A stretch of 64,000 bases of DNA from contig NZ_FNNN01000006.1 in the NCBI RefSeq assembly GCF_900106755.1, positions 186,001-250,000 of the forward strand, in the 5' to 3' direction. This stretch comes from Bacteroides faecis MAJ27. GTDB lineage: Bacteria > Bacteroidota > Bacteroidia > Bacteroidales > Bacteroidaceae. Position numbers and translations under genes: made by a program. Below, piece after piece: positions 1 to 64,000 of the stretch (its first letter is position 1; the number at the start of each line of letters is the position of its first letter). Under the pieces are notes generated by a model. The model was not told the DNA's origin. It saw only the letters and a list, made by a program, of their open reading frames with translations, and did no database searches.

Positions 1-2
1 AA

Positions 3-1151
3 CAGACCGGACATCAAGTAGTCGTGCTGGTTGATGAATACGATAAGCCACTACTGCAAGCCATCACCAACCTCGAACTGCTTGAAGAATATCGTCAATC
101 GCTGAAAGCTTTTTACGGAGTACTAAAAAGTACGGACCGTTATCTGAGATTTGTATTCCTGACCGGAGTTACAAAATTCTCACAAGTCAGCGTATTCAGC
201 GATCTGAATCAACTGAATGATATTAGCCTGGACTACTCTTATGCAACACTTTGCGGCATCACCCGTGAGGAACTGATTGCAACATTTAAACCCGAAATAG
301 AAACTTTCGGGCGGAAAAATCATCAGACTCCGGAAGAAGTAGTAACTGCGATGGAACGCAATTATGACGGTTACCATTTTCACCCGGATGGCGATGGGGT
401 ATTCAATCCATTTAGTGTATTGAATGCTTTCAGCAAACTGGAATTGGGAAATTACTGGTTTCAAACAGGTACACCTACTTTCTTGATCGAACTTTTGCAA
501 AAAAGTGACTATGATCTGCGTACTTTGCTTAATGGCATCGAAGCTCCTGTTTCTTCTTTTGCAGAATATAGGGTAGACGCGAATAACCCTATTCCATTGA
601 TTTACCAAAGCGGATATTTAACAATTAAGGACTACGACAGAGAATTCCAAAATTATCTGCTTGCCTTTCCTAATGATGAAGTGCGCTATGGATTCATCAA
701 TTTTCTTGTGCCGTTCTATACACCAATGAAGAACAATGACCAAGGATTTTACATAGGCAAATTTGTTCAGGATTTACGGACAGGCGACTACGACTCTTTC
801 CTTACCCGCCTTGAAGCTTTCTTTGGAGACATTCCATACGAATTAAATGACCAGACCGAACGGCATTATCAAGTGATCTTCTACTTGGTATTCAAATTAA
901 TGGGACAATTTACCGAAGCCGAAGTACGCAGTGCCCGTGGACGTGCCGACGCTGTAGTAAAAACACCGAAATATATCTATGTATTTGAGTTTAAGCTGAA
1001 TGGAACAGTCGAAGAAGCACTAAAACAAATTGATGAAAAAGGATATTTGATTCCTTATCAGGCAGATCATAGAGAGATTATAAAGATCGGAGTGGAATTT
1101 AGTGCAGAAAGCCGGAACTTAAATCGTTGGTTAATAGAGACCATTGAGTAA
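3..1151 (+). CDS. AAA-ATPase-like / PD-(D/E)XK nuclease superfamily protein (5' end cut off)
   Basis: The reading frame is open from the first base, so the gene begins upstream of the window; the GTG at 24 is only an internal codon. The first visible residues (VVVLVDEYDKPLL) form a Walker-B-like strand of the AAA-ATPase_like family. Near the C-terminus, GRADAVV followed by YVFEFKL gives the D...E-x-K pattern of the PD-(D/E)XK (DUF1703) nuclease fold. Proteins with this pair of domains are very common and often multicopy in Bacteroides. Their role is not established; a mobile or defence function has been suggested. The Walker A half is not visible. A strong terminator follows the stop. Family call is secure; biological role is unknown. 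Confidence 0.85.
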   Translation, partial: QTGHQVVVLVDEYDKPLLQAITNLELLEEYRQSLKAFYGVLKSTDRYLRFVFLTGVTKFSQVSVFSDLNQLNDISLDYSYATLCGITREELIATFKPEIETFGRKNHQTPEEVVTAMERNYDGYHFHPDGDGVFNPFSVLNAFSKLELGNYWFQTGTPTFLIELLQKSDYDLRTLLNGIEAPVSSFAEYRVDANNPIPLIYQSGYLTIKDYDREFQNYLLAFPNDEVRYGFINFLVPFYTPMKNNDQGFYIGKFVQDLRTGDYDSFLTRLEAFFGDIPYELNDQTERHYQVIFYLVFKLMGQFTEAEVRSARGRADAVVKTPKYIYVFEFKLNGTVEEALKQIDEKGYLIPYQADHREIIKIGVEFSAESRNLNRWLIETIE

Positions 1152-1161
1152 TGAAACCTAA

Positions 1162-1210
1162 GTGGCGGCAATCTGCACAAGTATTCATTCAGATTTCCGC
1201 CACATTTTTT
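1162..1210 (+). terminator. Rho-independent terminator of the ATPase/nuclease gene
   Basis: GTGGCGG-c-AATCTG pairs with CAGATT-t-CCGCCAC (13 pairs, one mismatch) and is followed by six T on the plus strand. It starts 10 bp after the stop codon. Confidence 0.85.
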
Positions 1211-1233
1211 ATCAGCCCATCAATAAAAGCAGG

Positions 1234-1488
1234 CTATTCGGAATTTCCTTTCGAATAGTCCGAAAACTCTCCGGCACGTTCTTTCTTCTCATACGAGACC
1301 AACGTTTCCACACTTAGTGCTTTCCCGTTCTTAGGACTTATAACATCTATTACACCCGACAAAGAGCGGAATGTCTGCTCGCAGTTTGCATCTCCATTAT
1401 AAGTCAACCGGCCCCTGTCAATAGCGCCCAAGACTACAGAAATGTACCGTTTCGGATCTCCCCGATATTCGATAATGGGGGGCGTCAT
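1234..1488 (-). CDS. Small hypothetical protein (84 aa)
   Basis: I do not recognise the family. The protein is short, charged and soluble-looking, with no signal peptide or membrane segment. The ATG at 1488 has a good Shine-Dalgarno sequence (AAGGAG five bases upstream), which supports an independent start. A second tiny ORF (1506-1640) ends 17 bp upstream on the same strand, so the two may be translationally coupled. The frame of this gene stays open through the 3' part of that ORF up to an A8 run, so a -1 slip there would fuse the two products. It lies downstream of the PUL1 terminator and is convergent with the ATPase/nuclease gene. Confidence 0.55.
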   Translation of the reverse strand: MTPPIIEYRGDPKRYISVVLGAIDRGRLTYNGDANCEQTFRSLSGVIDVISPKNGKALSVETLVSYEKKERAGEFSDYSKGNSE

Positions 1489-1505
1489 ATGTTCTCCTTC
1501 CCGAA

Positions 1506-1640
1506 TCAGTTGGATGACAATTCTTTTTTTTGGTCAAGCAGATCCATCAGTTTTTCACTATGCACATCGATTTGCGCGTTTACTTCACGAAGTTCATTTT
1601 TCAATGAACAAAACAATTCATCATTCAATGAATTTTCCAT
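1506..1640 (-). CDS. Tiny hypothetical ORF (44 aa), upstream partner of the 84-aa protein
   Basis: ATG at 1640, 44 codons, ending TGA at 1506. The product is acidic and helical in character (alternating L/E/K/N), possibly a short coiled coil, and resembles no family I know. It ends just after an A8 run at 1524-1531 (read on the minus strand). The Shine-Dalgarno sequence is poor, which is common in Bacteroides. It could be a separate leader-like gene, or the 5' part of a longer gene split from the 84-aa ORF by a one-base change in the A run. Confidence 0.4.
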   Translation of the reverse strand: MENSLNDELFCSLKNELREVNAQIDVHSEKLMDLLDQKKELSSN

Positions 1641-1661
1641 AAAACTATTTTTATTGATTAT

Positions 1662-1709
1662 AAAAAAGCCATTCCGGAAAGCACAGCTACTGCCTGCTTC
1701 CCGAAATGG
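1662..1709 (-). terminator. Terminator of PUL1 (after GH20)
   Basis: On the minus strand an imperfect stem (arms about 1669-1683 and 1694-1709, roughly 13 pairs with two mismatches) is followed by six T. It lies 70 bp past the GH20 stop and marks the end of the PUL1 transcript. Confidence 0.75.
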
Positions 1710-1778
1710 TGACTAATACCTCCAAAACACTACGCTGTATTGCTCTCCACGGAACAATACGATATTTAAAATCTAAGG

Positions 1779-3854
1779 TTAGTTATCTTTCTGTTCCTTC
1801 AACCATCTTTCCACTTTTTCTACCATCGGCATTTCATACAGAAATATCCAGTCACTGTTGTTACTTAAAGCAGACAAGTGATGATGGTGGTTCTGGTCGG
1901 CAATATACCCCTCCGGACTCTCCATAAAACGAGTTTGCGAATAAGTCTTTTCAAATTCAGCACGCATACTTTTGAAGGAGTTACAAACGTCACCTATCCT
2001 TACTAATGCTTGAAGACGTTCTTCATCGTTTTTTGTACTGTCATAAACCTCTAAAATTTCCAACAATTTCACCGGATAGTGAAACAGTTCGTTCGTCTGC
2101 TTATAAATATCCAACGTGTAGCGATTGCGTAAAGCTGCCTGTTCAGCTACTTTCAAGCCTTTACAAATCTTCTCATAACGCGCCGATTCAATGCGGACGG
2201 TATCCAGTCTTCCCTGATATTTCCGCTTCCATTCTCCCGGTTTCTCCGAATCCGGCAAATCCAGCAACCGGAATGTTTCCGATACTCCCCAAGCAGGATT
2301 TCGCGTGCCGGAAACGACTAATGCCTGATCAAAGAAGAAAGCAGCTTTCTCCATTTCCGTCAGAAACTCCATTTGCTGACCGGACAATCCGAACTCCCTC
2401 CGGGCGTGCGCCCGGATAAACTCATCCACAGTCCGCCCGTCCGGATGCCAACTATATTCGCCCTGTGCTATAAGTCCGCGCATCACCGTTTCCCAATGGG
2501 CAGAGGCATCATCCCAAGCCGTGGCAAGGATGCCCTTCAACTGATTCTGAGAAACAAGTTTGCAGAAATCTTTAATATATTGTGCCCTGGAGTTGTTTCT
2601 GGGCATGAATGGGGTCTCGCCGGTCGCTGCGGCGGTAGCTCCCATTACATTCAGTCCATTCTTATGATACCATTCCAGGAGCATCTGATGGGACAAGACG
2701 GTAGGGTCTTCGTAATGCCAACGCATATAGATGCAATTCTTCGGGAACATCTTGATAGCTTCGTCCAGCCGGGAGGTATTCCAGTTCTTACGAATTTCAT
2801 CATCGGTGAGCGGGCGATGCAACAACCACCAAAGGTCGGCATATTTCAAAGGCATATCATCCCAGAAGATGGGAGTTCTGCCATGTTCCACAGCAAAGTC
2901 ACAGACCTTTTTGAGCCAGATCATCTGCAATTCAAAAGCTGTTTTTCCGGTCGCTTTACAACGTTCGTCTATGCCGATAGCCGTTATTTCATCTCCACCG
3001 ATATGAAGATACTTGCCATCAGGCATGGCTTCCATCGCATCCCGGTAAAGATCAAACTGTAACTCATAGGTACGCGGGTCGGAAGGACAGAACTCCCAGT
3101 CACTATACGGATTTTCCCGCAGTTCCCAATGGCGTTTCAGGATAAAGCCGGCGTGTCCCAATCCTTGTACTAAGGGACTGATTTCAATATTACGTTCTTT
3201 GGCATAGCGACTGATAGCCTGCATCTCTTGTTTGCTGATGGCATTGGGGGCGCCCACTTCGGGACGGCGGGTATAGCGCAGCTTGTCTTCCACTTCCCAA
3301 ATGATGGCATTTACCTTATAGCGGGCCAGTTTATCAATGGTCCGATAGTAGTATTCCGCCCGGTCCAGATGATGCTTCGTATCAAAGTGAACGGCACGGT
3401 AAGAGATTTCGGGATAATCCGTCATTCGGAGACATGGAATAGGGATACGAAGGTCACGACTATCCTCCATTAGTTGTTCCAAGGTCTGACAACCGTAGAA
3501 CAATCCTGCTTGTCCACGCGATTGGATCGTTACTCCCCGGGATGTGATTTCCAGCGTATATCCTTCCGGAGATTCGGGTGTGTTCTGTTCCGACAGGGAA
3601 AGTGTAATACCTGCTCCTTGTTTTTCAATGCGGGGTAAAGCGTCCAGCAATGTTCCTAAAACGGGGATTTTACTTTCGCCTTTCGATACGATATATCCCA
3701 GTTCACTACCTGCTATCCCCTGCCCTTTCAATATCTCTATGTTCTGGGGTAAAGGGAGTATCTGAAAACGTGGGTCCAATCCCTTTGCCTGCGACATGGC
3801 GGAGACAAGTATAAACAGCAGTACGAAAGCTATTTTATTCTTTAATTTCTTCAT
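1779..3854 (-). CDS. GH20 beta-N-acetylhexosaminidase, secreted
   Basis: This exo-enzyme releases terminal beta-linked GlcNAc or GalNAc by substrate-assisted catalysis. Residues 1-23 form a signal peptide with no lipobox, so it is probably periplasmic. The GH20 N-terminal domain (about 28-145) precedes the TIM barrel. HIGGDE at 284-289 carries the catalytic Asp288-Glu289 pair. At 691 aa it is long for the family because of a C-terminal extension after about residue 480. It is the last gene of PUL1, 13 bp after GH123. The pairing of GH20 with GH123 suggests a substrate rich in beta-HexNAc, possibly GalNAc-containing glycans; that is inference. Confidence 0.93.
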   Translation of the reverse strand: MKKLKNKIAFVLLFILVSAMSQAKGLDPRFQILPLPQNIEILKGQGIAGSELGYIVSKGESKIPVLGTLLDALPRIEKQGAGITLSLSEQNTPESPEGYTLEITSRGVTIQSRGQAGLFYGCQTLEQLMEDSRDLRIPIPCLRMTDYPEISYRAVHFDTKHHLDRAEYYYRTIDKLARYKVNAIIWEVEDKLRYTRRPEVGAPNAISKQEMQAISRYAKERNIEISPLVQGLGHAGFILKRHWELRENPYSDWEFCPSDPRTYELQFDLYRDAMEAMPDGKYLHIGGDEITAIGIDERCKATGKTAFELQMIWLKKVCDFAVEHGRTPIFWDDMPLKYADLWWLLHRPLTDDEIRKNWNTSRLDEAIKMFPKNCIYMRWHYEDPTVLSHQMLLEWYHKNGLNVMGATAAATGETPFMPRNNSRAQYIKDFCKLVSQNQLKGILATAWDDASAHWETVMRGLIAQGEYSWHPDGRTVDEFIRAHARREFGLSGQQMEFLTEMEKAAFFFDQALVVSGTRNPAWGVSETFRLLDLPDSEKPGEWKRKYQGRLDTVRIESARYEKICKGLKVAEQAALRNRYTLDIYKQTNELFHYPVKLLEILEVYDSTKNDEERLQALVRIGDVCNSFKSMRAEFEKTYSQTRFMESPEGYIADQNHHHHLSALSNNSDWIFLYEMPMVEKVERWLKEQKDN

Positions 3855-3867
3855 TATCTATTTCTGT

Positions 3868-5583
3868 TTAATCATTTGCAGATAGTTCTTTCAATGTTCC
3901 TTCGGCTATTCCTACCCACTTGGCGGCTTCACGCCCCGAAGCAGAGGTGAAATTGCGGATAGCTGCGTCCAGTTGTCCGTTGTTCAGTATACGTGCCTTC
4001 TCAAAATCCTGAATGCCTTCCCGCAGCAGTTCCAGACGGATGCTGGAGATGGGAACAGCGGCGGCGGTATTTTCGCTGCGATAAATCATATTGAAGTCGC
4101 CGGACGCATTACTTCTATCCTGTGCACTGGTAGGGTCAGACTGTGTCCAGTAATCGTATGCCCAGCGCAGATATCCGTCAAATCCTTTTGCCAGCGCATA
4201 CCACGCCATCCACGACATTTCTGCCGGATTGGTTTGCGCCGTAACGTAGTTGTTCGGGTATTGCTGCGAGCAACTGGTGTAGAAGGTAGAAACGGCATTG
4301 TCCGACTGGCGCTCGTAGCCTAAAATGGTCGAATAATCATACAGGCTGTTCTCTATCCCGCTGTCGACATTTCCTCCCGACAGTCCTATTTTCCAGTTCG
4401 CATCGTTCTCTTTGATTAAAGCTATGATTGACTTCATACCGTCTTCTTTAATCTCATCCATATAAAGCACGGTTTTGTCAAACCAGCCTTTTTCTTGCAG
4501 ATGCGTCTTGAAAGAAGTCAGGAAAGCAGACCACACTGTCTTGTATTCTTCCGTACCGATGGTGAGTTCCAATGTCCGGTCCGTGCCCGACGCGTCTTTA
4601 TATCCGACAGACGTCTTCCATCCGGCCAAAGAAAAACAGCTGATCTGTTTATTGATTCCCCATTCCATCATTTTCCCGACATATTTATCAAAATCGGTAT
4701 AGTCGAATATCCACTCGTCGGAACTGTTTTTCGACCACTTCACCATCGTTTGTCCGCTATTGAAAGCACCGTCCTTGATATACGTGGTGATTACCTTCTG
4801 CCCGGCATCTGCCAACAGTTGATAAAACGGCTTCATCATCGCAAAATATTCGTCGGAGAAAGGAACGACATTTTCTCCGTTGTCCCGACACAGAGTTGTC
4901 AATTGGAAAGGGAACTGCCATAAATCAAGATGGAAACTCCAATCGGCTACCGCAGGCAACTGATGATCTACGACAAGCAATTCCAGATTAAACTTCTGCT
5001 TCACTTCATTGGCTGATTTCACCTGAATGGTTCCGGTATATATGCCCGGTACGGCATCTGCCGGCGTGTTTATGGTCACCCATATCTTAACGGGATCTTG
5101 AGTGGTGAGCGTTGTGACGGGTACTTCGGAAAGGGCATCGGCAATCAAGGTAGTGGTGCGGCTCTCATAATTTCCACAATCGAGTGCCTGATCGTCTCCC
5201 TTTATATAAGAAGGGAAACGAAGTCGGATATTGGAGGCAGAGATGCTGTTCGCGTCGCTCACCAGATCCGAAACTTCATAAGTGAGGTCGTCATATTTTT
5301 TATCTCCTGACCATAACACTATCTGTTTGTGTGTACGGTCGTTCTGCCAAAGGGTGTCTTTCCAAAGGGTGACGATCTTCGCTTCTTCCATCTGAGCTTC
5401 GTGTTGCTGACCTTTGGAGTATCTCACAAACTTACTTTCGAACGAACCCCGCAGGGTAGTAACGGCAGGATCTACGGGAACGACAGGTTCTTCCCAGTTG
5501 TCGGTTGGCAACCCCTCGGTACAGGCTATTACTCCATAAGCCAGTGAAAACAAAAATATACTGCTTAATAAGAATTTCTTCAT
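3868..5583 (-). CDS. GH123 / DUF4091 beta-N-acetylgalactosaminidase-like lipoprotein
   Basis: The lipobox VIAC places the lipid-bearing Cys at residue 21, followed by acidic residues, so the protein is probably anchored in the outer membrane. An N-terminal beta-sandwich (about 40-205) precedes a TIM barrel. VLYMDE at 372-377 provides the Asp-Glu pair (D376-E377) that matches the substrate-assisted catalytic pair of the GH123/DUF4091 family, whose characterised members release beta-GalNAc. Length (571 aa) is normal. It lies 10 bp after the SusE-like gene and 13 bp before GH20 in PUL1. Specificity for GalNAc is inferred from the family. Confidence 0.85.
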   Translation of the reverse strand: MKKFLLSSIFLFSLAYGVIACTEGLPTDNWEEPVVPVDPAVTTLRGSFESKFVRYSKGQQHEAQMEEAKIVTLWKDTLWQNDRTHKQIVLWSGDKKYDDLTYEVSDLVSDANSISASNIRLRFPSYIKGDDQALDCGNYESRTTTLIADALSEVPVTTLTTQDPVKIWVTINTPADAVPGIYTGTIQVKSANEVKQKFNLELLVVDHQLPAVADWSFHLDLWQFPFQLTTLCRDNGENVVPFSDEYFAMMKPFYQLLADAGQKVITTYIKDGAFNSGQTMVKWSKNSSDEWIFDYTDFDKYVGKMMEWGINKQISCFSLAGWKTSVGYKDASGTDRTLELTIGTEEYKTVWSAFLTSFKTHLQEKGWFDKTVLYMDEIKEDGMKSIIALIKENDANWKIGLSGGNVDSGIENSLYDYSTILGYERQSDNAVSTFYTSCSQQYPNNYVTAQTNPAEMSWMAWYALAKGFDGYLRWAYDYWTQSDPTSAQDRSNASGDFNMIYRSENTAAAVPISSIRLELLREGIQDFEKARILNNGQLDAAIRNFTSASGREAAKWVGIAEGTLKELSAND

Positions 5584-5593
5584 AATTGTTGAT

Positions 5594-6631
5594 TTATCTC
5601 GTTATAGTATAATCATAAAAAGGTGTACTCAAGTCTAATTCTATCCGGTACGTGCCAGCTTCGTCGATAGTAATATCCGTCCCTGTCTCCGACAGTCTGA
5701 CAATACCATCGGACGCCCCATACGTTACAGTCGGATCACCGGCAGAGACCGGAATAGTGGTAAATTTCAATTTTCCGGCTGCAAGTTCTGTCGTCAAAGA
5801 CCACTTGCGGGTGTCAGAATTGTAGACCATTGCTTTCACCGTTCCTGCGGCTGTCCCCGTAACAGCCCATTGTGTCTCCAGTAAAACGATCTGACGGGTA
5901 GTGAGGTCAAAATTAACTTTCCAGATGCCGGGAGAAACAATCGAGGCATTACCTCCAGTAGTTGTCCAGTCTCCCCAAGGCCCGTCACACGGATAATAGC
6001 CGGTTCCCGGAGAGGGTTTCTCCACCATCGCTAAAGTACCATAAGATTGTCCGCCGCCCAATCCGGCGCTAACATCAAAATAGGCGGACTGGTCGGATTG
6101 CACCAAGCCGATGTTGTTCCAGCTCGTATTTGTCAAGTCTATATATCCTTCAAACAGATTATTATAGGTAATGGAAGCAATGGTCTGTGCCGTTTCTGTA
6201 TTCAGGCCATAGTAATCTCCTTTCTCACCCGACATTACCAAATACATTACCGGAGGAGGATTATAACTCATCTCCAGTAGAAAAGTCTCAGCTTGTGTCC
6301 CCTTCGTCCATTCCAATGCAAATTGGTTATTCCTGAAAGTAATCACATCTCCCACATTTATATTGACCGTAGCCGAAGGGTCGGAAACGTCTATCTGTTT
6401 CACTATGGCAGTAGTGGAAGGCTGATTGACTGCCACCAACAATGTTTTACTCAACAAACCATCCTCCTGCAACAGAGGGGTAGCCACATAGTCCGTTCCG
6501 TTCACTTCCAAGACTAATCCCGAAATAGGCGAAACAAGGGTAGGATTCTCCGGATAAGAATCTTCACTGCAAGCAACGACTCCTATCGCCAGACACAAAG
6601 TGGTTAAAATCAAAGTTATATTTCTTTTCAT
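5594..6631 (-). CDS. SusE-like surface glycan-binding lipoprotein
   Basis: The lipobox VVAC puts Cys at residue 21 and is followed by SED, an acidic stretch like the export signal of surface lipoproteins in Bacteroidetes. Three beta-rich modules follow, with many Trp, Tyr and Gly residues. The position right after susD and the similarity to SusE/SusF-type proteins (DUF5121/DUF5125-like) suggest a surface glycan-binding protein that holds polysaccharide near the SusCD importer. No catalytic motif is visible. It is 345 aa and the third gene of the susCD operon. The exact DUF assignment is uncertain. Confidence 0.75.
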   Translation of the reverse strand: MKRNITLILTTLCLAIGVVACSEDSYPENPTLVSPISGLVLEVNGTDYVATPLLQEDGLLSKTLLVAVNQPSTTAIVKQIDVSDPSATVNINVGDVITFRNNQFALEWTKGTQAETFLLEMSYNPPPVMYLVMSGEKGDYYGLNTETAQTIASITYNNLFEGYIDLTNTSWNNIGLVQSDQSAYFDVSAGLGGGQSYGTLAMVEKPSPGTGYYPCDGPWGDWTTTGGNASIVSPGIWKVNFDLTTRQIVLLETQWAVTGTAAGTVKAMVYNSDTRKWSLTTELAAGKLKFTTIPVSAGDPTVTYGASDGIVRLSETGTDITIDEAGTYRIELDLSTPFYDYTITR

Positions 6632-6664
6632 ATCATTCTTTCTTTTCGATTATGTTATTGACGT

Positions 6665-8131
6665 TTAATTGTATCCGGGGTTCTGAACAATACCGGTCAT
6701 GATAGTCATCTGGTCGCTCGGTTTCGGTAGAAGATAATTGTGGTCGTCAATCTTTGCCTCCGGATAATAAGCTTCCAAAGTCTCCTTCAGAATATGACGA
6801 CGGCACAAATCGAACCAACGATTACATTCAAAAGCCAATTCCCAGTTACGTTCGTCCAATACCGCCTTGTCAAACTGTGCCGGAGTCAGTCCCGATAGTT
6901 TAGTCAGTCCTGCCCGTTCGCGGACTTCATTGATAGCATCGTATGCTGCTTTTGAAGGGCTGCCCTCTGCCAGATTAGCGGCTTCCGCGTAGATCAGCAA
7001 CACATCGGCATAGCGTAACATACAGAAAAATCCGTCCGCTTTATTAGCTGTAGCTATCCCTGAATATCCTCCGCTCTTTGGACCCGCATCCCGGTACTTT
7101 CCCACATAAGGCTGTGCCACATTGGTATCTTCCCACGAAGCACCGTCTCTCATCCGAGTATAAAAAGTCCCGCTCAAACGGCTGCCATCTCCTACGGGAA
7201 AAGTTTCCAGAAAGCGTTTGTCACTGGTCCAATCTGCCCAACCGTTTTCTCCGTGATCCGTAGGACGCACGGCCTGATGGATATAACTGCCTGTTGCATT
7301 GTCCGAACTGGCATAAAGCGCAAAGATAAATTCGGAGTTTATTTTACGGTTGCTCCATAACCACAATTGGGAATATACTTTTTCTAAGGTATAGACCTTT
7401 TCACTAATTACTTCATTAGCCTTATCACGTGCCAGCGCATAACAGGAAGTCTCATTCAACGGAAATCCCGCCATTGTCAAATAGACTTTTGCCAGCAACG
7501 CTTTTGCCGCCCAACGGCTGGGACGGCTCGGATCATCCTGTGAAAGAGGCAATGTCAACTCTGCATTCTTCAAATCAGAAACTATCTGCTCGTAAATCCG
7601 GGCAACACTCGCCTGAGGCTCTTTTGCCGCATTATCCTGATTTTCCTCCGTCAACAATGGCACTTCGCCAAACCAACGCACCAACTGGAAGTAATTAAAA
7701 GCACGCAAGAAATGGGCTTCCCCGCCAATCGGGGACAATTCGTCGGGAGATAATTTCGTGTTCTCACCGATAATCTTTATCAATGTATTGCACGCGCTAA
7801 TACTTGTGTAATATGAGTTCCATAACTCATCCGTCACTTCGTCCGGATTTCCTACTGTGTTAATGTTAACCTGTTCGAATCCTTTCCATCTGATGACGGG
7901 GGTATTTACATCTTCGGCACCTGCACTGGCCGCATAGGGCATATCGGTACCATATAAAAGGATTAAGGGGGTATAGGCTCCTGTGATATAGCTATTGAAG
8001 TCGGTCAGTGTCTGGAAGAACTTATCGACAGTTGGCTGTCCGGTAAGATTCTCTGTCAAATCGGCACAACTCGTACTTAATATTATCGCCAATAATCCGA
8101 CGCAGCTCTTTTTTATAAGTGTACAATTCAT
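6665..8131 (-). CDS. SusD/RagB-family outer-membrane nutrient-binding lipoprotein (PUL1)
   Basis: SusD proteins cap the SusC channel and bind glycan at the cell surface. Lipobox LSTSC (Cys22) is followed by the usual TENLTGQPTVDKFF region. The helical TPR-like core shows the conserved stretches LRAFNYFQLVRWFGEVPL, AKALLAKVYL and NEVRERAGL, and the C-terminus ends in the typical GIVQNPGYN. At 488 aa it is full length. It follows susC by 23 bp and is read with it. Confidence 0.95.
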   Translation of the reverse strand: MNCTLIKKSCVGLLAIILSTSCADLTENLTGQPTVDKFFQTLTDFNSYITGAYTPLILLYGTDMPYAASAGAEDVNTPVIRWKGFEQVNINTVGNPDEVTDELWNSYYTSISACNTLIKIIGENTKLSPDELSPIGGEAHFLRAFNYFQLVRWFGEVPLLTEENQDNAAKEPQASVARIYEQIVSDLKNAELTLPLSQDDPSRPSRWAAKALLAKVYLTMAGFPLNETSCYALARDKANEVISEKVYTLEKVYSQLWLWSNRKINSEFIFALYASSDNATGSYIHQAVRPTDHGENGWADWTSDKRFLETFPVGDGSRLSGTFYTRMRDGASWEDTNVAQPYVGKYRDAGPKSGGYSGIATANKADGFFCMLRYADVLLIYAEAANLAEGSPSKAAYDAINEVRERAGLTKLSGLTPAQFDKAVLDERNWELAFECNRWFDLCRRHILKETLEAYYPEAKIDDHNYLLPKPSDQMTIMTGIVQNPGYN

Positions 8132-8154
8132 AGTCTGTTATTATTAAATGATCA

Positions 8155-11100
8155 TTAAAACGAAATATCCAACCCTACAAGGAAACTCTTTGACGAAGGA
8201 TACACACCACGGTCCACGCCTGCCGCATCCGAGTCTGCTCCCATACTTGCTTCCGGATCAAATCCCGAATAATTGGTTATTGTCCATAGATTATTGGCAC
8301 TGACATAGATACGGGCGGAAGAACATCCTATTTTTGACAGTATCTTGTGCGGAATACGATAGCCCAATGTGATATTTTTCAAGCGCAAATAGTCTCCCTT
8401 CTCCACCCAACGGGAAGAATTAACATACTCTGCTCCCGAAAAAGCAGGAATATTTGTCGGATTTTCCGGTGTCCAATGATTTTTCATAACCGTACTGGTC
8501 GGGAATGCATCTGACGAATAAGTCTCACGCCGGATACGATTCTGATTATAAATGTCATTACCGGATACTCCCTGACAGAAAATATTCAGGTCGAAATCAA
8601 AAATCGTAAATGTATTGTTGAATCCGAAGCTCAACTTCGGCTGGGCATTACCGATAATGCCTATATCATCCTTATCTATTTTTCCATCACGGTTGATATC
8701 TACATATTTGGCATCTCCGGGCTTTGCTCCGTAAAGCGCAGCCGTCGAAACTTCTGATTTCTGCCAAACACCGGCAAAGGTATATCCGAGGAATGTGCCC
8801 ATCGGTTGTCCCACCATCTGGACATAAGAACCCACCAATCCCGGATAATCGGCACCGGTTGTAATAAGCGTATTGGAGAGCCCGTCCAGTTCGAGAATCT
8901 TATTTTTATTGATATTCAATGTATAATTTATGTCCCATTTAAAATGTTTGGTAGAGACAGGAATGCCACCCAACATGATATCAAATCCTTTATTGGACAC
9001 GGAACCGACATTGGTAAGGATGGAACTGACACCCAATACCGAAGGTACTTTCTGCCACATCAACAGGTCTGTGGTTTTCTTGTTATAATATTCGGCTGAG
9101 AAACTCAAACGCCCTCCCCACCACCGACTGTCTATACCGATGTTCAACTCACGGGTACGTTCCCATTTCAGATTTTCATTGCCTAAATCTGATATGGCTA
9201 AAGTCGGGTTTCCGCTATCGTCCATGCCCGGATAAAACTTTAAATGAGAAGAGTAAGCGGGCACTGCCGCATTGCCTACCGTACCGTAACTCCCGCGAAT
9301 TTTAAACTCCGGTACCATATCTTTCAGCCTTTTCATAAACTTCTCTTCCATAAGATTCCATCCTAATGAAAATGCTGTAAAATTGTCGTATTTGTTTCCT
9401 TCTGCCAACTGGCTGGCTCCATCATAACGAACCGATCCGGAAAACATGTATTTATTCTTATAACTATAATTCACACGACCCATAAAAGACTGCATCACTG
9501 TAGTAGAATACTCCACCCAAGGGGCCTGCAAAATAGAACCGAACTGCACTCCATTATATCCCATTCCCACCGGGATTCCTCTGGAAGATGCAGATGTGCT
9601 CTGATAATTATCCTTCAATACTTCGTATACTCCGGTAGCCTGAACGGTATGATCGCCAAAAGCCTTATCAAAAGTCAGAATACTGGTACTTTGCAAAGCA
9701 ATATAGCGTGATTGGGCCTTACTTCCGTTAATATCTCTAATATCGCCATTATTGACACGCTGATTATCAAAATACCCATTGGTATCGCTATGAGTCTTAT
9801 ATGAAAACAAAGAAGATAATTTGAGGAAATCCCAGAATTTATATTCTCCCATTAAAGAAGCATTAAAAGAAGCAACGGATTTATCGTCCACTATCTCCAA
9901 AGCATACCCCACCGGATTGTACAATGAAACCGGTCCTATTCCTCCACCCGGCTGTGTATATCCTCCTTCACTATCGGGATCATAGATGCGTTTCGTAGGC
10001 GACCATTGAAGTGCTGCATTAATAGCCTGTTCATAATCTCCATTGTGCGTCTCGTCATAAGAGGCAAACGTATTCAGCGACAAATTCAAACGGGATGTAG
10101 CCTGAACTTTAAAGTTTGCACGAAAAGTATATTGTTTAAAATTGGTATTCTGCACAATGCCATCTTTATTGGTATATCCTCCAGCTATGAAATAAGAAAT
10201 GCTTTCTTTCGCTCCACTGATACTGATGTTATGTGATTGGGAAACCGCATTCCGAAAAATCTTATCCTGCCAGTCCGTACTGTTTCCTTCCAACGGAATC
10301 TCATCCGGCCCAAAAACAGGATTGAGCCCATTCTCTTCCTGAGCCTCATTCATCAGCAGGGCATATTCTTTTGCATTCAATGCAGGCAAGGTTTTCCGTA
10401 CTTCATCAAATGAAACAAAACCGTTGTAAGACACCTGCGGCTTTCCGGTTTTCCCATTTTTAGTTGTCACCAGAATAACACCGTTCGCACCTTTCGAACC
10501 ATAGACAGAAAGGGCTGCGGCATCTTTCAATACTTCTATGGATTCTATCTGATTAGGATTCAAGCTCCCGATATTCCCATCTTGAACACCATCGATTATG
10601 ATCAAAGGATCATTTCCATAAGTCAGCGAGTTGGCTCCACGGATGCGGATCGTTGCCGATCCCGAAGGAGCACCACTGGAATTCTGCACAACAACACCTG
10701 CCACACGTCCTTGCAATGCCTGCGCAGTACTGGCATTAGGAGCTGACAATAGCTCTGCTGACTTTACGGAAGAAACGGAACCGGTGATATCACTTTTCTT
10801 TTGTACACCATACCCCACGACAACTACTTCATCCAATACTTTAGTGTCTTCCTTCAGGACAATCCGAAGCAGATTCTTACTATCGGCAGCTCGAAGTTCC
10901 ACACTCTGATAACCGATATAGGAGACTGAAATCCAGGCATCTTCCGATACCTCATTTATAGTGTAGTTTCCGTCAAGGTCCGTAATTATTCCGGTTGAAG
11001 TTCCTTTCACTACCACGCTGGCCCCAATGATCGGTTCGCCCTTATCATCCACGACGGTTCCTTTGATGTTCTTCTTTGTACTGCCGTCATGAGGTTTCTG

Positions 11101-11403
11101 CGTCTTTTTCAAGATGACTATCATCTTGTTTTGCAACTTATAAGTCAAATCCTTATCCAAGACTTTATTCAGCACCTCATCCAATGATGCATTTTTGAAA
11201 GTTGCCGTAATTCTTTTATTCTCGTTCACTTCATCTGTCTTATAGATGACAGATAAACCTGTTTGTTGCTCAACTTCTTTCAATACTGTCTTCAGTGTTT
11301 CATTCTTGAATGTCTTGTTGATGACCTGGGCGTGCAAAGTCACTGTCGCCAGACAGAATGAAACTAAAAGAAGCAGCCGTAATAAGCTCTTTCGGTTGTT
11401 CAT
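8155..11403 (-). CDS. SusC/RagA TonB-dependent outer-membrane transporter with STN signalling domain (PUL1)
   Basis: This is the energised import channel for oligosaccharides. Signal peptide 1-25. The STN domain (about 28-100) is the periplasmic module that touches the FecR anti-sigma factor, so this transporter also senses its substrate. A carboxypeptidase-regulatory-like domain follows (about 113-185), then a TonB box (DEVVVVGYG, 191-199), the plug with the IRGANSLTYGNDPLIIIDGV signature, and a beta-barrel to the C-terminal F. At 1082 aa it is intact. It is immediately downstream of fecR, with a 15-bp element 20 bp before its start that is inverted before fecR. Confidence 0.96.
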   Translation of the reverse strand: MNNRKSLLRLLLLVSFCLATVTLHAQVINKTFKNETLKTVLKEVEQQTGLSVIYKTDEVNENKRITATFKNASLDEVLNKVLDKDLTYKLQNKMIVILKKTQKPHDGSTKKNIKGTVVDDKGEPIIGASVVVKGTSTGIITDLDGNYTINEVSEDAWISVSYIGYQSVELRAADSKNLLRIVLKEDTKVLDEVVVVGYGVQKKSDITGSVSSVKSAELLSAPNASTAQALQGRVAGVVVQNSSGAPSGSATIRIRGANSLTYGNDPLIIIDGVQDGNIGSLNPNQIESIEVLKDAAALSVYGSKGANGVILVTTKNGKTGKPQVSYNGFVSFDEVRKTLPALNAKEYALLMNEAQEENGLNPVFGPDEIPLEGNSTDWQDKIFRNAVSQSHNISISGAKESISYFIAGGYTNKDGIVQNTNFKQYTFRANFKVQATSRLNLSLNTFASYDETHNGDYEQAINAALQWSPTKRIYDPDSEGGYTQPGGGIGPVSLYNPVGYALEIVDDKSVASFNASLMGEYKFWDFLKLSSLFSYKTHSDTNGYFDNQRVNNGDIRDINGSKAQSRYIALQSTSILTFDKAFGDHTVQATGVYEVLKDNYQSTSASSRGIPVGMGYNGVQFGSILQAPWVEYSTTVMQSFMGRVNYSYKNKYMFSGSVRYDGASQLAEGNKYDNFTAFSLGWNLMEEKFMKRLKDMVPEFKIRGSYGTVGNAAVPAYSSHLKFYPGMDDSGNPTLAISDLGNENLKWERTRELNIGIDSRWWGGRLSFSAEYYNKKTTDLLMWQKVPSVLGVSSILTNVGSVSNKGFDIMLGGIPVSTKHFKWDINYTLNINKNKILELDGLSNTLITTGADYPGLVGSYVQMVGQPMGTFLGYTFAGVWQKSEVSTAALYGAKPGDAKYVDINRDGKIDKDDIGIIGNAQPKLSFGFNNTFTIFDFDLNIFCQGVSGNDIYNQNRIRRETYSSDAFPTSTVMKNHWTPENPTNIPAFSGAEYVNSSRWVEKGDYLRLKNITLGYRIPHKILSKIGCSSARIYVSANNLWTITNYSGFDPEASMGADSDAAGVDRGVYPSSKSFLVGLDISF

Positions 11404-11423
11404 AGTTTTTCTCGATTTAATTT

Positions 11424-11438
11424 AATAATAGTTGTTAC
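11424..11438. repeat. Left arm of a perfect 15-bp inverted repeat bracketing fecR of PUL1
   Basis: AATAATAGTTGTTAC on the plus strand. Its exact reverse complement lies at 12465-12479. This arm sits exactly 20 bp before the susC ATG and 10 bp after the fecR stop. Confidence 0.9.
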
Positions 11439-11448
11439 GAAATGGAAA

Positions 11449-12444
11449 TTATTCTCTGATATATATATCCTTGCCTTTACGTTCGACGGCTATCGGGATA
11501 ATCTTTTGCAAAGCCGTCATCACCTCTCCGATTGTTTCTCTGTTGCGCAGAGAAATACGGAATGTCTTGTCTCCTACAGCTTCCGATTCCAGCCGAATAT
11601 TCACATCATATTGTCGGGATAGTTTTGCAACCAGTTCCTTCAATGTAATGTGATCAAATTCTATACGGTTCTCCGCCCACGCTTTTGATTGTGAAGCGTT
11701 TACTTGGGTACGGATGAATTTTCCAGTTTCTACGTTCAATCTCATGGACTCTCCAGGAGACATCATTATCGGACTGCCTTTATAATTCAGTTCGACCGAC
11801 CCTTCGAGTAAAGTGGTGGAAATGAAAGGATCATCATCATAGGTGGATACGTCGAACTTCGTTCCTTTCACAACGATGTCATATCCATGTGTCTGCACGA
11901 TGAAAGTAGCTCCCGCTTTCTTGGTGACTTCAAAATATCCCTCACCGTTCAGTTCGACTCTGCGATTGGCGGTATTGAACTTGTTCGAATACTTCAGTGT
12001 GGAGCCTGCATTAAGCCAAACGACTGTACCGTCAGACAGAATGACTTTACTCTTCTCTCCATAGGGAGTTTCGCATACAAAATACGTTTCCGGTTGCAAT
12101 GAAGAAGAGAGTTGCCATACACCGAGGGTTCCTCCTATAGTCAGAAGTACGATAGCTGCAACAGCAGCCACTTTTCGCCAGACGGAAAATCTCGTTTTCG
12201 AAATACCCAGCATCGGGATAATGGCTTCCTGCGTGCGGATTTTGCGTTGTAATGTCTCCCACTCCTTCGTGGTATTGGAATCGGTAATGCCCGAAGCAAT
12301 CCATTCCTTTTCCCACTGTCTGAATGCCGTGCGATTTGCTTCACTTTGTCCGACATACTCAAACAATAGTTTTTCGTCTTTTCGCCGGATTCTTCCTTCG
12401 AAATACTGAACGGCCAACTCACGAATGTTTTTCTTTTCTTCCAT
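11449..12444 (-). CDS. FecR-family anti-sigma factor (PUL1)
   Basis: An inner-membrane regulator that binds the cognate ECF sigma in the cytoplasm and the STN domain of SusC in the periplasm. A cytoplasmic N-terminus (1-90) precedes one membrane helix at about 92-110 and the periplasmic FecR domain (VILSDGTVVWLNAGSTL, RRVELNGEGYFEV, FIVQTHGYDIVVKGTKFDV). The C-terminal domain resembles the one that contacts STN. I take the ATG at 12444 (MEEKKN) rather than an upstream TTG at 12471. The gene is separated from its sigma gene by a terminator and bracketed by a perfect 15-bp inverted repeat. Confidence 0.93.
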   Translation of the reverse strand: MEEKKNIRELAVQYFEGRIRRKDEKLLFEYVGQSEANRTAFRQWEKEWIASGITDSNTTKEWETLQRKIRTQEAIIPMLGISKTRFSVWRKVAAVAAIVLLTIGGTLGVWQLSSSLQPETYFVCETPYGEKSKVILSDGTVVWLNAGSTLKYSNKFNTANRRVELNGEGYFEVTKKAGATFIVQTHGYDIVVKGTKFDVSTYDDDPFISTTLLEGSVELNYKGSPIMMSPGESMRLNVETGKFIRTQVNASQSKAWAENRIEFDHITLKELVAKLSRQYDVNIRLESEAVGDKTFRISLRNRETIGEVMTALQKIIPIAVERKGKDIYIRE

Positions 12445-12464
12445 AATTTCACTTTCTATAAGAT

Positions 12465-12479
12465 GTAACAACTATTATT
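12465..12479. repeat. Right arm of the 15-bp inverted repeat bracketing fecR of PUL1
   Basis: GTAACAACTATTATT on the plus strand, the exact reverse complement of 11424-11438. It sits exactly 20 bp before the fecR ATG at 12444. Confidence 0.9.
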
Positions 12480-12504
12480 TCTTTTACCCAACCACCCATA
12501 CAAA

Positions 12505-12534
12505 GAAAAAAGCAGGAATTTTTCAGTTCCTGCT
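12505..12534 (-). terminator. Terminator between sigma and fecR of PUL1
   Basis: On the minus strand AGCAGGAA and TTCCTGCT form a perfect 8-bp stem with an 8-base loop, followed by a T-rich run. It is 39 bp past the sigma stop, so sigma is likely transcribed separately from fecR-susCD. Confidence 0.85.
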
Positions 12535-12572
12535 CTTCCAATCTAATTATCAATGGTTTATATTTTCCTCTT

Positions 12573-13193
12573 TTATTTATTATTCATAATCACCCAAGCA
12601 ACAATCATAATATAAATGTCTACCGGATACTTGTCTTTGAAGTGTTTGGAGAAGCTTTTCAATGCTTTCGCTATGTGCTTCTCGACTGCCGTAGTCGATA
12701 TCTGAAGTTTATCTGCAATTTCACGATTCTTCAGTCCTTTGAAACGGCTCATCAGAAAGATTTCCCGCGAACGCTCGGGCAGCTGCCCAATGACAAGGTT
12801 GATTTGTTCCTGTAATTCGTCATATAGTAGTTTGTGCTCTGCATCTAGTGTGAAGTCGGCATAATAGAGCCTTTCTTCACCATCAATGGATGCAAGATAT
12901 TCTATCTGATGTTTCTCGACAATGGAAAGATGCTTCAAATAATTCAGGCATCCATTGCGTACCATTGCAAAAAGTAAGGAGGTGACCGATACAGCCGACA
13001 ACAACTCCCGCTTCTCCCAAAAACGCAGAAAACACTCCTGAATAATATCACGAGCCGTCTCTTCATCTTCCACGAAACGAATAGCATAGCCGCGCAAACG
13101 GGGATAATAAGCCTTAAAAAGATATTCAAATGCCTGATTATTACCTTTTCTGATCTCGTCTAATAAGAACTTTTCATCTGAAAAATCAACCAT
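12573..13193 (-). CDS. ECF-type RNA polymerase sigma-70 factor (PUL1)
   Basis: A 206-aa ECF sigma. Region 2 contains AFEYLFKAYYPRLRGYAIRF and the core-binding DIIQECFLRFW; region 4 contains LPERSREIFLMSRFKGL followed by the helix-turn-helix NREIADKLQISTTAVEKHIAKAL. It presumably activates the fecR-susC-susD operon when the paired FecR is relieved by SusC. The ATG at 13193 is about 18 bp after a housekeeping-type -7 box. A terminator separates it from fecR. Confidence 0.94.
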   Translation of the reverse strand: MVDFSDEKFLLDEIRKGNNQAFEYLFKAYYPRLRGYAIRFVEDEETARDIIQECFLRFWEKRELLSAVSVTSLLFAMVRNGCLNYLKHLSIVEKHQIEYLASIDGEERLYYADFTLDAEHKLLYDELQEQINLVIGQLPERSREIFLMSRFKGLKNREIADKLQISTTAVEKHIAKALKSFSKHFKDKYPVDIYIMIVAWVIMNNK

Positions 13194-13210
13194 AGTGTCG
13201 TATTTTGAAA

Positions 13211-13218
13211 CAAAGGTA
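13211..13218 (-). promoter_or_regulatory. Bacteroides -7 promoter box for the PUL1 sigma gene
   Basis: TACCTTTG on the minus strand matches the TAnnTTTG consensus of the primary Bacteroides sigma factor. No convincing -33 element was found at 19-21 bp. Confidence 0.55.
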
Positions 13219-13296
13219 TAAAGTTACAGATGACAATGATATTAATATTTTCTCAGATTTCCGATTTTTCAGCAGAGTTTCTGCATATAAAACTTT

Positions 13297-13337
13297 AAAA
13301 GCGATATTTTAACCGTTATTGGTAAAATATCGCTTTT
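13297..13337. terminator. Strong hairpin terminator after the beta-barrel gene
   Basis: AAAAGCGATATTTTA (13297-13311) pairs perfectly with 13323-13337. The A/T-rich arm ends supply the U-tract in either direction. It lies 26 bp past the stop of the minus-strand gene at 13363. Confidence 0.8.
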
Positions 13338-13362
13338 AAAATATATAGCTCAACTATATTGA

Positions 13363-14622
13363 CTAATAAGTAAGTCGGATACCCGCCTGAATATTGAAGT
13401 TGAACGGATTTTCCTTACGGATGGTCTGTACATCAGAACCGTCATCAAAGAAATAAGCAACACCGGGTTCTACGTATATACCTACCCGTTTGGTGGCATT
13501 AAACTGTGCGCCGACTGCACCGGAGACGGAGAATTGCAAAGGTTTCACAGTTTCCTTCTCTGTGCCCAGCTTACCATAAACACATTTCTCAATCATACCT
13601 CCACCGGATACATAAAGAGTAAACAGTTTCTTATCAAGGAAGTTCCAGTTTGCTTTTAACGGAATACCCAGATAATGCAGTTTCTGTTCTGTCTTCTGGT
13701 CGCTGTCCGCAAACTTTGCATCCGAAGAAAGCAAAGTGTAAGTCAACCCTGTCTCAACAGAAAAACCTTTCGCCAGACTCTTACGGACGGATAATCCAAA
13801 AGAGATAGGCTGATGGTGTTTCATATCAACCACCTGATTGGCCTGACGCAAATAAGGCACTCCATCTTCAAAGACCAACGTCTGGTCACTTGGTATGCTC
13901 AGCAAACCATTCGAAACCGATACCATGCTCACACGGGACATATAAGAAGGAATGCCCGATCCCAACTCTGTAGAAGCACCACCGGAGTTACCTACCGAAA
14001 GTCCCATCGACCATGTGCCTTTCTGTGAAGATGCCTTTTCTGCCGGAATATGCAGTTTGTCTCTGCTGGAAGGGCGGCGTGGCTTATTTCTCGGTTGTTC
14101 CGTATCTGCGGGCTTATGCTGGGCGGCCTTCGTTTCTTCCACCGGTTCCACTTCTTCTTTTTCTTTCTGGTCGCCGGTCTGAGCGTTCAGTTCCGAAGGT
14201 TGCTGCTCTTCTTTCTTCACCGGTTCGTCGATATTTGCCGTCGGCTGGGGAATGTTCCGTTCTGCTTTCGCGATACGGTTCTTCACTACCGGACGCACTA
14301 CCGGTTCTACCGTTGTTCCTGTCATATCCGGTTGCTGCGCATCCGGCAAAACATCCGGTACAGAGGCTAACGCCGGAGTCTTGGCATGACGAATTTCATC
14401 AGCAGCAGGAGTCCCGAGGAAATACAGGCTGACCGATGACACCAAAGCCAATAAAATGACAGCCGCAGCGGCTACCGTCCATTTACGATAAGGATATATC
14501 TTCCTCTCCACAGGAGGCATAAGTTCTTTTTCCAGTTGTTCCCAACCGGAAGCAGGAAGCGGCTCCGAGTAATCCCCGAGCTTCTCCTTCAACTTATTCA
14601 TCCATAATTCTTTCTCTTCCAT
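13363..14622 (-). CDS. Inner-membrane-anchored outer-membrane beta-barrel protein paired with an ECF sigma
   Basis: A 419-aa protein with an unusual plan. The cytoplasmic N-terminus (1-46) is shaped like an anti-sigma domain (short helices, LPASGWEQLEKEL). A single membrane helix follows at about 48-69, then a long Pro/Glu/Lys/Gln-rich linker (about 75-200), then a porin-like beta-barrel domain (about 200-419, ending NIQAGIRLTY). The start is 8 bp after the stop of the sigma gene at 14631, so the pair is co-translated. I infer that it is the anti-sigma or sensor for that sigma and spans the periplasm. Biochemical function is unknown. Confidence 0.7.
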   Translation of the reverse strand: MEEKELWMNKLKEKLGDYSEPLPASGWEQLEKELMPPVERKIYPYRKWTVAAAAVILLALVSSVSLYFLGTPAADEIRHAKTPALASVPDVLPDAQQPDMTGTTVEPVVRPVVKNRIAKAERNIPQPTANIDEPVKKEEQQPSELNAQTGDQKEKEEVEPVEETKAAQHKPADTEQPRNKPRRPSSRDKLHIPAEKASSQKGTWSMGLSVGNSGGASTELGSGIPSYMSRVSMVSVSNGLLSIPSDQTLVFEDGVPYLRQANQVVDMKHHQPISFGLSVRKSLAKGFSVETGLTYTLLSSDAKFADSDQKTEQKLHYLGIPLKANWNFLDKKLFTLYVSGGGMIEKCVYGKLGTEKETVKPLQFSVSGAVGAQFNATKRVGIYVEPGVAYFFDDGSDVQTIRKENPFNFNIQAGIRLTY

Positions 14623-14630
14623 ATCTCTAC

Positions 14631-15179
14631 CTATCCGTTATTCATTATCCATTCTTTTACTCTCTTAGCCAACACGCTCTTCGCCCGAAATAATTGCGAA
14701 GCCGAAGACTTTTCATTAATACCTAATAACTGTGCTATTTCCTTATGCGACTTTTCCTCGAAGGTATAAAGGTTGAACACGGTACGGTATCCTGCCGGCA
14801 ACTCTTCGATAAATCGCATCAATACTGCTTGCGGAATCATCTCAACAGCCGAAGCGTCGGGTCCCTCGTAGTCTTCGGGAACTTCCTCCAAAGGTGTCGA
14901 CTGACTGATTACATCACTTTTGCGAAGATACTGTAAAGCAGTATTGACCATCACCCGTTCCATCCAAGCCCGTAATGAGCCTTCACCCCGCCAGGCGAAC
15001 TTGTCGAAAGAACTGAATATTTTTATAAAACCATCGTGAAGCAGGTCCTGAGCTGTATCACGGTCGCCTGTATAGCGCAGACAGACGCCAAGCAAACGCC
15101 CTCCATAGTGCTCATACAATTCTTTGCGGGCTCGATTATTTCCCAGCCTGCATTGTTCCGACAACTCAAATTCTTCCAT
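14631..15179 (-). CDS. ECF-type sigma-70 factor
   Basis: Region 2 shows ARKELYEHYGGRLLGVCLRY and TAQDLLHDGFIKIF; region 4 shows LPAGYRTVFNLYTFEEKSHKEIAQLLGI. It belongs to the larger non-PUL ECF group that works with transmembrane anti-sigma partners. I take ATG at 15179 (MEEFEL); GTG at 15191 in frame is an alternative. A well-formed promoter lies just upstream, and the barrel protein gene follows after 8 bp. Confidence 0.93.
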   Translation of the reverse strand: MEEFELSEQCRLGNNRARKELYEHYGGRLLGVCLRYTGDRDTAQDLLHDGFIKIFSSFDKFAWRGEGSLRAWMERVMVNTALQYLRKSDVISQSTPLEEVPEDYEGPDASAVEMIPQAVLMRFIEELPAGYRTVFNLYTFEEKSHKEIAQLLGINEKSSASQLFRAKSVLAKRVKEWIMNNG

Positions 15180-15212
15180 TTGCTTATACACGTGTTTACC
15201 TTATAAATGCAG

Positions 15213-15243
15213 CAAAGATAGAAATACTGCACAGAGAGAACAA
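15213..15243 (-). promoter_or_regulatory. Primary-sigma promoter of the sigma/barrel operon
   Basis: The minus strand reads TATCTTTG (15220-15213), with TTG of the -33 element at 15243-15241 and a 20-bp spacer. This is a near-ideal Bacteroides promoter. Transcription would begin near 15206, giving a short leader. Confidence 0.75.
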
Positions 15244-15358
15244 CTCTTTTGCAACTTTTGTTTCTTTAACAGATCCAAATGCAATATTTTCTCCCCTTCT
15301 GCATTTTCAAAATACAAAGCAACTAAATAGTATCAATTAAAAATCATTTTTATAGTAT

Positions 15359-16078
15359 ATGAAGAAATTTAAATTCATTGCATTTATAATTGCTGTTATG
15401 ACCACCATGCCGATATTTCAGTCTTGTCTGGATGATGACTCTCCATCCGATTCGCTGGTCATCAGCACCATTAATCTGATCAGCCCGGATAGCAAGGATT
15501 TCTATTTCACCCTGGACGATGGAAAAACAATGTTCCCGAGTAATGGAAATGGATGGATCAGTGACAAGAGTAAAGACGGGCAACGCGCCTTTGTCATATT
15601 CAAAGAACTGGAAGAACCGGTGAAGGGATATGACTATAATATTCAGGTAAGAGAAATAAAAGAGATCCTGACCAAAGAAATCGTAACTATGGGAGAAGGA
15701 GAAAATACGGAAGAGAAGATCGGAGACGATAAAATCAATTCCACTTATATGTGGATTACCCAAGACAAGAAATATCTGACAATCGAATTCCAATATTACG
15801 GTACGCATAGCGAGGATAAGAAACATTTCCTGAATCTGGTCATCAACAACAAGGAAGCTGAACCTGCTGCCGATGATGCCAACGATGAGTATATCAATCT
15901 TGAATTCCGGCATAACGACGAAGGCGATACCGCCGACCGTCTGGGCGAAGGGTATATATCTTTCAAACTGGACAAGATTCAAGATCAGATGAAAGGTAAG
16001 AAAGGACTCAGAATACGTGTCAAAACCTTATATAACGGGGAAAAATTCTATGAAGTGAAATTCCCCTCATCCAATTAA
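15359..16078 (+). CDS. NigD-like lipoprotein
   Basis: Lipobox FQSC places Cys at residue 23, followed directly by LDDDS, an acidic motif fitting export to the cell surface. The two-part beta-rich architecture (N-terminal OB-like domain to about 130, C-terminal domain with [13 protein letters not shown] and a terminal [16 protein letters not shown]) matches the NigD family, known only from Bacteroidetes and first named from bacteriocin loci. The function of most members is unknown. The gene is divergent from the sigma operon and ends in a shared terminator with aquaporin. Confidence 0.85.
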
Positions 16079-16131
16079 ATCTAGTAATTATAGAAACACT
16101 CTTTTTATTATAATATATAATTACGCAAAAG

Positions 16132-16165
16132 AGGGCGACAGTTGTGAAACTCTCGCCCTTAATTT
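16132..16165. terminator. Bidirectional terminator between nigD-like and aquaporin genes
   Basis: AGGGCGA (16132-16138) pairs with TCGCCCT (16153-16159), with AGTT/AACT inside. T-rich sequence follows on the plus strand. The two flanking genes converge here. Confidence 0.8.
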
Positions 16166-16196
16166 TATCATGAAGTGATCCGTTTATTTCTTCTTA

Positions 16197-16886
16197 TTAT
16201 TTCTTTTCATTTTTGTCACCGAAATAATTCCAGACGAGTGCACTGACAGCCGCTCCTACAAACGGTGCTACAATAAACAGCCACAACTGCGACAACGCTT
16301 CTCCACCCTGGAACAATGCCGGACCGATACTACGTGCCGGATTGACGGAAGTACCCGTAATAGGGATACATACGATATGTACCAATACCAGCGAAAGCCC
16401 GATAGCAAGCCCTGCGAAAGCGCCCGCCCCTTTCCTCGGATCGGTAGATCCCAGCACCACTAATACGAAAATGAAAGTAAACACGACTTCTGCAATGAAT
16501 GCCTGTAACATTTCGCCATCACCGAAACCATTGGAACCGGTAGCTGTCGGTCCGTCGTGCCCACCGGTAGTCACTAATGCGTAAAGAATAGCCGAACCGA
16601 TAATCGCTCCTATCACCTGGAAAAGCATATACATGCCTGCATCTTTTCCATTCATACGTCCCGAAAGGAATACCCCTAACGTAATAGCAGGATTGATGTG
16701 ACATCCCGAGATACCTCCGATAGCATACGCCATCGCCACTACTGAAAGTCCAAATGCCAAAGCAACACCGACTGTTCCTACTCCGGCTCCTACAGTACCG
16801 GCCATACTACCGGCAAAAACAGCACTTCCACATCCCATCAGAACGAGCACCATCGTCCCAATCATTTCTGCAATGTATTTTTTCAT
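16197..16886 (-). CDS. aqpZ: Aquaporin (MIP family, AqpZ-like)
   Basis: A six-helix inner-membrane channel for water or small uncharged solutes. Both half-helix signatures are present: GCHINPAITLGVFLSGR (NPA at 65-67) and GTSVNPARSIGPALF (NPA at 182-184, with the selectivity Arg at 185). The 229-aa length is normal. The start is ATG at 16886 (MKKYIAEMIG), not an upstream in-frame codon at 16943, because the promoter lies between them. The NPAR and SIGPAL context favours a water channel over a glycerol facilitator. Confidence 0.93.
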   Translation of the reverse strand: MKKYIAEMIGTMVLVLMGCGSAVFAGSMAGTVGAGVGTVGVALAFGLSVVAMAYAIGGISGCHINPAITLGVFLSGRMNGKDAGMYMLFQVIGAIIGSAILYALVTTGGHDGPTATGSNGFGDGEMLQAFIAEVVFTFIFVLVVLGSTDPRKGAGAFAGLAIGLSLVLVHIVCIPITGTSVNPARSIGPALFQGGEALSQLWLFIVAPFVGAAVSALVWNYFGDKNEKK

Positions 16887-16913
16887 ATTACTAAATAAAA
16901 ATGGTTGATTCCT

Positions 16914-16945
16914 CAAATATAAAGAATTAAGACCAGAATTCAAAA
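16914..16945 (-). promoter_or_regulatory. Promoter of the aquaporin gene
   Basis: TATATTTG on the minus strand (16921-16914) with TTTTG at 16945-16941 and a 19-bp spacer. It lies 28 bp upstream of ATG 16886 and so decides that start. Confidence 0.7.
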
Positions 16946-16965
16946 CGTATATGCCTAATTATTAC

Positions 16966-16973
16966 TATCTTTG
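16966..16973 (+). promoter_or_regulatory. -7 box of the EamA transporter gene
   Basis: TATCTTTG on the plus strand, 34 bp before the ATG at 17008. No clear -33 element. It is back-to-back with the aquaporin promoter. Confidence 0.5.
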
Positions 16974-17007
16974 CGACATTTTTGAATAAAACCATCCAAA
17001 CGATCCA

Positions 17008-17940
17008 ATGAAAAAAGGACTATTTTATGCTATATTGGCCTCTGTACTATGGGCTATCGTCAATCCGTTCATCAAACAAGGGTTGAGCTATGACTTTTCT
17101 CCTATGAACTTTGCAGGTATCCGATTTACTACCGTAGGTATCATTCTTTTCGCTTATACCTGGCACAAGGGTATGTGGAAGGAGATTCGGCAACACAGTA
17201 AATTGTTTCTGAATTTGATTCTGATTAATATGTTTATGGGGTACACAGCTTTCTATTTTGGTGTCGATTTCGTAAGCGGAGCTATTTCTTCCATTATTAT
17301 GGGAATGACGCCACTGATCAATGTACTGTTAGCTCATCTGCTGGCAAGCAATGACCGGCTGAATATTCACAAAATCATTAGTCTTATTATCAGCCTCATC
17401 GGCCTGTTACTTATCGTAGGTATGGGCAGCAATGGCGCACCACTGGACTGGAAAGGGATCACGGGTATTGTACTTTTACTGCTTAGTATCATTTTTCAGG
17501 GGTATTCCGCGATTTCCGTATCAGAAGACAAAGGTAAGGTAAACCCTATTTTCCTGAATGCTGTACAGATGTTCTTCGGGGGACTGCTTATCTACATGGT
17601 AGGACTAGGTACGGAAGGATATCACTCCTTTATCGGGAAACCTGCCGGATTCTATATCAGCCTTTCCATTCTGGTATTTATCTCGGTTTTTGCGTTCAGT
17701 TTCTGGTTTATCGCTTTGCAAAGTAAAGGAGCTAAAGTTAGTGATATCAATATGTGCAGGTTAATCAACCCGATATTGGGTGCCGTACTGAGCTGGATAA
17801 TGCTTCCGGGAGAATATCCGACATTCAGTACCGTTGCCGGAATGATTATTATAGTCAGCTCCCTCATTATTTATTTTAAGGGAGCCGAAATAGCTCAATG
17901 GCTGAAGCACAATAGAGCCAAAAGCGACATACAGGGATAA
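17008..17940 (+). CDS. DMT-superfamily (EamA) transporter
   Basis: A 310-aa integral membrane protein with about ten hydrophobic helices in two repeated halves, typical of the EamA drug/metabolite exporters. The first repeat opens with GLFYAILASVLWAIVNPFIK and the second with WKGITGIVLLLLSIIFQGYSAI. The substrate cannot be read from sequence. The gene is divergent from aquaporin and converges with oxyR, with 6 bp between the stop codons. Confidence 0.88.
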   Translation: MKKGLFYAILASVLWAIVNPFIKQGLSYDFSPMNFAGIRFTTVGIILFAYTWHKGMWKEIRQHSKLFLNLILINMFMGYTAFYFGVDFVSGAISSIIMGMTPLINVLLAHLLASNDRLNIHKIISLIISLIGLLLIVGMGSNGAPLDWKGITGIVLLLLSIIFQGYSAISVSEDKGKVNPIFLNAVQMFFGGLLIYMVGLGTEGYHSFIGKPAGFYISLSILVFISVFAFSFWFIALQSKGAKVSDINMCRLINPILGAVLSWIMLPGEYPTFSTVAGMIIIVSSLIIYFKGAEIAQWLKHNRAKSDIQG

Positions 17941-17946
17941 GGAATC

Positions 17947-18873
17947 TTACAATAAATATTGAATGGATTGCAAAGACTGCATTTCTTTGGGTATAGCTGC
18001 CAGAATCTCTTCTTTCAGAACATTCAGCAAGCTATGCCTGATAAAATCCCTGCTGGTTGCCAGTACAATCTGCCGTGTAGGACGGGGAATAGCAAATGGG
18101 CGTACTAATTTCTTTTGTTCTTCTGTCAGTTGTGAAACAGCCAACTCGGGAATAAAAGTAATCCCTTTTCCACTTTCCACCATACGCATAAACGTTTCCA
18201 TGCTTCCCAAATGGTAGGCCATCTGATTGACTTTTACCGTTTCCATCTGACAGAAACGTACCAGCTGGTCACGGAAACAATGCCCCTCGTCCAACAGCCA
18301 AAGGCGTTCGCCTGTTATATCGGAAGTACGGATCATCTCATGCTTGAACAGAGGTTCCTTGCAAGATACATACCCGAAGAATGTTTCATAGAAAAGAGTT
18401 TCTTCTTTCAGGAAGGTATCCTCCAGTTTGCTTGCTATGATTGCGGCATCAAGTTCTCCGGCATGCAACGCCTGCTGAATATCCTGTGTTTTCATTTCCG
18501 TGACACGGATGTCCAGTTCCGGATGCTTTTCCATCAGTTGAGGAAAGAAACGAGGTAGTAAATAAGGAGCTATGGTTGGCAATACTCCCAAACGGAATAC
18601 ACCTGCCAGCGACTGCTTTTCTTCACTGATTATTTCTTTCACCTGCGCAGTCTGTGCCAGGATAACACGTGCCTGATCAATTATCTTTTCTCCAATCGCT
18701 GTGGGACAGACAGGCTGTACGGTACGGTCGAATAACTTTACTCCTAATTCCTCTTCCAATTTCTGAATCATTGCACTCAACGTAGGCTGTGTCACCCGGC
18801 AATATTCGGCTGCCCGGGCAAAATGACGAAACTGGTCCACTGCTAAAATATACTCCAATTGTTGTATTGTCAT
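17947..18873 (-). CDS. oxyR: OxyR, peroxide-sensing LysR-type regulator
   Basis: The N-terminal winged helix (1-60: QQLEYILAVDQFRHFARAAE) precedes the LysR substrate domain. LLDEGHCFRDQLVRFCQ holds Cys199 and Cys208 at the same numbers as the redox cysteines of E. coli OxyR, so a disulfide switch is expected. SGKGITFIPELAV is also conserved. OxyR activates peroxide-defence genes; in Bacteroides these include dps, and dps lies divergent here with overlapping promoters. Length 308 aa is full. Confidence 0.95.
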   Translation of the reverse strand: MTIQQLEYILAVDQFRHFARAAEYCRVTQPTLSAMIQKLEEELGVKLFDRTVQPVCPTAIGEKIIDQARVILAQTAQVKEIISEEKQSLAGVFRLGVLPTIAPYLLPRFFPQLMEKHPELDIRVTEMKTQDIQQALHAGELDAAIIASKLEDTFLKEETLFYETFFGYVSCKEPLFKHEMIRTSDITGERLWLLDEGHCFRDQLVRFCQMETVKVNQMAYHLGSMETFMRMVESGKGITFIPELAVSQLTEEQKKLVRPFAIPRPTRQIVLATSRDFIRHSLLNVLKEEILAAIPKEMQSLQSIQYLL

Positions 18874-18909
18874 CTATCAAATCAGATTAAGTTATAGATT
18901 TCTTCTATG

Positions 18910-18960
18910 CAAAGATAGAAATTTTCAGTTTGACAACAAGCATTTTCCGCCTTATCTTTG
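18910..18960. promoter_or_regulatory. Divergent overlapping oxyR and dps promoters
   Basis: Minus strand for oxyR: TATCTTTG at 18917-18910 with TTG at 18939-18937 (19-bp spacer). Plus strand for dps: TTTG at 18929-18932 with TATCTTTG at 18953-18960 (20-bp spacer). The -33 elements lie within 10 bp of each other, so a regulator bound here could affect both directions. I could not define an OxyR operator by eye. Confidence 0.8.
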
Positions 18961-19010
18961 CAGTACAGAAAAAAAGAAAACGAATATAAATCATTAAAAA
19001 CAAATAGAAT

Positions 19011-19487
19011 ATGAAAACTTTAGAATTTATCAAATTGAATGAATCGGGAGCAAACAACGTAGTAGCATCTTTGCAGCAATTACTGGCAGACTTCCAAGTG
19101 TATTACACCAACCTCCGCGGTTTCCACTGGAATATCAAAGGACATGACTTCTTCGTACTTCACAGCCAATTCGAAAAGATGTATGACGACACCGCTGAAA
19201 AGGTGGACGAAATCGCAGAACGTATCTTAATGCTGGGAGGAACTCCGGCTAACAAGTTCAGCGACTATCTGAAAGTGGCAAACATCAATGAAGTGGATAA
19301 GGTAAGCAACGGCGAACAAGCATTGAATAACATTCTGCAGTCTATCAGCTATCTGATTGGTGAAGAACGTAAGATTTTGTCTATCGCTTCGCAAGCCGGA
19401 GACGAAGTGACAGTTTCGATGATGAGTGATTATCTGAAAGAACAGGAAAAGATGGTTTGGATGCTGACGGCTTATAACAGCAAGTAA
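19011..19487 (+). CDS. dps: Dps family ferritin-like DNA-protection protein
   Basis: A 158-aa protein with the Dps four-helix bundle. The intersubunit ferroxidase ligands are visible: His in RGFHWNIKG, His in VLHSQFEKMYDD with the following D, and E in KVDEIAERI. It oxidises and stores iron with peroxide and protects DNA. The leader contains a good promoter divergent from oxyR, consistent with induction by OxyR. Confidence 0.96.
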   Translation: MKTLEFIKLNESGANNVVASLQQLLADFQVYYTNLRGFHWNIKGHDFFVLHSQFEKMYDDTAEKVDEIAERILMLGGTPANKFSDYLKVANINEVDKVSNGEQALNNILQSISYLIGEERKILSIASQAGDEVTVSMMSDYLKEQEKMVWMLTAYNSK

Positions 19488-19511
19488 ATATAAGGTTTAG
19501 GTTTTAAGTGA

Positions 19512-19553
19512 AAAAGCGGGTGCCTCAGAGTTATATCTGATACACTCGCTTTT
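19512..19553. terminator. Bidirectional terminator between dps and GH3
   Basis: AAAAGCGGGTG (19512-19522) pairs with CACTCGCTTTT (19543-19553), with an inner TCAGA/TCTGA stem. The flanking genes converge here. Confidence 0.8.
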
Positions 19554-19564
19554 AATTTATAACC

Positions 19565-21934
19565 TTATCTCAGGTTCTTACTTCCGGACACAGACTTCAC
19601 CGAAATATGAGTTGTTAGTCTTATGTCATCCGAAGAAGCACCAATCATTATCCGGAAATCTCCAGTTTCCACCACACGCTTCATACTCCGGTCGATAATG
19701 GACAAATCTTTTTCGGTTAGGGTGAAAAGAATTTCTTTCTCCTCTCCTTTTCTCAGAAAGAAACGTTCAAAATGCTTTAATTGCTTCAGGGGCTGGACTA
19801 CCGAAGCGTACTCATCTTTCAGATAAAGTTGCGCAACTTCTTCACCGTCATAGTTCCCGGTATTTTTTACCTTAAATGAGACTTCGAAATGACAAGGGGA
19901 TTTCTGTGTTATTTGCAAATCCGAATATTCGAAAGTGGTATAACTCAAACCATAGCCAAAACCATAGAGCGGAGAAGCGGCCATTTCGACATAATCATGA
20001 TTGCGAGGAGCTTTTTTATTATAATAAACAGGTATCTGTCCAACAGAACGGGGAACAGAAACCGGTAATCGCCCGGCAGGATTATAGTCACCAAACAAGA
20101 CATCGGCTATTGCATCCCCTCCTGCCTGCCCCGGATAAGAAGCGGTCAGCAATGCATCGGCACACTCGGATGCCCAGACTTTGTCTAACGGGCGCCCTTC
20201 TATATAGACAACAATCAATGGTTTTCCGGTGGTTTTCAGTGCATTCAGCAAGTCCTGCTGTTTTCCCAGTAAGGTCAGAGTAGCCCTGTCAAAGCCCTCA
20301 CCACATTCCATATCGCTGATGCTCTTTTCGTCTGCGATTGCCGCGCCCGTTTCTTGATAGCTCGTCTTGAAATCACGTGCGCTGGAGCCTCCTACTACCG
20401 CTATTATGACTTCCGAACGGTGTGCTGCTTCAACTGCCTCCGCTATCTCATTCACAGTAGTATCACGGATAGCACATCCACGCACGTACTCCACTCTGGA
20501 GGGAGAGAGTTTAGAGATAACTCCATCCAATACGGTTCTTATGTCCTTATCTTCTTGTGGTGCTGTATAGTCTCCCAGCATGTTATAACGATTGTCTGCA
20601 TTCGGTCCGACGACCGCCACTCTTTTTATTTTCTTACTTAAAGGAAGAATAGAATTCTTATTCTCCAACAATACTACAGACGATTGCGCTACTTTGCGTG
20701 CCAGTTTGACGTGCTCCTTATTACGCACCATTTTCGTAGTCGTTTTCGGATTTACATAAGGATGTTCAAACAATCCCATTTCAAACTTCATCCGTAATAT
20801 CCGGTCTACAGCTGCATTAATCTGCGTTTCATCCAGTTTTCCAGACCTGACAGCTTGCAACAGATTCATAAACGCATCACCACCCAAATCTATATCGACT
20901 CCGGCAGATAGTGCCTGTACAGCCGCTTCTTCCATAGTGGAAGCAACGAAATGACTTTCGTGAATACCTTCGATACTATATAAGTCGGAAACAACAAATC
21001 CACGAAATTTCCACTCATTACGTAATAATTGTGTCAGCAAATAATGATTTGCCGTACAGGGAATACCATCTATTGAATTGTAAGAAGTCATCACAGAGAG
21101 TGCTCCTGCCTCTATCGCTTCCCGAAAAGGAGGAAGGAAGTTCTCATGCAGGTCCCGGGCCCCTACTGATGCATAGTTTCCGTTTTGTCCGCCTTCCGGC
21201 ACCGCATAAGCCAGAAAATGCTTCAAAGTAGCTATGGTAGCATGCTCCCGGGATAAATCTCCGCTTCCTAATCCCGTGACCATCGCAGCTCCCAAGCGTC
21301 CACTCAATACGGGATCTTCGCCGAAGGTTTCCTCTACACGCGACCAGCGAGGGTCACGAGACAAATCCAGTACAGGCCCATAACTTATATGCGCACCCTG
21401 TGAACGAATCTCTTTAGCAATCGCCTTTCCCACTTCTTCTATCAATGTCGGCGACCAAGTTGCCGACATCCCTATGCCGGTAGGAAAGACTGTTGTCCCA
21501 ATCGCCATATGTCCATGAGGTGCTTCTTCAGCCAAAAATACGGGAATACCCAAACGGGTATTTTCTATTGCATATTTCTGCAATGCATTACCGGCTTTGG
21601 CTGCCAGTTCGGGGCGAAGTCCGTTCTCCAGGGTCTTCCTAGTCCAGGGATCAGCACGATAAGTCGCCCACAGCATACCTGCGTTCTTTTCTTTTATTAG
21701 TTTTTTAAACTTTTCAGAAGGGTACACTTCATCGTCCTTTATTTCGTACATTTCCCAGCCAAGAGGAGATAATAGTTGTCCGACCTTTTCCTCTAAAGTC
21801 ATGCGTGAAAGCAAATCTTTCACCCGTTCGTCAACAGACAGGAGCGGATTTTTATAAAGTGGCAGAGAGGATTGGGCAAAAGCCCCGATATTCATTATCA
21901 ATCCTATGATTAAAATAGATAATCGCTGTGTCAT
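19565..21934 (-). CDS. GH3 family glycosidase (beta-glucosidase/xylosidase-like), secreted
   Basis: I choose ATG at 21934 (MTQRLSILIIGL...AFAQ) because it gives a clean signal peptide; the upstream extension to 22012 runs into a repeat array. The N-terminal barrel (about 30-355) has RGDP-like SRDPRWSRVEETFGEDP, the KHF motif at 238-240, and the nucleophile Asp317 in GFVVSDLYSIEG. The alpha/beta sandwich (about 385-600) and a C-terminal fibronectin-III-like domain follow. 789 aa is typical of three-domain GH3 enzymes. It is not next to any susCD pair. The exact sugar is unclear. Confidence 0.92.
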   Translation of the reverse strand: MTQRLSILIIGLIMNIGAFAQSSLPLYKNPLLSVDERVKDLLSRMTLEEKVGQLLSPLGWEMYEIKDDEVYPSEKFKKLIKEKNAGMLWATYRADPWTRKTLENGLRPELAAKAGNALQKYAIENTRLGIPVFLAEEAPHGHMAIGTTVFPTGIGMSATWSPTLIEEVGKAIAKEIRSQGAHISYGPVLDLSRDPRWSRVEETFGEDPVLSGRLGAAMVTGLGSGDLSREHATIATLKHFLAYAVPEGGQNGNYASVGARDLHENFLPPFREAIEAGALSVMTSYNSIDGIPCTANHYLLTQLLRNEWKFRGFVVSDLYSIEGIHESHFVASTMEEAAVQALSAGVDIDLGGDAFMNLLQAVRSGKLDETQINAAVDRILRMKFEMGLFEHPYVNPKTTTKMVRNKEHVKLARKVAQSSVVLLENKNSILPLSKKIKRVAVVGPNADNRYNMLGDYTAPQEDKDIRTVLDGVISKLSPSRVEYVRGCAIRDTTVNEIAEAVEAAHRSEVIIAVVGGSSARDFKTSYQETGAAIADEKSISDMECGEGFDRATLTLLGKQQDLLNALKTTGKPLIVVYIEGRPLDKVWASECADALLTASYPGQAGGDAIADVLFGDYNPAGRLPVSVPRSVGQIPVYYNKKAPRNHDYVEMAASPLYGFGYGLSYTTFEYSDLQITQKSPCHFEVSFKVKNTGNYDGEEVAQLYLKDEYASVVQPLKQLKHFERFFLRKGEEKEILFTLTEKDLSIIDRSMKRVVETGDFRIMIGASSDDIRLTTHISVKSVSGSKNLR

Positions 21935-21973
21935 AATGCTATATGATATAATATAAAAATAACTTCCCGCAGG

Positions 21974-22138
21974 TTCCATTGTTGTTTCATGCGATGGAAC
22001 TTTAGTTTCCAAGCAGGAGAAACTTTAGTTTCATTGGGAAGAAACATTTAGTTTCATTACTTGAAACTTTTGGTTTCAACGCTTGAAACTATTAGTTTCA
22101 AGGCATGAAACTAAATGTTCCTCCGGTTGAAACAAATC
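21974..22138 (-). repeat. 22-bp-periodic array of GAAAC...GTTTC palindromes in the GH3 leader
   Basis: Units start at 21996, 22019, 22041, 22063, 22085 and 22107 (15 bp each, consensus GAAACTTTTAGTTTC, near-palindromic), with degenerate end units at 21974 and 22129. Start-to-start spacing is 22 bp throughout, except one step of 23. The 7-bp spacers differ. The array begins about 60 bp upstream of the GH3 ATG and ends at a possible -7 box, so it is probably transcribed as the GH3 leader. Confidence 0.9.
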
Positions 22139-22145
22139 AAAGGTA
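22138..22145 (-). promoter_or_regulatory. Candidate -7 box for GH3
   Basis: TACCTTTG on the minus strand. A TTG lies 23 bp upstream, slightly too far for a normal -33 element. Transcription from here would include the palindrome array. Confidence 0.4.
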
Positions 22146-22201
22146 CTATTCATTCAAAAAGAATGCACCAAGAGACCGCACTGAGATATAACAATCCCTT
22201 A

Positions 22202-22305
22202 TGTTGCAGATAATTTATCTGCAACACATCTGCAACAAGTATCTGCAACACTATACACCACATTAAATCAAACCAATAAAAAGGCTGGTGACAGATGGTG
22301 CAGAT
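22202..22305. repeat. TGTTGCAGAT repeat cluster upstream of GH3
   Basis: TGTTGCAGAT at 22202-22211 is followed 5 bp later by its exact complement ATCTGCAACA at 22217-22226, then by direct copies at 22228-22237 and 22241-22250. A degenerate copy, TGGTGCAGAT, is at 22296-22305. The cluster is upstream of the candidate GH3 promoter and looks like an operator array. The remainder of the gap to GH29 (22251-22331) shows nothing else. Confidence 0.8.
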
Positions 22306-22331
22306 AAAACAAAAAGTATTCTAGAGAGAGA

Positions 22332-24215
22332 TTATTGACATCCTATCTCCGCTATTCCCAAAGAATCGCTTTCATCCACCATTCGAGTCGCTTTTAACCT
22401 AAGATAGCGAGCCTCAACCGGACTAAAGTACACATTCTGAAGAATCGGATTATTACGGATATTCGAAAATTCTCCCTGAGCTACGACTTGCATCGTCTCT
22501 TCGGTAGTACCGGCAGACAGTTCGTACGATGAAATCAGCCCTTTACTGTATTCACTTTGGTCAGGCAAATAGTAAAATGAATGAATGGTACGATTTTCGC
22601 CAAGGTCAATCACGATTTCTTTCCCTGAGATAAGAGCGGTAGTCTGATCGTTTTTGTCACTGCATTTCTTTGCTTCTTCTGCATCCACCCCTAAAATCGC
22701 AAAGGGGAAAGTCCTCAATTCTGAAGTTGCCGATGTATAATTCTCCGTTGCATCGGGTGCATAATAAGCTCCTGCCTCACTGATACACAAGCATCCGCGG
22801 GCATCGGTAAACCTTATGCGCAGTTCTTCCGTTTCGACCGTTTCAAAGCGTAACAGACGTTTGTAGCCTACGGTGGTAGTTTCCTCGTTACATTTAACCG
22901 GCAGCCATTGGTCTCCCTCCTTGTATTCTACAACAAAAGACTTCACCCGTTGCCCCAAAGGTATGTACTCTTGAATCATCACCCGGTTCATCTTCGTCGG
23001 CTGAGTGAAAGTAAAAGTCAGATCAGCGGAAGTCACTCCGTCGTTGGTCGCCCAATAAGTTTCATACTGTCCATCCGTTGCGGCACGAACCTTGAATTTT
23101 CCTCCACGCTCATCGGAAGCTACGACTTTTGCACTGCTCAACAAATTATCTGCCAACTCTTTCTGAACTCTTTGATGGAAAGAAACTGCATTCAATGAAT
23201 CGGTCGGATGAATCAAACCGTTACGATCTACCGGGAAGTTCAATAATAAAGTCGCATTATGCCCCACACTACGATAGTACAAGTCCGTCAGTTGATCGAC
23301 TGTTTTTACTTTATCATCTTCTTCAGGATGATAGAACCATCCCGGACGGATGGAAACATCACATTCCGCTGCTACCCATTGATTACCGTCGGCATGGCCA
23401 TACTGCAATTCTCTATATTTGGGATATCCCGGATATACCTCGCCTGCCCGAAGGAAAGACCAGTTGGTAGCTCCGGCAAATCCACTCTCATTTCCTACCC
23501 AACGGCACCCCGGTCCGCCATCCGAGAAGATCACCGCCTGTGGTTGCAGTTCATCAATCATCTTGTAAGCACGCGGATAATCATAGTACGTTTTACGGTC
23601 GATGGTACGTACATCTTTTGCTCCTCCGTACCAACCGTCGCCTCCATTGGCTCCATCGAACCAGATTTCAAAGACGTCTCCATAATTAGTGAGCAATTCA
23701 TTCAACTGCTTATAGAAATAATCCACATACTCCAGCGTACCATAATTTGCCTGATGCCTGTCCCATGGAGAGAGATAAACGGCAAACTTGATACCGTACT
23801 TCTTGCAGGCATCAGAAAGTTCGCGTACAATATCACCTTTACCGTCTTTGTAAGGAGTATTCCGGATGCAATATTCTGTCAGTTGTGTAGGCCACAGGCA
23901 GAAGCCGTCATGATGTTTGGCTGTCAGGATCACTCCTTTCATACCGGAGTTGACAAAGGTCTGCACCCATTGCTCACAGTCCAGACGAGCCGGATTAAAC
24001 GTTTTCGGATCGGAGTCGCCATAGCCCCATTCCCGGTCATTGAAAGTATTGAGACCGAAATGCACAAAGGCATAAGTTTCCATCTTCTGCCAATTTACTT
24101 GCTTTTCCTGAGGAACAGGTAAAATAGCTTCCGGTGCGGGAACACTCTGACATCCTGCCAAAAATAGACTAAAGACTGCTGTAGAAATGCTGGTTACGAT
24201 TGGGGGTTTCTTCAT
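22332..24215 (-). CDS. GH29 alpha-L-fucosidase with C-terminal F5/8-type domain, lipoprotein
   Basis: Removes terminal alpha-linked fucose by retaining hydrolysis. Lipobox FLAGC gives Cys22, with no acidic residues after it, so a periplasmic-facing anchor is more likely than surface display. The barrel contains HHDGF (101-105) and the nucleophile Asp187 in EIWFDGANG. A coagulation-factor-5/8 (CBM32-like) region occupies about 365-500, and another discoidin-like segment runs to the end. 627 aa. It follows the DUF1573 gene by 76 bp and is the last gene of the PUL2 cluster. Confidence 0.92.
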   Translation of the reverse strand: MKKPPIVTSISTAVFSLFLAGCQSVPAPEAILPVPQEKQVNWQKMETYAFVHFGLNTFNDREWGYGDSDPKTFNPARLDCEQWVQTFVNSGMKGVILTAKHHDGFCLWPTQLTEYCIRNTPYKDGKGDIVRELSDACKKYGIKFAVYLSPWDRHQANYGTLEYVDYFYKQLNELLTNYGDVFEIWFDGANGGDGWYGGAKDVRTIDRKTYYDYPRAYKMIDELQPQAVIFSDGGPGCRWVGNESGFAGATNWSFLRAGEVYPGYPKYRELQYGHADGNQWVAAECDVSIRPGWFYHPEEDDKVKTVDQLTDLYYRSVGHNATLLLNFPVDRNGLIHPTDSLNAVSFHQRVQKELADNLLSSAKVVASDERGGKFKVRAATDGQYETYWATNDGVTSADLTFTFTQPTKMNRVMIQEYIPLGQRVKSFVVEYKEGDQWLPVKCNEETTTVGYKRLLRFETVETEELRIRFTDARGCLCISEAGAYYAPDATENYTSATSELRTFPFAILGVDAEEAKKCSDKNDQTTALISGKEIVIDLGENRTIHSFYYLPDQSEYSKGLISSYELSAGTTEETMQVVAQGEFSNIRNNPILQNVYFSPVEARYLRLKATRMVDESDSLGIAEIGCQ

Positions 24216-24291
24216 GGTATTTGATTCATTTATAGTTTTATCTTTTCAGATGATTTTATTTGTCGGTGCTAAGATAGGAAATATTATATTA

Positions 24292-25029
24292 CTAATCAAC
24301 CGGATCGGCACATGTTATCACCAACGGTTTCACGAGTGCCCGTCCGTTGATCACGGGATAGACACGTGTTACAGCCGGAAACCTGCCGGAATATTGATAT
24401 TCAACAGGCATCACACCTTCTTCACGGGCTTTCACCATGCGGGGACTGGTAAACTTAATATCCGTATTTCCACCTATCACCACAAACATCAGTTGCATAT
24501 CATGATCGGTATCATTTACATATTTCAATTTCATCGTTTTCGTACCACCTTTGCCTATCGTGCCGAATGCCATTACTTCAAAGTTCATCCAAAGTCCGCT
24601 ACCATACTCATACGGATAGTTCTCCGATACCGGATGTTGGCAGGGAATGACAGTACCCTTTACCCAGATGCGGTTGTAGTTCGCATTGTTATTGCTCAAA
24701 ACAACGACTTCCTTACTGAAGAATCCCGGTCGGTAAGCCGGATTGTAAGTCACTTTCACTTTCCCTGTGGCATTGGGGCGAAGCGGTTCTTTAGGATATT
24801 CAAACTGTACACAACCACAACCACTCGTTACCCCATTGATAGAAAGAACTTTCTGACTGACATTCCTAAACTCAAATTCATGTGAAACCAATCCGTCTTC
24901 TTCCTTTATTTCTCCAAAATCAAAGACGCGCTCTTCAAACACCAGTTCGTCAGAAAGCCGGGGCTCTTGCGCCATCGAAGGAAAGAGCACAAGGAATAAA
25001 AAGGTAATGGATAGAATCAATATTTTCAT
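24292..25029 (-). CDS. DUF1573 protein, secreted
   Basis: Signal peptide 1-20 (LVLFPSMAQ). Two Ig-like beta domains follow: the DUF1573 module (ERVFDFGEIKEEDGLVSHEF with VTSGCGCVQFEYPKEPLRP) and a second of similar plan. DUF1573 proteins are abundant in Bacteroidetes and of unknown function. The CGC motif is a family hallmark. The gene has its own possible promoter after a hairpin that ends the upstream lipoprotein operon, and probably forms a unit with the GH29 gene. Confidence 0.85.
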   Translation of the reverse strand: MKILILSITFLFLVLFPSMAQEPRLSDELVFEERVFDFGEIKEEDGLVSHEFEFRNVSQKVLSINGVTSGCGCVQFEYPKEPLRPNATGKVKVTYNPAYRPGFFSKEVVVLSNNNANYNRIWVKGTVIPCQHPVSENYPYEYGSGLWMNFEVMAFGTIGKGGTKTMKLKYVNDTDHDMQLMFVVIGGNTDIKFTSPRMVKAREEGVMPVEYQYSGRFPAVTRVYPVINGRALVKPLVITCADPVD

Positions 25030-25062
25030 AATCTACAAGTATGGTACAAACATAATATTTTC

Positions 25063-25070
25063 CAAAGATA
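25063..25070 (-). promoter_or_regulatory. -7 box upstream of DUF1573-GH29
   Basis: TATCTTTG on the minus strand, directly after the 25072-25116 hairpin. A second candidate, TATGTTTG, is at 25054-25047. Neither has a clear -33 element. Confidence 0.4.
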
Positions 25071-25071
25071 A

Positions 25072-25116
25072 GAGGGGACAAATAATTCTCTTTTCTCCAT
25101 TTGACTTTGTCCCCTC
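25072..25116 (-). terminator. Hairpin ending the PUL2 susCD-lipoprotein transcript
   Basis: GAGGGGACAAA pairs perfectly with TTTGTCCCCTC (11 bp) around a 23-base loop, 24 bp past the stop at 25141. The U-tract is weak (TTATCTTT), so it may attenuate rather than fully stop transcription. Confidence 0.6.
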
Positions 25117-25140
25117 CTCTATCAGATACGAAAATTCCGT

Positions 25141-26157
25141 TTATTCAGCATAAACGTCCAGCTCGTTGAAGGTACGGTAATATCCCCCCCATGAACCGCT
25201 ACCATTGCTCCATTGCAAAGATAACCTCACATACCGTGCCGGAACCGCACCATAAAGTATGATATACTGATCTGTATTGTTCTCCACTACGGGAGCAGCA
25301 GCTCCCACATCTGTCCAGTTGTTTCCATCAGTACTCAACTCTACTCCAATTCTGCTAAAGTTATAGTAAGAACCCCAACTCGAGGATGAATTTTTAAAAT
25401 AAAGAGCAGTTACATTATTTGTAGCGTTCATATCAAGCGTAAAAGTAGGATTCTCTTCATTGGAGAATGACGCGCCAGAACCGGTATTTCCATCGAAAAT
25501 GCGGGCTATCGAATTCGCATCTACCGAAGAATCGGTAGTTGTAGCCGTCCATGCAGAGCGGTCACTCACTTTTGCGCCTTTTATATCATCGGAGCCGGCA
25601 TCTTCCTTAATCAGCCTTTCCTCCAGATTTACTACCACATAAGCCAGGTTTTTAGTAACGGTCACCTTTCCCTTTGTTGTCGACTCAAGACGTACAGGTA
25701 TCAAGTAAGCTCCCTTTTCTGCCATACCGGAATACTTTTCTTCCGGTATGACGACTTCTATAGAGTCAGATGATAAATAAGAACCATTACCGACACTGAC
25801 AGATGCCCTCTGCAAAACAGCTACAGAGGTCGTTTTATACTCCGTACCATTTTCCGTATTGAAAGCTTCCACCAAACCATTATCAATAACAGCAGTCACC
25901 GTTGCACTCCCATCCATGGGACGAGTAGCAGATACTCCAAACTTGGCGTAAACTTCATCACCAAAATATCCGACAGGCGTAGAAACCACCGTAAAGGTTT
26001 CGACTGCTGCTGAAGTATTATTAAACTGGCCTTTCGGAGGGAAATAAATTAGATTATCAGGATTACCCACAACATCATAACTCTCATCATCGCATGATTG
26101 AAAGCTAAATAGTCCGGCTACCGCCAGCAATCCTAAGATATATGTATTTATTTTCAT
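25141..26157 (-). CDS. DUF1735 + F5/8-type (CBM32-like) surface lipoprotein
   Basis: Lipobox FQSC (Cys22) followed by DDES, an acidic export-type signal, suggests surface display. The DUF1735 beta domain covers about 35-175 (VKNLAYVVVNL-like end strand). A discoidin/CBM32-type domain follows at about 195-338 (AWTATTTDSS, FTLDMNATNNVTALYF, ARYVRLSLQWSNGSGSWGGYY). It is probably a glycan-binding partner of the SusCD pair and the GH18 enzyme. It is 17 bp from its upstream neighbour in the same operon. Confidence 0.82.
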   Translation of the reverse strand: MKINTYILGLLAVAGLFSFQSCDDESYDVVGNPDNLIYFPPKGQFNNTSAAVETFTVVSTPVGYFGDEVYAKFGVSATRPMDGSATVTAVIDNGLVEAFNTENGTEYKTTSVAVLQRASVSVGNGSYLSSDSIEVVIPEEKYSGMAEKGAYLIPVRLESTTKGKVTVTKNLAYVVVNLEERLIKEDAGSDDIKGAKVSDRSAWTATTTDSSVDANSIARIFDGNTGSGASFSNEENPTFTLDMNATNNVTALYFKNSSSSWGSYYNFSRIGVELSTDGNNWTDVGAAAPVVENNTDQYIILYGAVPARYVRLSLQWSNGSGSWGGYYRTFNELDVYAE

Positions 26158-26174
26158 AGCTATTCCATATTTTA

Positions 26175-27386
26175 TTACTCGTTACACCTATTATTATCGT
26201 CACTATCCCATGCAATGGCACTGCTATAATTTAAGTTATAAGTCAGTCCGGCCCCTTCATTTATTTCACGGGCTGTATTGGTCCAGTCCATATCATAGCC
26301 ATGTCCTGTTGCATCTTTAAAGATGTGTCCTTCGCCTTCATTCATCTTCCAGTATGCAACCAGACCTTCCGATTGTGAATCAACGCCACAAAGATTCATC
26401 TGTAGTTCGCCTGTACTCAAAGCACGGTTCCAGACACGAACTTCGGCAATACGGCCACGGAAATACTGAGATCCGCGATATCCTGTCCACGACATTCCCA
26501 GTTCAAAACGCTGGAAATCGACCGGTTTACCGTCACCATCACCTTGCGCATCTTTCACTCCGTCTACATACATAGTCAGTTTACTGCCATCATAAGTCAA
26601 AGAAATCATATACCAGCGGTCGGTACTAAAACGGGTGCTGGACACAATACTGCCACTGGGGCTTACCCACTGCAAAGCATTGATATCTAATCCATTCTCT
26701 CCAAATCGCAGCATGCTTGAACGCTGTTCGTCCGCAGAAGTGAAACTACACAGACGAGCTATACGATGCCACTCCTGAGAATAACATTTGATCTCATAGG
26801 TGAAGTTGGATAATTCCTGCTTCTTATCATCCGAGAAAATAAAGTTACTATAAAGATTCGTGTTACTGATATTCAATGAGGTGAAATGAATCACACGGGA
26901 TATCTGCAGGAAAATAGTTTTCGATGGTTTCAATATGTCAAGCCCCTCCACTTGCGTCATAGTGACAGGAATGACATATACACGCCCTTCGGCAAAATCT
27001 TCCGTAGAAGTAACCTTGACTGTAACCGGTGTAGAGAAGGCTTTGCCTGCCTGAATCACGGCATCGGCATTTTCGAGAACCGCGGCACCATCCGGTATTG
27101 CATAATACTTAGTATTATGTTCTTGATTATAGGACTCTACCAACGATCTGTCAATAGCAAATTTCACATTCACATCCTTATCTACTTTGTCTGTGGTAGA
27201 GGCAGTAATTGCATACGAAGAAGGGGTATCCTCCACTACAAACTTTGTTACGGGCGTAGTTTCCGTTCCTGTGATAAAAGCTACATTTTTATTATAATCA
27301 AATTTATCACCCTCCGTACAACCCAGAATGGATAAACCTACTATTACTCCCAATAAGGAATGTTTAAATATATATGTTTTCATCAT
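26175..27386 (-). CDS. DUF1735 + LamG/concanavalin-like surface lipoprotein
   Basis: Lipobox SILGC (Cys23) is followed by TEGDKFD, an acidic surface-export-type signal. The DUF1735 domain runs to about 165. A LamG/concanavalin fold follows at about 170-385, with WYMISLTYDGSKLTMYVDG and AEVRVWNRALSTGEL, typical of the LamG_3 family. It is probably a surface glycan-binding protein. No catalytic residues are recognised. It sits between GH18 and the CBM32-like lipoprotein, an order also known in other N-glycan PULs of Bacteroides. Confidence 0.82.
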   Translation of the reverse strand: MMKTYIFKHSLLGVIVGLSILGCTEGDKFDYNKNVAFITGTETTPVTKFVVEDTPSSYAITASTTDKVDKDVNVKFAIDRSLVESYNQEHNTKYYAIPDGAAVLENADAVIQAGKAFSTPVTVKVTSTEDFAEGRVYVIPVTMTQVEGLDILKPSKTIFLQISRVIHFTSLNISNTNLYSNFIFSDDKKQELSNFTYEIKCYSQEWHRIARLCSFTSADEQRSSMLRFGENGLDINALQWVSPSGSIVSSTRFSTDRWYMISLTYDGSKLTMYVDGVKDAQGDGDGKPVDFQRFELGMSWTGYRGSQYFRGRIAEVRVWNRALSTGELQMNLCGVDSQSEGLVAYWKMNEGEGHIFKDATGHGYDMDWTNTAREINEGAGLTYNLNYSSAIAWDSDDNNRCNE

Positions 27387-27406
27387 GATTCTTATTTATT
27401 CATTAT

Positions 27407-28348
27407 TTATTCACTTATTGCAGGATTCATTATCTGAATGGCTTCCCTGAACTCATTGTAAGGTATACCTGACGATGAGTAATAGTTTCTTCCCAAGAAG
27501 AAAACTCCACAGCCGCCTTTACGACCTTTCGATGGCTCCCAACGTGCATAGTTCATCAGTTGGCCTCCGTCTGCATAGAACACTCCGAATGATTCACAAT
27601 AAATCATCTTCTCGGGTGGAAAGTTGCTGGGTTGAGTCAAGAACCCGACCTGATTACTATAAGCTTGTTGAACGATATAATCACAATAAGGTATGATGTC
27701 TGTCGGTGGTGTTCCACTGAAATAGTCAACGATAAGCAACTTGTCCGGTTGTTCGCCTTCGGGACCAAAATACTTGCCAAGTTCCTTTATCAACCTTACC
27801 AGATCGGAGCTGCTCCATCCTTCCCAGTCGACGTCTACTCCATCAAGTCCCGGCTCCAACACTTGATTTACAATCCATTTGGCGTATGCAGCCATCGCTT
27901 CATCATCCTTATTTTGACTCAGATCATAATCAACACCATCAATGGTAAACTGGTGTCTGTAATGAGAAGCATCGGCATGCATGACAAAACGTGTACCCAG
28001 TTTCTGCTGACAGTATTGCATATCCGCATATGCTATCGGATGTGTCTCTGCTGTCGGTATTCCCATCCATAGGTTTACGATGTCTATACTGTCTGGCAGT
28101 CCTACCATACGTTCACCCCACGATGCGGGATCTTTATAGCCTGTCACACCTTCAATTGGTGACCACGCTTCGTAATAAGCATAACTTATCTCATGATCGC
28201 TTTTCTTGAAGGCACGCAGATTCTCAAAATACTGCTCGTCGTATGTCTTCAGCTTCTGAATTTCTAACGCTTCCACATCGGTATCACAACTATAGAAAAA
28301 GAATGTTCCGATAAGGAAAGTCAGTAAACCTGTTATTTTTGTTTTCAT
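27407..28348 (-). CDS. GH18 endo-beta-N-acetylglucosaminidase-like lipoprotein
   Basis: Lipobox FYSC (Cys21) with DTD after it places the protein at the outer membrane, probably on the surface. The GH18 catalytic signature DGVDVDWE lies at 169-176, with Glu176 the expected acid and the full D-x-x-D-x-D-x-E pattern present, so the enzyme should be active. At 313 aa it matches the compact endo-type GH18 proteins of Bacteroides that cut the chitobiose core of N-glycans. The neighbouring susD, DUF1735 and fucosidase genes support glycoprotein glycan use, although the exact glycan is inferred. Confidence 0.87.
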   Translation of the reverse strand: MKTKITGLLTFLIGTFFFYSCDTDVEALEIQKLKTYDEQYFENLRAFKKSDHEISYAYYEAWSPIEGVTGYKDPASWGERMVGLPDSIDIVNLWMGIPTAETHPIAYADMQYCQQKLGTRFVMHADASHYRHQFTIDGVDYDLSQNKDDEAMAAYAKWIVNQVLEPGLDGVDVDWEGWSSSDLVRLIKELGKYFGPEGEQPDKLLIVDYFSGTPPTDIIPYCDYIVQQAYSNQVGFLTQPSNFPPEKMIYCESFGVFYADGGQLMNYARWEPSKGRKGGCGVFFLGRNYYSSSGIPYNEFREAIQIMNPAISE

Positions 28349-28390
28349 TGTAATTAGTGTTTTTAAAATTAAACAATGTCCATTTTCCTG

Positions 28391-29986
28391 TTATCGGGAT
28401 CTTTTGTCCCACCAGAGTTTAGTTCCACCCGTATCCTGACCACCCAAAGCCGATATACCACTGGCAACGCCGCTGGCATTGTTGATCTTCTCGTCACGTG
28501 TATAAGGCAGACGGCGGACTTGCAATTCGGTATCAATCGTTCCATTACTGCTATTTCTCACTACAGGAATAACTTCCGGATAGCCTGTACGACGATATTC
28601 ACTCCATCCTTCAGGACCGTCGGGATAAATGGCAATCCACTTCTGTGTGATGATACGTTCCAACTGTCCCTCAAAATCGGCATTATCATCCCATGCAGGA
28701 GTAACCTTGCTGCTGAAAGTATAATTATCACTACCTACATTATCTGCAAAAGCACCCGGAGTCGAGGTGTTGTCGGCCAGATAATCGTCTACACCGGCAG
28801 CATTGTTCTCTTCGAACGACATACGTACACCTTGTTCATAGAATGATTTGGCTGTACCACCCATCGTCCAGCCACGTAATGCACCTTCGGCACGCAGGAA
28901 GAACGATTCGGCAGCAGTCATCCATACTACCGGAGTGGAAGCACGGTTGATATTCAGGTTAGAGATCTTATTACCCTGATAGTTGCTCATGTTGCTTGTG
29001 GTGATACCGATACGTACGCCATGATATTCACCGTCGCCGGCTGTTGTAAAATAAGAGCTGATTCGTGAATCATTCAGTCCGTTCAAGTAGGCTACGATGG
29101 TAGCACCCGGACGACAGTCGCCCGAATTGAAGTTATAGGCGATCTCGTGCAACGGATGATGATATTCCAATGAGTTATGCGAAAGCTCGGCACGTTCCGC
29201 TTTACTTTCGATAAAGCCAAACATATTTTCCATCGATTTCTTTGCCTGTGCTTCTGCCAAAGTAGGATTCGCATAAGAGACACGTATAGCAAGACGCAAA
29301 CGCAGTGTATTGGCAAACTTCACCCACTTCTCTACATCACCCCCATATACACAGTCATAATCGCTCATCAGCTTGGCATCCACATTTCCGTTCACATAAT
29401 TGCTCAATACTTCGATAGCATTATCCAGTTCCTCAAAGAACTTATTATAAACCAAGTCCAATGCGTCGTATAAGCTGGAAGAGCCATAGTTTACATACGG
29501 AATAGGGCCGAAAGTATCAGCAATACGATGCATCCCTTCCACTTTTACGATAGTAGCCAATGCGTCAACTTCCGGCAACTCTTGCTCGGTAGCTATCTTG
29601 TGAATACTTTGCCACGGCGCCATAATGCCAGTATAGGCATAATCAAAAGTGGCATTTACCCATTGTTCCTGAAAGTTATACTGTCCGTTATGGTTGGTAG
29701 ACCCTAAAGTAGCGGCTATGTAGCCCGAATAGAGATCGTGCGATAAGTTCTGGGCAATCTGATAGTCAGAATCGAGCTTGTCGCCATCATTTACGATAAC
29801 AACCCGGCGCAGCATTTGCGAAAAGAAAGCACCTGTCTTCAGGTTGTCTGCTTCCATCATTTCCTCGGTGACTTCATTCGGATTTACATTATCCTCATAG
29901 TCGATACACGAAATGTTATTCAATAACATCAAAGATATCCCGAGAATGGAAAGTTTGTTCCATGACCGTATTTTATTTAATATCAT
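28391..29986 (-). CDS. SusD/RagB-family nutrient-binding lipoprotein (PUL2)
   Basis: Lipobox NISC (Cys27) followed by IDYEDN. It belongs to the divergent SusD-like subfamily with NVNPNEVTEEMMEADNLKTG near the start, RIADTFGPIPYVNYG in the core and WIAIYPDGPEGWSEYRRTGYPEV near the end. 531 aa, intact. It follows susC by 24 bp. It binds glycan at the surface as the lid of the SusC partner. Confidence 0.95.
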   Translation of the reverse strand: MILNKIRSWNKLSILGISLMLLNNISCIDYEDNVNPNEVTEEMMEADNLKTGAFFSQMLRRVVIVNDGDKLDSDYQIAQNLSHDLYSGYIAATLGSTNHNGQYNFQEQWVNATFDYAYTGIMAPWQSIHKIATEQELPEVDALATIVKVEGMHRIADTFGPIPYVNYGSSSLYDALDLVYNKFFEELDNAIEVLSNYVNGNVDAKLMSDYDCVYGGDVEKWVKFANTLRLRLAIRVSYANPTLAEAQAKKSMENMFGFIESKAERAELSHNSLEYHHPLHEIAYNFNSGDCRPGATIVAYLNGLNDSRISSYFTTAGDGEYHGVRIGITTSNMSNYQGNKISNLNINRASTPVVWMTAAESFFLRAEGALRGWTMGGTAKSFYEQGVRMSFEENNAAGVDDYLADNTSTPGAFADNVGSDNYTFSSKVTPAWDDNADFEGQLERIITQKWIAIYPDGPEGWSEYRRTGYPEVIPVVRNSSNGTIDTELQVRRLPYTRDEKINNASGVASGISALGGQDTGGTKLWWDKRSR

Positions 29987-30010
29987 ATCTTCTACAATTT
30001 ATAAGTTTGA

Positions 30011-33000
30011 TTAGAAATTAACTTTCACAGAGAATCCCAAATTACGCAGACTTGGTGACATAAACATGTCAATACCTTGAAAGTAAGTACCTGTACTTGC
30101 TGTCAGTTCCGGATCGAACGGAGCTTTTCTATAAAGGAAGAAGAGATTCTTACCGATGAAGGATACGTTCAACCCCTTAATCCAGTCCACATACTTGTTG
30201 ATAGGAATATCATAGCCTAATGATAACTCAGCCAGACGGACATTAGTCGCACTATACGTATACATAGAGCCAATTCCCCCCTGAGCACCGGCGCCTCCAA
30301 TCTTCGTATAGTAATCTTCCGCGCCGATAGGACGACCGTTGACAATAGCTCCGCCATTATCACGGGCATCGGCTGTAGCCTTTGAAGAGCCGTATGCATC
30401 CATTGTTGCCTGTGTCTGCGATACCACTACGCCACCGACACGTGCCGTAAACAGGAATCCTAATGAAAGACCTTTATAACTGAATGTATTGCCCCAGCCG
30501 AGGTTGTATTTAGGAGCACTGTTACCGGCTTTTACAAACTCGTCGGGCTGAGTGACTACGACCTGGTCCGAAGGATGGACATAGATAGCTCCATGTTCGT
30601 CCGTGCGAAGCGTATTCACATAAATATCACCGATAGATCCGCCTTCTGTCAGTATCATCTTATACATACTGGTTCCTCCCATATCGATTCTGTCCAGAGA
30701 AGTGAGTTCATGTGTATAAGGATCTTCATAGTTGCGCAGCAATTCCACTACCTTATTCTTGTTTAATGAATATGTCAGATAAGAACTCCAGCCAAAATCT
30801 CCCCATTTATCTTCAAAGCGCAAAGACAATTCAATACCTTTATTATCTACACGACCACCGTTGACAACTTCCGACTTATAACCGGTAGTGGAAGAAAGGG
30901 TACGCTCGAAGAACTGATTATAAGTGCGTGACTGATAGATAGATCCGTCCAGCCTCAAACTGTTCTTGAAGAACACAAAGTTAAATCCGGCTTCCCATGA
31001 TTTGGTACGTTCCGGCTTCAGATTGGGGTTAGGACGGCGGGACTGGGTAACAGGAACTCCATCGACCAACGCATAAGTCGGAATGGCCAGAAATACGTCC
31101 GGAGAATTACCGACTTCCGAATAGGATACACGTACTTTCATGTACGGCATGATATCCGTACTGCAACGGAATATGTCTGTGATAATCCCCGAAAGACCGA
31201 TAGACGGATAGAAGAAAGAACCGGTATTCGTGCCTTTGAAGGTAGACGACCAGTCATTACGAGCCGTCACATCCAGATAAGCCATAGATTTATAGCCGAT
31301 TTGCGCGCTGCCGAATATAGCACGTTTCTTCAAATGATAGCCATATTGATTAGCCAGGTTCTTCTCCGAAGTGTCCACGTTTCCAAAAGTAAAGAGGTTG
31401 GCCACTGACTTCAGCTTACCTCCGAAATAATCGGACTGATAATCATTGTTTTCGAAGTTTGCTCCCACATTGGCCGTTAAATTAAGGGTATTGTCAACAA
31501 AGTACTTATTGATATTCAGTAACAGTTCGCCGTATATCTGCTGATTTTCAATATTACTCTTGGAGTAGTAACCATATTTTGAAGCAAACAAGGTGTTCGT
31601 TCCTGCATCATACATACGTTCACGGCGCTCGTTGTTGCGGTCCATCTTGGCACGGGCTGTCACATTAATCCAGTCAGCAAAATCATATTTTGCCGATGCA
31701 GTAGCCATATAACGGTTCTTATGATTAGGTATTTTGATATGCTCGGTAATCCAATACGGGTTCTGCAAAGCCAGACTGGTACTGTAAGGCCAATACTGGG
31801 TCAGTAAGTTTCGCTCTGAATCGTAACGCTGATATGCCTGAACCTTCGAGAAATCATCTCCCGCGGGAAACAGATAAAGAGGAACCAGCGGGTTATAATA
31901 AAGTCCCTGAGAGGTCATGTTCTGCTCTTTTACAGAGCTAAGCATAAAACTCAGGTCGAGAGTCAGCTTATCTTTCAACATCTTGGCAACATTACGGACG
32001 GTAACATTATAACGCTCGTAGTCATTATTATGAATAATACCGTTGGCATTCGTAGTACCTAAAGATAAGTAAGTCTGATTCTTGTCAGTACCTGTAGAAA
32101 GACTGGCCGCATTGGTTACATTTACGCCCGTCTGAAAGAAATCTTTAGGATCATAGCTGCTCGGTGTATTCAATTTGCTGCCCCAACTGTAGTAACTACC
32201 TACTTCGGTCTGCCCATAAGTATTCTGGAACTCAGGCAAAACAAGAGGAGCTGAGAAAGTCGTATTATTGGATATGCTGACCGAAGTACGCCCTTCTCTT
32301 CCTTTTTTAGTAGTAATCATTACTACACCATTGGCAGCGGCACTACCGTAAAGAGCAGCAGCTGACGGTCCGCTCAAAACGGATATGCTCTCGATATCCT
32401 CGGGATTCAGACCGGAAATAGGATCACCGGACTGACCGGCACCTTCGTATGAATCCGTAGGCTGCGTAGAAGCTGCACTCATATCACTCATCGGAATACC
32501 ATCGACTACATAAAGAGCATTGTTATTACCATTCAAGGATTTGGTACCACGCATCACAACACGTGAAGAACCGCCTACACCGGCTGAAGATGAGTTGATC
32601 GTAACACCGGCAACCTTACCATTCAGGTTGTTGACGAAGTTGGCATCGGCAATGCGTGTAATCTCATCATTACTCACTTGCTGTACATTGTAAGACAATG
32701 ATTTGGCTTCCTTCTTGATGCCCAGTGCAGTAACAACGACTTCATTCAGTACTTCCGTATCCTCAGTCAGCACAATATTCAAAACCTGCGCATTCTGAAC
32801 CCTTACAGTTTTCGTGGCATATCCCACATAGGATACTTCCAGAACATCTCCCTTTTTAGCTTGCAACGAGAAATTTCCGTTTATGTCAGTAATAGTACCG
32901 ACCGTAGAATCTTTCACTTTAACATTCACACCAATCAACGGATCTCCGCCAGCATCCTTCACAACTCCTTTTACCTGGATTTGTCCTTCCTGCTGAACAA

Positions 33001-33379
33001 GTTGCATCTTATTGGTCGACAAAATAATCTGTTTGTCAACTACGGTATACGTGATATCGGTTCCCTTAAAAATATCATCCAGAATATCCAGAATCTTACC
33101 GGATTTATTTCTCACAGAAACAATGCGATTCTTCTGAATCGTTTTGTCATTGTAAAGGAAAACATAATCGGAAGTTTCTTCTATTTTATTCAGTATCTGT
33201 TCTACAGATACATTGTTCATAGAAATGGCAACATGCGTTCGTTGAGCATAGCCATTCTCTGCAGGAAGTTGTAAAACGACTGCAAAAAGTAGTGCCAGAC
33301 TAATCCTCATAACTAAAGGTAGTTTTAGATTTAAAGCATATTTAGGACATAATGCAATAAATGAATGATTTTTTTTCAT
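30011..33379 (-). CDS. SusC/RagA TonB-dependent transporter with STN domain (PUL2)
   Basis: An extended N-terminus with the signal peptide ending near residue 45 (NGYAQ) precedes an STN domain (about 49-122), a carboxypeptidase-regulatory-like domain (about 133-205), a TonB box (NEVVVTALG, 212-220), a plug, and a barrel ending in F. At 1122 aa it is intact. The STN domain fits control by the FecR/ECF pair upstream. The 180-bp gap before it carries a probable plus-strand antisense RNA whose promoter box overlaps the susC start. Confidence 0.96.
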   Translation of the reverse strand: MKKNHSFIALCPKYALNLKLPLVMRISLALLFAVVLQLPAENGYAQRTHVAISMNNVSVEQILNKIEETSDYVFLYNDKTIQKNRIVSVRNKSGKILDILDDIFKGTDITYTVVDKQIILSTNKMQLVQQEGQIQVKGVVKDAGGDPLIGVNVKVKDSTVGTITDINGNFSLQAKKGDVLEVSYVGYATKTVRVQNAQVLNIVLTEDTEVLNEVVVTALGIKKEAKSLSYNVQQVSNDEITRIADANFVNNLNGKVAGVTINSSSAGVGGSSRVVMRGTKSLNGNNNALYVVDGIPMSDMSAASTQPTDSYEGAGQSGDPISGLNPEDIESISVLSGPSAAALYGSAAANGVVMITTKKGREGRTSVSISNNTTFSAPLVLPEFQNTYGQTEVGSYYSWGSKLNTPSSYDPKDFFQTGVNVTNAASLSTGTDKNQTYLSLGTTNANGIIHNNDYERYNVTVRNVAKMLKDKLTLDLSFMLSSVKEQNMTSQGLYYNPLVPLYLFPAGDDFSKVQAYQRYDSERNLLTQYWPYSTSLALQNPYWITEHIKIPNHKNRYMATASAKYDFADWINVTARAKMDRNNERRERMYDAGTNTLFASKYGYYSKSNIENQQIYGELLLNINKYFVDNTLNLTANVGANFENNDYQSDYFGGKLKSVANLFTFGNVDTSEKNLANQYGYHLKKRAIFGSAQIGYKSMAYLDVTARNDWSSTFKGTNTGSFFYPSIGLSGIITDIFRCSTDIMPYMKVRVSYSEVGNSPDVFLAIPTYALVDGVPVTQSRRPNPNLKPERTKSWEAGFNFVFFKNSLRLDGSIYQSRTYNQFFERTLSSTTGYKSEVVNGGRVDNKGIELSLRFEDKWGDFGWSSYLTYSLNKNKVVELLRNYEDPYTHELTSLDRIDMGGTSMYKMILTEGGSIGDIYVNTLRTDEHGAIYVHPSDQVVVTQPDEFVKAGNSAPKYNLGWGNTFSYKGLSLGFLFTARVGGVVVSQTQATMDAYGSSKATADARDNGGAIVNGRPIGAEDYYTKIGGAGAQGGIGSMYTYSATNVRLAELSLGYDIPINKYVDWIKGLNVSFIGKNLFFLYRKAPFDPELTASTGTYFQGIDMFMSPSLRNLGFSVKVNF

Positions 33380-33391
33380 ACATTTGCGGTT

Positions 33392-33515
33392 AACTAAAGT
33401 TTATTACTATAATGAACTATGGTTTGATTCCGGTTAGCGTTTGCAAGACTCCTTACCGCGAATCTGAAAATTTGGAGGGAAGACAGCTGTTGGTAGCAGC
33501 TTTCTTCCTTTTTTT
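33392..33515 (+). ncRNA. Candidate DonS-like antisense RNA to the susC leader (PUL2)
   Basis: On the plus strand a -7 box TACATTTG (33379-33386) is followed about 125 bp later by a strong intrinsic terminator (33478-33515), with no ORF of note between. The transcript would be fully antisense to the leader between fecR and susC. PUL-associated cis-antisense RNAs of this size and position (the DonS family) are described in Bacteroides fragilis. No good -33 element was found, and the start site is estimated. Confidence 0.6.
33478..33515 (+). terminator. Intrinsic terminator of the antisense RNA
   Basis: GGAAGACAGCTG (33478-33489) pairs with 33497-33508 (12 bp, one mismatch), then seven T at 33509-33515 on the plus strand. 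No plus-strand protein gene ends here, which points to a small RNA. Confidence 0.75.
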
Positions 33516-33560
33516 ACGATCTTTGTGTTATCTCATAGGCTATTCTCATTTTTATGGTTA

Positions 33561-34484
33561 CTAATATAAATCTACAATTATTTTTTTCTTTGTAAATGTA
33601 TCATCTGCCTGTTGTACCGCTTCCTCGGTTCTCCATTTCAAGGCAGCAGACTTAGCCAGATAATCCAATATTTGCGGCAGTGTTTCATTACGGAAAGTGG
33701 CGCGGTATTTATACTCCTTCCCTGATATATTATTAAACTGAATATCTACATTAAAATGCCGTGCCAGCCGTTTGAATATCTCATCCAACTCAGCATTTCG
33801 GAATATCAGTTTACCGTCTTTCCACGCCACCTTTTCATACACATCCACTTTTCCTTTCATCAACTTCTGATCCGCCTTGTTATAAAGTAATCGTTCTCCC
33901 GGAGCCAACTGAACAGTCGTCTTTCCATCAGGTGAAATAACGTTTACTTTACCTTTCTCCAATACCGTCTCTATACTATTATCATCTTCGTAAGCATTTA
34001 CATTAAATTTTGTTCCGTAAACATACACGCTTAAACCGGCAGGAGTATTTACGTAAAAGGGCCGTTCCCGGTCTGCCTCTACCTCAAAATAGGCTTCACC
34101 CTTCAATTCTACATTACGGTTATCTTTCTTAAAAACGGTAGGATAACGGAGAGTACTACCGGAGTTTAACCAGACCACCGAATGGTCAGGAAGTTCGTAG
34201 CGAATAATCGAGCCTGTAGCTGCCACAACTTCCGCATATTTTTCTTCGGCATCTGTCGCTCCCCAATATAAATATCCCAAAACCAAAGAAGAAAGCAACA
34301 AAGGTATAGTCAAGAATGCAGCATAACGCATCAACTGATTATACATACTCCTTCTTCTGTTGATCTTTATTTTGGTTTGTGCCTGTTGATAGGCGCCCAG
34401 CACATCAATGGACTCCATTTCTTTAATGTCTTCTCCTAATGCCTGTGCTTTACGGAGCAATGATTCCGGATTCATATTTTCCAT
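33561..34484 (-). CDS. FecR-family anti-sigma factor (PUL2)
   Basis: The start ATG at 34484 (MENMNPESLL) is preferred to an upstream TTG. The cytoplasmic N-terminus is followed by a membrane helix at about 54-74, then the periplasmic FecR domain (YELPDHSVVWLNSGSTLRYP, RNVELKGEAYFEVEADRERPFYV, GLSVYVYGTKFNVNAYEDD). The C-terminal domain is the likely contact for the SusC STN domain. 307 aa. The gene is read away from its sigma gene, which lies divergent at 34710. Confidence 0.93.
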   Translation of the reverse strand: MENMNPESLLRKAQALGEDIKEMESIDVLGAYQQAQTKIKINRRRSMYNQLMRYAAFLTIPLLLSSLVLGYLYWGATDAEEKYAEVVAATGSIIRYELPDHSVVWLNSGSTLRYPTVFKKDNRNVELKGEAYFEVEADRERPFYVNTPAGLSVYVYGTKFNVNAYEDDNSIETVLEKGKVNVISPDGKTTVQLAPGERLLYNKADQKLMKGKVDVYEKVAWKDGKLIFRNAELDEIFKRLARHFNVDIQFNNISGKEYKYRATFRNETLPQILDYLAKSAALKWRTEEAVQQADDTFTKKKIIVDLY

Positions 34485-34668
34485 ATTCTCTTTCAAAATC
34501 TTATCTTTTAATTGCAATTACACTAATAGTACAACTGAAGCAATCGAAAAGGGACAGGCAAAACAAAGTTTTTTTTTATTTTATTTTTCAAGCTAACTTA
34601 TTTTCTACAGCTTCATACCAAAAACAAAAAAAGAAAGGATATTTTAGGTAATGATGATTATCTTATTA

Positions 34669-34676
34669 TATATTTG
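34669..34676 (+). promoter_or_regulatory. -7 box of the PUL2 sigma gene
   Basis: TATATTTG on the plus strand, 33 bp before ATG 34710. An apparent TTG start at 34674 lies inside this box, so the ATG at 34710 is the real start. Confidence 0.6.
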
Positions 34677-34709
34677 CAGCAAAATGAAAAACTACAGAAT
34701 CTCAATATA

Positions 34710-35276
34710 ATGAAAATATCTTTTTCCAAACAGACGAAAGAAAGGGCCTTCAAGCAGCTTTATGAGGAGTATTACGCCCCTTTCTGTCTGTATGCAAAAA
34801 GATTTGTAGATGATAAGGAAACCCGCGAAGACATCGTTTCGGATGTATTTACCTCTTTATGGGACAAGCTGGATACAGACTCTTTCGATTTGCAATCAGA
34901 GACAGCCTTGGGATATATAAAGATGTGTGTAAAAAACAGTTGCCTGAACTTTCTGAAACATCAGGAGTATGAATGGAGTTATGCCGAAACAATCCAGAAG
35001 AAAGCTCCTCTCTATGAAACAGAATCAGATAGTGTATATACACTCGATGAGTTATACAGAATGCTATACGATACTTTGAACAAACTCCCGGAAAACTATC
35101 GCACAGTTTTTCACAAAAGTTTCTTCGAAGGTAAAACACATGCAGAGATTGCAGAAGAAATGAACCTCAGTGTAAAATCCATCAACCGGTACAAACAAAA
35201 GACTATGGAACTTTTACGAAATGAATTGAAAGATTATCTACCTTTACTCTTATTCTTCCTTTCCCCCGAGATGTAA
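34710..35276 (+). CDS. ECF-type sigma-70 factor (PUL2), divergent from fecR
   Basis: 188 aa from the ATG at 34710. Region 2: AFKQLYEEYYAPFCLYAKRFV and REDIVSDVFTSLWDKL. Region 4: LPENYRTVFHKSFFEGKTHAEIAEEMNLSVKSINRYKQKTMELL, a clear helix-turn-helix. It probably drives fecR/susCD of PUL2. Unlike in PUL1, it faces away from fecR. Its last 27 bp overlap the 3' end of menE, which is read from the other strand. Confidence 0.93.
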   Translation: MKISFSKQTKERAFKQLYEEYYAPFCLYAKRFVDDKETREDIVSDVFTSLWDKLDTDSFDLQSETALGYIKMCVKNSCLNFLKHQEYEWSYAETIQKKAPLYETESDSVYTLDELYRMLYDTLNKLPENYRTVFHKSFFEGKTHAEIAEEMNLSVKSINRYKQKTMELLRNELKDYLPLLLFFLSPEM

Positions 35277-36353
35277 GTTCTGTGCCAAAATGCGGCACTC
35301 TGCACGATTAATCTTACCATTTTCCGTCCGAGGGATATGATTAACCATTCGGATATATTTGGGGCGATAATACGGTTCCAACACAGCCTGTATCCTGCCT
35401 TCTATCGCTGTCAAATGCAACCGTCCTTCTATTAATAAAGTTACAGCCTGTCCCAAACGCCGGTCCGGAACCGAAGTGATGACAAAGGGTACATCAATCA
35501 ATGACTGGAGTCGTTTCTCCATTTCTTCTGCTTGAATTTTAATTCCTCCACTGTTGATCACATTATCTTTCCGTCCTAAAATCATAAAACTTCCATCGGA
35601 ATAGATACGTGCCATATCATTTGTCTGCAAAACCTCATCACAAACAAGAGGTGCTTCAATGACCAACGTGTTTTCAGAAGACAGAGATAACCTGACGGAA
35701 GAAAAAGGATAATAGTGTTCTGAAGCTGATGCTCCGTTCAACCGGCGAAGGGCTATATGAGATAATGTCTCAGTCATGCCATAAGTAGAATAAACTGCTC
35801 CCGGAAGTCTTTTGATTTCTGCTTCTAAAGCACTGTCAACTGCTCCGCCACCAATAATCAGAATATCCGTTTGCTGTAACCGTTCTTTTTCTACAGAAAC
35901 TTGAAGCGTATTATAAACTTGTAAAGGGACCATGGCTGCAAACTTCAATGATTCGTTGATATCCGCCAATGGATGACCGGTAGCAGGACGGACAAATAAA
36001 TTCAGACCTGCAATCAAAGACCGCACCACTACCATCATTGCTCCTATATAACGAAGATTCATACACAGCAGCGCTTTATCTCCCGGTTGCAAATTTAAAA
36101 ATTCGCAGGTAAGACGTGCACTCTGCATCATCTGCTCCTTACGAACGGTTAATTCTTTAGGCGTACCAGTGGAACCGGAGGTATGAACCTTCATAAAGGG
36201 TGAATCATTAAACCACTCACGAAGAAAAAGGAACAAATCTCGTATGGCAGAAGGATATGCATTTTCGCCCTCTGCCAGAAGTCTGCTTATATCATCGGGA
36301 GTATATTCTCTTCCCTCTAACAGTAAACGTTGTTTTTGCCGGTCAAATATCAT
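35250..36353 (-). CDS. menE: MenE, o-succinylbenzoate-CoA ligase
   Basis: Activates o-succinylbenzoate with ATP and CoA in menaquinone synthesis. It is a compact member of the acyl-adenylate family (367 aa). P-loop HTSGSTGTPKE at 57-67, YGMTE at 191-195, SDGSFMILGRKDNVINSGG as hinge, and the catalytic-lysine region ENGKINR near the end. It follows menC by 12 bp and is the last gene of the men operon. Its stop overlaps the convergent sigma gene. Confidence 0.93.
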   Translation of the reverse strand: MIFDRQKQRLLLEGREYTPDDISRLLAEGENAYPSAIRDLFLFLREWFNDSPFMKVHTSGSTGTPKELTVRKEQMMQSARLTCEFLNLQPGDKALLCMNLRYIGAMMVVVRSLIAGLNLFVRPATGHPLADINESLKFAAMVPLQVYNTLQVSVEKERLQQTDILIIGGGAVDSALEAEIKRLPGAVYSTYGMTETLSHIALRRLNGASASEHYYPFSSVRLSLSSENTLVIEAPLVCDEVLQTNDMARIYSDGSFMILGRKDNVINSGGIKIQAEEMEKRLQSLIDVPFVITSVPDRRLGQAVTLLIEGRLHLTAIEGRIQAVLEPYYRPKYIRMVNHIPRTENGKINRAECRILAQNLHLGGKEE

Positions 36354-36365
36354 TGTCGGGAGTCG

Positions 36366-37391
36366 TCATTTACAAAACCACAAACAGTCTTTTCTTATTT
36401 CAAGGGACATGTCTACATTGTCAGTAAAAAGCATTCCTGTTCCCAATCCTTGTGGAAGCGGATTGTTAAAAGTTGCGCACCATTGTGCGATGGCATTCAG
36501 ACCTATATTCGACTCTAAAGCAGAGGTTATCCACCAGCCTATATTTCGCTTTTCTGCCTCTGCAATCCATTCTTCTCCCCCTGTAAACCCACCATGAAGG
36601 GAAGGTTTGAGAATAATGTACTGCGGACGGATGGCTGAAAGAAGTCTTTGTTTTCCTTCCAAGGTATTACAGCCTATCAACTCCTCGTCCAATGCGATCG
36701 GTAACGGGGATTCTGAAGTCAGACGTGCCATTTCTTCCCATTGACCGGCGCGGATCGGTTGTTCAATAGAATGTATGTCAAGTTCGGAAAGACGTTTCAG
36801 CTTTTCCATTGCATCAACCGGAGAAAAAGCACCATTGGCATCTACACGTAACTCAACTTCTCCAGCTGAAAAATGGGCACGTATATGACGGAGCAAAGCC
36901 AACTCTTCTTCAAAGTTAATAGCTCCTATTTTTAGCTTGATACAGCGAAATCCCCCTTTCATTTTTGCTTCAATCTGGACAAGCATTTTATCAAAATCTC
37001 CCATCCAAATAAGTCCGTTTATAGGAATACCTGCCTCTCCACGTGAGAAAGCTGTATTCCATAAAGCCCAAGTACCTTCAAAAAAGTGCCGGATAGCAGT
37101 CTCCAGTCCAAAAAGAATAGAAGGGTAATCACGTAAAGCCTCTCCATCCAACTTTCCTCCTTGTTCTTCTACCCATCGGCATACGTCAGCCAGTCTTTTC
37201 CCGTAGTCCGGGAGATCGTCACAACTCAATTTGGGTAACGGAGCACATTCCCCCACTCCCACACGTCCGGGAAATTCTGGCGAAGTAAAATGAACATACC
37301 AGACTTTCCGCGTAGTATATACGCCTCGCGAGGTTCCTGCAGGTTGCTTGAAATGAAGCAACCGAGGAACAATTTCTATCTTACAATTCAT
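36366..37391 (-). CDS. menC: MenC, o-succinylbenzoate synthase
   Basis: Dehydrates SHCHC to o-succinylbenzoate. Enolase-superfamily barrel with all expected acid/base and metal residues: the KxK of CIKLKIG, Asp of RVDANGAF, Glu of SIEQPI, Asp of ALDEEL, and Lys of IILKPSL. ATG at 37391 (MNCKIEIV) is preferred to a TTG two codons upstream. A 202-bp structured gap separates it from menB in the same direction. Confidence 0.93.
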   Translation of the reverse strand: MNCKIEIVPRLLHFKQPAGTSRGVYTTRKVWYVHFTSPEFPGRVGVGECAPLPKLSCDDLPDYGKRLADVCRWVEEQGGKLDGEALRDYPSILFGLETAIRHFFEGTWALWNTAFSRGEAGIPINGLIWMGDFDKMLVQIEAKMKGGFRCIKLKIGAINFEEELALLRHIRAHFSAGEVELRVDANGAFSPVDAMEKLKRLSELDIHSIEQPIRAGQWEEMARLTSESPLPIALDEELIGCNTLEGKQRLLSAIRPQYIILKPSLHGGFTGGEEWIAEAEKRNIGWWITSALESNIGLNAIAQWCATFNNPLPQGLGTGMLFTDNVDMSLEIRKDCLWFCK

Positions 37392-37452
37392 TTTCAATAA
37401 AAAAGAATGCTATAAAAAATATGATTACTATCTCAGCAGAATAACTCCAAAC

Positions 37453-37541
37453 AATAAAAACATGTTTTCCCTTTTACAATTTATAAAGGGAAATTATTAA
37501 AACATAAAGAGAAATTCTCAAAAGATAACCATGTTTTTATT
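37453..37541. repeat. Nested inverted repeats between menB and menC
   Basis: A perfect 12-bp inverted repeat (AATAAAAACATG at 37453-37464; CATGTTTTTATT at 37530-37541) encloses a second perfect 9-bp hairpin (TTTCCCTTT 37466-37474; AAAGGGAAA 37485-37493) and a short GAGAA/TTCTC palindrome. It may be an operon-internal attenuator or processing site, or a small mobile-element remnant. Confidence 0.7.
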
Positions 37542-37593
37542 TAGCCCGGAAGCTGACCTCATACATCTTTTATAGCATAAATTGTTTTTTAAA

Positions 37594-38418
37594 TTAAGGG
37601 AACTTCGGATATTTCTTAAAGTTGGGTTTGCGTTTCTCCAAGAATGCATTCTTTCCTTCCTGAGCCTCATCTGTCAGATAGTAAAGCAATGTCGCATCTC
37701 CTGCCAGTTCCTGAATACCTGCCTGACCATCCAGTTCCGCATTCAGTCCGGCCTTAATCATACGCAAAGCCAACGGACTGAGCAGCATCATTTCTTCCGC
37801 CCATTGCACATATTCATCTTCCAGTTGCTCCAATGGGACGACTTTATTCACCAATCCCATATCCAAAGCTTCCTGTGCATTGTACTTGCGGCAGAGGAAC
37901 CATATCTCGCGTGCCTTTTTCTGTCCTACCACACGCGCCAGATAAGACGCTCCAAATCCGGCATCAAAGCTACCCACGCGAGGGCCGGTCTGTCCGAAGA
38001 TTGCATTTTCCGAGGCAATGGACAAGTCGCATACCACATGAAGTACATGTCCGCCTCCGATAGCAAAGCCGTTGACAGCAGCAATTACCGGTTTAGGAAT
38101 ACTGCGGATTTGCTTCTGTACATCCAAAACACTCAGACGAGGAACACCGTCCTTGCCTATGTATCCGCCACGCCCTTTCACATTCTGGTCACCACCCGAA
38201 CAGAAAGCTTTGTCACCGGCACCTGTGATCACTATCACATCAATATCCGCTTCTTCCCGGCAAATACGCAGTGCATCACTCATCTCTGCCGTTGTAGTCG
38301 GAGTAAATGCATTTCGATAACGTTCACGGTTAATAGTAATACGGGCAATTCCATTATAGTAATCAAAGAGAATATCTTCGTATTCTCTGATGGTTGTCCA
38401 TTCTCTTTGTGTTGGCAT
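37594..38418 (-). CDS. menB: MenB, 1,4-dihydroxy-2-naphthoyl-CoA synthase
   Basis: Crotonase-fold enzyme that closes the naphthoquinone ring from o-succinylbenzoyl-CoA. Conserved stretches are visible: [43 protein letters not shown] and [21 protein letters not shown], the last typical of MenB rather than general enoyl-CoA hydratases. 274 aa, full length. It starts 3 bp after the menD stop, so the two are coupled. Confidence 0.96.
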
Positions 38419-38421
38419 AAT

Positions 38422-40089
38422 CTATTTTTGTTTTAGTTGATGATAATAATCTTTCAAAATACGCGCATCTTTGTTCTTATTGGTGAATACTTCCATCAGA
38501 ACCGGTTGTTCCAAGGCCTCCGGTTGTGCGAAGGTCTTCATCGCTTCGGCGAGTTGTTCATCGTTCTCTACCCGTTGGTAAAGGAATCCGCGTTCTTCTG
38601 CCCATCCTTTGGCTGATGTTTTATGAACAGCTGTGATGTACTTATGCGAAGTACCCGACATATCCAGTCCGGGTAATGTATGGAATATCTCCCCCCCTCC
38701 GTTATTCAACAGAAGAATACGTAAATTGGGACGGACATTGATGTTCCACAAAGCATTCATATCATAGAAGAAGCTAAGATCGCCTATAGCTATAAAATTC
38801 AGTTTATCCGAACCTGCGGCATATCCTATTGCCGTAGACAATGATCCTTCGATACCGCTGGTACCCCGATTGCAGCACACTTCAATCGTAGAAGGCAGCG
38901 AATACAACTGGGCATAACGGATCACAGAACTGTTTGCCAGATGTAATGCACAGGATTCCGGCAATGCTTTTATCAATGCACCGATAGCCGACATCTCGGA
39001 ATATCCGAATTCCGGTTCGGGAATGGTCTTACAATAATTTTCCCATACACGAGGATATTCCGGCACACGGTTATCGAGCAAAGGAGCTATTTTCTCCAGA
39101 AACTCAAATGGGTCCATTTCGATGACGGTAGTCAGAGAACCATAAAGATCAATCACTTCTCCATCAGCAGATACATGCCAGTGTTCTTTAGGCGGATGTC
39201 GGCGAAGATATTTTTTCAATCGCTTGGAAACGACATGTCCACCATAGGTAATCAGCAACTCGGGAGTCATCTGATCGATCTTCTCTTCGGGCATTGCATA
39301 AAGCGCCGCATCGAAATTCTTTACCGGAATACCGGGCACTGTCTGATTACCAATGTGCTCCGTCAGCCAGGCGAAGTGTTTATACAATAATTTGGTATGC
39401 CGCTTCTCAAACAAGTAAATCAGATTCATCTGACCGACAATCATCATCCGCTTCTGATACCTGTTCAGCCGTTCGATCAGATCATTATAATCCCGGTCGT
39501 ATACATTCAACCCCTGATAGCGCGTGATAACTCGTACTTCGGGCAGCGATTCCACCGTAAACTGGAATAAGGGTTCGGAAATAGGAATATTAATATGTAC
39601 CGGACCTTTTCCATGATGGTTCGTCTCCAGCAGAGCTTCATTTACCAGGCGGTTGCAGTACCATTCATCTTCTTCTGTCTGAATCTCCGGCAGGTTTACC
39701 GACTTCTTGACCAATGTCTGAAAAACACCGGGTTGTGGCAAAGTCTGTCCGGCCATCTGTCCGATCCAGGCAGCAGGACGATCGGCAGAGATAACGACTA
39801 GAGGAATATTCTGATAGTACGCTTCTGCCACAGCAGGATGAAGATTGAGCAACGCCGTACCGGAAGTACAACAAATGGCAGCAGGATGCCCGCCATGCAG
39901 TGCAAGACCCATTGCAAAATAACCGGCACTCCGTTCATCCGTCATAGCATAACAAGTAAAACCCGGATGAGTAGACAATGTATGCACAAGAGGTGCATTA
40001 CGGCTACCGGGGCACAACACTACTTTCGTAATTCCATGCGCCTCAAGCAGTGCAACTAGTTGAAGTATATTTTTCTTATCCGAATACAT
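38422..40089 (-). CDS. menD: MenD, SEPHCHC synthase
   Basis: Thiamine-diphosphate enzyme that joins isochorismate with 2-oxoglutarate-derived succinic semialdehyde. The cofactor-activating Glu52 lies in [13 protein letters not shown], the diphosphate/metal loop is [10 protein letters not shown] (436-445), and [18 protein letters not shown] is strongly conserved. 555 aa, full length. It lies between menF (26 bp) and menB (3 bp). Confidence 0.96.
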
Positions 40090-40115
40090 ATTGATAGTGA
40101 TTAGCTTGTTAGTGA

Positions 40116-41228
40116 TTAATCATTATGGGGGGCAGACACAAGAATACGCCTCATCGTCTGCAATTTTTTTTCCGTTTCCTGCCATTCATCATTCAACTCC
40201 GAAGAGGATAACAATCCGCCACCCGCATAAAGTGTCAGCTGTTCGTCTTCAATGTGCATGCAGCGCAGATTCACATATAAATCAGTCCGTCCTTCCGGAT
40301 CGAGCCAGCCTATAAAACCGGAATAGTACTTGCGGTCATATCCTTCATTTTCCAGAATAAACCGATAAGCCTCCTCTTTAGGCAGTCCGCATACGGCAGG
40401 AGTCGGATGAAGAACTTTCAGAAGATCGCCCAGATTTCTATTATCTTTCAATGAGAAATGAAAATCGGTTTTCAGATGCGACAAAGCACCGGCATAAGCC
40501 GGATAAGGTCCCTTCTCTGTAGAATGAATACCCAACGAGAGAAGCTGGCGACGAATATAAGATGCTACATAATCTTGCTCCTGACGGTTTTTATCATCCC
40601 ACTCTTGCGGCAGTTTACCATCCAGCAAAGGTTGGGTTCCTGCCAAGGCGACTGTGTTCCATTCATTTTTTTCGCCCGACAATATGATTTCAGGAGTACT
40701 TCCCAGCCAAATGCCAGTCTGAGGAGTGTAACACAGATAAATATAAGAATGAATATAGCGTTGACAGGCAGCACGAAAAACGGCTGAAGGGGAAAACTCC
40801 GGATGCTTTCCAATAGTAAGACTTCGGGAAAGCACCAGTTTATCAAAAGTAGCATCACGCAAGGCTTCGATAAATGTATGAAAACAGGTCGCATACTTCT
40901 CTGAACAAAGGGTTAAAAAAGATTCCTTCGGATAGGTTTGCAAGTTTAGTTCTTCCTCTTCATCCGTATCGGTTTCCACAGGCAGTGGCTGCCCTGTCTT
41001 ATCCGACTGTATCAATACAATCGGACATGACTTCTCTACACAGAACGGAGCAATCACAAATCCCCTTTGTCCGTTCAGTTCTTTCAAATCGTAAATCAAG
41101 CGGACGGCTCCGGTGTCTTCTGTCAACAGACGAGGAAATCTCTCCCCCGGAACACGATAAACAGCAAATGGCTGTTTCCGCTGAATGAGTGCATCAATAG
41201 TTGTCAAGTTCTTTTTTTCGTCGGTCAT
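40116..41228 (-). CDS. menF: MenF, isochorismate synthase
   Basis: Converts chorismate to isochorismate, the first step of menaquinone synthesis. Chorismate-binding fold with [61 protein letters not shown] and YSGFIGWLD. 370 aa. Its start overlaps the stop of the upstream HAD-hotdog gene by 4 bp (ATGA), showing translational coupling. Confidence 0.94.
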
Positions 41229-42457
41229 TTTTTTTTCATCACACTGTTGACTACTCGTATGGAGGACACCAGTTTATTGGTTGAAGTAAAAACGTCCACA
41301 TTCCACACATGGGAAGAACGTCCTTTGTGTACGATCGTCGCTACCGCCCGTACCGTATCACCCTCGTGTGCAGAAGAAATATGATTTCCGCTGACCTGCA
41401 TTCCTACCACGATTTCATCCGGCTGGCAGAGAATCATCGAGCCAAGTCCGGCAACTGTTTCTCCCAACGCAAGTGTAGCTCCTCCATGCAAAATGCCGAA
41501 AGGCTGACGGGTCCGGTGATCTACAGGCATCGTTGCCTCTACGCGGTCTTCATCGGCATATGTATATTGAATACCTAAATTACCCATCAACGCATGGCGT
41601 GCCTGCGCATTCAACTGATCCAACGGAATCTCCGCTGCACGAACTTCCGCTATAATTGCCTTCTCGACAGCTACAGCCACTCCGTCTTCCTCATTGGAAG
41701 CAGTCACATAGTCCGCACATACCTTTACAGAATCCTGAGAATGCCCCATGGCTACTCCCAATCCGGCCAGTTGAATCATGGTTACATCGCATACCCCATC
41801 ACCGATAGCTATGACTTCTTCACGCTTCACATCCAGTTGCTCCAATAAAGCACCCAGTGTATTGGCTTTATCAATCGCACATGGTACTACTTCCAGAAAA
41901 TAAGGTTCGGAACGGAAAACATCCAAAGCACCGTTCAACCGTCTCTTCCAATGTCCTTCCAGACTGACCAACGATTCTTCATCATCGCTGACCAGCATAC
42001 ACTTACAAGGAGCAAAGTCGATTGCCGCAGAAAACTCTTCTTCCTTTATCACTTTCAGGTTATTCAGCCGGGCCTCATTCCGGATATGTTCATTCTCCGG
42101 AGTATCTGTAATAATCGTATCATCATGATAAGTGAACAGTGCGAAATTATTCTTTCTTGCCTTCTTTTCCAGATAAGGCAACATTTCCGGATTAATCCGC
42201 CGTTCAAACAAAATTTCTCCGTTTTGCGCATTAATTATCTGACAACCATTATAAGAGAGAATAAAACCACCATAATTTCCAAGTTCAAGGGATTTGGCCA
42301 AAGGCATCAGACCGTAAGTAGGTCTGCCGGATGCCAGCACGATACGTACTCCCATCTGCTGAACCTTCAGCAAGGCAGCTAACGTACGTTTACTAATTTC
42401 TTTTGCATCATTGAGAAGCGTTCCGTCTACATCAAGAACTAATAATTTATACTTCAT
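41225..42457 (-). CDS. HAD (Cof-type) phosphatase fused to a hotdog thioesterase; candidate MenI (DHNA-CoA thioesterase)
   Basis: Residues 1-270 form a Cof-type HAD-IIB hydrolase (LVLDVDGTLL with D9/D11; ASGRP; GDGVCD near 219-224). Residues 283-405 form a PaaI/YdiI-like hotdog domain with QPFGILHGGATLALGE, where His324 and the likely catalytic Glu333 match hydrolases of dihydroxynaphthoyl-CoA. It is the first gene of the men operon and overlaps menF by 4 bp, so the hotdog half probably does the thioesterase step after MenB. The HAD substrate is unknown. Assignment to MenI is inference from domain and context. Confidence 0.85.
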   Translation of the reverse strand: MKYKLLVLDVDGTLLNDAKEISKRTLAALLKVQQMGVRIVLASGRPTYGLMPLAKSLELGNYGGFILSYNGCQIINAQNGEILFERRINPEMLPYLEKKARKNNFALFTYHDDTIITDTPENEHIRNEARLNNLKVIKEEEFSAAIDFAPCKCMLVSDDEESLVSLEGHWKRRLNGALDVFRSEPYFLEVVPCAIDKANTLGALLEQLDVKREEVIAIGDGVCDVTMIQLAGLGVAMGHSQDSVKVCADYVTASNEEDGVAVAVEKAIIAEVRAAEIPLDQLNAQARHALMGNLGIQYTYADEDRVEATMPVDHRTRQPFGILHGGATLALGETVAGLGSMILCQPDEIVVGMQVSGNHISSAHEGDTVRAVATIVHKGRSSHVWNVDVFTSTNKLVSSIRVVNSVMKKK

Positions 42458-42482
42458 GGATACACGATTTTGATTTAGATTA

Positions 42483-42490
42483 CAAAGGTA
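42483..42490 (-). promoter_or_regulatory. -7 box of the menaquinone operon
   Basis: TACCTTTG on the minus strand, 25 bp before the ATG at 42457. No clear -33 partner. Confidence 0.5.
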
Positions 42491-42541
42491 GGAAATTGAG
42501 TGAACGACTGAAAGCGGAAAGAGATAAAAATTACTTTAATT

Positions 42542-42904
42542 TCACTCTTTCAGATGTATTTCCAGATAATCACGAAGGATTCGGGCATGATTGTACACCG
42601 GTTCCTTGGACGCATAAAGCAAAGTCACCACCGGATGAGGTTTGATAAGAGTCAGAAAATCGGCAACAGCCTGAGAGGCTTCCAGTTCTTTTTGATACAT
42701 CACAACAAAGTCATTCCAGTGTCCCGGAATATCCTCATGAAACCAATTGCGCAATGCAGCGGAAGGCGTTATATCTTTTGCCCAGTAGTCGTACTTCAAC
42801 CATTCTTTTTTAATTCCGCGCGGCCATAGCTTATCTACCAGCACCCGATATCCATCTGTCTCTGAAAAGTCTTCGTACACTCGCTTTATCCTAACTTGCA
42901 CCAT
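42542..42904 (-). CDS. DUF488 (YeaO-like) protein
   Basis: A 120-aa cytoplasmic protein with the family core RVLVDKLWPRGIKKEWLKYDYWAKDITPS and LLYASKEPVYNHA. DUF488 proteins are widespread and poorly characterised. The ATG at 42904 falls in the 3' arm of a long hairpin (42903-42954), which would hide its start in the mRNA. Confidence 0.88.
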   Translation of the reverse strand: MVQVRIKRVYEDFSETDGYRVLVDKLWPRGIKKEWLKYDYWAKDITPSAALRNWFHEDIPGHWNDFVVMYQKELEASQAVADFLTLIKPHPVVTLLYASKEPVYNHARILRDYLEIHLKE

Positions 42905-42954
42905 TTCCGTTTATATTTAAGTTTATTGTTAGAATAAACCGGGAAAACGGAAAT
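42903..42954 (-). promoter_or_regulatory. Hairpin that includes the DUF488 start codon
   Basis: In the minus-strand transcript ATTTCCGTTT (42954-42945) pairs perfectly with AAACGGAAAT (42912-42903), with a GTTTATT/AATAAAC stem inside. The 3' arm contains the GGAA and most of the AUG. It may control translation, or may end the upstream TPR-AraC transcript. Confidence 0.55.
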
Positions 42955-42976
42955 TTGTTTAACGAAAAAGCCAAAA

Positions 42977-44752
42977 TCAACCTAAGGACTCCTGCGCTTT
43001 CTTAAATTCATAGGGAGTCATACCCGTTTTTTTCTTAAACATACTATACAAAATAGGCGTACTATTAAACCCGGCTTCATCGGCTATCGCACGAATGGTA
43101 TAATTGGGATGCCGTTTCAATAATTTAATTGCATAGTTAATACGAAGTTCGTTAACATATCCATTGAAATTGGTTCCGGTATTTTCCTTTATCATCCGGG
43201 CAAAGCGCGCATTGTTCAAGTGTACAATCTGAGCCAGATCCTCTCTTGACAGTTTCGGAGAAAGATACAATTGATCCTGAACCACGATACGATTCAAGTC
43301 TTTGAAAATTTTCTTATTCTCAGCCTCTTCTTCATCATGGTTTTCGGAAACTTCATCTAAAGACAAATCAATTTTCTCTGATGATTCCTCGTCTGGTTCC
43401 AAGTCCAACGGAACAACTACCGGATCTTCAGTTTCCTCCTCTATCAATAATTCATCAGCGTCTTCTTTCCGAGCCAGTTTTTCATTAATAAACTTCGCCA
43501 GCATTTTGTTCTTATACTTGACTATCGTGCTATGCCGCCATATCCGCCATAACATAAATAATGTCAGAAAAGTAATGCATCCCAAAAACGCAAGTGATAT
43601 GTTTCTGACTCTTAGCTGAAAAGTCTGTTCGGCGATATATTCCTCCTGCTCAGTAGCCTTATAAATAGCGTCTAATTCCAAAGCTGCATTTTGTTTATCC
43701 TTACTATTTACACTATCAGTAATAGATATAATAGACTCACGCAAAGCGGCTACTTTTTCAAAATCCTTCAGTCCTAAATAAGCTTTTACTTCTTTTTGAA
43801 GAATACTAATATACTGTAAGTTAACAGTATCCTGCTGCTGCTGCATAAGCTTCTTAAAATCCTGGCATCGATCTACTACTTTCCGATATTGTTTCGATTT
43901 CAACAGATAAGGGATTCCATAGGTTTGACCATCAGGGGTATATGCATTCTTTGTAGACAAATACTGCTGGTAATATTTTTCAGCCTGTTCATACTCCCCT
44001 TCCAGATAGCAAATATATGACATTTTAGCATACAAATAAGTATATTGCAAATCCAGAAAGGCTTCATTTTTTTCAGGTAATCGAGCTATACTTTTCAGCA
44101 GTTTTTCACGTTTCAGCCCCACCTCCAATGCTTCTTCAGTCCGGGAATCATTTAGCAGATAATCCATTTTCATCCCATAGAAGTATGAAAGCATAGCCAT
44201 TTCCAATTTGGTTTCCGCACCTTGAAGCTGTTTGATAGCTTTGTCAAAATAATCATACGCCTCTTCCTTGAAAGATAATTGCCATTTATTTTCACCAATA
44301 CAAAACAGCAACTTACCCTCCGCTCCTTTATCTTTCTCTTTTTGTGCCAATTTAAGACCACCAAGAGCGTATCTCATACTCTCTTTATGATCACTCATCA
44401 ACAGAGCCAGTTCTGCCAAATCAACTGTCATCTTCAGCAAATGCTTAGGATCTTTCTGAGATATGGAATCTAATAAATATGACTTCCTTGCATACACAAA
44501 AGCTAATTTAGTCATATACATATTACGATAAGCCTTACTGCGTAATTCATTTATAATACGCAGAGGCAGAGTCTTTTTACTTTCAGCACCTTCCAACAAA
44601 TTTAAAGCACGTTCAGGCTCTGACATATAGATCCCATTTATATACTTATAGGTATATAGTGAATCACTTTCCATAGTTTTGTCGGCAAAAAGGAACTGGT
44701 TAAACACAAATAAAAACAAACAAACACAAACAACCAAGTGAATACCTTTCAT
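42977..44752 (-). CDS. Membrane-bound TPR sensor with C-terminal AraC-type DNA-binding domain
   Basis: I take ATG 44752 (MKGIHLVV). Signal-like helix 1-23, then about 330 residues of TPR helices, presumably periplasmic. A second membrane helix lies near 390-410 (ISLAFLGCITFLTLFMLWRIW), followed by an acidic linker and a C-terminal AraC/XylS domain (LSREDLAQIVHLNNARFARMI and TIRAIADEAGFNSTPILYSMFKKKTGMTPYEFK). This plan is known in Bacteroides regulators resembling a hybrid sensor without kinase parts. The regulated genes are not evident. Confidence 0.85.
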   Translation of the reverse strand: MKGIHLVVCVCLFLFVFNQFLFADKTMESDSLYTYKYINGIYMSEPERALNLLEGAESKKTLPLRIINELRSKAYRNMYMTKLAFVYARKSYLLDSISQKDPKHLLKMTVDLAELALLMSDHKESMRYALGGLKLAQKEKDKGAEGKLLFCIGENKWQLSFKEEAYDYFDKAIKQLQGAETKLEMAMLSYFYGMKMDYLLNDSRTEEALEVGLKREKLLKSIARLPEKNEAFLDLQYTYLYAKMSYICYLEGEYEQAEKYYQQYLSTKNAYTPDGQTYGIPYLLKSKQYRKVVDRCQDFKKLMQQQQDTVNLQYISILQKEVKAYLGLKDFEKVAALRESIISITDSVNSKDKQNAALELDAIYKATEQEEYIAEQTFQLRVRNISLAFLGCITFLTLFMLWRIWRHSTIVKYKNKMLAKFINEKLARKEDADELLIEEETEDPVVVPLDLEPDEESSEKIDLSLDEVSENHDEEEAENKKIFKDLNRIVVQDQLYLSPKLSREDLAQIVHLNNARFARMIKENTGTNFNGYVNELRINYAIKLLKRHPNYTIRAIADEAGFNSTPILYSMFKKKTGMTPYEFKKAQESLG

Positions 44753-44776
44753 TATAATCCCAATAATTTTATTCCC

Positions 44777-44807
44777 CAAAAATAAAACATAGTTTTATAA
44801 AATGCAA
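44777..44807 (-). promoter_or_regulatory. Promoter of the TPR-AraC gene
   Basis: TATTTTTG on the minus strand (44784-44777) with TTG at 44807-44805 and a 20-bp spacer, 24 bp before ATG 44752. Confidence 0.6.
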
Positions 44808-44987
44808 GAATTGAATATATTGGAATGAAGTGAAATAAGAAACATTAGTGATTGTAAAACTATAATTTACTGACTCATCACCATTTGCGCAACCCCATAA
44901 AAGTTTAATTTTCAGCCGAATCCGCACATCCTATGGAGACACCACGAAAGTACTGAATAAAAACAACATATACTAAAATATAAGAGA

Positions 44988-45758
44988 TTAGAGTCCTAAC
45001 GCTTTATCAAACCGCTTGTCAATGCATGCACTTAAGTCAGTCGTGACGAATTTCCCATTATAGAAAAGACTGAATATAGTGGCTGGTGTAGGAGCATCCT
45101 GTGCCTGTTCCATCGTCTCTAATCTAATTATTTTCAATGGAATACCTTTACTTTCAGCGACATTCACCAACGAATTACGAACATGAAATTCTGCAAACGG
45201 ACAACGATGTGTATAGTAAACCACTACTCCTTCTTTATCCGCACATACTCCACTTAATATACAATCTTTAAAAGCTGGATCGGGAGCCGCCGGATTTATC
45301 TTCAGAGCCAGAAGGCTGAACCCATAAGGAAGTTTTTCGACTGTTTCGAATCCTTGCCGTAACAGCCATTTCGCATCGCTCATAAAATGAAACTTTGATG
45401 TACCAACTACCGTAACCAACCCCTCTTTCCCCTGCGCCCTGGCGTCATCAATGGCGGATTGTAGTAGTGCTTTAGCATGTCCGTGTCCTTTATATTGTCC
45501 CGATACCCAAAAGCAGTTTATCATCAAGTAATTAGGAGCAGTCACAGGAATCCACGCCTTTTCGGCAGGGACGTACTCTATAAACACTTTTGCCCGCTCA
45601 TCAAGCCGTCTGAAAATATAACCATTATCAAACTCTTTTTTCAGCCATGCTTTTTTCAGCTCATAGCTGTCCTTGCATTTCTTATCGGAGAAAGCACAGC
45701 AAATGTGTTCTTTTTCTATATTTTCTTTAGTCAGGGTGATATACTTCGCTTCCATCAT
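44988..45758 (-). CDS. GNAT acetyltransferase with C-terminal YoaP-type thioredoxin-like domain
   Basis: The N-terminal GNAT fold (about 1-150) shows the acetyl-CoA loop region VSGQYKGHGHAKALLQSAIDDA. The C-terminal part (about 180-256) matches YoaP-like domains with the thioredoxin-like segment YYTHRCPFAEFHV and TPATIFSLFYNGKFVTTDL. The acetylated substrate is not known. 256 aa, normal length. It is divergent from the YjbR-like gene. Confidence 0.85.
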   Translation of the reverse strand: MMEAKYITLTKENIEKEHICCAFSDKKCKDSYELKKAWLKKEFDNGYIFRRLDERAKVFIEYVPAEKAWIPVTAPNYLMINCFWVSGQYKGHGHAKALLQSAIDDARAQGKEGLVTVVGTSKFHFMSDAKWLLRQGFETVEKLPYGFSLLALKINPAAPDPAFKDCILSGVCADKEGVVVYYTHRCPFAEFHVRNSLVNVAESKGIPLKIIRLETMEQAQDAPTPATIFSLFYNGKFVTTDLSACIDKRFDKALGL

Positions 45759-45805
45759 ATTCTATTTATCGGTATATAAATCAAGGACATCTGCTCTTGC
45801 AACGG

Positions 45806-45813
45806 CAAAGATA
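45806..45813 (-). promoter_or_regulatory. -7 box of the GNAT-YoaP gene
   Basis: TATCTTTG on the minus strand, 48 bp before the ATG; no clear -33 element. Confidence 0.45.
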
Positions 45814-45912
45814 CATAATCAAAAGTAATTAAGCACTGCCCTGTCTCGTCAAAATGACACAGTACTACGGATTAAAGTTTTGGAAACAGATTAGCGGATA
45901 AACTTAAATGGG

Positions 45913-45920
45913 TATATTTG
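45913..45920 (+). promoter_or_regulatory. -7 box of the YjbR-like gene
   Basis: TATATTTG on the plus strand, 29 bp before ATG 45950; no clear -33 element. Confidence 0.5.
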
Positions 45921-45949
45921 TCTTTTGAAAATACATTAGAGATAATATC

Positions 45950-46315
45950 ATGAATATCGAAGAGTTGAGAGAATATTGCCTGTCTGTAAAAGGGGCGACA
46001 GAGTGTATGCCGTTTGACGAAGATACCTTAGTATTTAAAGTGATGGGAAAGATGTTTACCTATACAGGATTGCGACCTAAGAATGGGGAGTTTTGGGCTA
46101 ATATGAAATGTGACCCTGAAAAATCTACAGAGCTAATGGAGAAGTATAACGGTATCTTTTTCGGGCATCACTCCGATAAAAAATATTGGATAAGTATCTA
46201 TCTGGAAAGCGATCTGGATGATAAACTTATCAAAGAACTGATTGACCATTCAGTGGAAGAAGTGATCAAAAAGCTTCCTAAAAAAAAGCAAGAGGAATAT
46301 CACACAATGATTTAG
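45950..46315 (+). CDS. MmcQ/YjbR family (DUF419) protein
   Basis: A 121-aa protein with the family pattern ELREYCLSVKGATECMPFDEDTLVFKVMGKMF, FWANMKCDPE and HSDKKYWISIYLESDLDD. The YjbR fold resembles DNA-binding domains, but its function is not established. It stands alone, with its own promoter box and a strong terminator. Confidence 0.9.
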   Translation: MNIEELREYCLSVKGATECMPFDEDTLVFKVMGKMFTYTGLRPKNGEFWANMKCDPEKSTELMEKYNGIFFGHHSDKKYWISIYLESDLDDKLIKELIDHSVEEVIKKLPKKKQEEYHTMI

Positions 46316-46352
46316 CACAAAAAACGAAGCTGCTGACTGGCAAGTGTATATA

Positions 46353-46388
46353 TCTGACTTTGCTGCTTCTTCCAGCAGCAAAGTCAGA
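46353..46388. terminator. Strong bidirectional terminator
   Basis: TCTGACTTTGCTGCT (46353-46367) pairs perfectly with AGCAGCAAAGTCAGA (46374-46388), a 15-bp stem with a 6-base loop, between convergent genes. Confidence 0.85.
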
Positions 46389-46399
46389 TTATTCAACGC

Positions 46400-47650
46400 T
46401 CAAAAACGTATATCCCATATACCGCATGCTTTTTCCAGTGCCACTAACGAAGCAGCATACCCTTTCATTGTTTCCAGATACTCCTGTTGCACCTCGTTGT
46501 AAGTACGCTGGGCAACCAGTACATCGAGAATACTTGTTTCTCCCCGTTTGTATTTATATACCATGCCATTGAGTACCTTCTGCGAATCTTCAAGTACCCC
46601 GGCTCTATATTGAGCCACCTTTTTCTTCTCAGCCTCATAATAAAACCAAGCCTGAGCTATCTCTGCCTGTATCTGCAATTCCATGTCTCTTTCCATTATT
46701 TCCGACTGGGCAATTCGGAATTTTGCAGCTTTTACAGCTCCTTTATTAATATTCGAGAATGTCAGAGGAATGGAGACACCTGCAGTAGTAGAGCGAGCCG
46801 GAGGAAGAAAACCTTTCCAGTCTCTTTCATAAGAAACCGAAACTCCGATATTAGGTTTTCGTTCCGCTTTCGTCAGTTTATATTCCCCGGTAGTAAGTTC
46901 CGTGCTCTTTTGAGCGACAAGCAGGTCGATACGATTATTTAGTCCTGCTTCGACCAGATCAGACAGGGCAAAGTCTCTGCTCAACTTCTCCCAATTTCCC
47001 AAAGGAACATGAAGTGTATCAGCAGCCATTCCCATGTGTTTATTCAACTGAATCAGAGCAGAATGATAGACTGCTTCCTGACTGTAAACAGCATTAAGCA
47101 AAGTAAGAGCCTCCAGTTTTGACTGTCGGACATCATTCTCGGTAATCTCTCCCGAAACATAACGCAAACTATCTGACTGACTCAGCTGATACATATACTC
47201 ATAAGAACTTTTTTGTACTTCAAGCAAGTTGCGCTGAAGAATTGCATCTAGAAAAAGATCGGCAGCTTCCGCCCTCAAATCCTGAAAGCCTTGTTGCAAA
47301 ACAAGTCTTTCCAACTCCGCCTGGGTCCGTGCCAACTTAATACGTGCCCCTCTTTTATTTCCCAGTTCTAATGAATAAGAAACTCCCAAAGAAAAAGTCT
47401 CATTACCCGCTTCAAACTCCAATTCAGGGTCCGGGAATATTTTCCGGGCAACCACTTCTGCATCAGCTATACTTACATTGAGTTTTTCAGCTAAATAACT
47501 CAGATTATTTTTTCCTACCCTATTCAGATATTCTTCGAAAGAAATAGACTGAGCCGGCTTTACTTCTGCCATTTGAGCAAAAGCCGGAATAAGCGCAACT
47601 TCCACAACTAACAACAGAAGCAGCACATTATAACGTATATTCTTTTTCAT
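46400..47650 (-). CDS. TolC-family outer-membrane efflux protein (CzcC/CusC type)
   Basis: The outer-membrane exit duct of a tripartite efflux pump. Signal peptide 1-25. Two OEP repeats of long coiled helices follow (about 35-230 and 235-416), with SLGVSYSLELGNKRGARI and NIGVSVSYERDW strands. 416 aa, typical of the heavy-metal branch. Its start overlaps the end of the RND pump gene by 23 bp in the same operon. Confidence 0.9.
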   Translation of the reverse strand: MKKNIRYNVLLLLLVVEVALIPAFAQMAEVKPAQSISFEEYLNRVGKNNLSYLAEKLNVSIADAEVVARKIFPDPELEFEAGNETFSLGVSYSLELGNKRGARIKLARTQAELERLVLQQGFQDLRAEAADLFLDAILQRNLLEVQKSSYEYMYQLSQSDSLRYVSGEITENDVRQSKLEALTLLNAVYSQEAVYHSALIQLNKHMGMAADTLHVPLGNWEKLSRDFALSDLVEAGLNNRIDLLVAQKSTELTTGEYKLTKAERKPNIGVSVSYERDWKGFLPPARSTTAGVSIPLTFSNINKGAVKAAKFRIAQSEIMERDMELQIQAEIAQAWFYYEAEKKKVAQYRAGVLEDSQKVLNGMVYKYKRGETSILDVLVAQRTYNEVQQEYLETMKGYAASLVALEKACGIWDIRF

Positions 47651-50600
47651 CGTTCTTCTTTTTATTTAAAACATTGTTCTCAACCAAATAATAGAAAGCC
47701 GGAAGCAGAAACATGGAAACAAGTGTTGAAAACATCAATCCATATACAATCACTGTTGCCAGCGGACGCTGTACGTCACTACCGATTCCTGTTGCCAACG
47801 AAGCCGGAAAAAGCCCGAGTATCGTAGTAACCGAAGTCATCAGAATAGGGCGGAAACGTTGAAGCGCTCCTTCTATGACCGATTTCCGGAGTTCCATACC
47901 TTTTATACGTAATCCATTGATCTGCGATACCATGATAATTCCATTTTGTATGGAAAGTCCGAACATCGCTATAAATCCTACAGCAGAAGATACATTCAGC
48001 GTCATACCACGCACATTAAGAGCAAGCATACCTCCGAAAAGTGCTAAAGGGACAATAGATAATACCAGTCCCGCCTGCCGGAATTTTCCGAACGTGGCAT
48101 AAAGCAGTATAAACATCCCCACCAGTGTCAGTGGTATAATGACGGAGAGACGTGTATAAGCCCGCTTCTGATTTTCGAAAGCACCACCCCATTTGACAGT
48201 ATATTTATTCTTGTCATAATGTACATTCTCATTGATCGTCGCTTGGGCTTCGTTCAGAAAAGACGCCAGATCACGACCACGCAGATTCAGCTTTACCGTC
48301 AGATGCCGTCTGTTCATTTCCCGGGTTATCGTACTCTCCCCAAGACTCAATCTGACATCAGCTACCTGGGAAAGAGGAATTTTAGCACCGGTGGAAGAAG
48401 TCAACATAAGTCCGGCTATTTTCTCCGGAGTATTCCGCGCCTCTTCTTTATACTTACAAGTGATGTCATACTGGCGGTCATCCTGATAAAGTTGTGCAAT
48501 CGCCTTACCTCCGATAGCCACTTCAATCAGATCCGCCACATCAGATACATTTAAGCCATAACGGGCTATGGCATCACGATTCATACTAATCTGTAACTGC
48601 GGCAAAGGCGGTTCCTGATCAATATCCAGATCGACAGCACCTTTCACAGTCCCCAACACCCGGGTTATTTCTTCAGCAATACGGCGTGTTTCACGAAAAT
48701 CTTCGCCATATACTTTCACTACCAGTTCACTATGGGCCCCGGCTATTTTATCCATCACCCCATCTATCATAGGCTGACTGAAACCGACTTTAAAACCTGA
48801 AAGTGACTTGTATTCTTCCTCCAGTTCGTTAATCAAATCTTTTTTAGTTTTTCCCTTCGGCCATTCCCCATAAGGCTTAATGCCGATAGATACCTCAAAG
48901 TGAGAAGGAGTGAACGGGTCGGTTCCGTCATCATTTCTTCCTGCTTGTACCATCATATAGGTAACTTCGGAGTACTTCATTGTACGGGCACGCAAGGTAT
49001 CGGACAACTCCCGTGACTTTTCTACTGAAATTCCGGGTGGCAAATTAACTTGCAGCCAAATTGAACCTTCATCCAACTCCGGAAGAAAGTCTTTTCCTAC
49101 AACGGCACTCAATACTATGCCTCCTACCAAGACCAGGCTTGATGACATAATGACCTTTGAGGGTGTTTCCAAAATTCCAGTAACGATACAAGTATATTCA
49201 TCTTTTAGTTTATCCAGCCATTTATTCTTATATATCTTACGTGGTTTACGATATATGGCATAGGCAAGTCCCGGAATCAATAAGAGTGCAACCAAAAGTG
49301 CTCCAACCATCGCATAACTCATCGTAAATGCCATTGGGGTGAAAAGCTTGCGTTCTACACGTTCAAAGGCAAATAGCGGAAGATATGCCGTAATAATAAC
49401 GATGGTCGAGAAAAGAATAGGACGTCCCACTTCTTTGGCACGCTGTGCGATGCTTTTTTCTTCAAGGTATTGTTCTGGATTATCTTCACGTTTCTTGAGG
49501 ATCGTTTCCAGCATAACAATAGCACCGTCTACGATAATACCGAAATCAATAGCGCCAAGCGACAGAAGATTAGCCGGAATATCCGTCAGATGCATAAGAA
49601 TAAAAGCGATAAGTAACGATACAGGAATCGTTATAGAAACCAATAATGCGCCACGCCAGTTACCCAGAAACAATATAAGCACCAGAACTACCAAACCCAT
49701 CCCCATCAACAAGGTATGAGACACAGTGCTCAAAGTGGTGTCCACCAAATCGGTACGATCCAGAAAAGTGTGTATCTTTACTCCTTCCGGCAATGTTTCA
49801 TTATTTAATTCATCAACCGCCGTATGAACAGCTTCCAATACTTTAGACGGATTCTCATGTTTCAGAAGAAGTACGATTCCTTCCAGACTTTCAGAATAGT
49901 CGCGGGTACGGTCTGTATACCCCAAAACTCCCTTTCTTTCAAGATTTCCATATTTCAAGGAACCGATGTCATTCAGAAAGACAGGAACTCCGGAAGTGGT
50001 ACTCACTACAATATGCCCCAAGTCATCCAAGTTCCCGATCAATCCGATTCCCCGGACCACATAACCCAGATCGCCACGATTCAACACACTCCCCCCTACA
50101 TTGGCATTGTTATTTTCAATAGCTTCAATAACCTGTTTGAGAGATAAATTATATTGTTCCAATTTGGAAGGGTCTATTTCAACCTGGAACTGAGTTGTGA
50201 TACCGCCGAAATTAGTCACATCGGCTACTCCCGACACTTCTTTGATACGCGGAATAATTACCCAGTTCTGAAGATCGGTTAATTCACGTAATGAATGTTG
50301 GTCACTTTCCACGATATAGCGGTACACCTCTCCTACAGGGGATGTCAGCGGATCAAGTCCCGGAGTAGCTCCATAGGGTAGTTCTACTTCATTCAACCTT
50401 TCCTGTACACGCTGGCGACTCCAATAATCTTCTGTCCCGTCTTTAAAGACAATGGTAATCATCGACAGTCCGAACGTGCTTTTACTTCGCATGACGTGCA
50501 TACCAGGCAGACCATTAATGGCCCGTTCCAACGGAATAGTAATCTGTTGCTCCACCTCTTCCGCAGCAAGCCCGGGCACCTGAGTGACAACTTGAGAAGT

Positions 50601-50735
50601 GACATCTGCAATATCCGGATAAGCCTCTATCGAAAGCTGTTTCCATGAGTAATATCCAAAGATACACATCACCACAAACAAGCAAAGCATTACCCATCTT
50701 TTCTGTATAATTGAAAGCATTAATTCCTTCTTCAT
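47628..50735 (-). CDS. HME-type RND heavy-metal efflux pump (CusA/CzcA family)
   Basis: Proton-driven inner-membrane transporter. Twelve membrane helices with two large periplasmic loops, 1035 aa. The HME-family proton-relay motif DFGIIVDGAIVMLE at 397-410 provides D397, D403 and E410. FLPELDEGSIWLQVNLPPG is also typical of the CzcA/CusA group. I could not assign the metal: the expected Met cluster of copper/silver pumps is not obvious to me. It lies between the adaptor (6 bp) and the TolC gene (overlap). Confidence 0.92.
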   Translation of the reverse strand: MKKELMLSIIQKRWVMLCLFVVMCIFGYYSWKQLSIEAYPDIADVTSQVVTQVPGLAAEEVEQQITIPLERAINGLPGMHVMRSKSTFGLSMITIVFKDGTEDYWSRQRVQERLNEVELPYGATPGLDPLTSPVGEVYRYIVESDQHSLRELTDLQNWVIIPRIKEVSGVADVTNFGGITTQFQVEIDPSKLEQYNLSLKQVIEAIENNNANVGGSVLNRGDLGYVVRGIGLIGNLDDLGHIVVSTTSGVPVFLNDIGSLKYGNLERKGVLGYTDRTRDYSESLEGIVLLLKHENPSKVLEAVHTAVDELNNETLPEGVKIHTFLDRTDLVDTTLSTVSHTLLMGMGLVVLVLILFLGNWRGALLVSITIPVSLLIAFILMHLTDIPANLLSLGAIDFGIIVDGAIVMLETILKKREDNPEQYLEEKSIAQRAKEVGRPILFSTIVIITAYLPLFAFERVERKLFTPMAFTMSYAMVGALLVALLLIPGLAYAIYRKPRKIYKNKWLDKLKDEYTCIVTGILETPSKVIMSSSLVLVGGIVLSAVVGKDFLPELDEGSIWLQVNLPPGISVEKSRELSDTLRARTMKYSEVTYMMVQAGRNDDGTDPFTPSHFEVSIGIKPYGEWPKGKTKKDLINELEEEYKSLSGFKVGFSQPMIDGVMDKIAGAHSELVVKVYGEDFRETRRIAEEITRVLGTVKGAVDLDIDQEPPLPQLQISMNRDAIARYGLNVSDVADLIEVAIGGKAIAQLYQDDRQYDITCKYKEEARNTPEKIAGLMLTSSTGAKIPLSQVADVRLSLGESTITREMNRRHLTVKLNLRGRDLASFLNEAQATINENVHYDKNKYTVKWGGAFENQKRAYTRLSVIIPLTLVGMFILLYATFGKFRQAGLVLSIVPLALFGGMLALNVRGMTLNVSSAVGFIAMFGLSIQNGIIMVSQINGLRIKGMELRKSVIEGALQRFRPILMTSVTTILGLFPASLATGIGSDVQRPLATVIVYGLMFSTLVSMFLLPAFYYLVENNVLNKKKNDEKEYTL

Positions 50736-50741
50736 AATTTC

Positions 50742-51851
50742 TTACTTTAAATAATATCCTCCCTCACTGATTATCTTATCTCCGGGACACAGTCCTTGGC
50801 TAATTACAGCTATTCCGTTTTCTGTTGTCTCCACCATCACCAACGTCCGTACAAAAATTGCCGGAGCAATCTGCACAAATACATAACTATCCTTTTCGCC
50901 CTGTAATAATGCTTTTTCCGGAATTTGAATTTGTTCGACCGGAGCACTCAGGAAATGCATAGTAGTATACATGCCCAATTTCAAATGTCCGTCCGAATTA
51001 TCGCAGACCGAAAGCACCTGAATGGAACGGGTTTCTTCATCTACCGCCTCCTCTACGTGATATACATTACCTTTAATAACCGTACCGGGTAATGCTGAAA
51101 TTTCTATATCCAAACTGCTGCCTTCATTTATAAACCGGATATCTTTTTCCTTTACCTGAGCTGTAATCCAGACCTCCGACAAATCAGCAACGATAGCTAT
51201 CGGCTCCGTATCATCCTTCAGATACTGGCCCGTAACGATATTATCCTTGATCACGACACCGGAAATAGGAGAACGAACAATCAACGGCTGCCCTAATATC
51301 ATTTCCCCAAGATTGTCCACTTGATATACCCGTAATGCGGCTGAAGCATTCTCAAACTCCTTATCCGCTATCAATAAAGCATTCTGGGCTTCTTCCAGTT
51401 CCTTCTGTGAACTGACGCCATTCTTTATCAGGTCTTCTTTACGTTTCAAGTCTTTTTTCGCTAGTTCCCTCGATGAAACTGCCTGAAAATATTCTTTCTG
51501 TGCGGAAGTAAAGTCAGGAGAACTGATTTCAAATAAAGGTGTCCCCTGATGTACCGGTTGTCCGATTCGTACATAAGATTTTGTGACCCTCCCTGCAAAT
51601 GGAGGAGCAACGTAAGCATAACGGGTAGGAATGGGACGTACCATACCGGATGTTATCACTTTCTTGGAATAGGGTTCCGATTCTGTCTCTGATACTTTGA
51701 TTTTTTCAAGTAAGAAATGGTCTGTTACATAGACTGTATCACCTTCTATACGACAACCACTTTTTTGCTCTGATTCCTGCTTATTCCCACATGCGGTAAA
51801 AAACAATAAACTGCAAACAAAGAACATGTGTAACTCTCTCTTCATCATCAT
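50742..51851 (-). CDS. RND periplasmic adaptor lipoprotein (CusB/CzcB family)
   Basis: Bridges the RND pump and the outer-membrane duct. Lipobox FFTAC gives a lipid-anchored Cys near residue 21. The barrel-sandwich hybrid VAPPFAGRVTKSYVRIGQPVHQG, an alpha-helical hairpin (SAQKEYFQAVSSRELAKKDLKRKEDLI), and beta-barrel domains are visible. Three consecutive ATGs (51851, 51848, 51845) make the start uncertain; I give the first. First gene of the operon. Confidence 0.9.
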   Translation of the reverse strand: MMMKRELHMFFVCSLLFFTACGNKQESEQKSGCRIEGDTVYVTDHFLLEKIKVSETESEPYSKKVITSGMVRPIPTRYAYVAPPFAGRVTKSYVRIGQPVHQGTPLFEISSPDFTSAQKEYFQAVSSRELAKKDLKRKEDLIKNGVSSQKELEEAQNALLIADKEFENASAALRVYQVDNLGEMILGQPLIVRSPISGVVIKDNIVTGQYLKDDTEPIAIVADLSEVWITAQVKEKDIRFINEGSSLDIEISALPGTVIKGNVYHVEEAVDEETRSIQVLSVCDNSDGHLKLGMYTTMHFLSAPVEQIQIPEKALLQGEKDSYVFVQIAPAIFVRTLVMVETTENGIAVISQGLCPGDKIISEGGYYLK

Positions 51852-51891
51852 AATCAAACATAAGTTAAGTTAGTAACCGAATTTTCGGACG

Positions 51892-51899
51892 CAAAGATA
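51892..51899 (-). promoter_or_regulatory. -7 box of the metal efflux operon
   Basis: TATCTTTG on the minus strand, about 40 bp before the adaptor start. No adjacent regulator gene was found for this operon in the window. Confidence 0.5.
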
Positions 51900-52018
51900 G
51901 ACGGCTTCTTTCGGAGGGCCTGTTAGAGAATAGTTAGAATCCTATTAGAATCTTATTAGAGACCATATTTTTCTTTTTAAAAACAACCTATCTGATTCCA
52001 GGAATGTACACACAAATA

Positions 52019-52043
52019 AGGGATTGACTAAAAGCCAATCCCT
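52019..52043 (-). terminator. Terminator of rlmF
   Basis: AGGGATTG (52019-52026) pairs with CAATCCCT (52036-52043), followed by a weak T-rich stretch on the minus strand, 28 bp past the rlmF stop. Confidence 0.7.
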
Positions 52044-52071
52044 CAACGGATAATATTCCAGAAAAAGTTTT

Positions 52072-52995
52072 CTATTTCCCAAATCGCCAAGCTAATATTC
52101 TGCTACTTTTCGTACCCTGATACATTCGAATAATCTTATATTCCGATGCGTGTACAGCTTTCAGTTTAGCATATAGTTTATCCAGATTCTTCTCTTTAGA
52201 AACCAAACTCGTAAACCATCCACAATTTACCCGGTATTTCTGACTCTCGGAAATCATATTCAGCAGAAAACGTAATTCTCCACCCTCACACCAAAGTTCA
52301 TTCGCATTTCCACCGAAATTCAGTTTGGCTTTCTTTACTGTTTCCCCTTTCAGACTACTTAATTTACGTAATGTCCCATCTTCCGCTTCTTCTCTCGAAC
52401 TATGGAATGGAGGATTGCAAATCGTCACATCAAAATATTCATCGGGAGCGATGATTCCATCAAAAATCTTCCGGTTGTCTTTCTGAAGTCGCAAATCAAT
52501 CTTATGCGCTAGTACAGGATTACAAGTCACTATCTTTCGTGCATTTTCTATAGATAGCGGATCAATATCAGACCCCACAAATGTCCATCCATACTCAACA
52601 TGCCCGATAATAGGATAAATACAGTTTGCACCCACACCGATATCCAGACATCTACACTGTCTCCTTGGCTGGTCGTCACATTCTTCTTTTACCATCATAT
52701 TTACTCCTTCGGGATCAATCAAATCAGCAATATAATGAATATAGTCTGCACGTCCAGGGATAGGTGGACACAAATAGTTCTTGGGAATATCCCAATAGCG
52801 GATACCATAATGAGTCACTAGCAACGCTTTGTTTAAAGCTTTCACCGCCTGTGGATTAAAAAAATTTATTGTTTGTTTTCCATAAGGATTAAGCTGCACA
52901 AACTTCTTTAATGATGGACAATTTTCTGTCAATAGAGAAAAATCATACTGCCCATTGTGCTTGTTTCTTGGATGTAATTCACTTCTTTCTGCCAT
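52072..52995 (-). CDS. rlmF: RlmF, 23S rRNA (adenine-1618-N6)-methyltransferase
   Basis: SAM-dependent enzyme that methylates 23S rRNA. Starts with the family N-terminus [16 protein letters not shown]-binding motif [16 protein letters not shown], acidic loop [13 protein letters not shown], and the catalytic N6-adenine motif CNPPFHSS. 307 aa, normal length. A single-gene unit with its own promoter and terminator. Confidence 0.95.
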
Positions 52996-53000
52996 GACGG

Positions 53001-53031
53001 CAAAGATACAGAGAATCTTTCTGTCTGCAAA
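53001..53031 (-). promoter_or_regulatory. Promoter of rlmF
   Basis: TATCTTTG (53008-53001) with TTTG at 53031-53028 and a 19-bp spacer on the minus strand. It lies immediately before the start codon at 52995, so the leader would be very short or absent. Confidence 0.6.
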
Positions 53032-53040
53032 TGACTTTTT

Positions 53041-53536
53041 AATTTAAATAATGAGGATACAACACACCTTCCTTTTACTTCTTACATAACTTTCCGTCAT
53101 TCGAGAGACACTATTCAACTTCAAGCATGGTATATACTACTAAACAATAATGTTCTATTTTTAAGATAACATCCAAAATACAGTTGCACTAAAAGTAACA
53201 AAACAGAGAATAAAAATGCATAAATAAGTGCAACAACATGCAAATTGTTTTCGTACTGGTTAATCATAAATACCGAAAAGACTAAGTTAAGCACAATGTC
53301 TATCTACCAGAGATTTCATTATTCAAATGACAGCTAAAAGAAGTAAAAGCATAGCAATATATTCAGCTTATTCTTTAAATAAAAGAAAGGATGATTTTCA
53401 TTTTAGCAAATGCAGGCGATTTTCTATTCTTTATTTATCTGCGATACAATCACAGCATTCTCTGATTAATTAAATATTCTTTTTTGAAGAAAGTTCTTTT
53501 TTTCTGCGTCTGCGGCCGGAAAAATAAGTTCAACAG
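53041..53536. other. AT-rich intergenic stretch without recognised features
   Basis: About 500 bp between rlmF and the PUL3 sigma gene. AT-rich, with several short A and T runs. No ORF with coding character, repeat or convincing promoter was seen. It probably contains the 3' region of the sigma transcript. Confidence 0.6.
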
Positions 53537-54079
53537 TCAACGAACTATCGACATAATACAAACAATTATAGTAGTTAGTAAATCTGCAAGATCTTTACGA
53601 AGCAATTTTGTTGCCTGTTGTATACGGTAAGCAATTGTTTTCATTGAAACCCCGGAATCCTCAGCTATTTCTTTATAGCTTTTTTTTGTAAAACGATGCA
53701 TAACAAAAGCCTCCCGATAGGAAGCAGGCAATGCCTCTATGGCCTCTTTCACTCTTTTCGAAAGTTCCTGAAACTGGTATGCCTCCACGTCATGTATCAG
53801 TTTTTCCATCTCTTCATAAAACATAGTATCAACATGGTTCTTCAGTTGCCTTTGCTTTATACAATTAAGAGATCTATGGTAAACTGATTTGAGTAAATAT
53901 CTGCCCAAAGAAGTCTCGACCTGAAGCGTCTCGCGATGTTCCCACAGCCATAAAATAGCGTCTCCAGCTATCTCTTTCGACTCTTCATAGTCCACAAACC
54001 TATTTCCATACGCACAAAGAATCGGGTAGTATTTTTTAAATATACTATCGAAAGTTACCGAAGGGGCTGAGCGTACCAA
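53537..54079 (-). pseudogene. ECF sigma factor lacking a proper start (PUL3), cut by a deletion junction
   Basis: The sigma core is intact: FDSIFKKYYPILCAYGNRFV, KEIAGDAILWLWEHRE, and region 4 LPASYREAFVMHRFTKKSYKEIAEDSGVSMKTI. The only start in frame is a TTG at 54079 directly after a stop, with no ATG. The first residues (VRSAPSVT) are merely the complement of susC coding sequence. The gene therefore appears to have lost its first codons and promoter when the DNA between it and the susC interior was removed. The protein may not be made. Confidence 0.75.
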
Positions 54080-55724
54080 TTATTTCAATGCAAACGTATA
54101 CAGTGAATACAGCAGATCATTCGCCGATGCACACCATCTGAAAGGAATGGTCGGTTTCCAAGCCGAAGTGAATAAATGGCGGCAGTTACAGGCGTCCAAA
54201 TTGGACTTGATTTCAGAATCTGTTCCTAATATTAATGCGGCTACGGGTGAATCGACAATCGATAAATCCAAACTGACACATTGGGCTACAGCCGGGTTCT
54301 TCGGTCGACTCAATTATGATTATAAAGAACGGTATCTGTTGGAGGTTAATCTCCGGTATGACGGAACTTCACGTTTTGCAAAAGATAAACGCTGGAACTT
54401 GTTCCCTTCCTTCTCTGCCGGATGGAATGTGGCACGTGAGGCATTCATGGAATCTACCGGCAATATCATCAATACTCTAAAAATCCGTGGTTCTTGGGGA
54501 GAGCTGGGCAACCAGAATACGGAAAATCTATATCCGTATATCCAGTTAATGAAGTTTGTTGCTCAAGATCCTAATTCCCATTGGCTAATCAGCAACAGTC
54601 GCCCCAACACAGCGAATGCACCGGATTTGATTTCAGCGTTATTAGGCTGGGAAACCATGCGGTCATGGAATATAGGCTTTGACTTAGGTATGTTGAATAA
54701 CCGCCTGACCGTAAGCTTCGACTGGTTCAACCGAAAGACGATTAATATGGTAGGACCGGCTCCCGAACTTCCCGTAACTTTAGGGGCGAATGTACCTAAA
54801 ATGAACAATGCAGATATGCAGTCTACCGGTTTTGAATTAGATTTGGGATGGAGAGATCGTATTAAAGATTTTGATTACGGAGTACACCTGTTACTTTCCG
54901 ATGACCGTCAGAAAATCTTGAAATATCCTAATACTACAGGCAAAATAGCTACTTGGTATGTCAGTAAATATAACGGTGATATATGGGGATTTGAAACAAT
55001 TGGCATAACCAAGAGTCAGGAGGAAATGGATGCTCATCTTGCTTCACTTCCGAAAGGTGGACAGGATGCATTGGGAACTAACTGGGGCGCTGGTGATATC
55101 ATGTATCGGGACCTGAATGGCGACGGTAAGATTTCCGATGGAGCTACCCTTAACGATCCGGGTGACAAAAAGGTCATCGGTAATACTTCTCCACGGTTCC
55201 GGTTTGGACTGGATCTAAATGCATCCTGGAAAGGTTTTGATGTACGTTTATTCTTTCAGGGAGTGGCGAAACGTGATGCCTGGCTGAACGACAATATGTT
55301 TTGGGGAGCCACAGGGGGTATCTGGCAGTCGGCTTGCTTTACTTCTCATCTTGATTTCTTCCGCGAGGAAGGTGATGATTTCTGGAGCGCTAACAAGAAT
55401 GCCTATTTCCCGCGTATATTGGTTGACAATTTTGCTAAAAATCAAAAGACGCAAACCCGCTATCTTCAGAATGCTGCCTATATACGGTTGAAGAATCTGC
55501 AGATAGGATATACCATACCTGCCCAGATTACTCGTAAAATTGGTATTTCCAACTTACGGGTCTTCTTCTCTGGAGAAAATTTGTTCACCCTTACGGGACT
55601 GCCCGAAGGATTTGACCCGGAAACGATTAATACCGGTTATGGAGCGAAGGACGGATCGAACAGTTCGGGAAAGACTTATCCGCTGTCTCATACTTTCTCC
55701 ACAGGATTTAGTGTTAACTTTTAA
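54060..55724 (+). pseudogene. C-terminal half of a SusC/RagA TonB-dependent transporter (PUL3)
   Basis: Barrel sequence begins abruptly at EGAERTNYFNANVYSEYSRSF and runs intact to the normal end (TGFSVNF): about 554 residues of an expected 1000 or more. The signal peptide, STN, plug and first barrel strands are missing, so no functional transporter can form. Typical SusC blocks remain: YLLEVNLRYDGTSRFAKDKRW, IRGSWGELGNQNTENLYPYI, ADMQSTGFELDLGW, YIRLKNLQIGYTIP. The break falls within the head-to-head junction with the sigma gene. susD follows after 10 bp. Confidence 0.9.
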
Positions 55725-55734
55725 TTGATGACAT

Positions 55735-57758
55735 ATGAAAAAGATAATTAAATACTTATTTTTGCTGACAGGGGGAAGCTTTATACTCACTTCTTGCAAC
55801 GATTTTCTGGATAGAGAACCTTTGGACAGTGTAACCCCGGACAACTTTTTCTTTACCGAAAATGACTTGGCTGCCTATGCTGTAAAGCATTACAACTTCA
55901 CGACTCATGAGGGATTTAATGCCGGTATCTGGAAAAATGATAATGCAACTGATAATCAGGCCGCCACTAACTACGATAAGAAATGGATTCCCGGTCAATG
56001 GAAAGTTCCGGAAGCTTATGATAACCCTGCAAGCAACGATCCGTGGCATTTTGCAGCCATTCGTGAAGCTAATTATTTTATCGAAACAGTCGTTCCCCGT
56101 TTTGAAAAAGGAGAGATAGAAGGTTCGGAAGTAAACATCAAACACTATATTGGTGAAATGTATTTTCTTCGTGCCAAGAATTACTTGTCAAAACTGGAGA
56201 CTTTCGGTGACTTCCCGATTATAAAAAACACATTACCGGATGAAAATGAACCTCTGACTCAGGCCAGCAAACGGGAACCCCGGCATAAAGTAGCACGCTT
56301 TATTTTAGAAGACTTGGATCAGACAATCGGTTTACTGACCAATAATATATCCGGTGGCAAGAACCGAATCACAAAAAATGCTGCCTTGTTATTGAAATCC
56401 AGAGCAGCCCTGTTCGAAGCCTCCTGGCTGACTTATCACAGAGGTACCGCCTTAGTACCGGGTGGTAGCGGATGGCCGGGAAAAGCAGAGGACATTGCAG
56501 ACTTCAATATCGACACGGAAATTGCATTCTTCCTGAAAGAAGCCAAAGAGGCAGCTAAAGAGGTAATCGGCAACGCAGCTTTGATGCAGAATACAGCGAA
56601 AGATTGCATGGATGAAACAGTTAAAACGGACGAAGATAAATATAAAATGAGTAACCCCTATTTTGCTCAGTTCTCAGCGAATAGCCTGGAAGGATATTCA
56701 GAAATATTATTGTGGCGTGCATATAATCTGCTCGATTATAAAATTGTACATTCAGCTCCTTTCTATATCCGTGTCGGCGGAAATACCGGATTTACCCGGC
56801 AATATGTAGAAAGTTTCCTTTGTCGTGATGGCAAACCGATCTATACAACCGACCAGTACAAAGGAGACAAGTCATTATTGGATGTACGTAAAAACAGGGA
56901 CTTACGTTTACAACTGTTTCTGATGACACCAGGTGAAACTCTTAGTCCGAATATGTGATGAATGGTACTCCTGATTTGCTTCCGGAGGTTCCAGGACTTT
57001 TGGATATAACGGAAAAGAGATGTGTAACAGGCTATCAGGTCCGTAAAGGACTCTCAGGAAACTGGTATCGTGATGGTAATACAGCGATTGAAGGTTGTCC
57101 GGTATATCGTGTAGCCGAGGCCTATCTCAACTACATCGAAGCTGACTGTATGGAACATAACGGCACTTCCATAGGTTCGGAGGCAGCAGGATATTGGGGA
57201 GATCTTCGTGAAAGAGCCGGATTGCCGAGAGACTACACAGTAACAGTGAACAATACCGATCTCTCCAAAGAACTTGACTGGGCAGCATATTCGGCAGGTA
57301 AGCAAGTCTCTCCTCTATTATACAATATCCGTCGTGAACGGCGTTGTGAATTGCTGGCGGAAGGTCTGCGCATGCTGGATTTGAAACGCTGGAGAGCACT
57401 GGACCAAGTTAAGCATTTTGTAATTCAAGGAGTTAACATATGGGAATCCGATTTAAAGGATCAGTACATGCAGGATGGAAAAAATCTTCTGGTACAAGAA
57501 GGGACGGAAGGACAAACTTCCAATGTCTCAAGCTATGTGAATAGTGGTAAATATCTATGCCCTTACCGCACTGTGAAGACAAATAATCTCATGTACGATG
57601 CAGGATACTCATGGTGTGAAGCGCATTATCTGAATCCTATCGCTATCACGCACTTCAGAATTACTACCTCCAATCCTAATGATCTGAATACTTCTATTAT
57701 TTATCAGAATCCGGGATGGCCCCTCCAGGCCGATGAAGGATCTGACAATATAGAGTAG
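55735..57758 (+). pseudogene. SusD/RagB family gene with a one-base frameshift (PUL3)
   Basis: The first frame (55735-56958) gives a lipoprotein start (FILTSC, Cys21) and the SusD N-terminal two-thirds, then stops after LSPNM. The remainder continues in another frame (to 57758: YRVAEAYLNYIEADCMEHNG, LLAEGLRMLDLKRWRALDQV). At 56946-56957 the text CCGAATATGTG would read P-N-Y-V if one T were restored, joining the frames into about 674 residues. This is either a genuine frameshift mutation or a sequencing error. Given the damaged neighbours, decay is plausible. Confidence 0.85.
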
Positions 57759-57775
57759 AAAATTAAAAAACGAAG

Positions 57776-57870
57776 AAGAAGAAGTTATTGCAAAAGACTG
57801 GATAACAACAATATATATTATCCTAAAAAGGGAAATAAGGATAATTACAACTTCTGCAATACTTCTTCTT
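57776..57870 (+). other. Long imperfect hairpin after susD of PUL3
   Basis: 57776-57796 (AAGAAGAAGTTATTGCAAAAG) pairs with CTTCTGCAATACTTCTTCTT (57851-57870): about 19 pairs with one bulge and one mismatch. A GGATAA/TTATCC stem is inside. It starts 18 bp after the susD stop. There is no strong U-tract, so it is probably an mRNA 3' structure. The rest of the 313-bp gap to GH2 holds nothing clear. Confidence 0.6.
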
Positions 57871-58071
57871 TAACTACCGTGCAAAGCCACCCGCATATAA
57901 TAAAAGACTGTCAAACGAACCAGGCAAATATTTAAGAAAGAATAAAGCTTAGCGTCCAATGTTTAGAAGTACGGGAAAATTTGTACCTTGCCCAGACAAA
58001 GTTCTATAGCAAAACAAAATAACCTAATTATTAATACGAGAAAAAACTCAATCAAGTAAACTCTAAGAATT

Positions 58072-60759
58072 ATGAAACACCCCCTCATCTTCTGGAAAAC
58101 GGTGCTCATCTGCCTGATGCTAGCCGGAAAAACAGGAACTTATGCAGACAACTACCAACCATCTTACTCTACAGCCGGCTTTTATTCACTATCCAACACA
58201 GGACGTACAATATATAGTATGAATCCCGCCTGGCGCTTTCATAAAGGAAACATCAAAGGAGCGGAGCAATCTGGATTTAATGACAAAAGCTGGGATGTCG
58301 TATCCTTGCCCGACGGCATAGAATACCTGCCTACAGAAGCAAGCGGATGCATCAATTATCAAGGCGAAGTCTGGTATCGCAAGCACTTTACTCCGGAACA
58401 AAGCTGGAAGGGAAAACAACAGTTCCTCCATTTCGAAGCCATTATGGGAAAGTCGAAAATATGGGTGAACGGAAAATTACTAAAAGAACACTTCGGCGGT
58501 TTTCTGCCTGTTATCGTAGATGTTACTCCGTATCTGAACTATGGCGAGGATAATGTGATTGCCGTATGCGCGGATAACAGCGATGATCCCTCCTATCCTC
58601 CCGGAAAACCGCAAGATGCACTCGACTTTGCTTACTTTGGAGGTATTTACCGGGATTGCTGGATGATAGTCCACAATCATGTATTCATCACCGATCCCAA
58701 TTATGAAAATGAAACTGCCGGAGGGGGATTGTTTGTCTCCTTTGACAAAGTATCCGAGCAATCAGCATTATTAAAACTGGATGCCCATATACGCAATAAT
58801 TCAGAAAAGTCATTCAGCGGAAAAATCGTCTATGAACTTTATGACCGCAACGACAATCGTGTCCTTTCGAAAGAAACTAATTTGTCGGTAAATAATGGGA
58901 AAGCCAAACAATCTTCATGCAAGGCAACCATAGAAACACCACATCTTTGGTCGCCCGACAGCCCTTACCTTTATAAGCTCCATGTTTATGTGAAAGATAG
59001 AGCCGAAAACATTATTGACGGATATTACCGACGTATTGGCATTCGCAGCGTTGAATTCAAAGGTAAAGACGGTTTCTGGCTGAACGGAAAGCCTTATCCT
59101 TATCCTCTCATTGGGGCAAACCGCCATCAGGACTACGCTGTAATAGGCAATGCTTTACCTAACAGCCTTCACTGGCGCGATGCAAAAAAACTACGTGATG
59201 CCGGTTTGCGTGTCATCCGTAATGCCCATTATCCACAAGACCCTGCATTTATGGATGCCTGTGATGAACTGGGACTGTTTGTTATAGTCAACACACCGGG
59301 GTGGCAGTTCTGGAATGACGAACCGATTTTTGCTCAACGGGTATTTAGTGATATCCGTAATATGGTACGCCGAGACCGGAATCATCCGTGTGTATGGATG
59401 TGGGAACCTATACTGAACGAAACCTGGTATCCTGCGGATTTTGCCAAGAATGTAGTGGATATTCTCAACGAAGAATATCCGTATCCCTATTGTTATGCAG
59501 GATGTGATGTTACTGCAAGAGGACATGAATACTTCCCAATCCACTTTACCCATCCTATAAATGGAGGCGGGGGAGCCTTTAATACCGAATCTCTGGACCC
59601 GAAAATCAGCTATTATACCCGGGAATGGGGAGATAATGTAGACGACTGGAATTCTCATAACTCACCCAGTCGGGCCAACCGTGGCTGGGGAGAAGTACCC
59701 ATGTTGATACAGGCACAAGGATATGCCAAAAATGACTATCAACTCACCAGTTATGATGCACTATACAGAACTCCCAGACAGCATATGGGCGGTTGCCTCT
59801 GGCATTCATTCGACCACCAGAGGGGGTATCACCCCGATCCATTCTACGGAGGAATCATGGATGCTTTCCGACAGCCTAAGCTATCTTATTATATGTTCTG
59901 TTCCCAGCGTCCTGCCGAACCCAACAAAGGACTGATAGCGGATAGCGGACCGATGGTTTACATAGCCAACGCCATGACTCCTTTCTCTCCGAAAGAGGTG
60001 ACAATATATAGTAACTGCGACGAAGTGCGTCTTACATATTGTAAAGGAGGCAAACAATATACTTATCATAAGCCGGTAAATGAAGCCGGCATGCCTTCGC
60101 CAATCATCACATTCAAAGATGTCTTTGATGTCATGTATGACAAAAAGCTGGCGCGAAAAGGGAAACAGGCAGATTCCTATCTCTTGGCAGAAGGAATAAT
60201 GGATGGAAAGGTGGTTGCAACACACAAAGTAACTCCTGCGCGTCGTCCTGCAAAATTATTACTTTGGGCAGACGATGAAAAAGTACAAATGAAAGCGGAC
60301 GGTTCGGACATCGTGACTGTAATAGCAGCTATCGCAGATGAAAACGGAAATATCAAACGTTTAAACAATTACGAAGTAAAGTTTGAAATTGAAGGGCAGG
60401 GGCAACTTGTTGCCGACGAAGCAACCTTTACCAATCCCCGTCCGGTTCTCTGGGGAACTGCTCCGGTACTTGTAAGATCTACCACCACACCGGGAGAAAT
60501 TAAGATTCGTACATCAGTGGTATGGCAAGGCAAACATACACCGGTTTCAAGCGAACTGGTTATCCACACTTTCCCCTCAGAATATACTCTGATCACGAAT
60601 AAAGAAGAAATGATACAAGCTCAATCAACAGACAGACGTACCAATGAAAAAGCCAGTACCGTTTCATCCGATTGCGAGAAGCGTGTCCGTGAATTGCAAC
60701 AGGAATTAAACCGTCTGAAACTGAGAGAAGTAGAGAAACAGCAGAGTGATTTTGAATAA
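58072..60759 (+). CDS. GH2 family glycoside hydrolase (beta-galactosidase-like), secreted
   Basis: Signal peptide to about residue 26. The jelly-roll sugar-binding domain (about 45-200), Ig-like domain (about 215-330) and catalytic barrel are in GH2 order. IRNAHYPQDPAFMDACDELG is a family block. The acid/base Glu450 is in WEPILNETW and the likely nucleophile Glu518 in YTREWGD. Further Ig-like domains and a charged C-terminal coiled tail (about 845-895) follow. 895 aa and apparently intact, unlike its neighbours. Substrate not certain. Confidence 0.9.
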   Translation: MKHPLIFWKTVLICLMLAGKTGTYADNYQPSYSTAGFYSLSNTGRTIYSMNPAWRFHKGNIKGAEQSGFNDKSWDVVSLPDGIEYLPTEASGCINYQGEVWYRKHFTPEQSWKGKQQFLHFEAIMGKSKIWVNGKLLKEHFGGFLPVIVDVTPYLNYGEDNVIAVCADNSDDPSYPPGKPQDALDFAYFGGIYRDCWMIVHNHVFITDPNYENETAGGGLFVSFDKVSEQSALLKLDAHIRNNSEKSFSGKIVYELYDRNDNRVLSKETNLSVNNGKAKQSSCKATIETPHLWSPDSPYLYKLHVYVKDRAENIIDGYYRRIGIRSVEFKGKDGFWLNGKPYPYPLIGANRHQDYAVIGNALPNSLHWRDAKKLRDAGLRVIRNAHYPQDPAFMDACDELGLFVIVNTPGWQFWNDEPIFAQRVFSDIRNMVRRDRNHPCVWMWEPILNETWYPADFAKNVVDILNEEYPYPYCYAGCDVTARGHEYFPIHFTHPINGGGGAFNTESLDPKISYYTREWGDNVDDWNSHNSPSRANRGWGEVPMLIQAQGYAKNDYQLTSYDALYRTPRQHMGGCLWHSFDHQRGYHPDPFYGGIMDAFRQPKLSYYMFCSQRPAEPNKGLIADSGPMVYIANAMTPFSPKEVTIYSNCDEVRLTYCKGGKQYTYHKPVNEAGMPSPIITFKDVFDVMYDKKLARKGKQADSYLLAEGIMDGKVVATHKVTPARRPAKLLLWADDEKVQMKADGSDIVTVIAAIADENGNIKRLNNYEVKFEIEGQGQLVADEATFTNPRPVLWGTAPVLVRSTTTPGEIKIRTSVVWQGKHTPVSSELVIHTFPSEYTLITNKEEMIQAQSTDRRTNEKASTVSSDCEKRVRELQQELNRLKLREVEKQQSDFE

Positions 60760-60809
60760 TCACCACATTATAAATAGGATAAACACAAACTTATTAAAAT
60801 TGCAATAAT

Positions 60810-61304
60810 ATGAATAGAATATTATATACTTCATTTTTATTAGGAGCAGGCTTCACCTGCATAAAAGCCCAGTCAAGTACTCCTCCTAACATTGTATTGA
60901 TTTTATGCGACGATATGGGCTTTTCCGACCTAGGTTGTTACGGAAGTGAAATCCAGACTCCCAACATAAATAATCTCGCCGAAAATGGTATCCGCTTCAG
61001 CCTGTTCAAGAACACAGGCAGAGATCTGTTTTTTGAGCATCAGAGCTACTGCGCCATTATTTCCGACCACTGGAAACTAGTACGTGGCAGCCGGAATGAG
61101 CCATGGGAATTAATAGAGTTATCGACCGATCCGTTTGAAACGAAAGACCTGTCTGCCCAGTATCCAAAACTAGTAAAAAAGCTGGAAATCAAGTGGAATA
61201 AATGGGCGGAACGGTCTAATGTGTTTCCACTCGAAAACAAGCCCTGGTCCGAAAGAATCAGATACTATATAGAACGAAACCCAGAGCAAAATGGAAAAGA
61301 ATAA
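60810..61304 (+). pseudogene. Sulfatase with a large internal deletion
   Basis: The N-terminus is a normal secreted sulfatase (signal peptide, then NIVLILCDDMGFSDLGCYG with metal ligands D34-D35). At about residue 64 (base 61001) it jumps to the C-terminal part (RDLFFEHQSYCAIISDHWKLVRG and the tail). The region containing the catalytic C-x-P-x-R motif is absent. 164 residues remain of about 500. The reading frame is kept, but the protein cannot be an active sulfatase. Confidence 0.88.
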
Positions 61305-61335
61305 TATTTTTTTTAGGAGATAGTCGTTTTTTTAC

Positions 61336-61343
61336 TATTTTTG
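61336..61343 (+). promoter_or_regulatory. -7 box before GH95
   Basis: TATTTTTG on the plus strand, 71 bp before the ATG at 61415. It would let GH95 be expressed apart from the damaged upstream operon. Confidence 0.45.
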
Positions 61344-61414
61344 CGGTGAGTCACAAGACCGACATCTAATATATTTTCCATTATACACCTAATATTAATA
61401 AAAACACAACGACG

Positions 61415-63853
61415 ATGAGAAAAAAATGCTCGTTTCTATTTTGTATTTTATTTACATTCCTTACGGGACATGCAGAAAGTATAGAATACACTAAAGGACT
61501 TTCTATTTGGTTTGATACCCCTAACACTTTGGAAGGACAAGCAATCTGGCACGGTAGAAAATCAGACACCAGTTGGGAATCACAATCATTGCCTATCGGC
61601 AACGGAAGTATTGGTGCCAATATTCTGGGTTCAGTAGAAGCGGAGCGTATTACTTTTAATGAGAAAACACTCTGGCGTGGCGGTCCTAACACAGCGAAGG
61701 GAGCGGATTATTATTGGAATGTGAACAAACAGTCGGCTCATATATTGGATGAAATACGGAAAGCGTTTATAGAGGGAGACCAGCAGAAAGCAGAAAAGCT
61801 GACACGGGAGAATTTCAACAGTGAAGTTCCTTATGAATATTCCGGAGAAAAGCCTTTCCGCTTCGGTAATTTCACCACCATGGGGGAGTTCTATATAGAA
61901 ACCGGATTGAACACAGTAAAGATGAGCGAATACAAACGCATCTTGTCGCTGGACTCGGCAATGGCAGTAGTCCAATTCAAAAAAGACAATGTGGCTTATC
62001 AACGCAACTATTTTATTTCTTATCCTGCCAATGTAATGGTCATGCGTTTCAGTGCCGACCAACCAGGTAAGCAGAATCTAATTTTCAGTTATGCACCCAA
62101 TCCGATGTCTACCGGACAAATCGCTATTGATGGCAGTAACGGTCTTGTTTATTCTGCTTTTCTGGAGAACAACGGAATGAAATATGCAGTGCGTATCCAA
62201 GCTACAGTGAAAGGCGGAACTTTGAATAATTCAGATGGAAAACTTACAATAAAGGACGCAGATGAAGCGGTGTTCTATGTCACTGCTGATACCGATTATA
62301 AAATGAATTTCGCACCGGACTTCACCGATCCTAAAACATATGTCGGTGTTAATCCACTTGAAACAACGCAGCAATGGATGGAGGATGCAGTAGCCAAAGG
62401 ATATACCAACTTACTGGACGAGCATTATAAAGACTACGCCGCTTTGTTCAACCGGGTGAAACTGGAGTTGAATCCTACAGTGAAAACTGCAAATCTGCCG
62501 ACAGAACAACGACTAAAAAACTATCGGAAAGGACAGCCGGACTACTACTTGGAAAAACTCTATTATCAGTTCGGACGCTATCTGCTGATAGCCAGTTCAC
62601 GACCGGGCAATATGCCCGCCAACCTGCAAGGTATCTGGCATAACAACATAGACGGGCCTTGGCGTGTGGATTATCATAACAACATTAATATCCAAATGAA
62701 CTACTGGCCGGCCTGCTCTACAAACCTGGATGAGTGTATGCTTCCGTTAATCGATTTTATCCGCACCTTAGTGAAACCGGGGGAAAAGACCGCTCAGTCT
62801 TATTTTGGTGCAAGAGGATGGACAGCATCTATCTCCGCCAACATCTTCGGCTTTACTACCCCATTGGAAAGTCAGGATATGTCATGGAATTTTAATCCGA
62901 TGGCAGGTCCCTGGCTGGCAACCCATGTCTGGGAATATTATGATTACACCCAAAATCTGAAATTTCTGAAAGAAACCGGATATGAACTGATTAAGAGCAG
63001 TGCGAATTTTGCAGTTGATTATCTATGGCATAAGCCCGACGGCACATATACAGCTGCGCCATCTACTTCACCGGAGCACGGTCCGATTGATCAGGGAGCT
63101 ACATTTGTGCACGCAGTAATCCGTGAAATCCTATTGGATGCCATCAAAGCAAGTAAAGAACTGGGAATAGACAAAAAAGAGCGTAAGCAATGGGAACATG
63201 TACTTGCCAATCTCACCCCTTATAAAATAGGACGCTATGGTCAGTTAATGGAATGGTCGGTTGATATTGATGACCCGAAAGATGAACACCGCCATGTAAA
63301 CCATCTGTTCGGCTTACATCCGGGGCATACCGTTTCTCCTGTCACTACTCCCGAACTGGCAGAAGCTGCTAAAGTAGTATTGGTACATCGTGGTGACGGA
63401 GCTACCGGTTGGAGTATGGGATGGAAGCTGAACCAATGGGCACGCTTGCAAGATGGAAACCACGCTTATACCCTTTTTGGCAATCTGTTGAAGAACGGAA
63501 CAATGGATAATTTATGGGATACACATCCTCCTTTCCAGATTGACGGAAACTTTGGTGGCACAGCCGGTATTACAGAAATGCTATTGCAGAGCCATATGGG
63601 ATTCATCCAATTACTGCCTGCCCTGCCGGATGCGTGGAAAGACGGTTCAATTCAAGGTGTATGCGCCAAAGGAAATTTCGAGATAGGTATTATATGGAAA
63701 GACGGACTCTTGAAAGAAGCTACCCTCCTATCTAAGGCAGGACAGAATTGTACCGTGAAGTATGCTGATAAAACAATCTCGTTCAAGACTGTAAAAGGAC
63801 ATAGCTATCAGCTAAAATATGACAAAGAGAATGGATTAATAAAAATCAAATAA
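61415..63853 (+). CDS. GH95 alpha-L-fucosidase-type hydrolase, secreted
   Basis: Inverting enzyme, usually specific for alpha-1,2-fucose; some relatives cut alpha-galactose. Signal peptide 1-20. N-terminal beta domain (about 40-320), helical (alpha/alpha)6 barrel (about 370-710) and C-terminal beta domain. Key residues are visible: NINIQMNYWPA (Asn423 and Asn425), SPEHG (Glu554) and HPPFQIDGNFG (Asp710). 812 aa, intact. It lies downstream of the broken sulfatase, with its own possible promoter. Confidence 0.93.
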   Translation: MRKKCSFLFCILFTFLTGHAESIEYTKGLSIWFDTPNTLEGQAIWHGRKSDTSWESQSLPIGNGSIGANILGSVEAERITFNEKTLWRGGPNTAKGADYYWNVNKQSAHILDEIRKAFIEGDQQKAEKLTRENFNSEVPYEYSGEKPFRFGNFTTMGEFYIETGLNTVKMSEYKRILSLDSAMAVVQFKKDNVAYQRNYFISYPANVMVMRFSADQPGKQNLIFSYAPNPMSTGQIAIDGSNGLVYSAFLENNGMKYAVRIQATVKGGTLNNSDGKLTIKDADEAVFYVTADTDYKMNFAPDFTDPKTYVGVNPLETTQQWMEDAVAKGYTNLLDEHYKDYAALFNRVKLELNPTVKTANLPTEQRLKNYRKGQPDYYLEKLYYQFGRYLLIASSRPGNMPANLQGIWHNNIDGPWRVDYHNNINIQMNYWPACSTNLDECMLPLIDFIRTLVKPGEKTAQSYFGARGWTASISANIFGFTTPLESQDMSWNFNPMAGPWLATHVWEYYDYTQNLKFLKETGYELIKSSANFAVDYLWHKPDGTYTAAPSTSPEHGPIDQGATFVHAVIREILLDAIKASKELGIDKKERKQWEHVLANLTPYKIGRYGQLMEWSVDIDDPKDEHRHVNHLFGLHPGHTVSPVTTPELAEAAKVVLVHRGDGATGWSMGWKLNQWARLQDGNHAYTLFGNLLKNGTMDNLWDTHPPFQIDGNFGGTAGITEMLLQSHMGFIQLLPALPDAWKDGSIQGVCAKGNFEIGIIWKDGLLKEATLLSKAGQNCTVKYADKTISFKTVKGHSYQLKYDKENGLIKIK

Positions 63854-63912
63854 CAACACTTAGACTTATGCCATTTTAAATGAATACAAAAACATTTACC
63901 CCCAAATCGACC

Positions 63913-64000
63913 ATGAAAATTTATACTTGTCTTTGCCTGCTTTTTTTAGCCGGTTATCTGGTTGCCCAGAATAACACTTCGGCATTGTTGCCTATGCCCA
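63913..64000 (+). CDS. Secreted protein, 3' end beyond window
   Basis: ATG at 63913 opens a 29-residue reading frame: a signal peptide (IYTCLCLLFLAGYLVAQ) followed by NNTSALLPMP. The LLPMP stretch right after the signal resembles the N-termini of GH20-type hexosaminidases, but too little is visible to name a family. It follows GH95 by 59 bp in the same direction. Confidence 0.6.
   Translation, partial: MKIYTCLCLLFLAGYLVAQNNTSALLPMP

Follow-up and report, generated by a model that had tools for sequence, protein, structure and literature searches.

FecI/FecR-controlled SusCD loci of Bacteroides are arranged in the order ECF sigma factor, FecR with a FecR_C domain, SusC with an STN domain, and SusD. 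According to part of a 2020 paper, the alternative ECF sigma factors of B. thetaiotaomicron were at that time without a single known recognition motif; the same source describes a second promoter motif consisting of a −10 and a −30 part (PMC7366714). A TGTT near −10 has been reported in B. thetaiotaomicron for promoters of the SigW-1 (ECF) regulon and for a non-canonical promoter, in a passage that itself terms the TGTT motif non-significant (PMC12596196). Control by antisense RNA is exemplified by FopS, which is described in the section concerned as pairing with the translation initiation region (PMC11697453). Control by DNA inversion is exemplified by a Bacteroidales promoter that, in the account consulted, inverts though its adjacent recombinase is broken (PMC13114119).

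The window (the whole 64-kb stretch of DNA analysed) contains a locus of the FecI/FecR type, with all genes on the minus strand. A fecI-like gene for an ECF sigma factor (12573..13193; Sigma70_r2 and Sigma70_r4_2 over cut-off) is followed by the fecR anti-sigma gene (11449..12444; FecR and FecR_C over cut-off), a gene for a susC-like TonB-dependent transporter with an STN domain (8155..11403; Plug, CarbopepD_reg_2 and STN) and a susD-like gene (6665..8131; SusD_RagB). These are followed by a 345-aa gene with no Pfam match at E 0.001 (5594-6631) and by GH123 (3868-5583) and GH20 (1779-3854) genes, both assigned by Pfam profile match. The start codons on the minus strand are 11401-11403 for susC and the ATG at 12442-12444 for fecR, the latter used in place of a TTG start at 12471 that was the longest choice of the ORF lister. 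The sequence TACCTTTG (13211..13218, minus strand) is a candidate promoter of the sigma gene, represented by its −7 part only, which fits the sigma-ABfr −7 consensus TAnnTTTG as given in part of PMC7366714. Between fecI and fecR lies an intrinsic-terminator-like hairpin with a 13-pair stem and a T run (12506..12539, minus strand). One terminator-like hairpin against a shuffle mean of 1.2 is not significant alone; a hairpin with a T run was found in the fecR leader of 18 of 30 orthologues.

The inverted repeat and its chance expectation

The initial annotation had reported a perfect 15-bp inverted repeat around fecR, with each arm 20 bp before a start codon. The observation itself is confirmed: AATAATAGTTGTTAC at 11424-11438 on the plus strand and its exact complement at 12465-12479 match at 15/15 bases. 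On the minus strand, the susC-leader arm (11424..11438) reads GTAACAACTATTATT in the sense RNA, and the fecR-leader arm (12465..12479) forms part of the spacer and the −10 of a promoter-like element described below. The distance from arm to ATG is indeed 20 bp on both sides in this genome. This equal spacing is not kept across clades; in the second clade the distance to the ATG is 19 bp for the fecR arm (L004) and 15-16 bp for the susC arm. When the 5.96-Mb draft genome (76 contigs) was searched for the 15-mer with at most one mismatch, two sites were found, both of them repeat arms.

How unusual is such a repeat? In 864 kb of this genome there are 17 perfect inverted repeats of at least 15 bp with arms 100-2000 bp apart: 1 lies inside the window and 16 in 800 kb taken from the rest of the genome, where several are pieces of one longer repeat. 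The presence of some perfect 15-bp repeat anywhere within a window of 64 kb is unremarkable. For the two gaps in question, the statement of the initial annotation that a chance match is very unlikely stands: in 20,000 rounds of shuffling the 45-nt gap, a 15-bp complement arose 0 times and a 14-bp complement 2 times. In addition, 165 pairs of adjacent co-directional gene leaders were scored in the same 864 kb, with genes called as ATG ORFs of at least 90 aa; the longest complement was 15 at this locus versus at most 11 in the other 164 pairs. The whole genome has about seven times as many leader pairs as were scored; on that basis a chance origin of the leader-to-leader repeat is improbable, though not absurd.

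No comparable complement is seen at other fecR loci. Across five Bacteroides genomes no complement exceeded 11, and the longest were mostly A-rich (56 loci scored of 60 fetched, the gap of the other 4 being shorter than 15 nt). Among the FecR_C loci of this genome, the longest complement outside the present locus was 10 and A-rich (19 loci entered; of the 18 others, 2 lacked an ATG and the gap of 1 was of zero length; the set excluded L035 and six susC genes that carry a FecR_C domain). As a separate observation made by eye, the fecR-susC gaps at L012, L015, L019, L025 and L028 of this genome are long, and in them a TTAACC-like or GAACC-like motif is followed by a very short ORF and, ahead of susC, by a hairpin-like stretch; these are possibly antisense sRNA or terminator regions.

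These numbers bear on the main rival to a functional reading, in which the two arms have no functional link. The fecR arm would be conserved for its promoter role and the susC arm as part of a separate leader element, and their complementarity would be aided by AT-rich sequence and inherited or re-formed in two related clades. The genome-wide frequency of such repeats and the fact that this one was singled out after the fact speak for coincidence, and the shuffles, the ranking among leader pairs and the absence of any complement above 11 in the 56 scored loci speak against it. The remaining evidence on this rival comes from the orthologues.

A conserved promoter-like element before fecR

The firmest result of the sequence comparison is a conserved promoter-like element, to which the fecR arm belongs. 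The element, GGTTGGGTA-N12-GTTGTTACATC (12462..12493, minus strand), was recognized by orthologue comparison and a genus pattern search. The pattern GGTTGGGTA-N14-TGTT was observed with constant spacing before 27 of 30 fecR orthologues, 24 of them exact and 3 one letter off; L058, L084 and L011 were the three of the 30 in which it was not found. In the 27 orthologues with the element, TGTT starts 24-27 nt before the fecR ATG, ATC follows within a few bases in 25, and TATAG lies inside the last 25 nt in 21. The orthologues come from Bacteroides and other genera, and 30 is a lower bound, as scoring covered at most 5-13 candidates in each genome at E 1e-60 or 1e-70. An orthologue search of the phylum at E 1e-60 yielded hits in 3 of 395 genomes, none of them a new locus. 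They remained from 36 loci after removal of L003-L007, which duplicate loci already included, and of L056, which is cut at a contig end. The element occurs without a susC arm or repeat at 21 of the 27 loci that bear it, which counts in favour of the coincidence reading.

A strict 32-base form of the pattern gave one match each in 12 of 158 genus genomes, every one at a fecR orthologue; 4 of the 16 genus genomes with an orthologue among the matches listed deviate from this form. A relaxed scan of the genome itself with 3 mismatches did not discriminate (31 matches versus 25 in a reversed control). A sigma-70 scan, being unsuited to Bacteroides, was left out of the promoter calls. The sequence features of an ECF-type (PM2/TGTT) promoter, namely TGTT near −10 and an upstream element at a fixed distance, were found here; a start site about 10 nt after TGTT and dependence on the cognate sigma factor would be further marks of such a promoter. 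The element very probably serves the cognate sigma factor as promoter for fecR-susC. No earlier report of the GGTTGGGTA-N14-TGTT element was found in the open-licence papers searched.

Two further observations concern individual loci. The fecR-susC gap of L053 (genome G142) contains a second promoter-like element, GGGTGGGTAAAATCACGCGCCATTGTTCTATC, before susC, and its TTGTT sits within a terminator-like hairpin (GCGCCATTGTT / AACGATGGCGC). At L046-L050 the gene after the same fecR begins MNIT(Q/E)IGR(F/L)GMLLMMASVAI, unlike the susC starts at other loci, and the fecR promoter of this clade may therefore drive a different next gene.

The susC-side arm in two clades

The initial annotation had suggested a search of related genomes for the same arms around fecR. 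Such a search returned matched arms at 6 of the 30 loci, and the susC arm is lineage-specific, being confined to two Bacteroides clades: clade 1 comprises this genome, G155 and G026, and clade 2 comprises G006, G098 and G031. A fecI-like ORF lies upstream on the same strand at 6/6 of these loci. The arm belongs to a susC-leader element, GTAACAACT-N-TTAAATC (11414..11438, minus strand), identified by genus pattern search. This element has 11 matches in the 158 genus genomes, of which 6 are in the fecR-susC gaps of the six repeat-bearing genomes and 5 inside open frames of 274-1006 codons. The gap is 45 nt or 38-39 nt long in the repeat-bearing clades, and four gaps elsewhere, of only 11-18 nt, have no room for an arm. 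Complements of 7 bp near the susC ATG of L041 and L042 (TAACAAC), and likewise of 7 bp in L008, are no more than background.

Both arms differ between the clades, the arm sequence being AATAATAGTTGTTAC in clade 1 and AATTAGTTGTTACA in clade 2, and each clade matches itself: own pairs agree over 15 bp (clade 1) and 14 bp (clade 2), versus 11 and 10 for cross-clade pairs. This retention of 14-15 bp in two clades with both arms changed speaks against coincidence. To the left of TTGTT, the own-pair match covers 8 bases in clade 1 and 6 in clade 2, compared with no more than 4 and 3, respectively, when the spacer is taken from a locus of another clade (26 loci). The match thereby reaches into a promoter spacer that is variable across the family. 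FecR identity between the clades is 65%, with 43% agreement at 88 four-fold sites; despite this divergence, GTAACAACTA in the susC leader is identical in both. The FecR tree does not join the two clades, and the repeat label needs two changes on it, one change sufficing in 0 of 200 bootstrap trees. The well-supported branches are compatible with a single origin of the repeat, which may have given rise to both clades' copies.

A role of the susC arm at the DNA level would be another explanation. The arm might act as an inverted −10 for antisense transcription into fecR, or both arms might bind one regulator. It does contain GTTGTTAC reading away from susC, and DonS-like RNAs are described, in part of PMC7366714, as divergent to susC homologues. 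However, no GGTTGGGTA was found at promoter spacing (+/−3 nt) upstream of the inverted copy, where at least 6/9 letters differ in this genome and 5/9 in L043. The identity of the arms also extends to spacer positions that are variable in the rest of the family, and no Rfam match was obtained in the window at gathering scores. A DNA-level role is improbable. The specific candidate of a fecR-type promoter in reverse before susC was rejected for this genome and L043, in which the GGTTGGGTA-like upstream part is missing.

Site-specific inversion of fecR between the arms, the first reading of the initial annotation, would silence the anti-sigma gene with transcription still reaching susC; with the −10 inside the arm, either orientation would leave the promoter intact. 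Perfect arms surround one gene, recombination would homogenise the arms as observed in both clades, and an enzyme acting in trans could come from other parts of the genome, which has 36 tyrosine and 7 serine recombinase matches. Of the three marks of an invertible element looked for, the perfect repeat (15 bp) was found, and both orientations and a nearby recombinase were not. At 6/6 repeat loci, with one genome per species, fecR is forward, pointing the same way as the sigma gene and susC. The 253-kb contig C46 has no PF00589 (Phage_integrase) or PF00239 (Resolvase) match, which bears out, and extends to the whole contig, the remark that no recombinase is nearby. There is no further arm copy in the genome for a shared invertase, and a promoter-like element, conserved also at loci that lack the repeat, accounts for the fecR arm. 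Absence of a recombinase nearby is not proof against inversion, since the promoter described in part of PMC13114119 inverts with a broken one next to it, and a rare inversion is compatible with one genome per species. Overall, inversion is poorly supported and highly improbable.

Possible pairing of the two leaders and comparison with known systems

The favoured reading, to which a probability of about 0.4 is given, is that the spacer and −10 of the promoter double as an antisense lock on susC in the read-through mRNA. It is favoured because matched arms reaching into a varying spacer fit pairing better than a second binding site. In this model, fecI, the terminator, the ECF-type promoter, fecR, susC and susD make up a single locus. 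The fecR arm is part of the spacer and the −10 of the putative cognate-sigma promoter, which would drive fecR-susC-susD once the sigma factor is free. In the two Bacteroides clades, the fecR-susC gap holds a complementary copy of this promoter stretch. RNA started at the promoter, from a presumed start site just past the arm, would have an open susC leader. RNA coming from fecI and running on past the terminator would carry the arm and, as a presumed shared transcript, would pair with the susC leader in the cell. The predicted effect of this pairing is damped susC translation, with fecR still made. The broader idea that translation is set by the promoter of origin, the susC leader being masked in mRNA that leaks through from upstream and accessible in mRNA made by the freed sigma factor, is rather doubtful.

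The initial annotation had offered long-range pairing of the two leaders in a fecR-susC mRNA as its second reading. This is possible for a read-through RNA, but transcripts from the fecR promoter should start past the arm and lack it, which limits pairing to read-through RNA. In modelled folds of read-through RNAs the arms pair with a mean probability of 0.94-0.99 at 5 of 6 loci, and with a probability of only 0.06 at L043. The folds are weak evidence, because a perfect complement this long is expected to fold so. The duplex energies are −15.9 and −15.1 kcal/mol. Such a duplex would have to bridge a translated gene of 1 kb and would stop 15-20 nt short of the susC ATG.

Comparative evidence for leader-leader pairing was found on one side only: in the compensatory-change test the arms match within each of two clades though they differ between them, whereas no sign of pairing was detected in the other orthologues. 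In the 24 orthologues without the repeat, own-pair complement was not in excess (p = 0.925, with the L008 leader there taken from a wrong upstream ATG). Duplex energy likewise showed no own-pair excess in 12 clade representatives without the repeat (p = 0.40, with the L008 leader corrected), and adding the two repeat clades, for 14 representatives, gave p = 0.034. The lack of complement where the repeat is absent is what coincidence would predict, and this rival is a serious contender, albeit with odds well short of even. The matching changes between the clades are few and AT-only, and the evidence for the lock, resting on two clades and these few AT changes, is thin.

If the pairing is real, the cell could distinguish leaky from induced mRNAs of a glycan-uptake operon through their sequence, without needing a further gene. 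Whether or not pairing occurs, a conserved two-part promoter-like element has been defined for one subfamily of FecI/FecR PULs and is directly testable.

What distinguishes this locus from the systems described so far? With the invertible promoters of Bacteroidales, as presented in part of PMC13114119, it has a perfect inverted repeat in common; here, however, the repeat brackets a whole gene, the contig has no recombinase match and no inverted copy was seen. With promoter motif 2 and the TGTT −10 promoters of B. thetaiotaomicron, as far as the relevant passages describe them (PMC7366714, PMC12596196), the common feature is TGTT at a plausible −10; the comparison covers the TGTT part. DonS-like antisense RNAs and FopS sRNAs, as portrayed in sections of PMC7366714 and PMC11697453, likewise present antisense sequence against susC mRNA. 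Unlike in those cases, the proposed antisense stretch would act in cis, within the same read-through mRNA, and no known sRNA family was found in the window. Finally, the gene order is that of the FecI/FecR-controlled SusCD loci of Bacteroides, from which the present locus differs in that its fecR-susC gap is just 45 nt long and contains a mirrored stretch of the fecR promoter.
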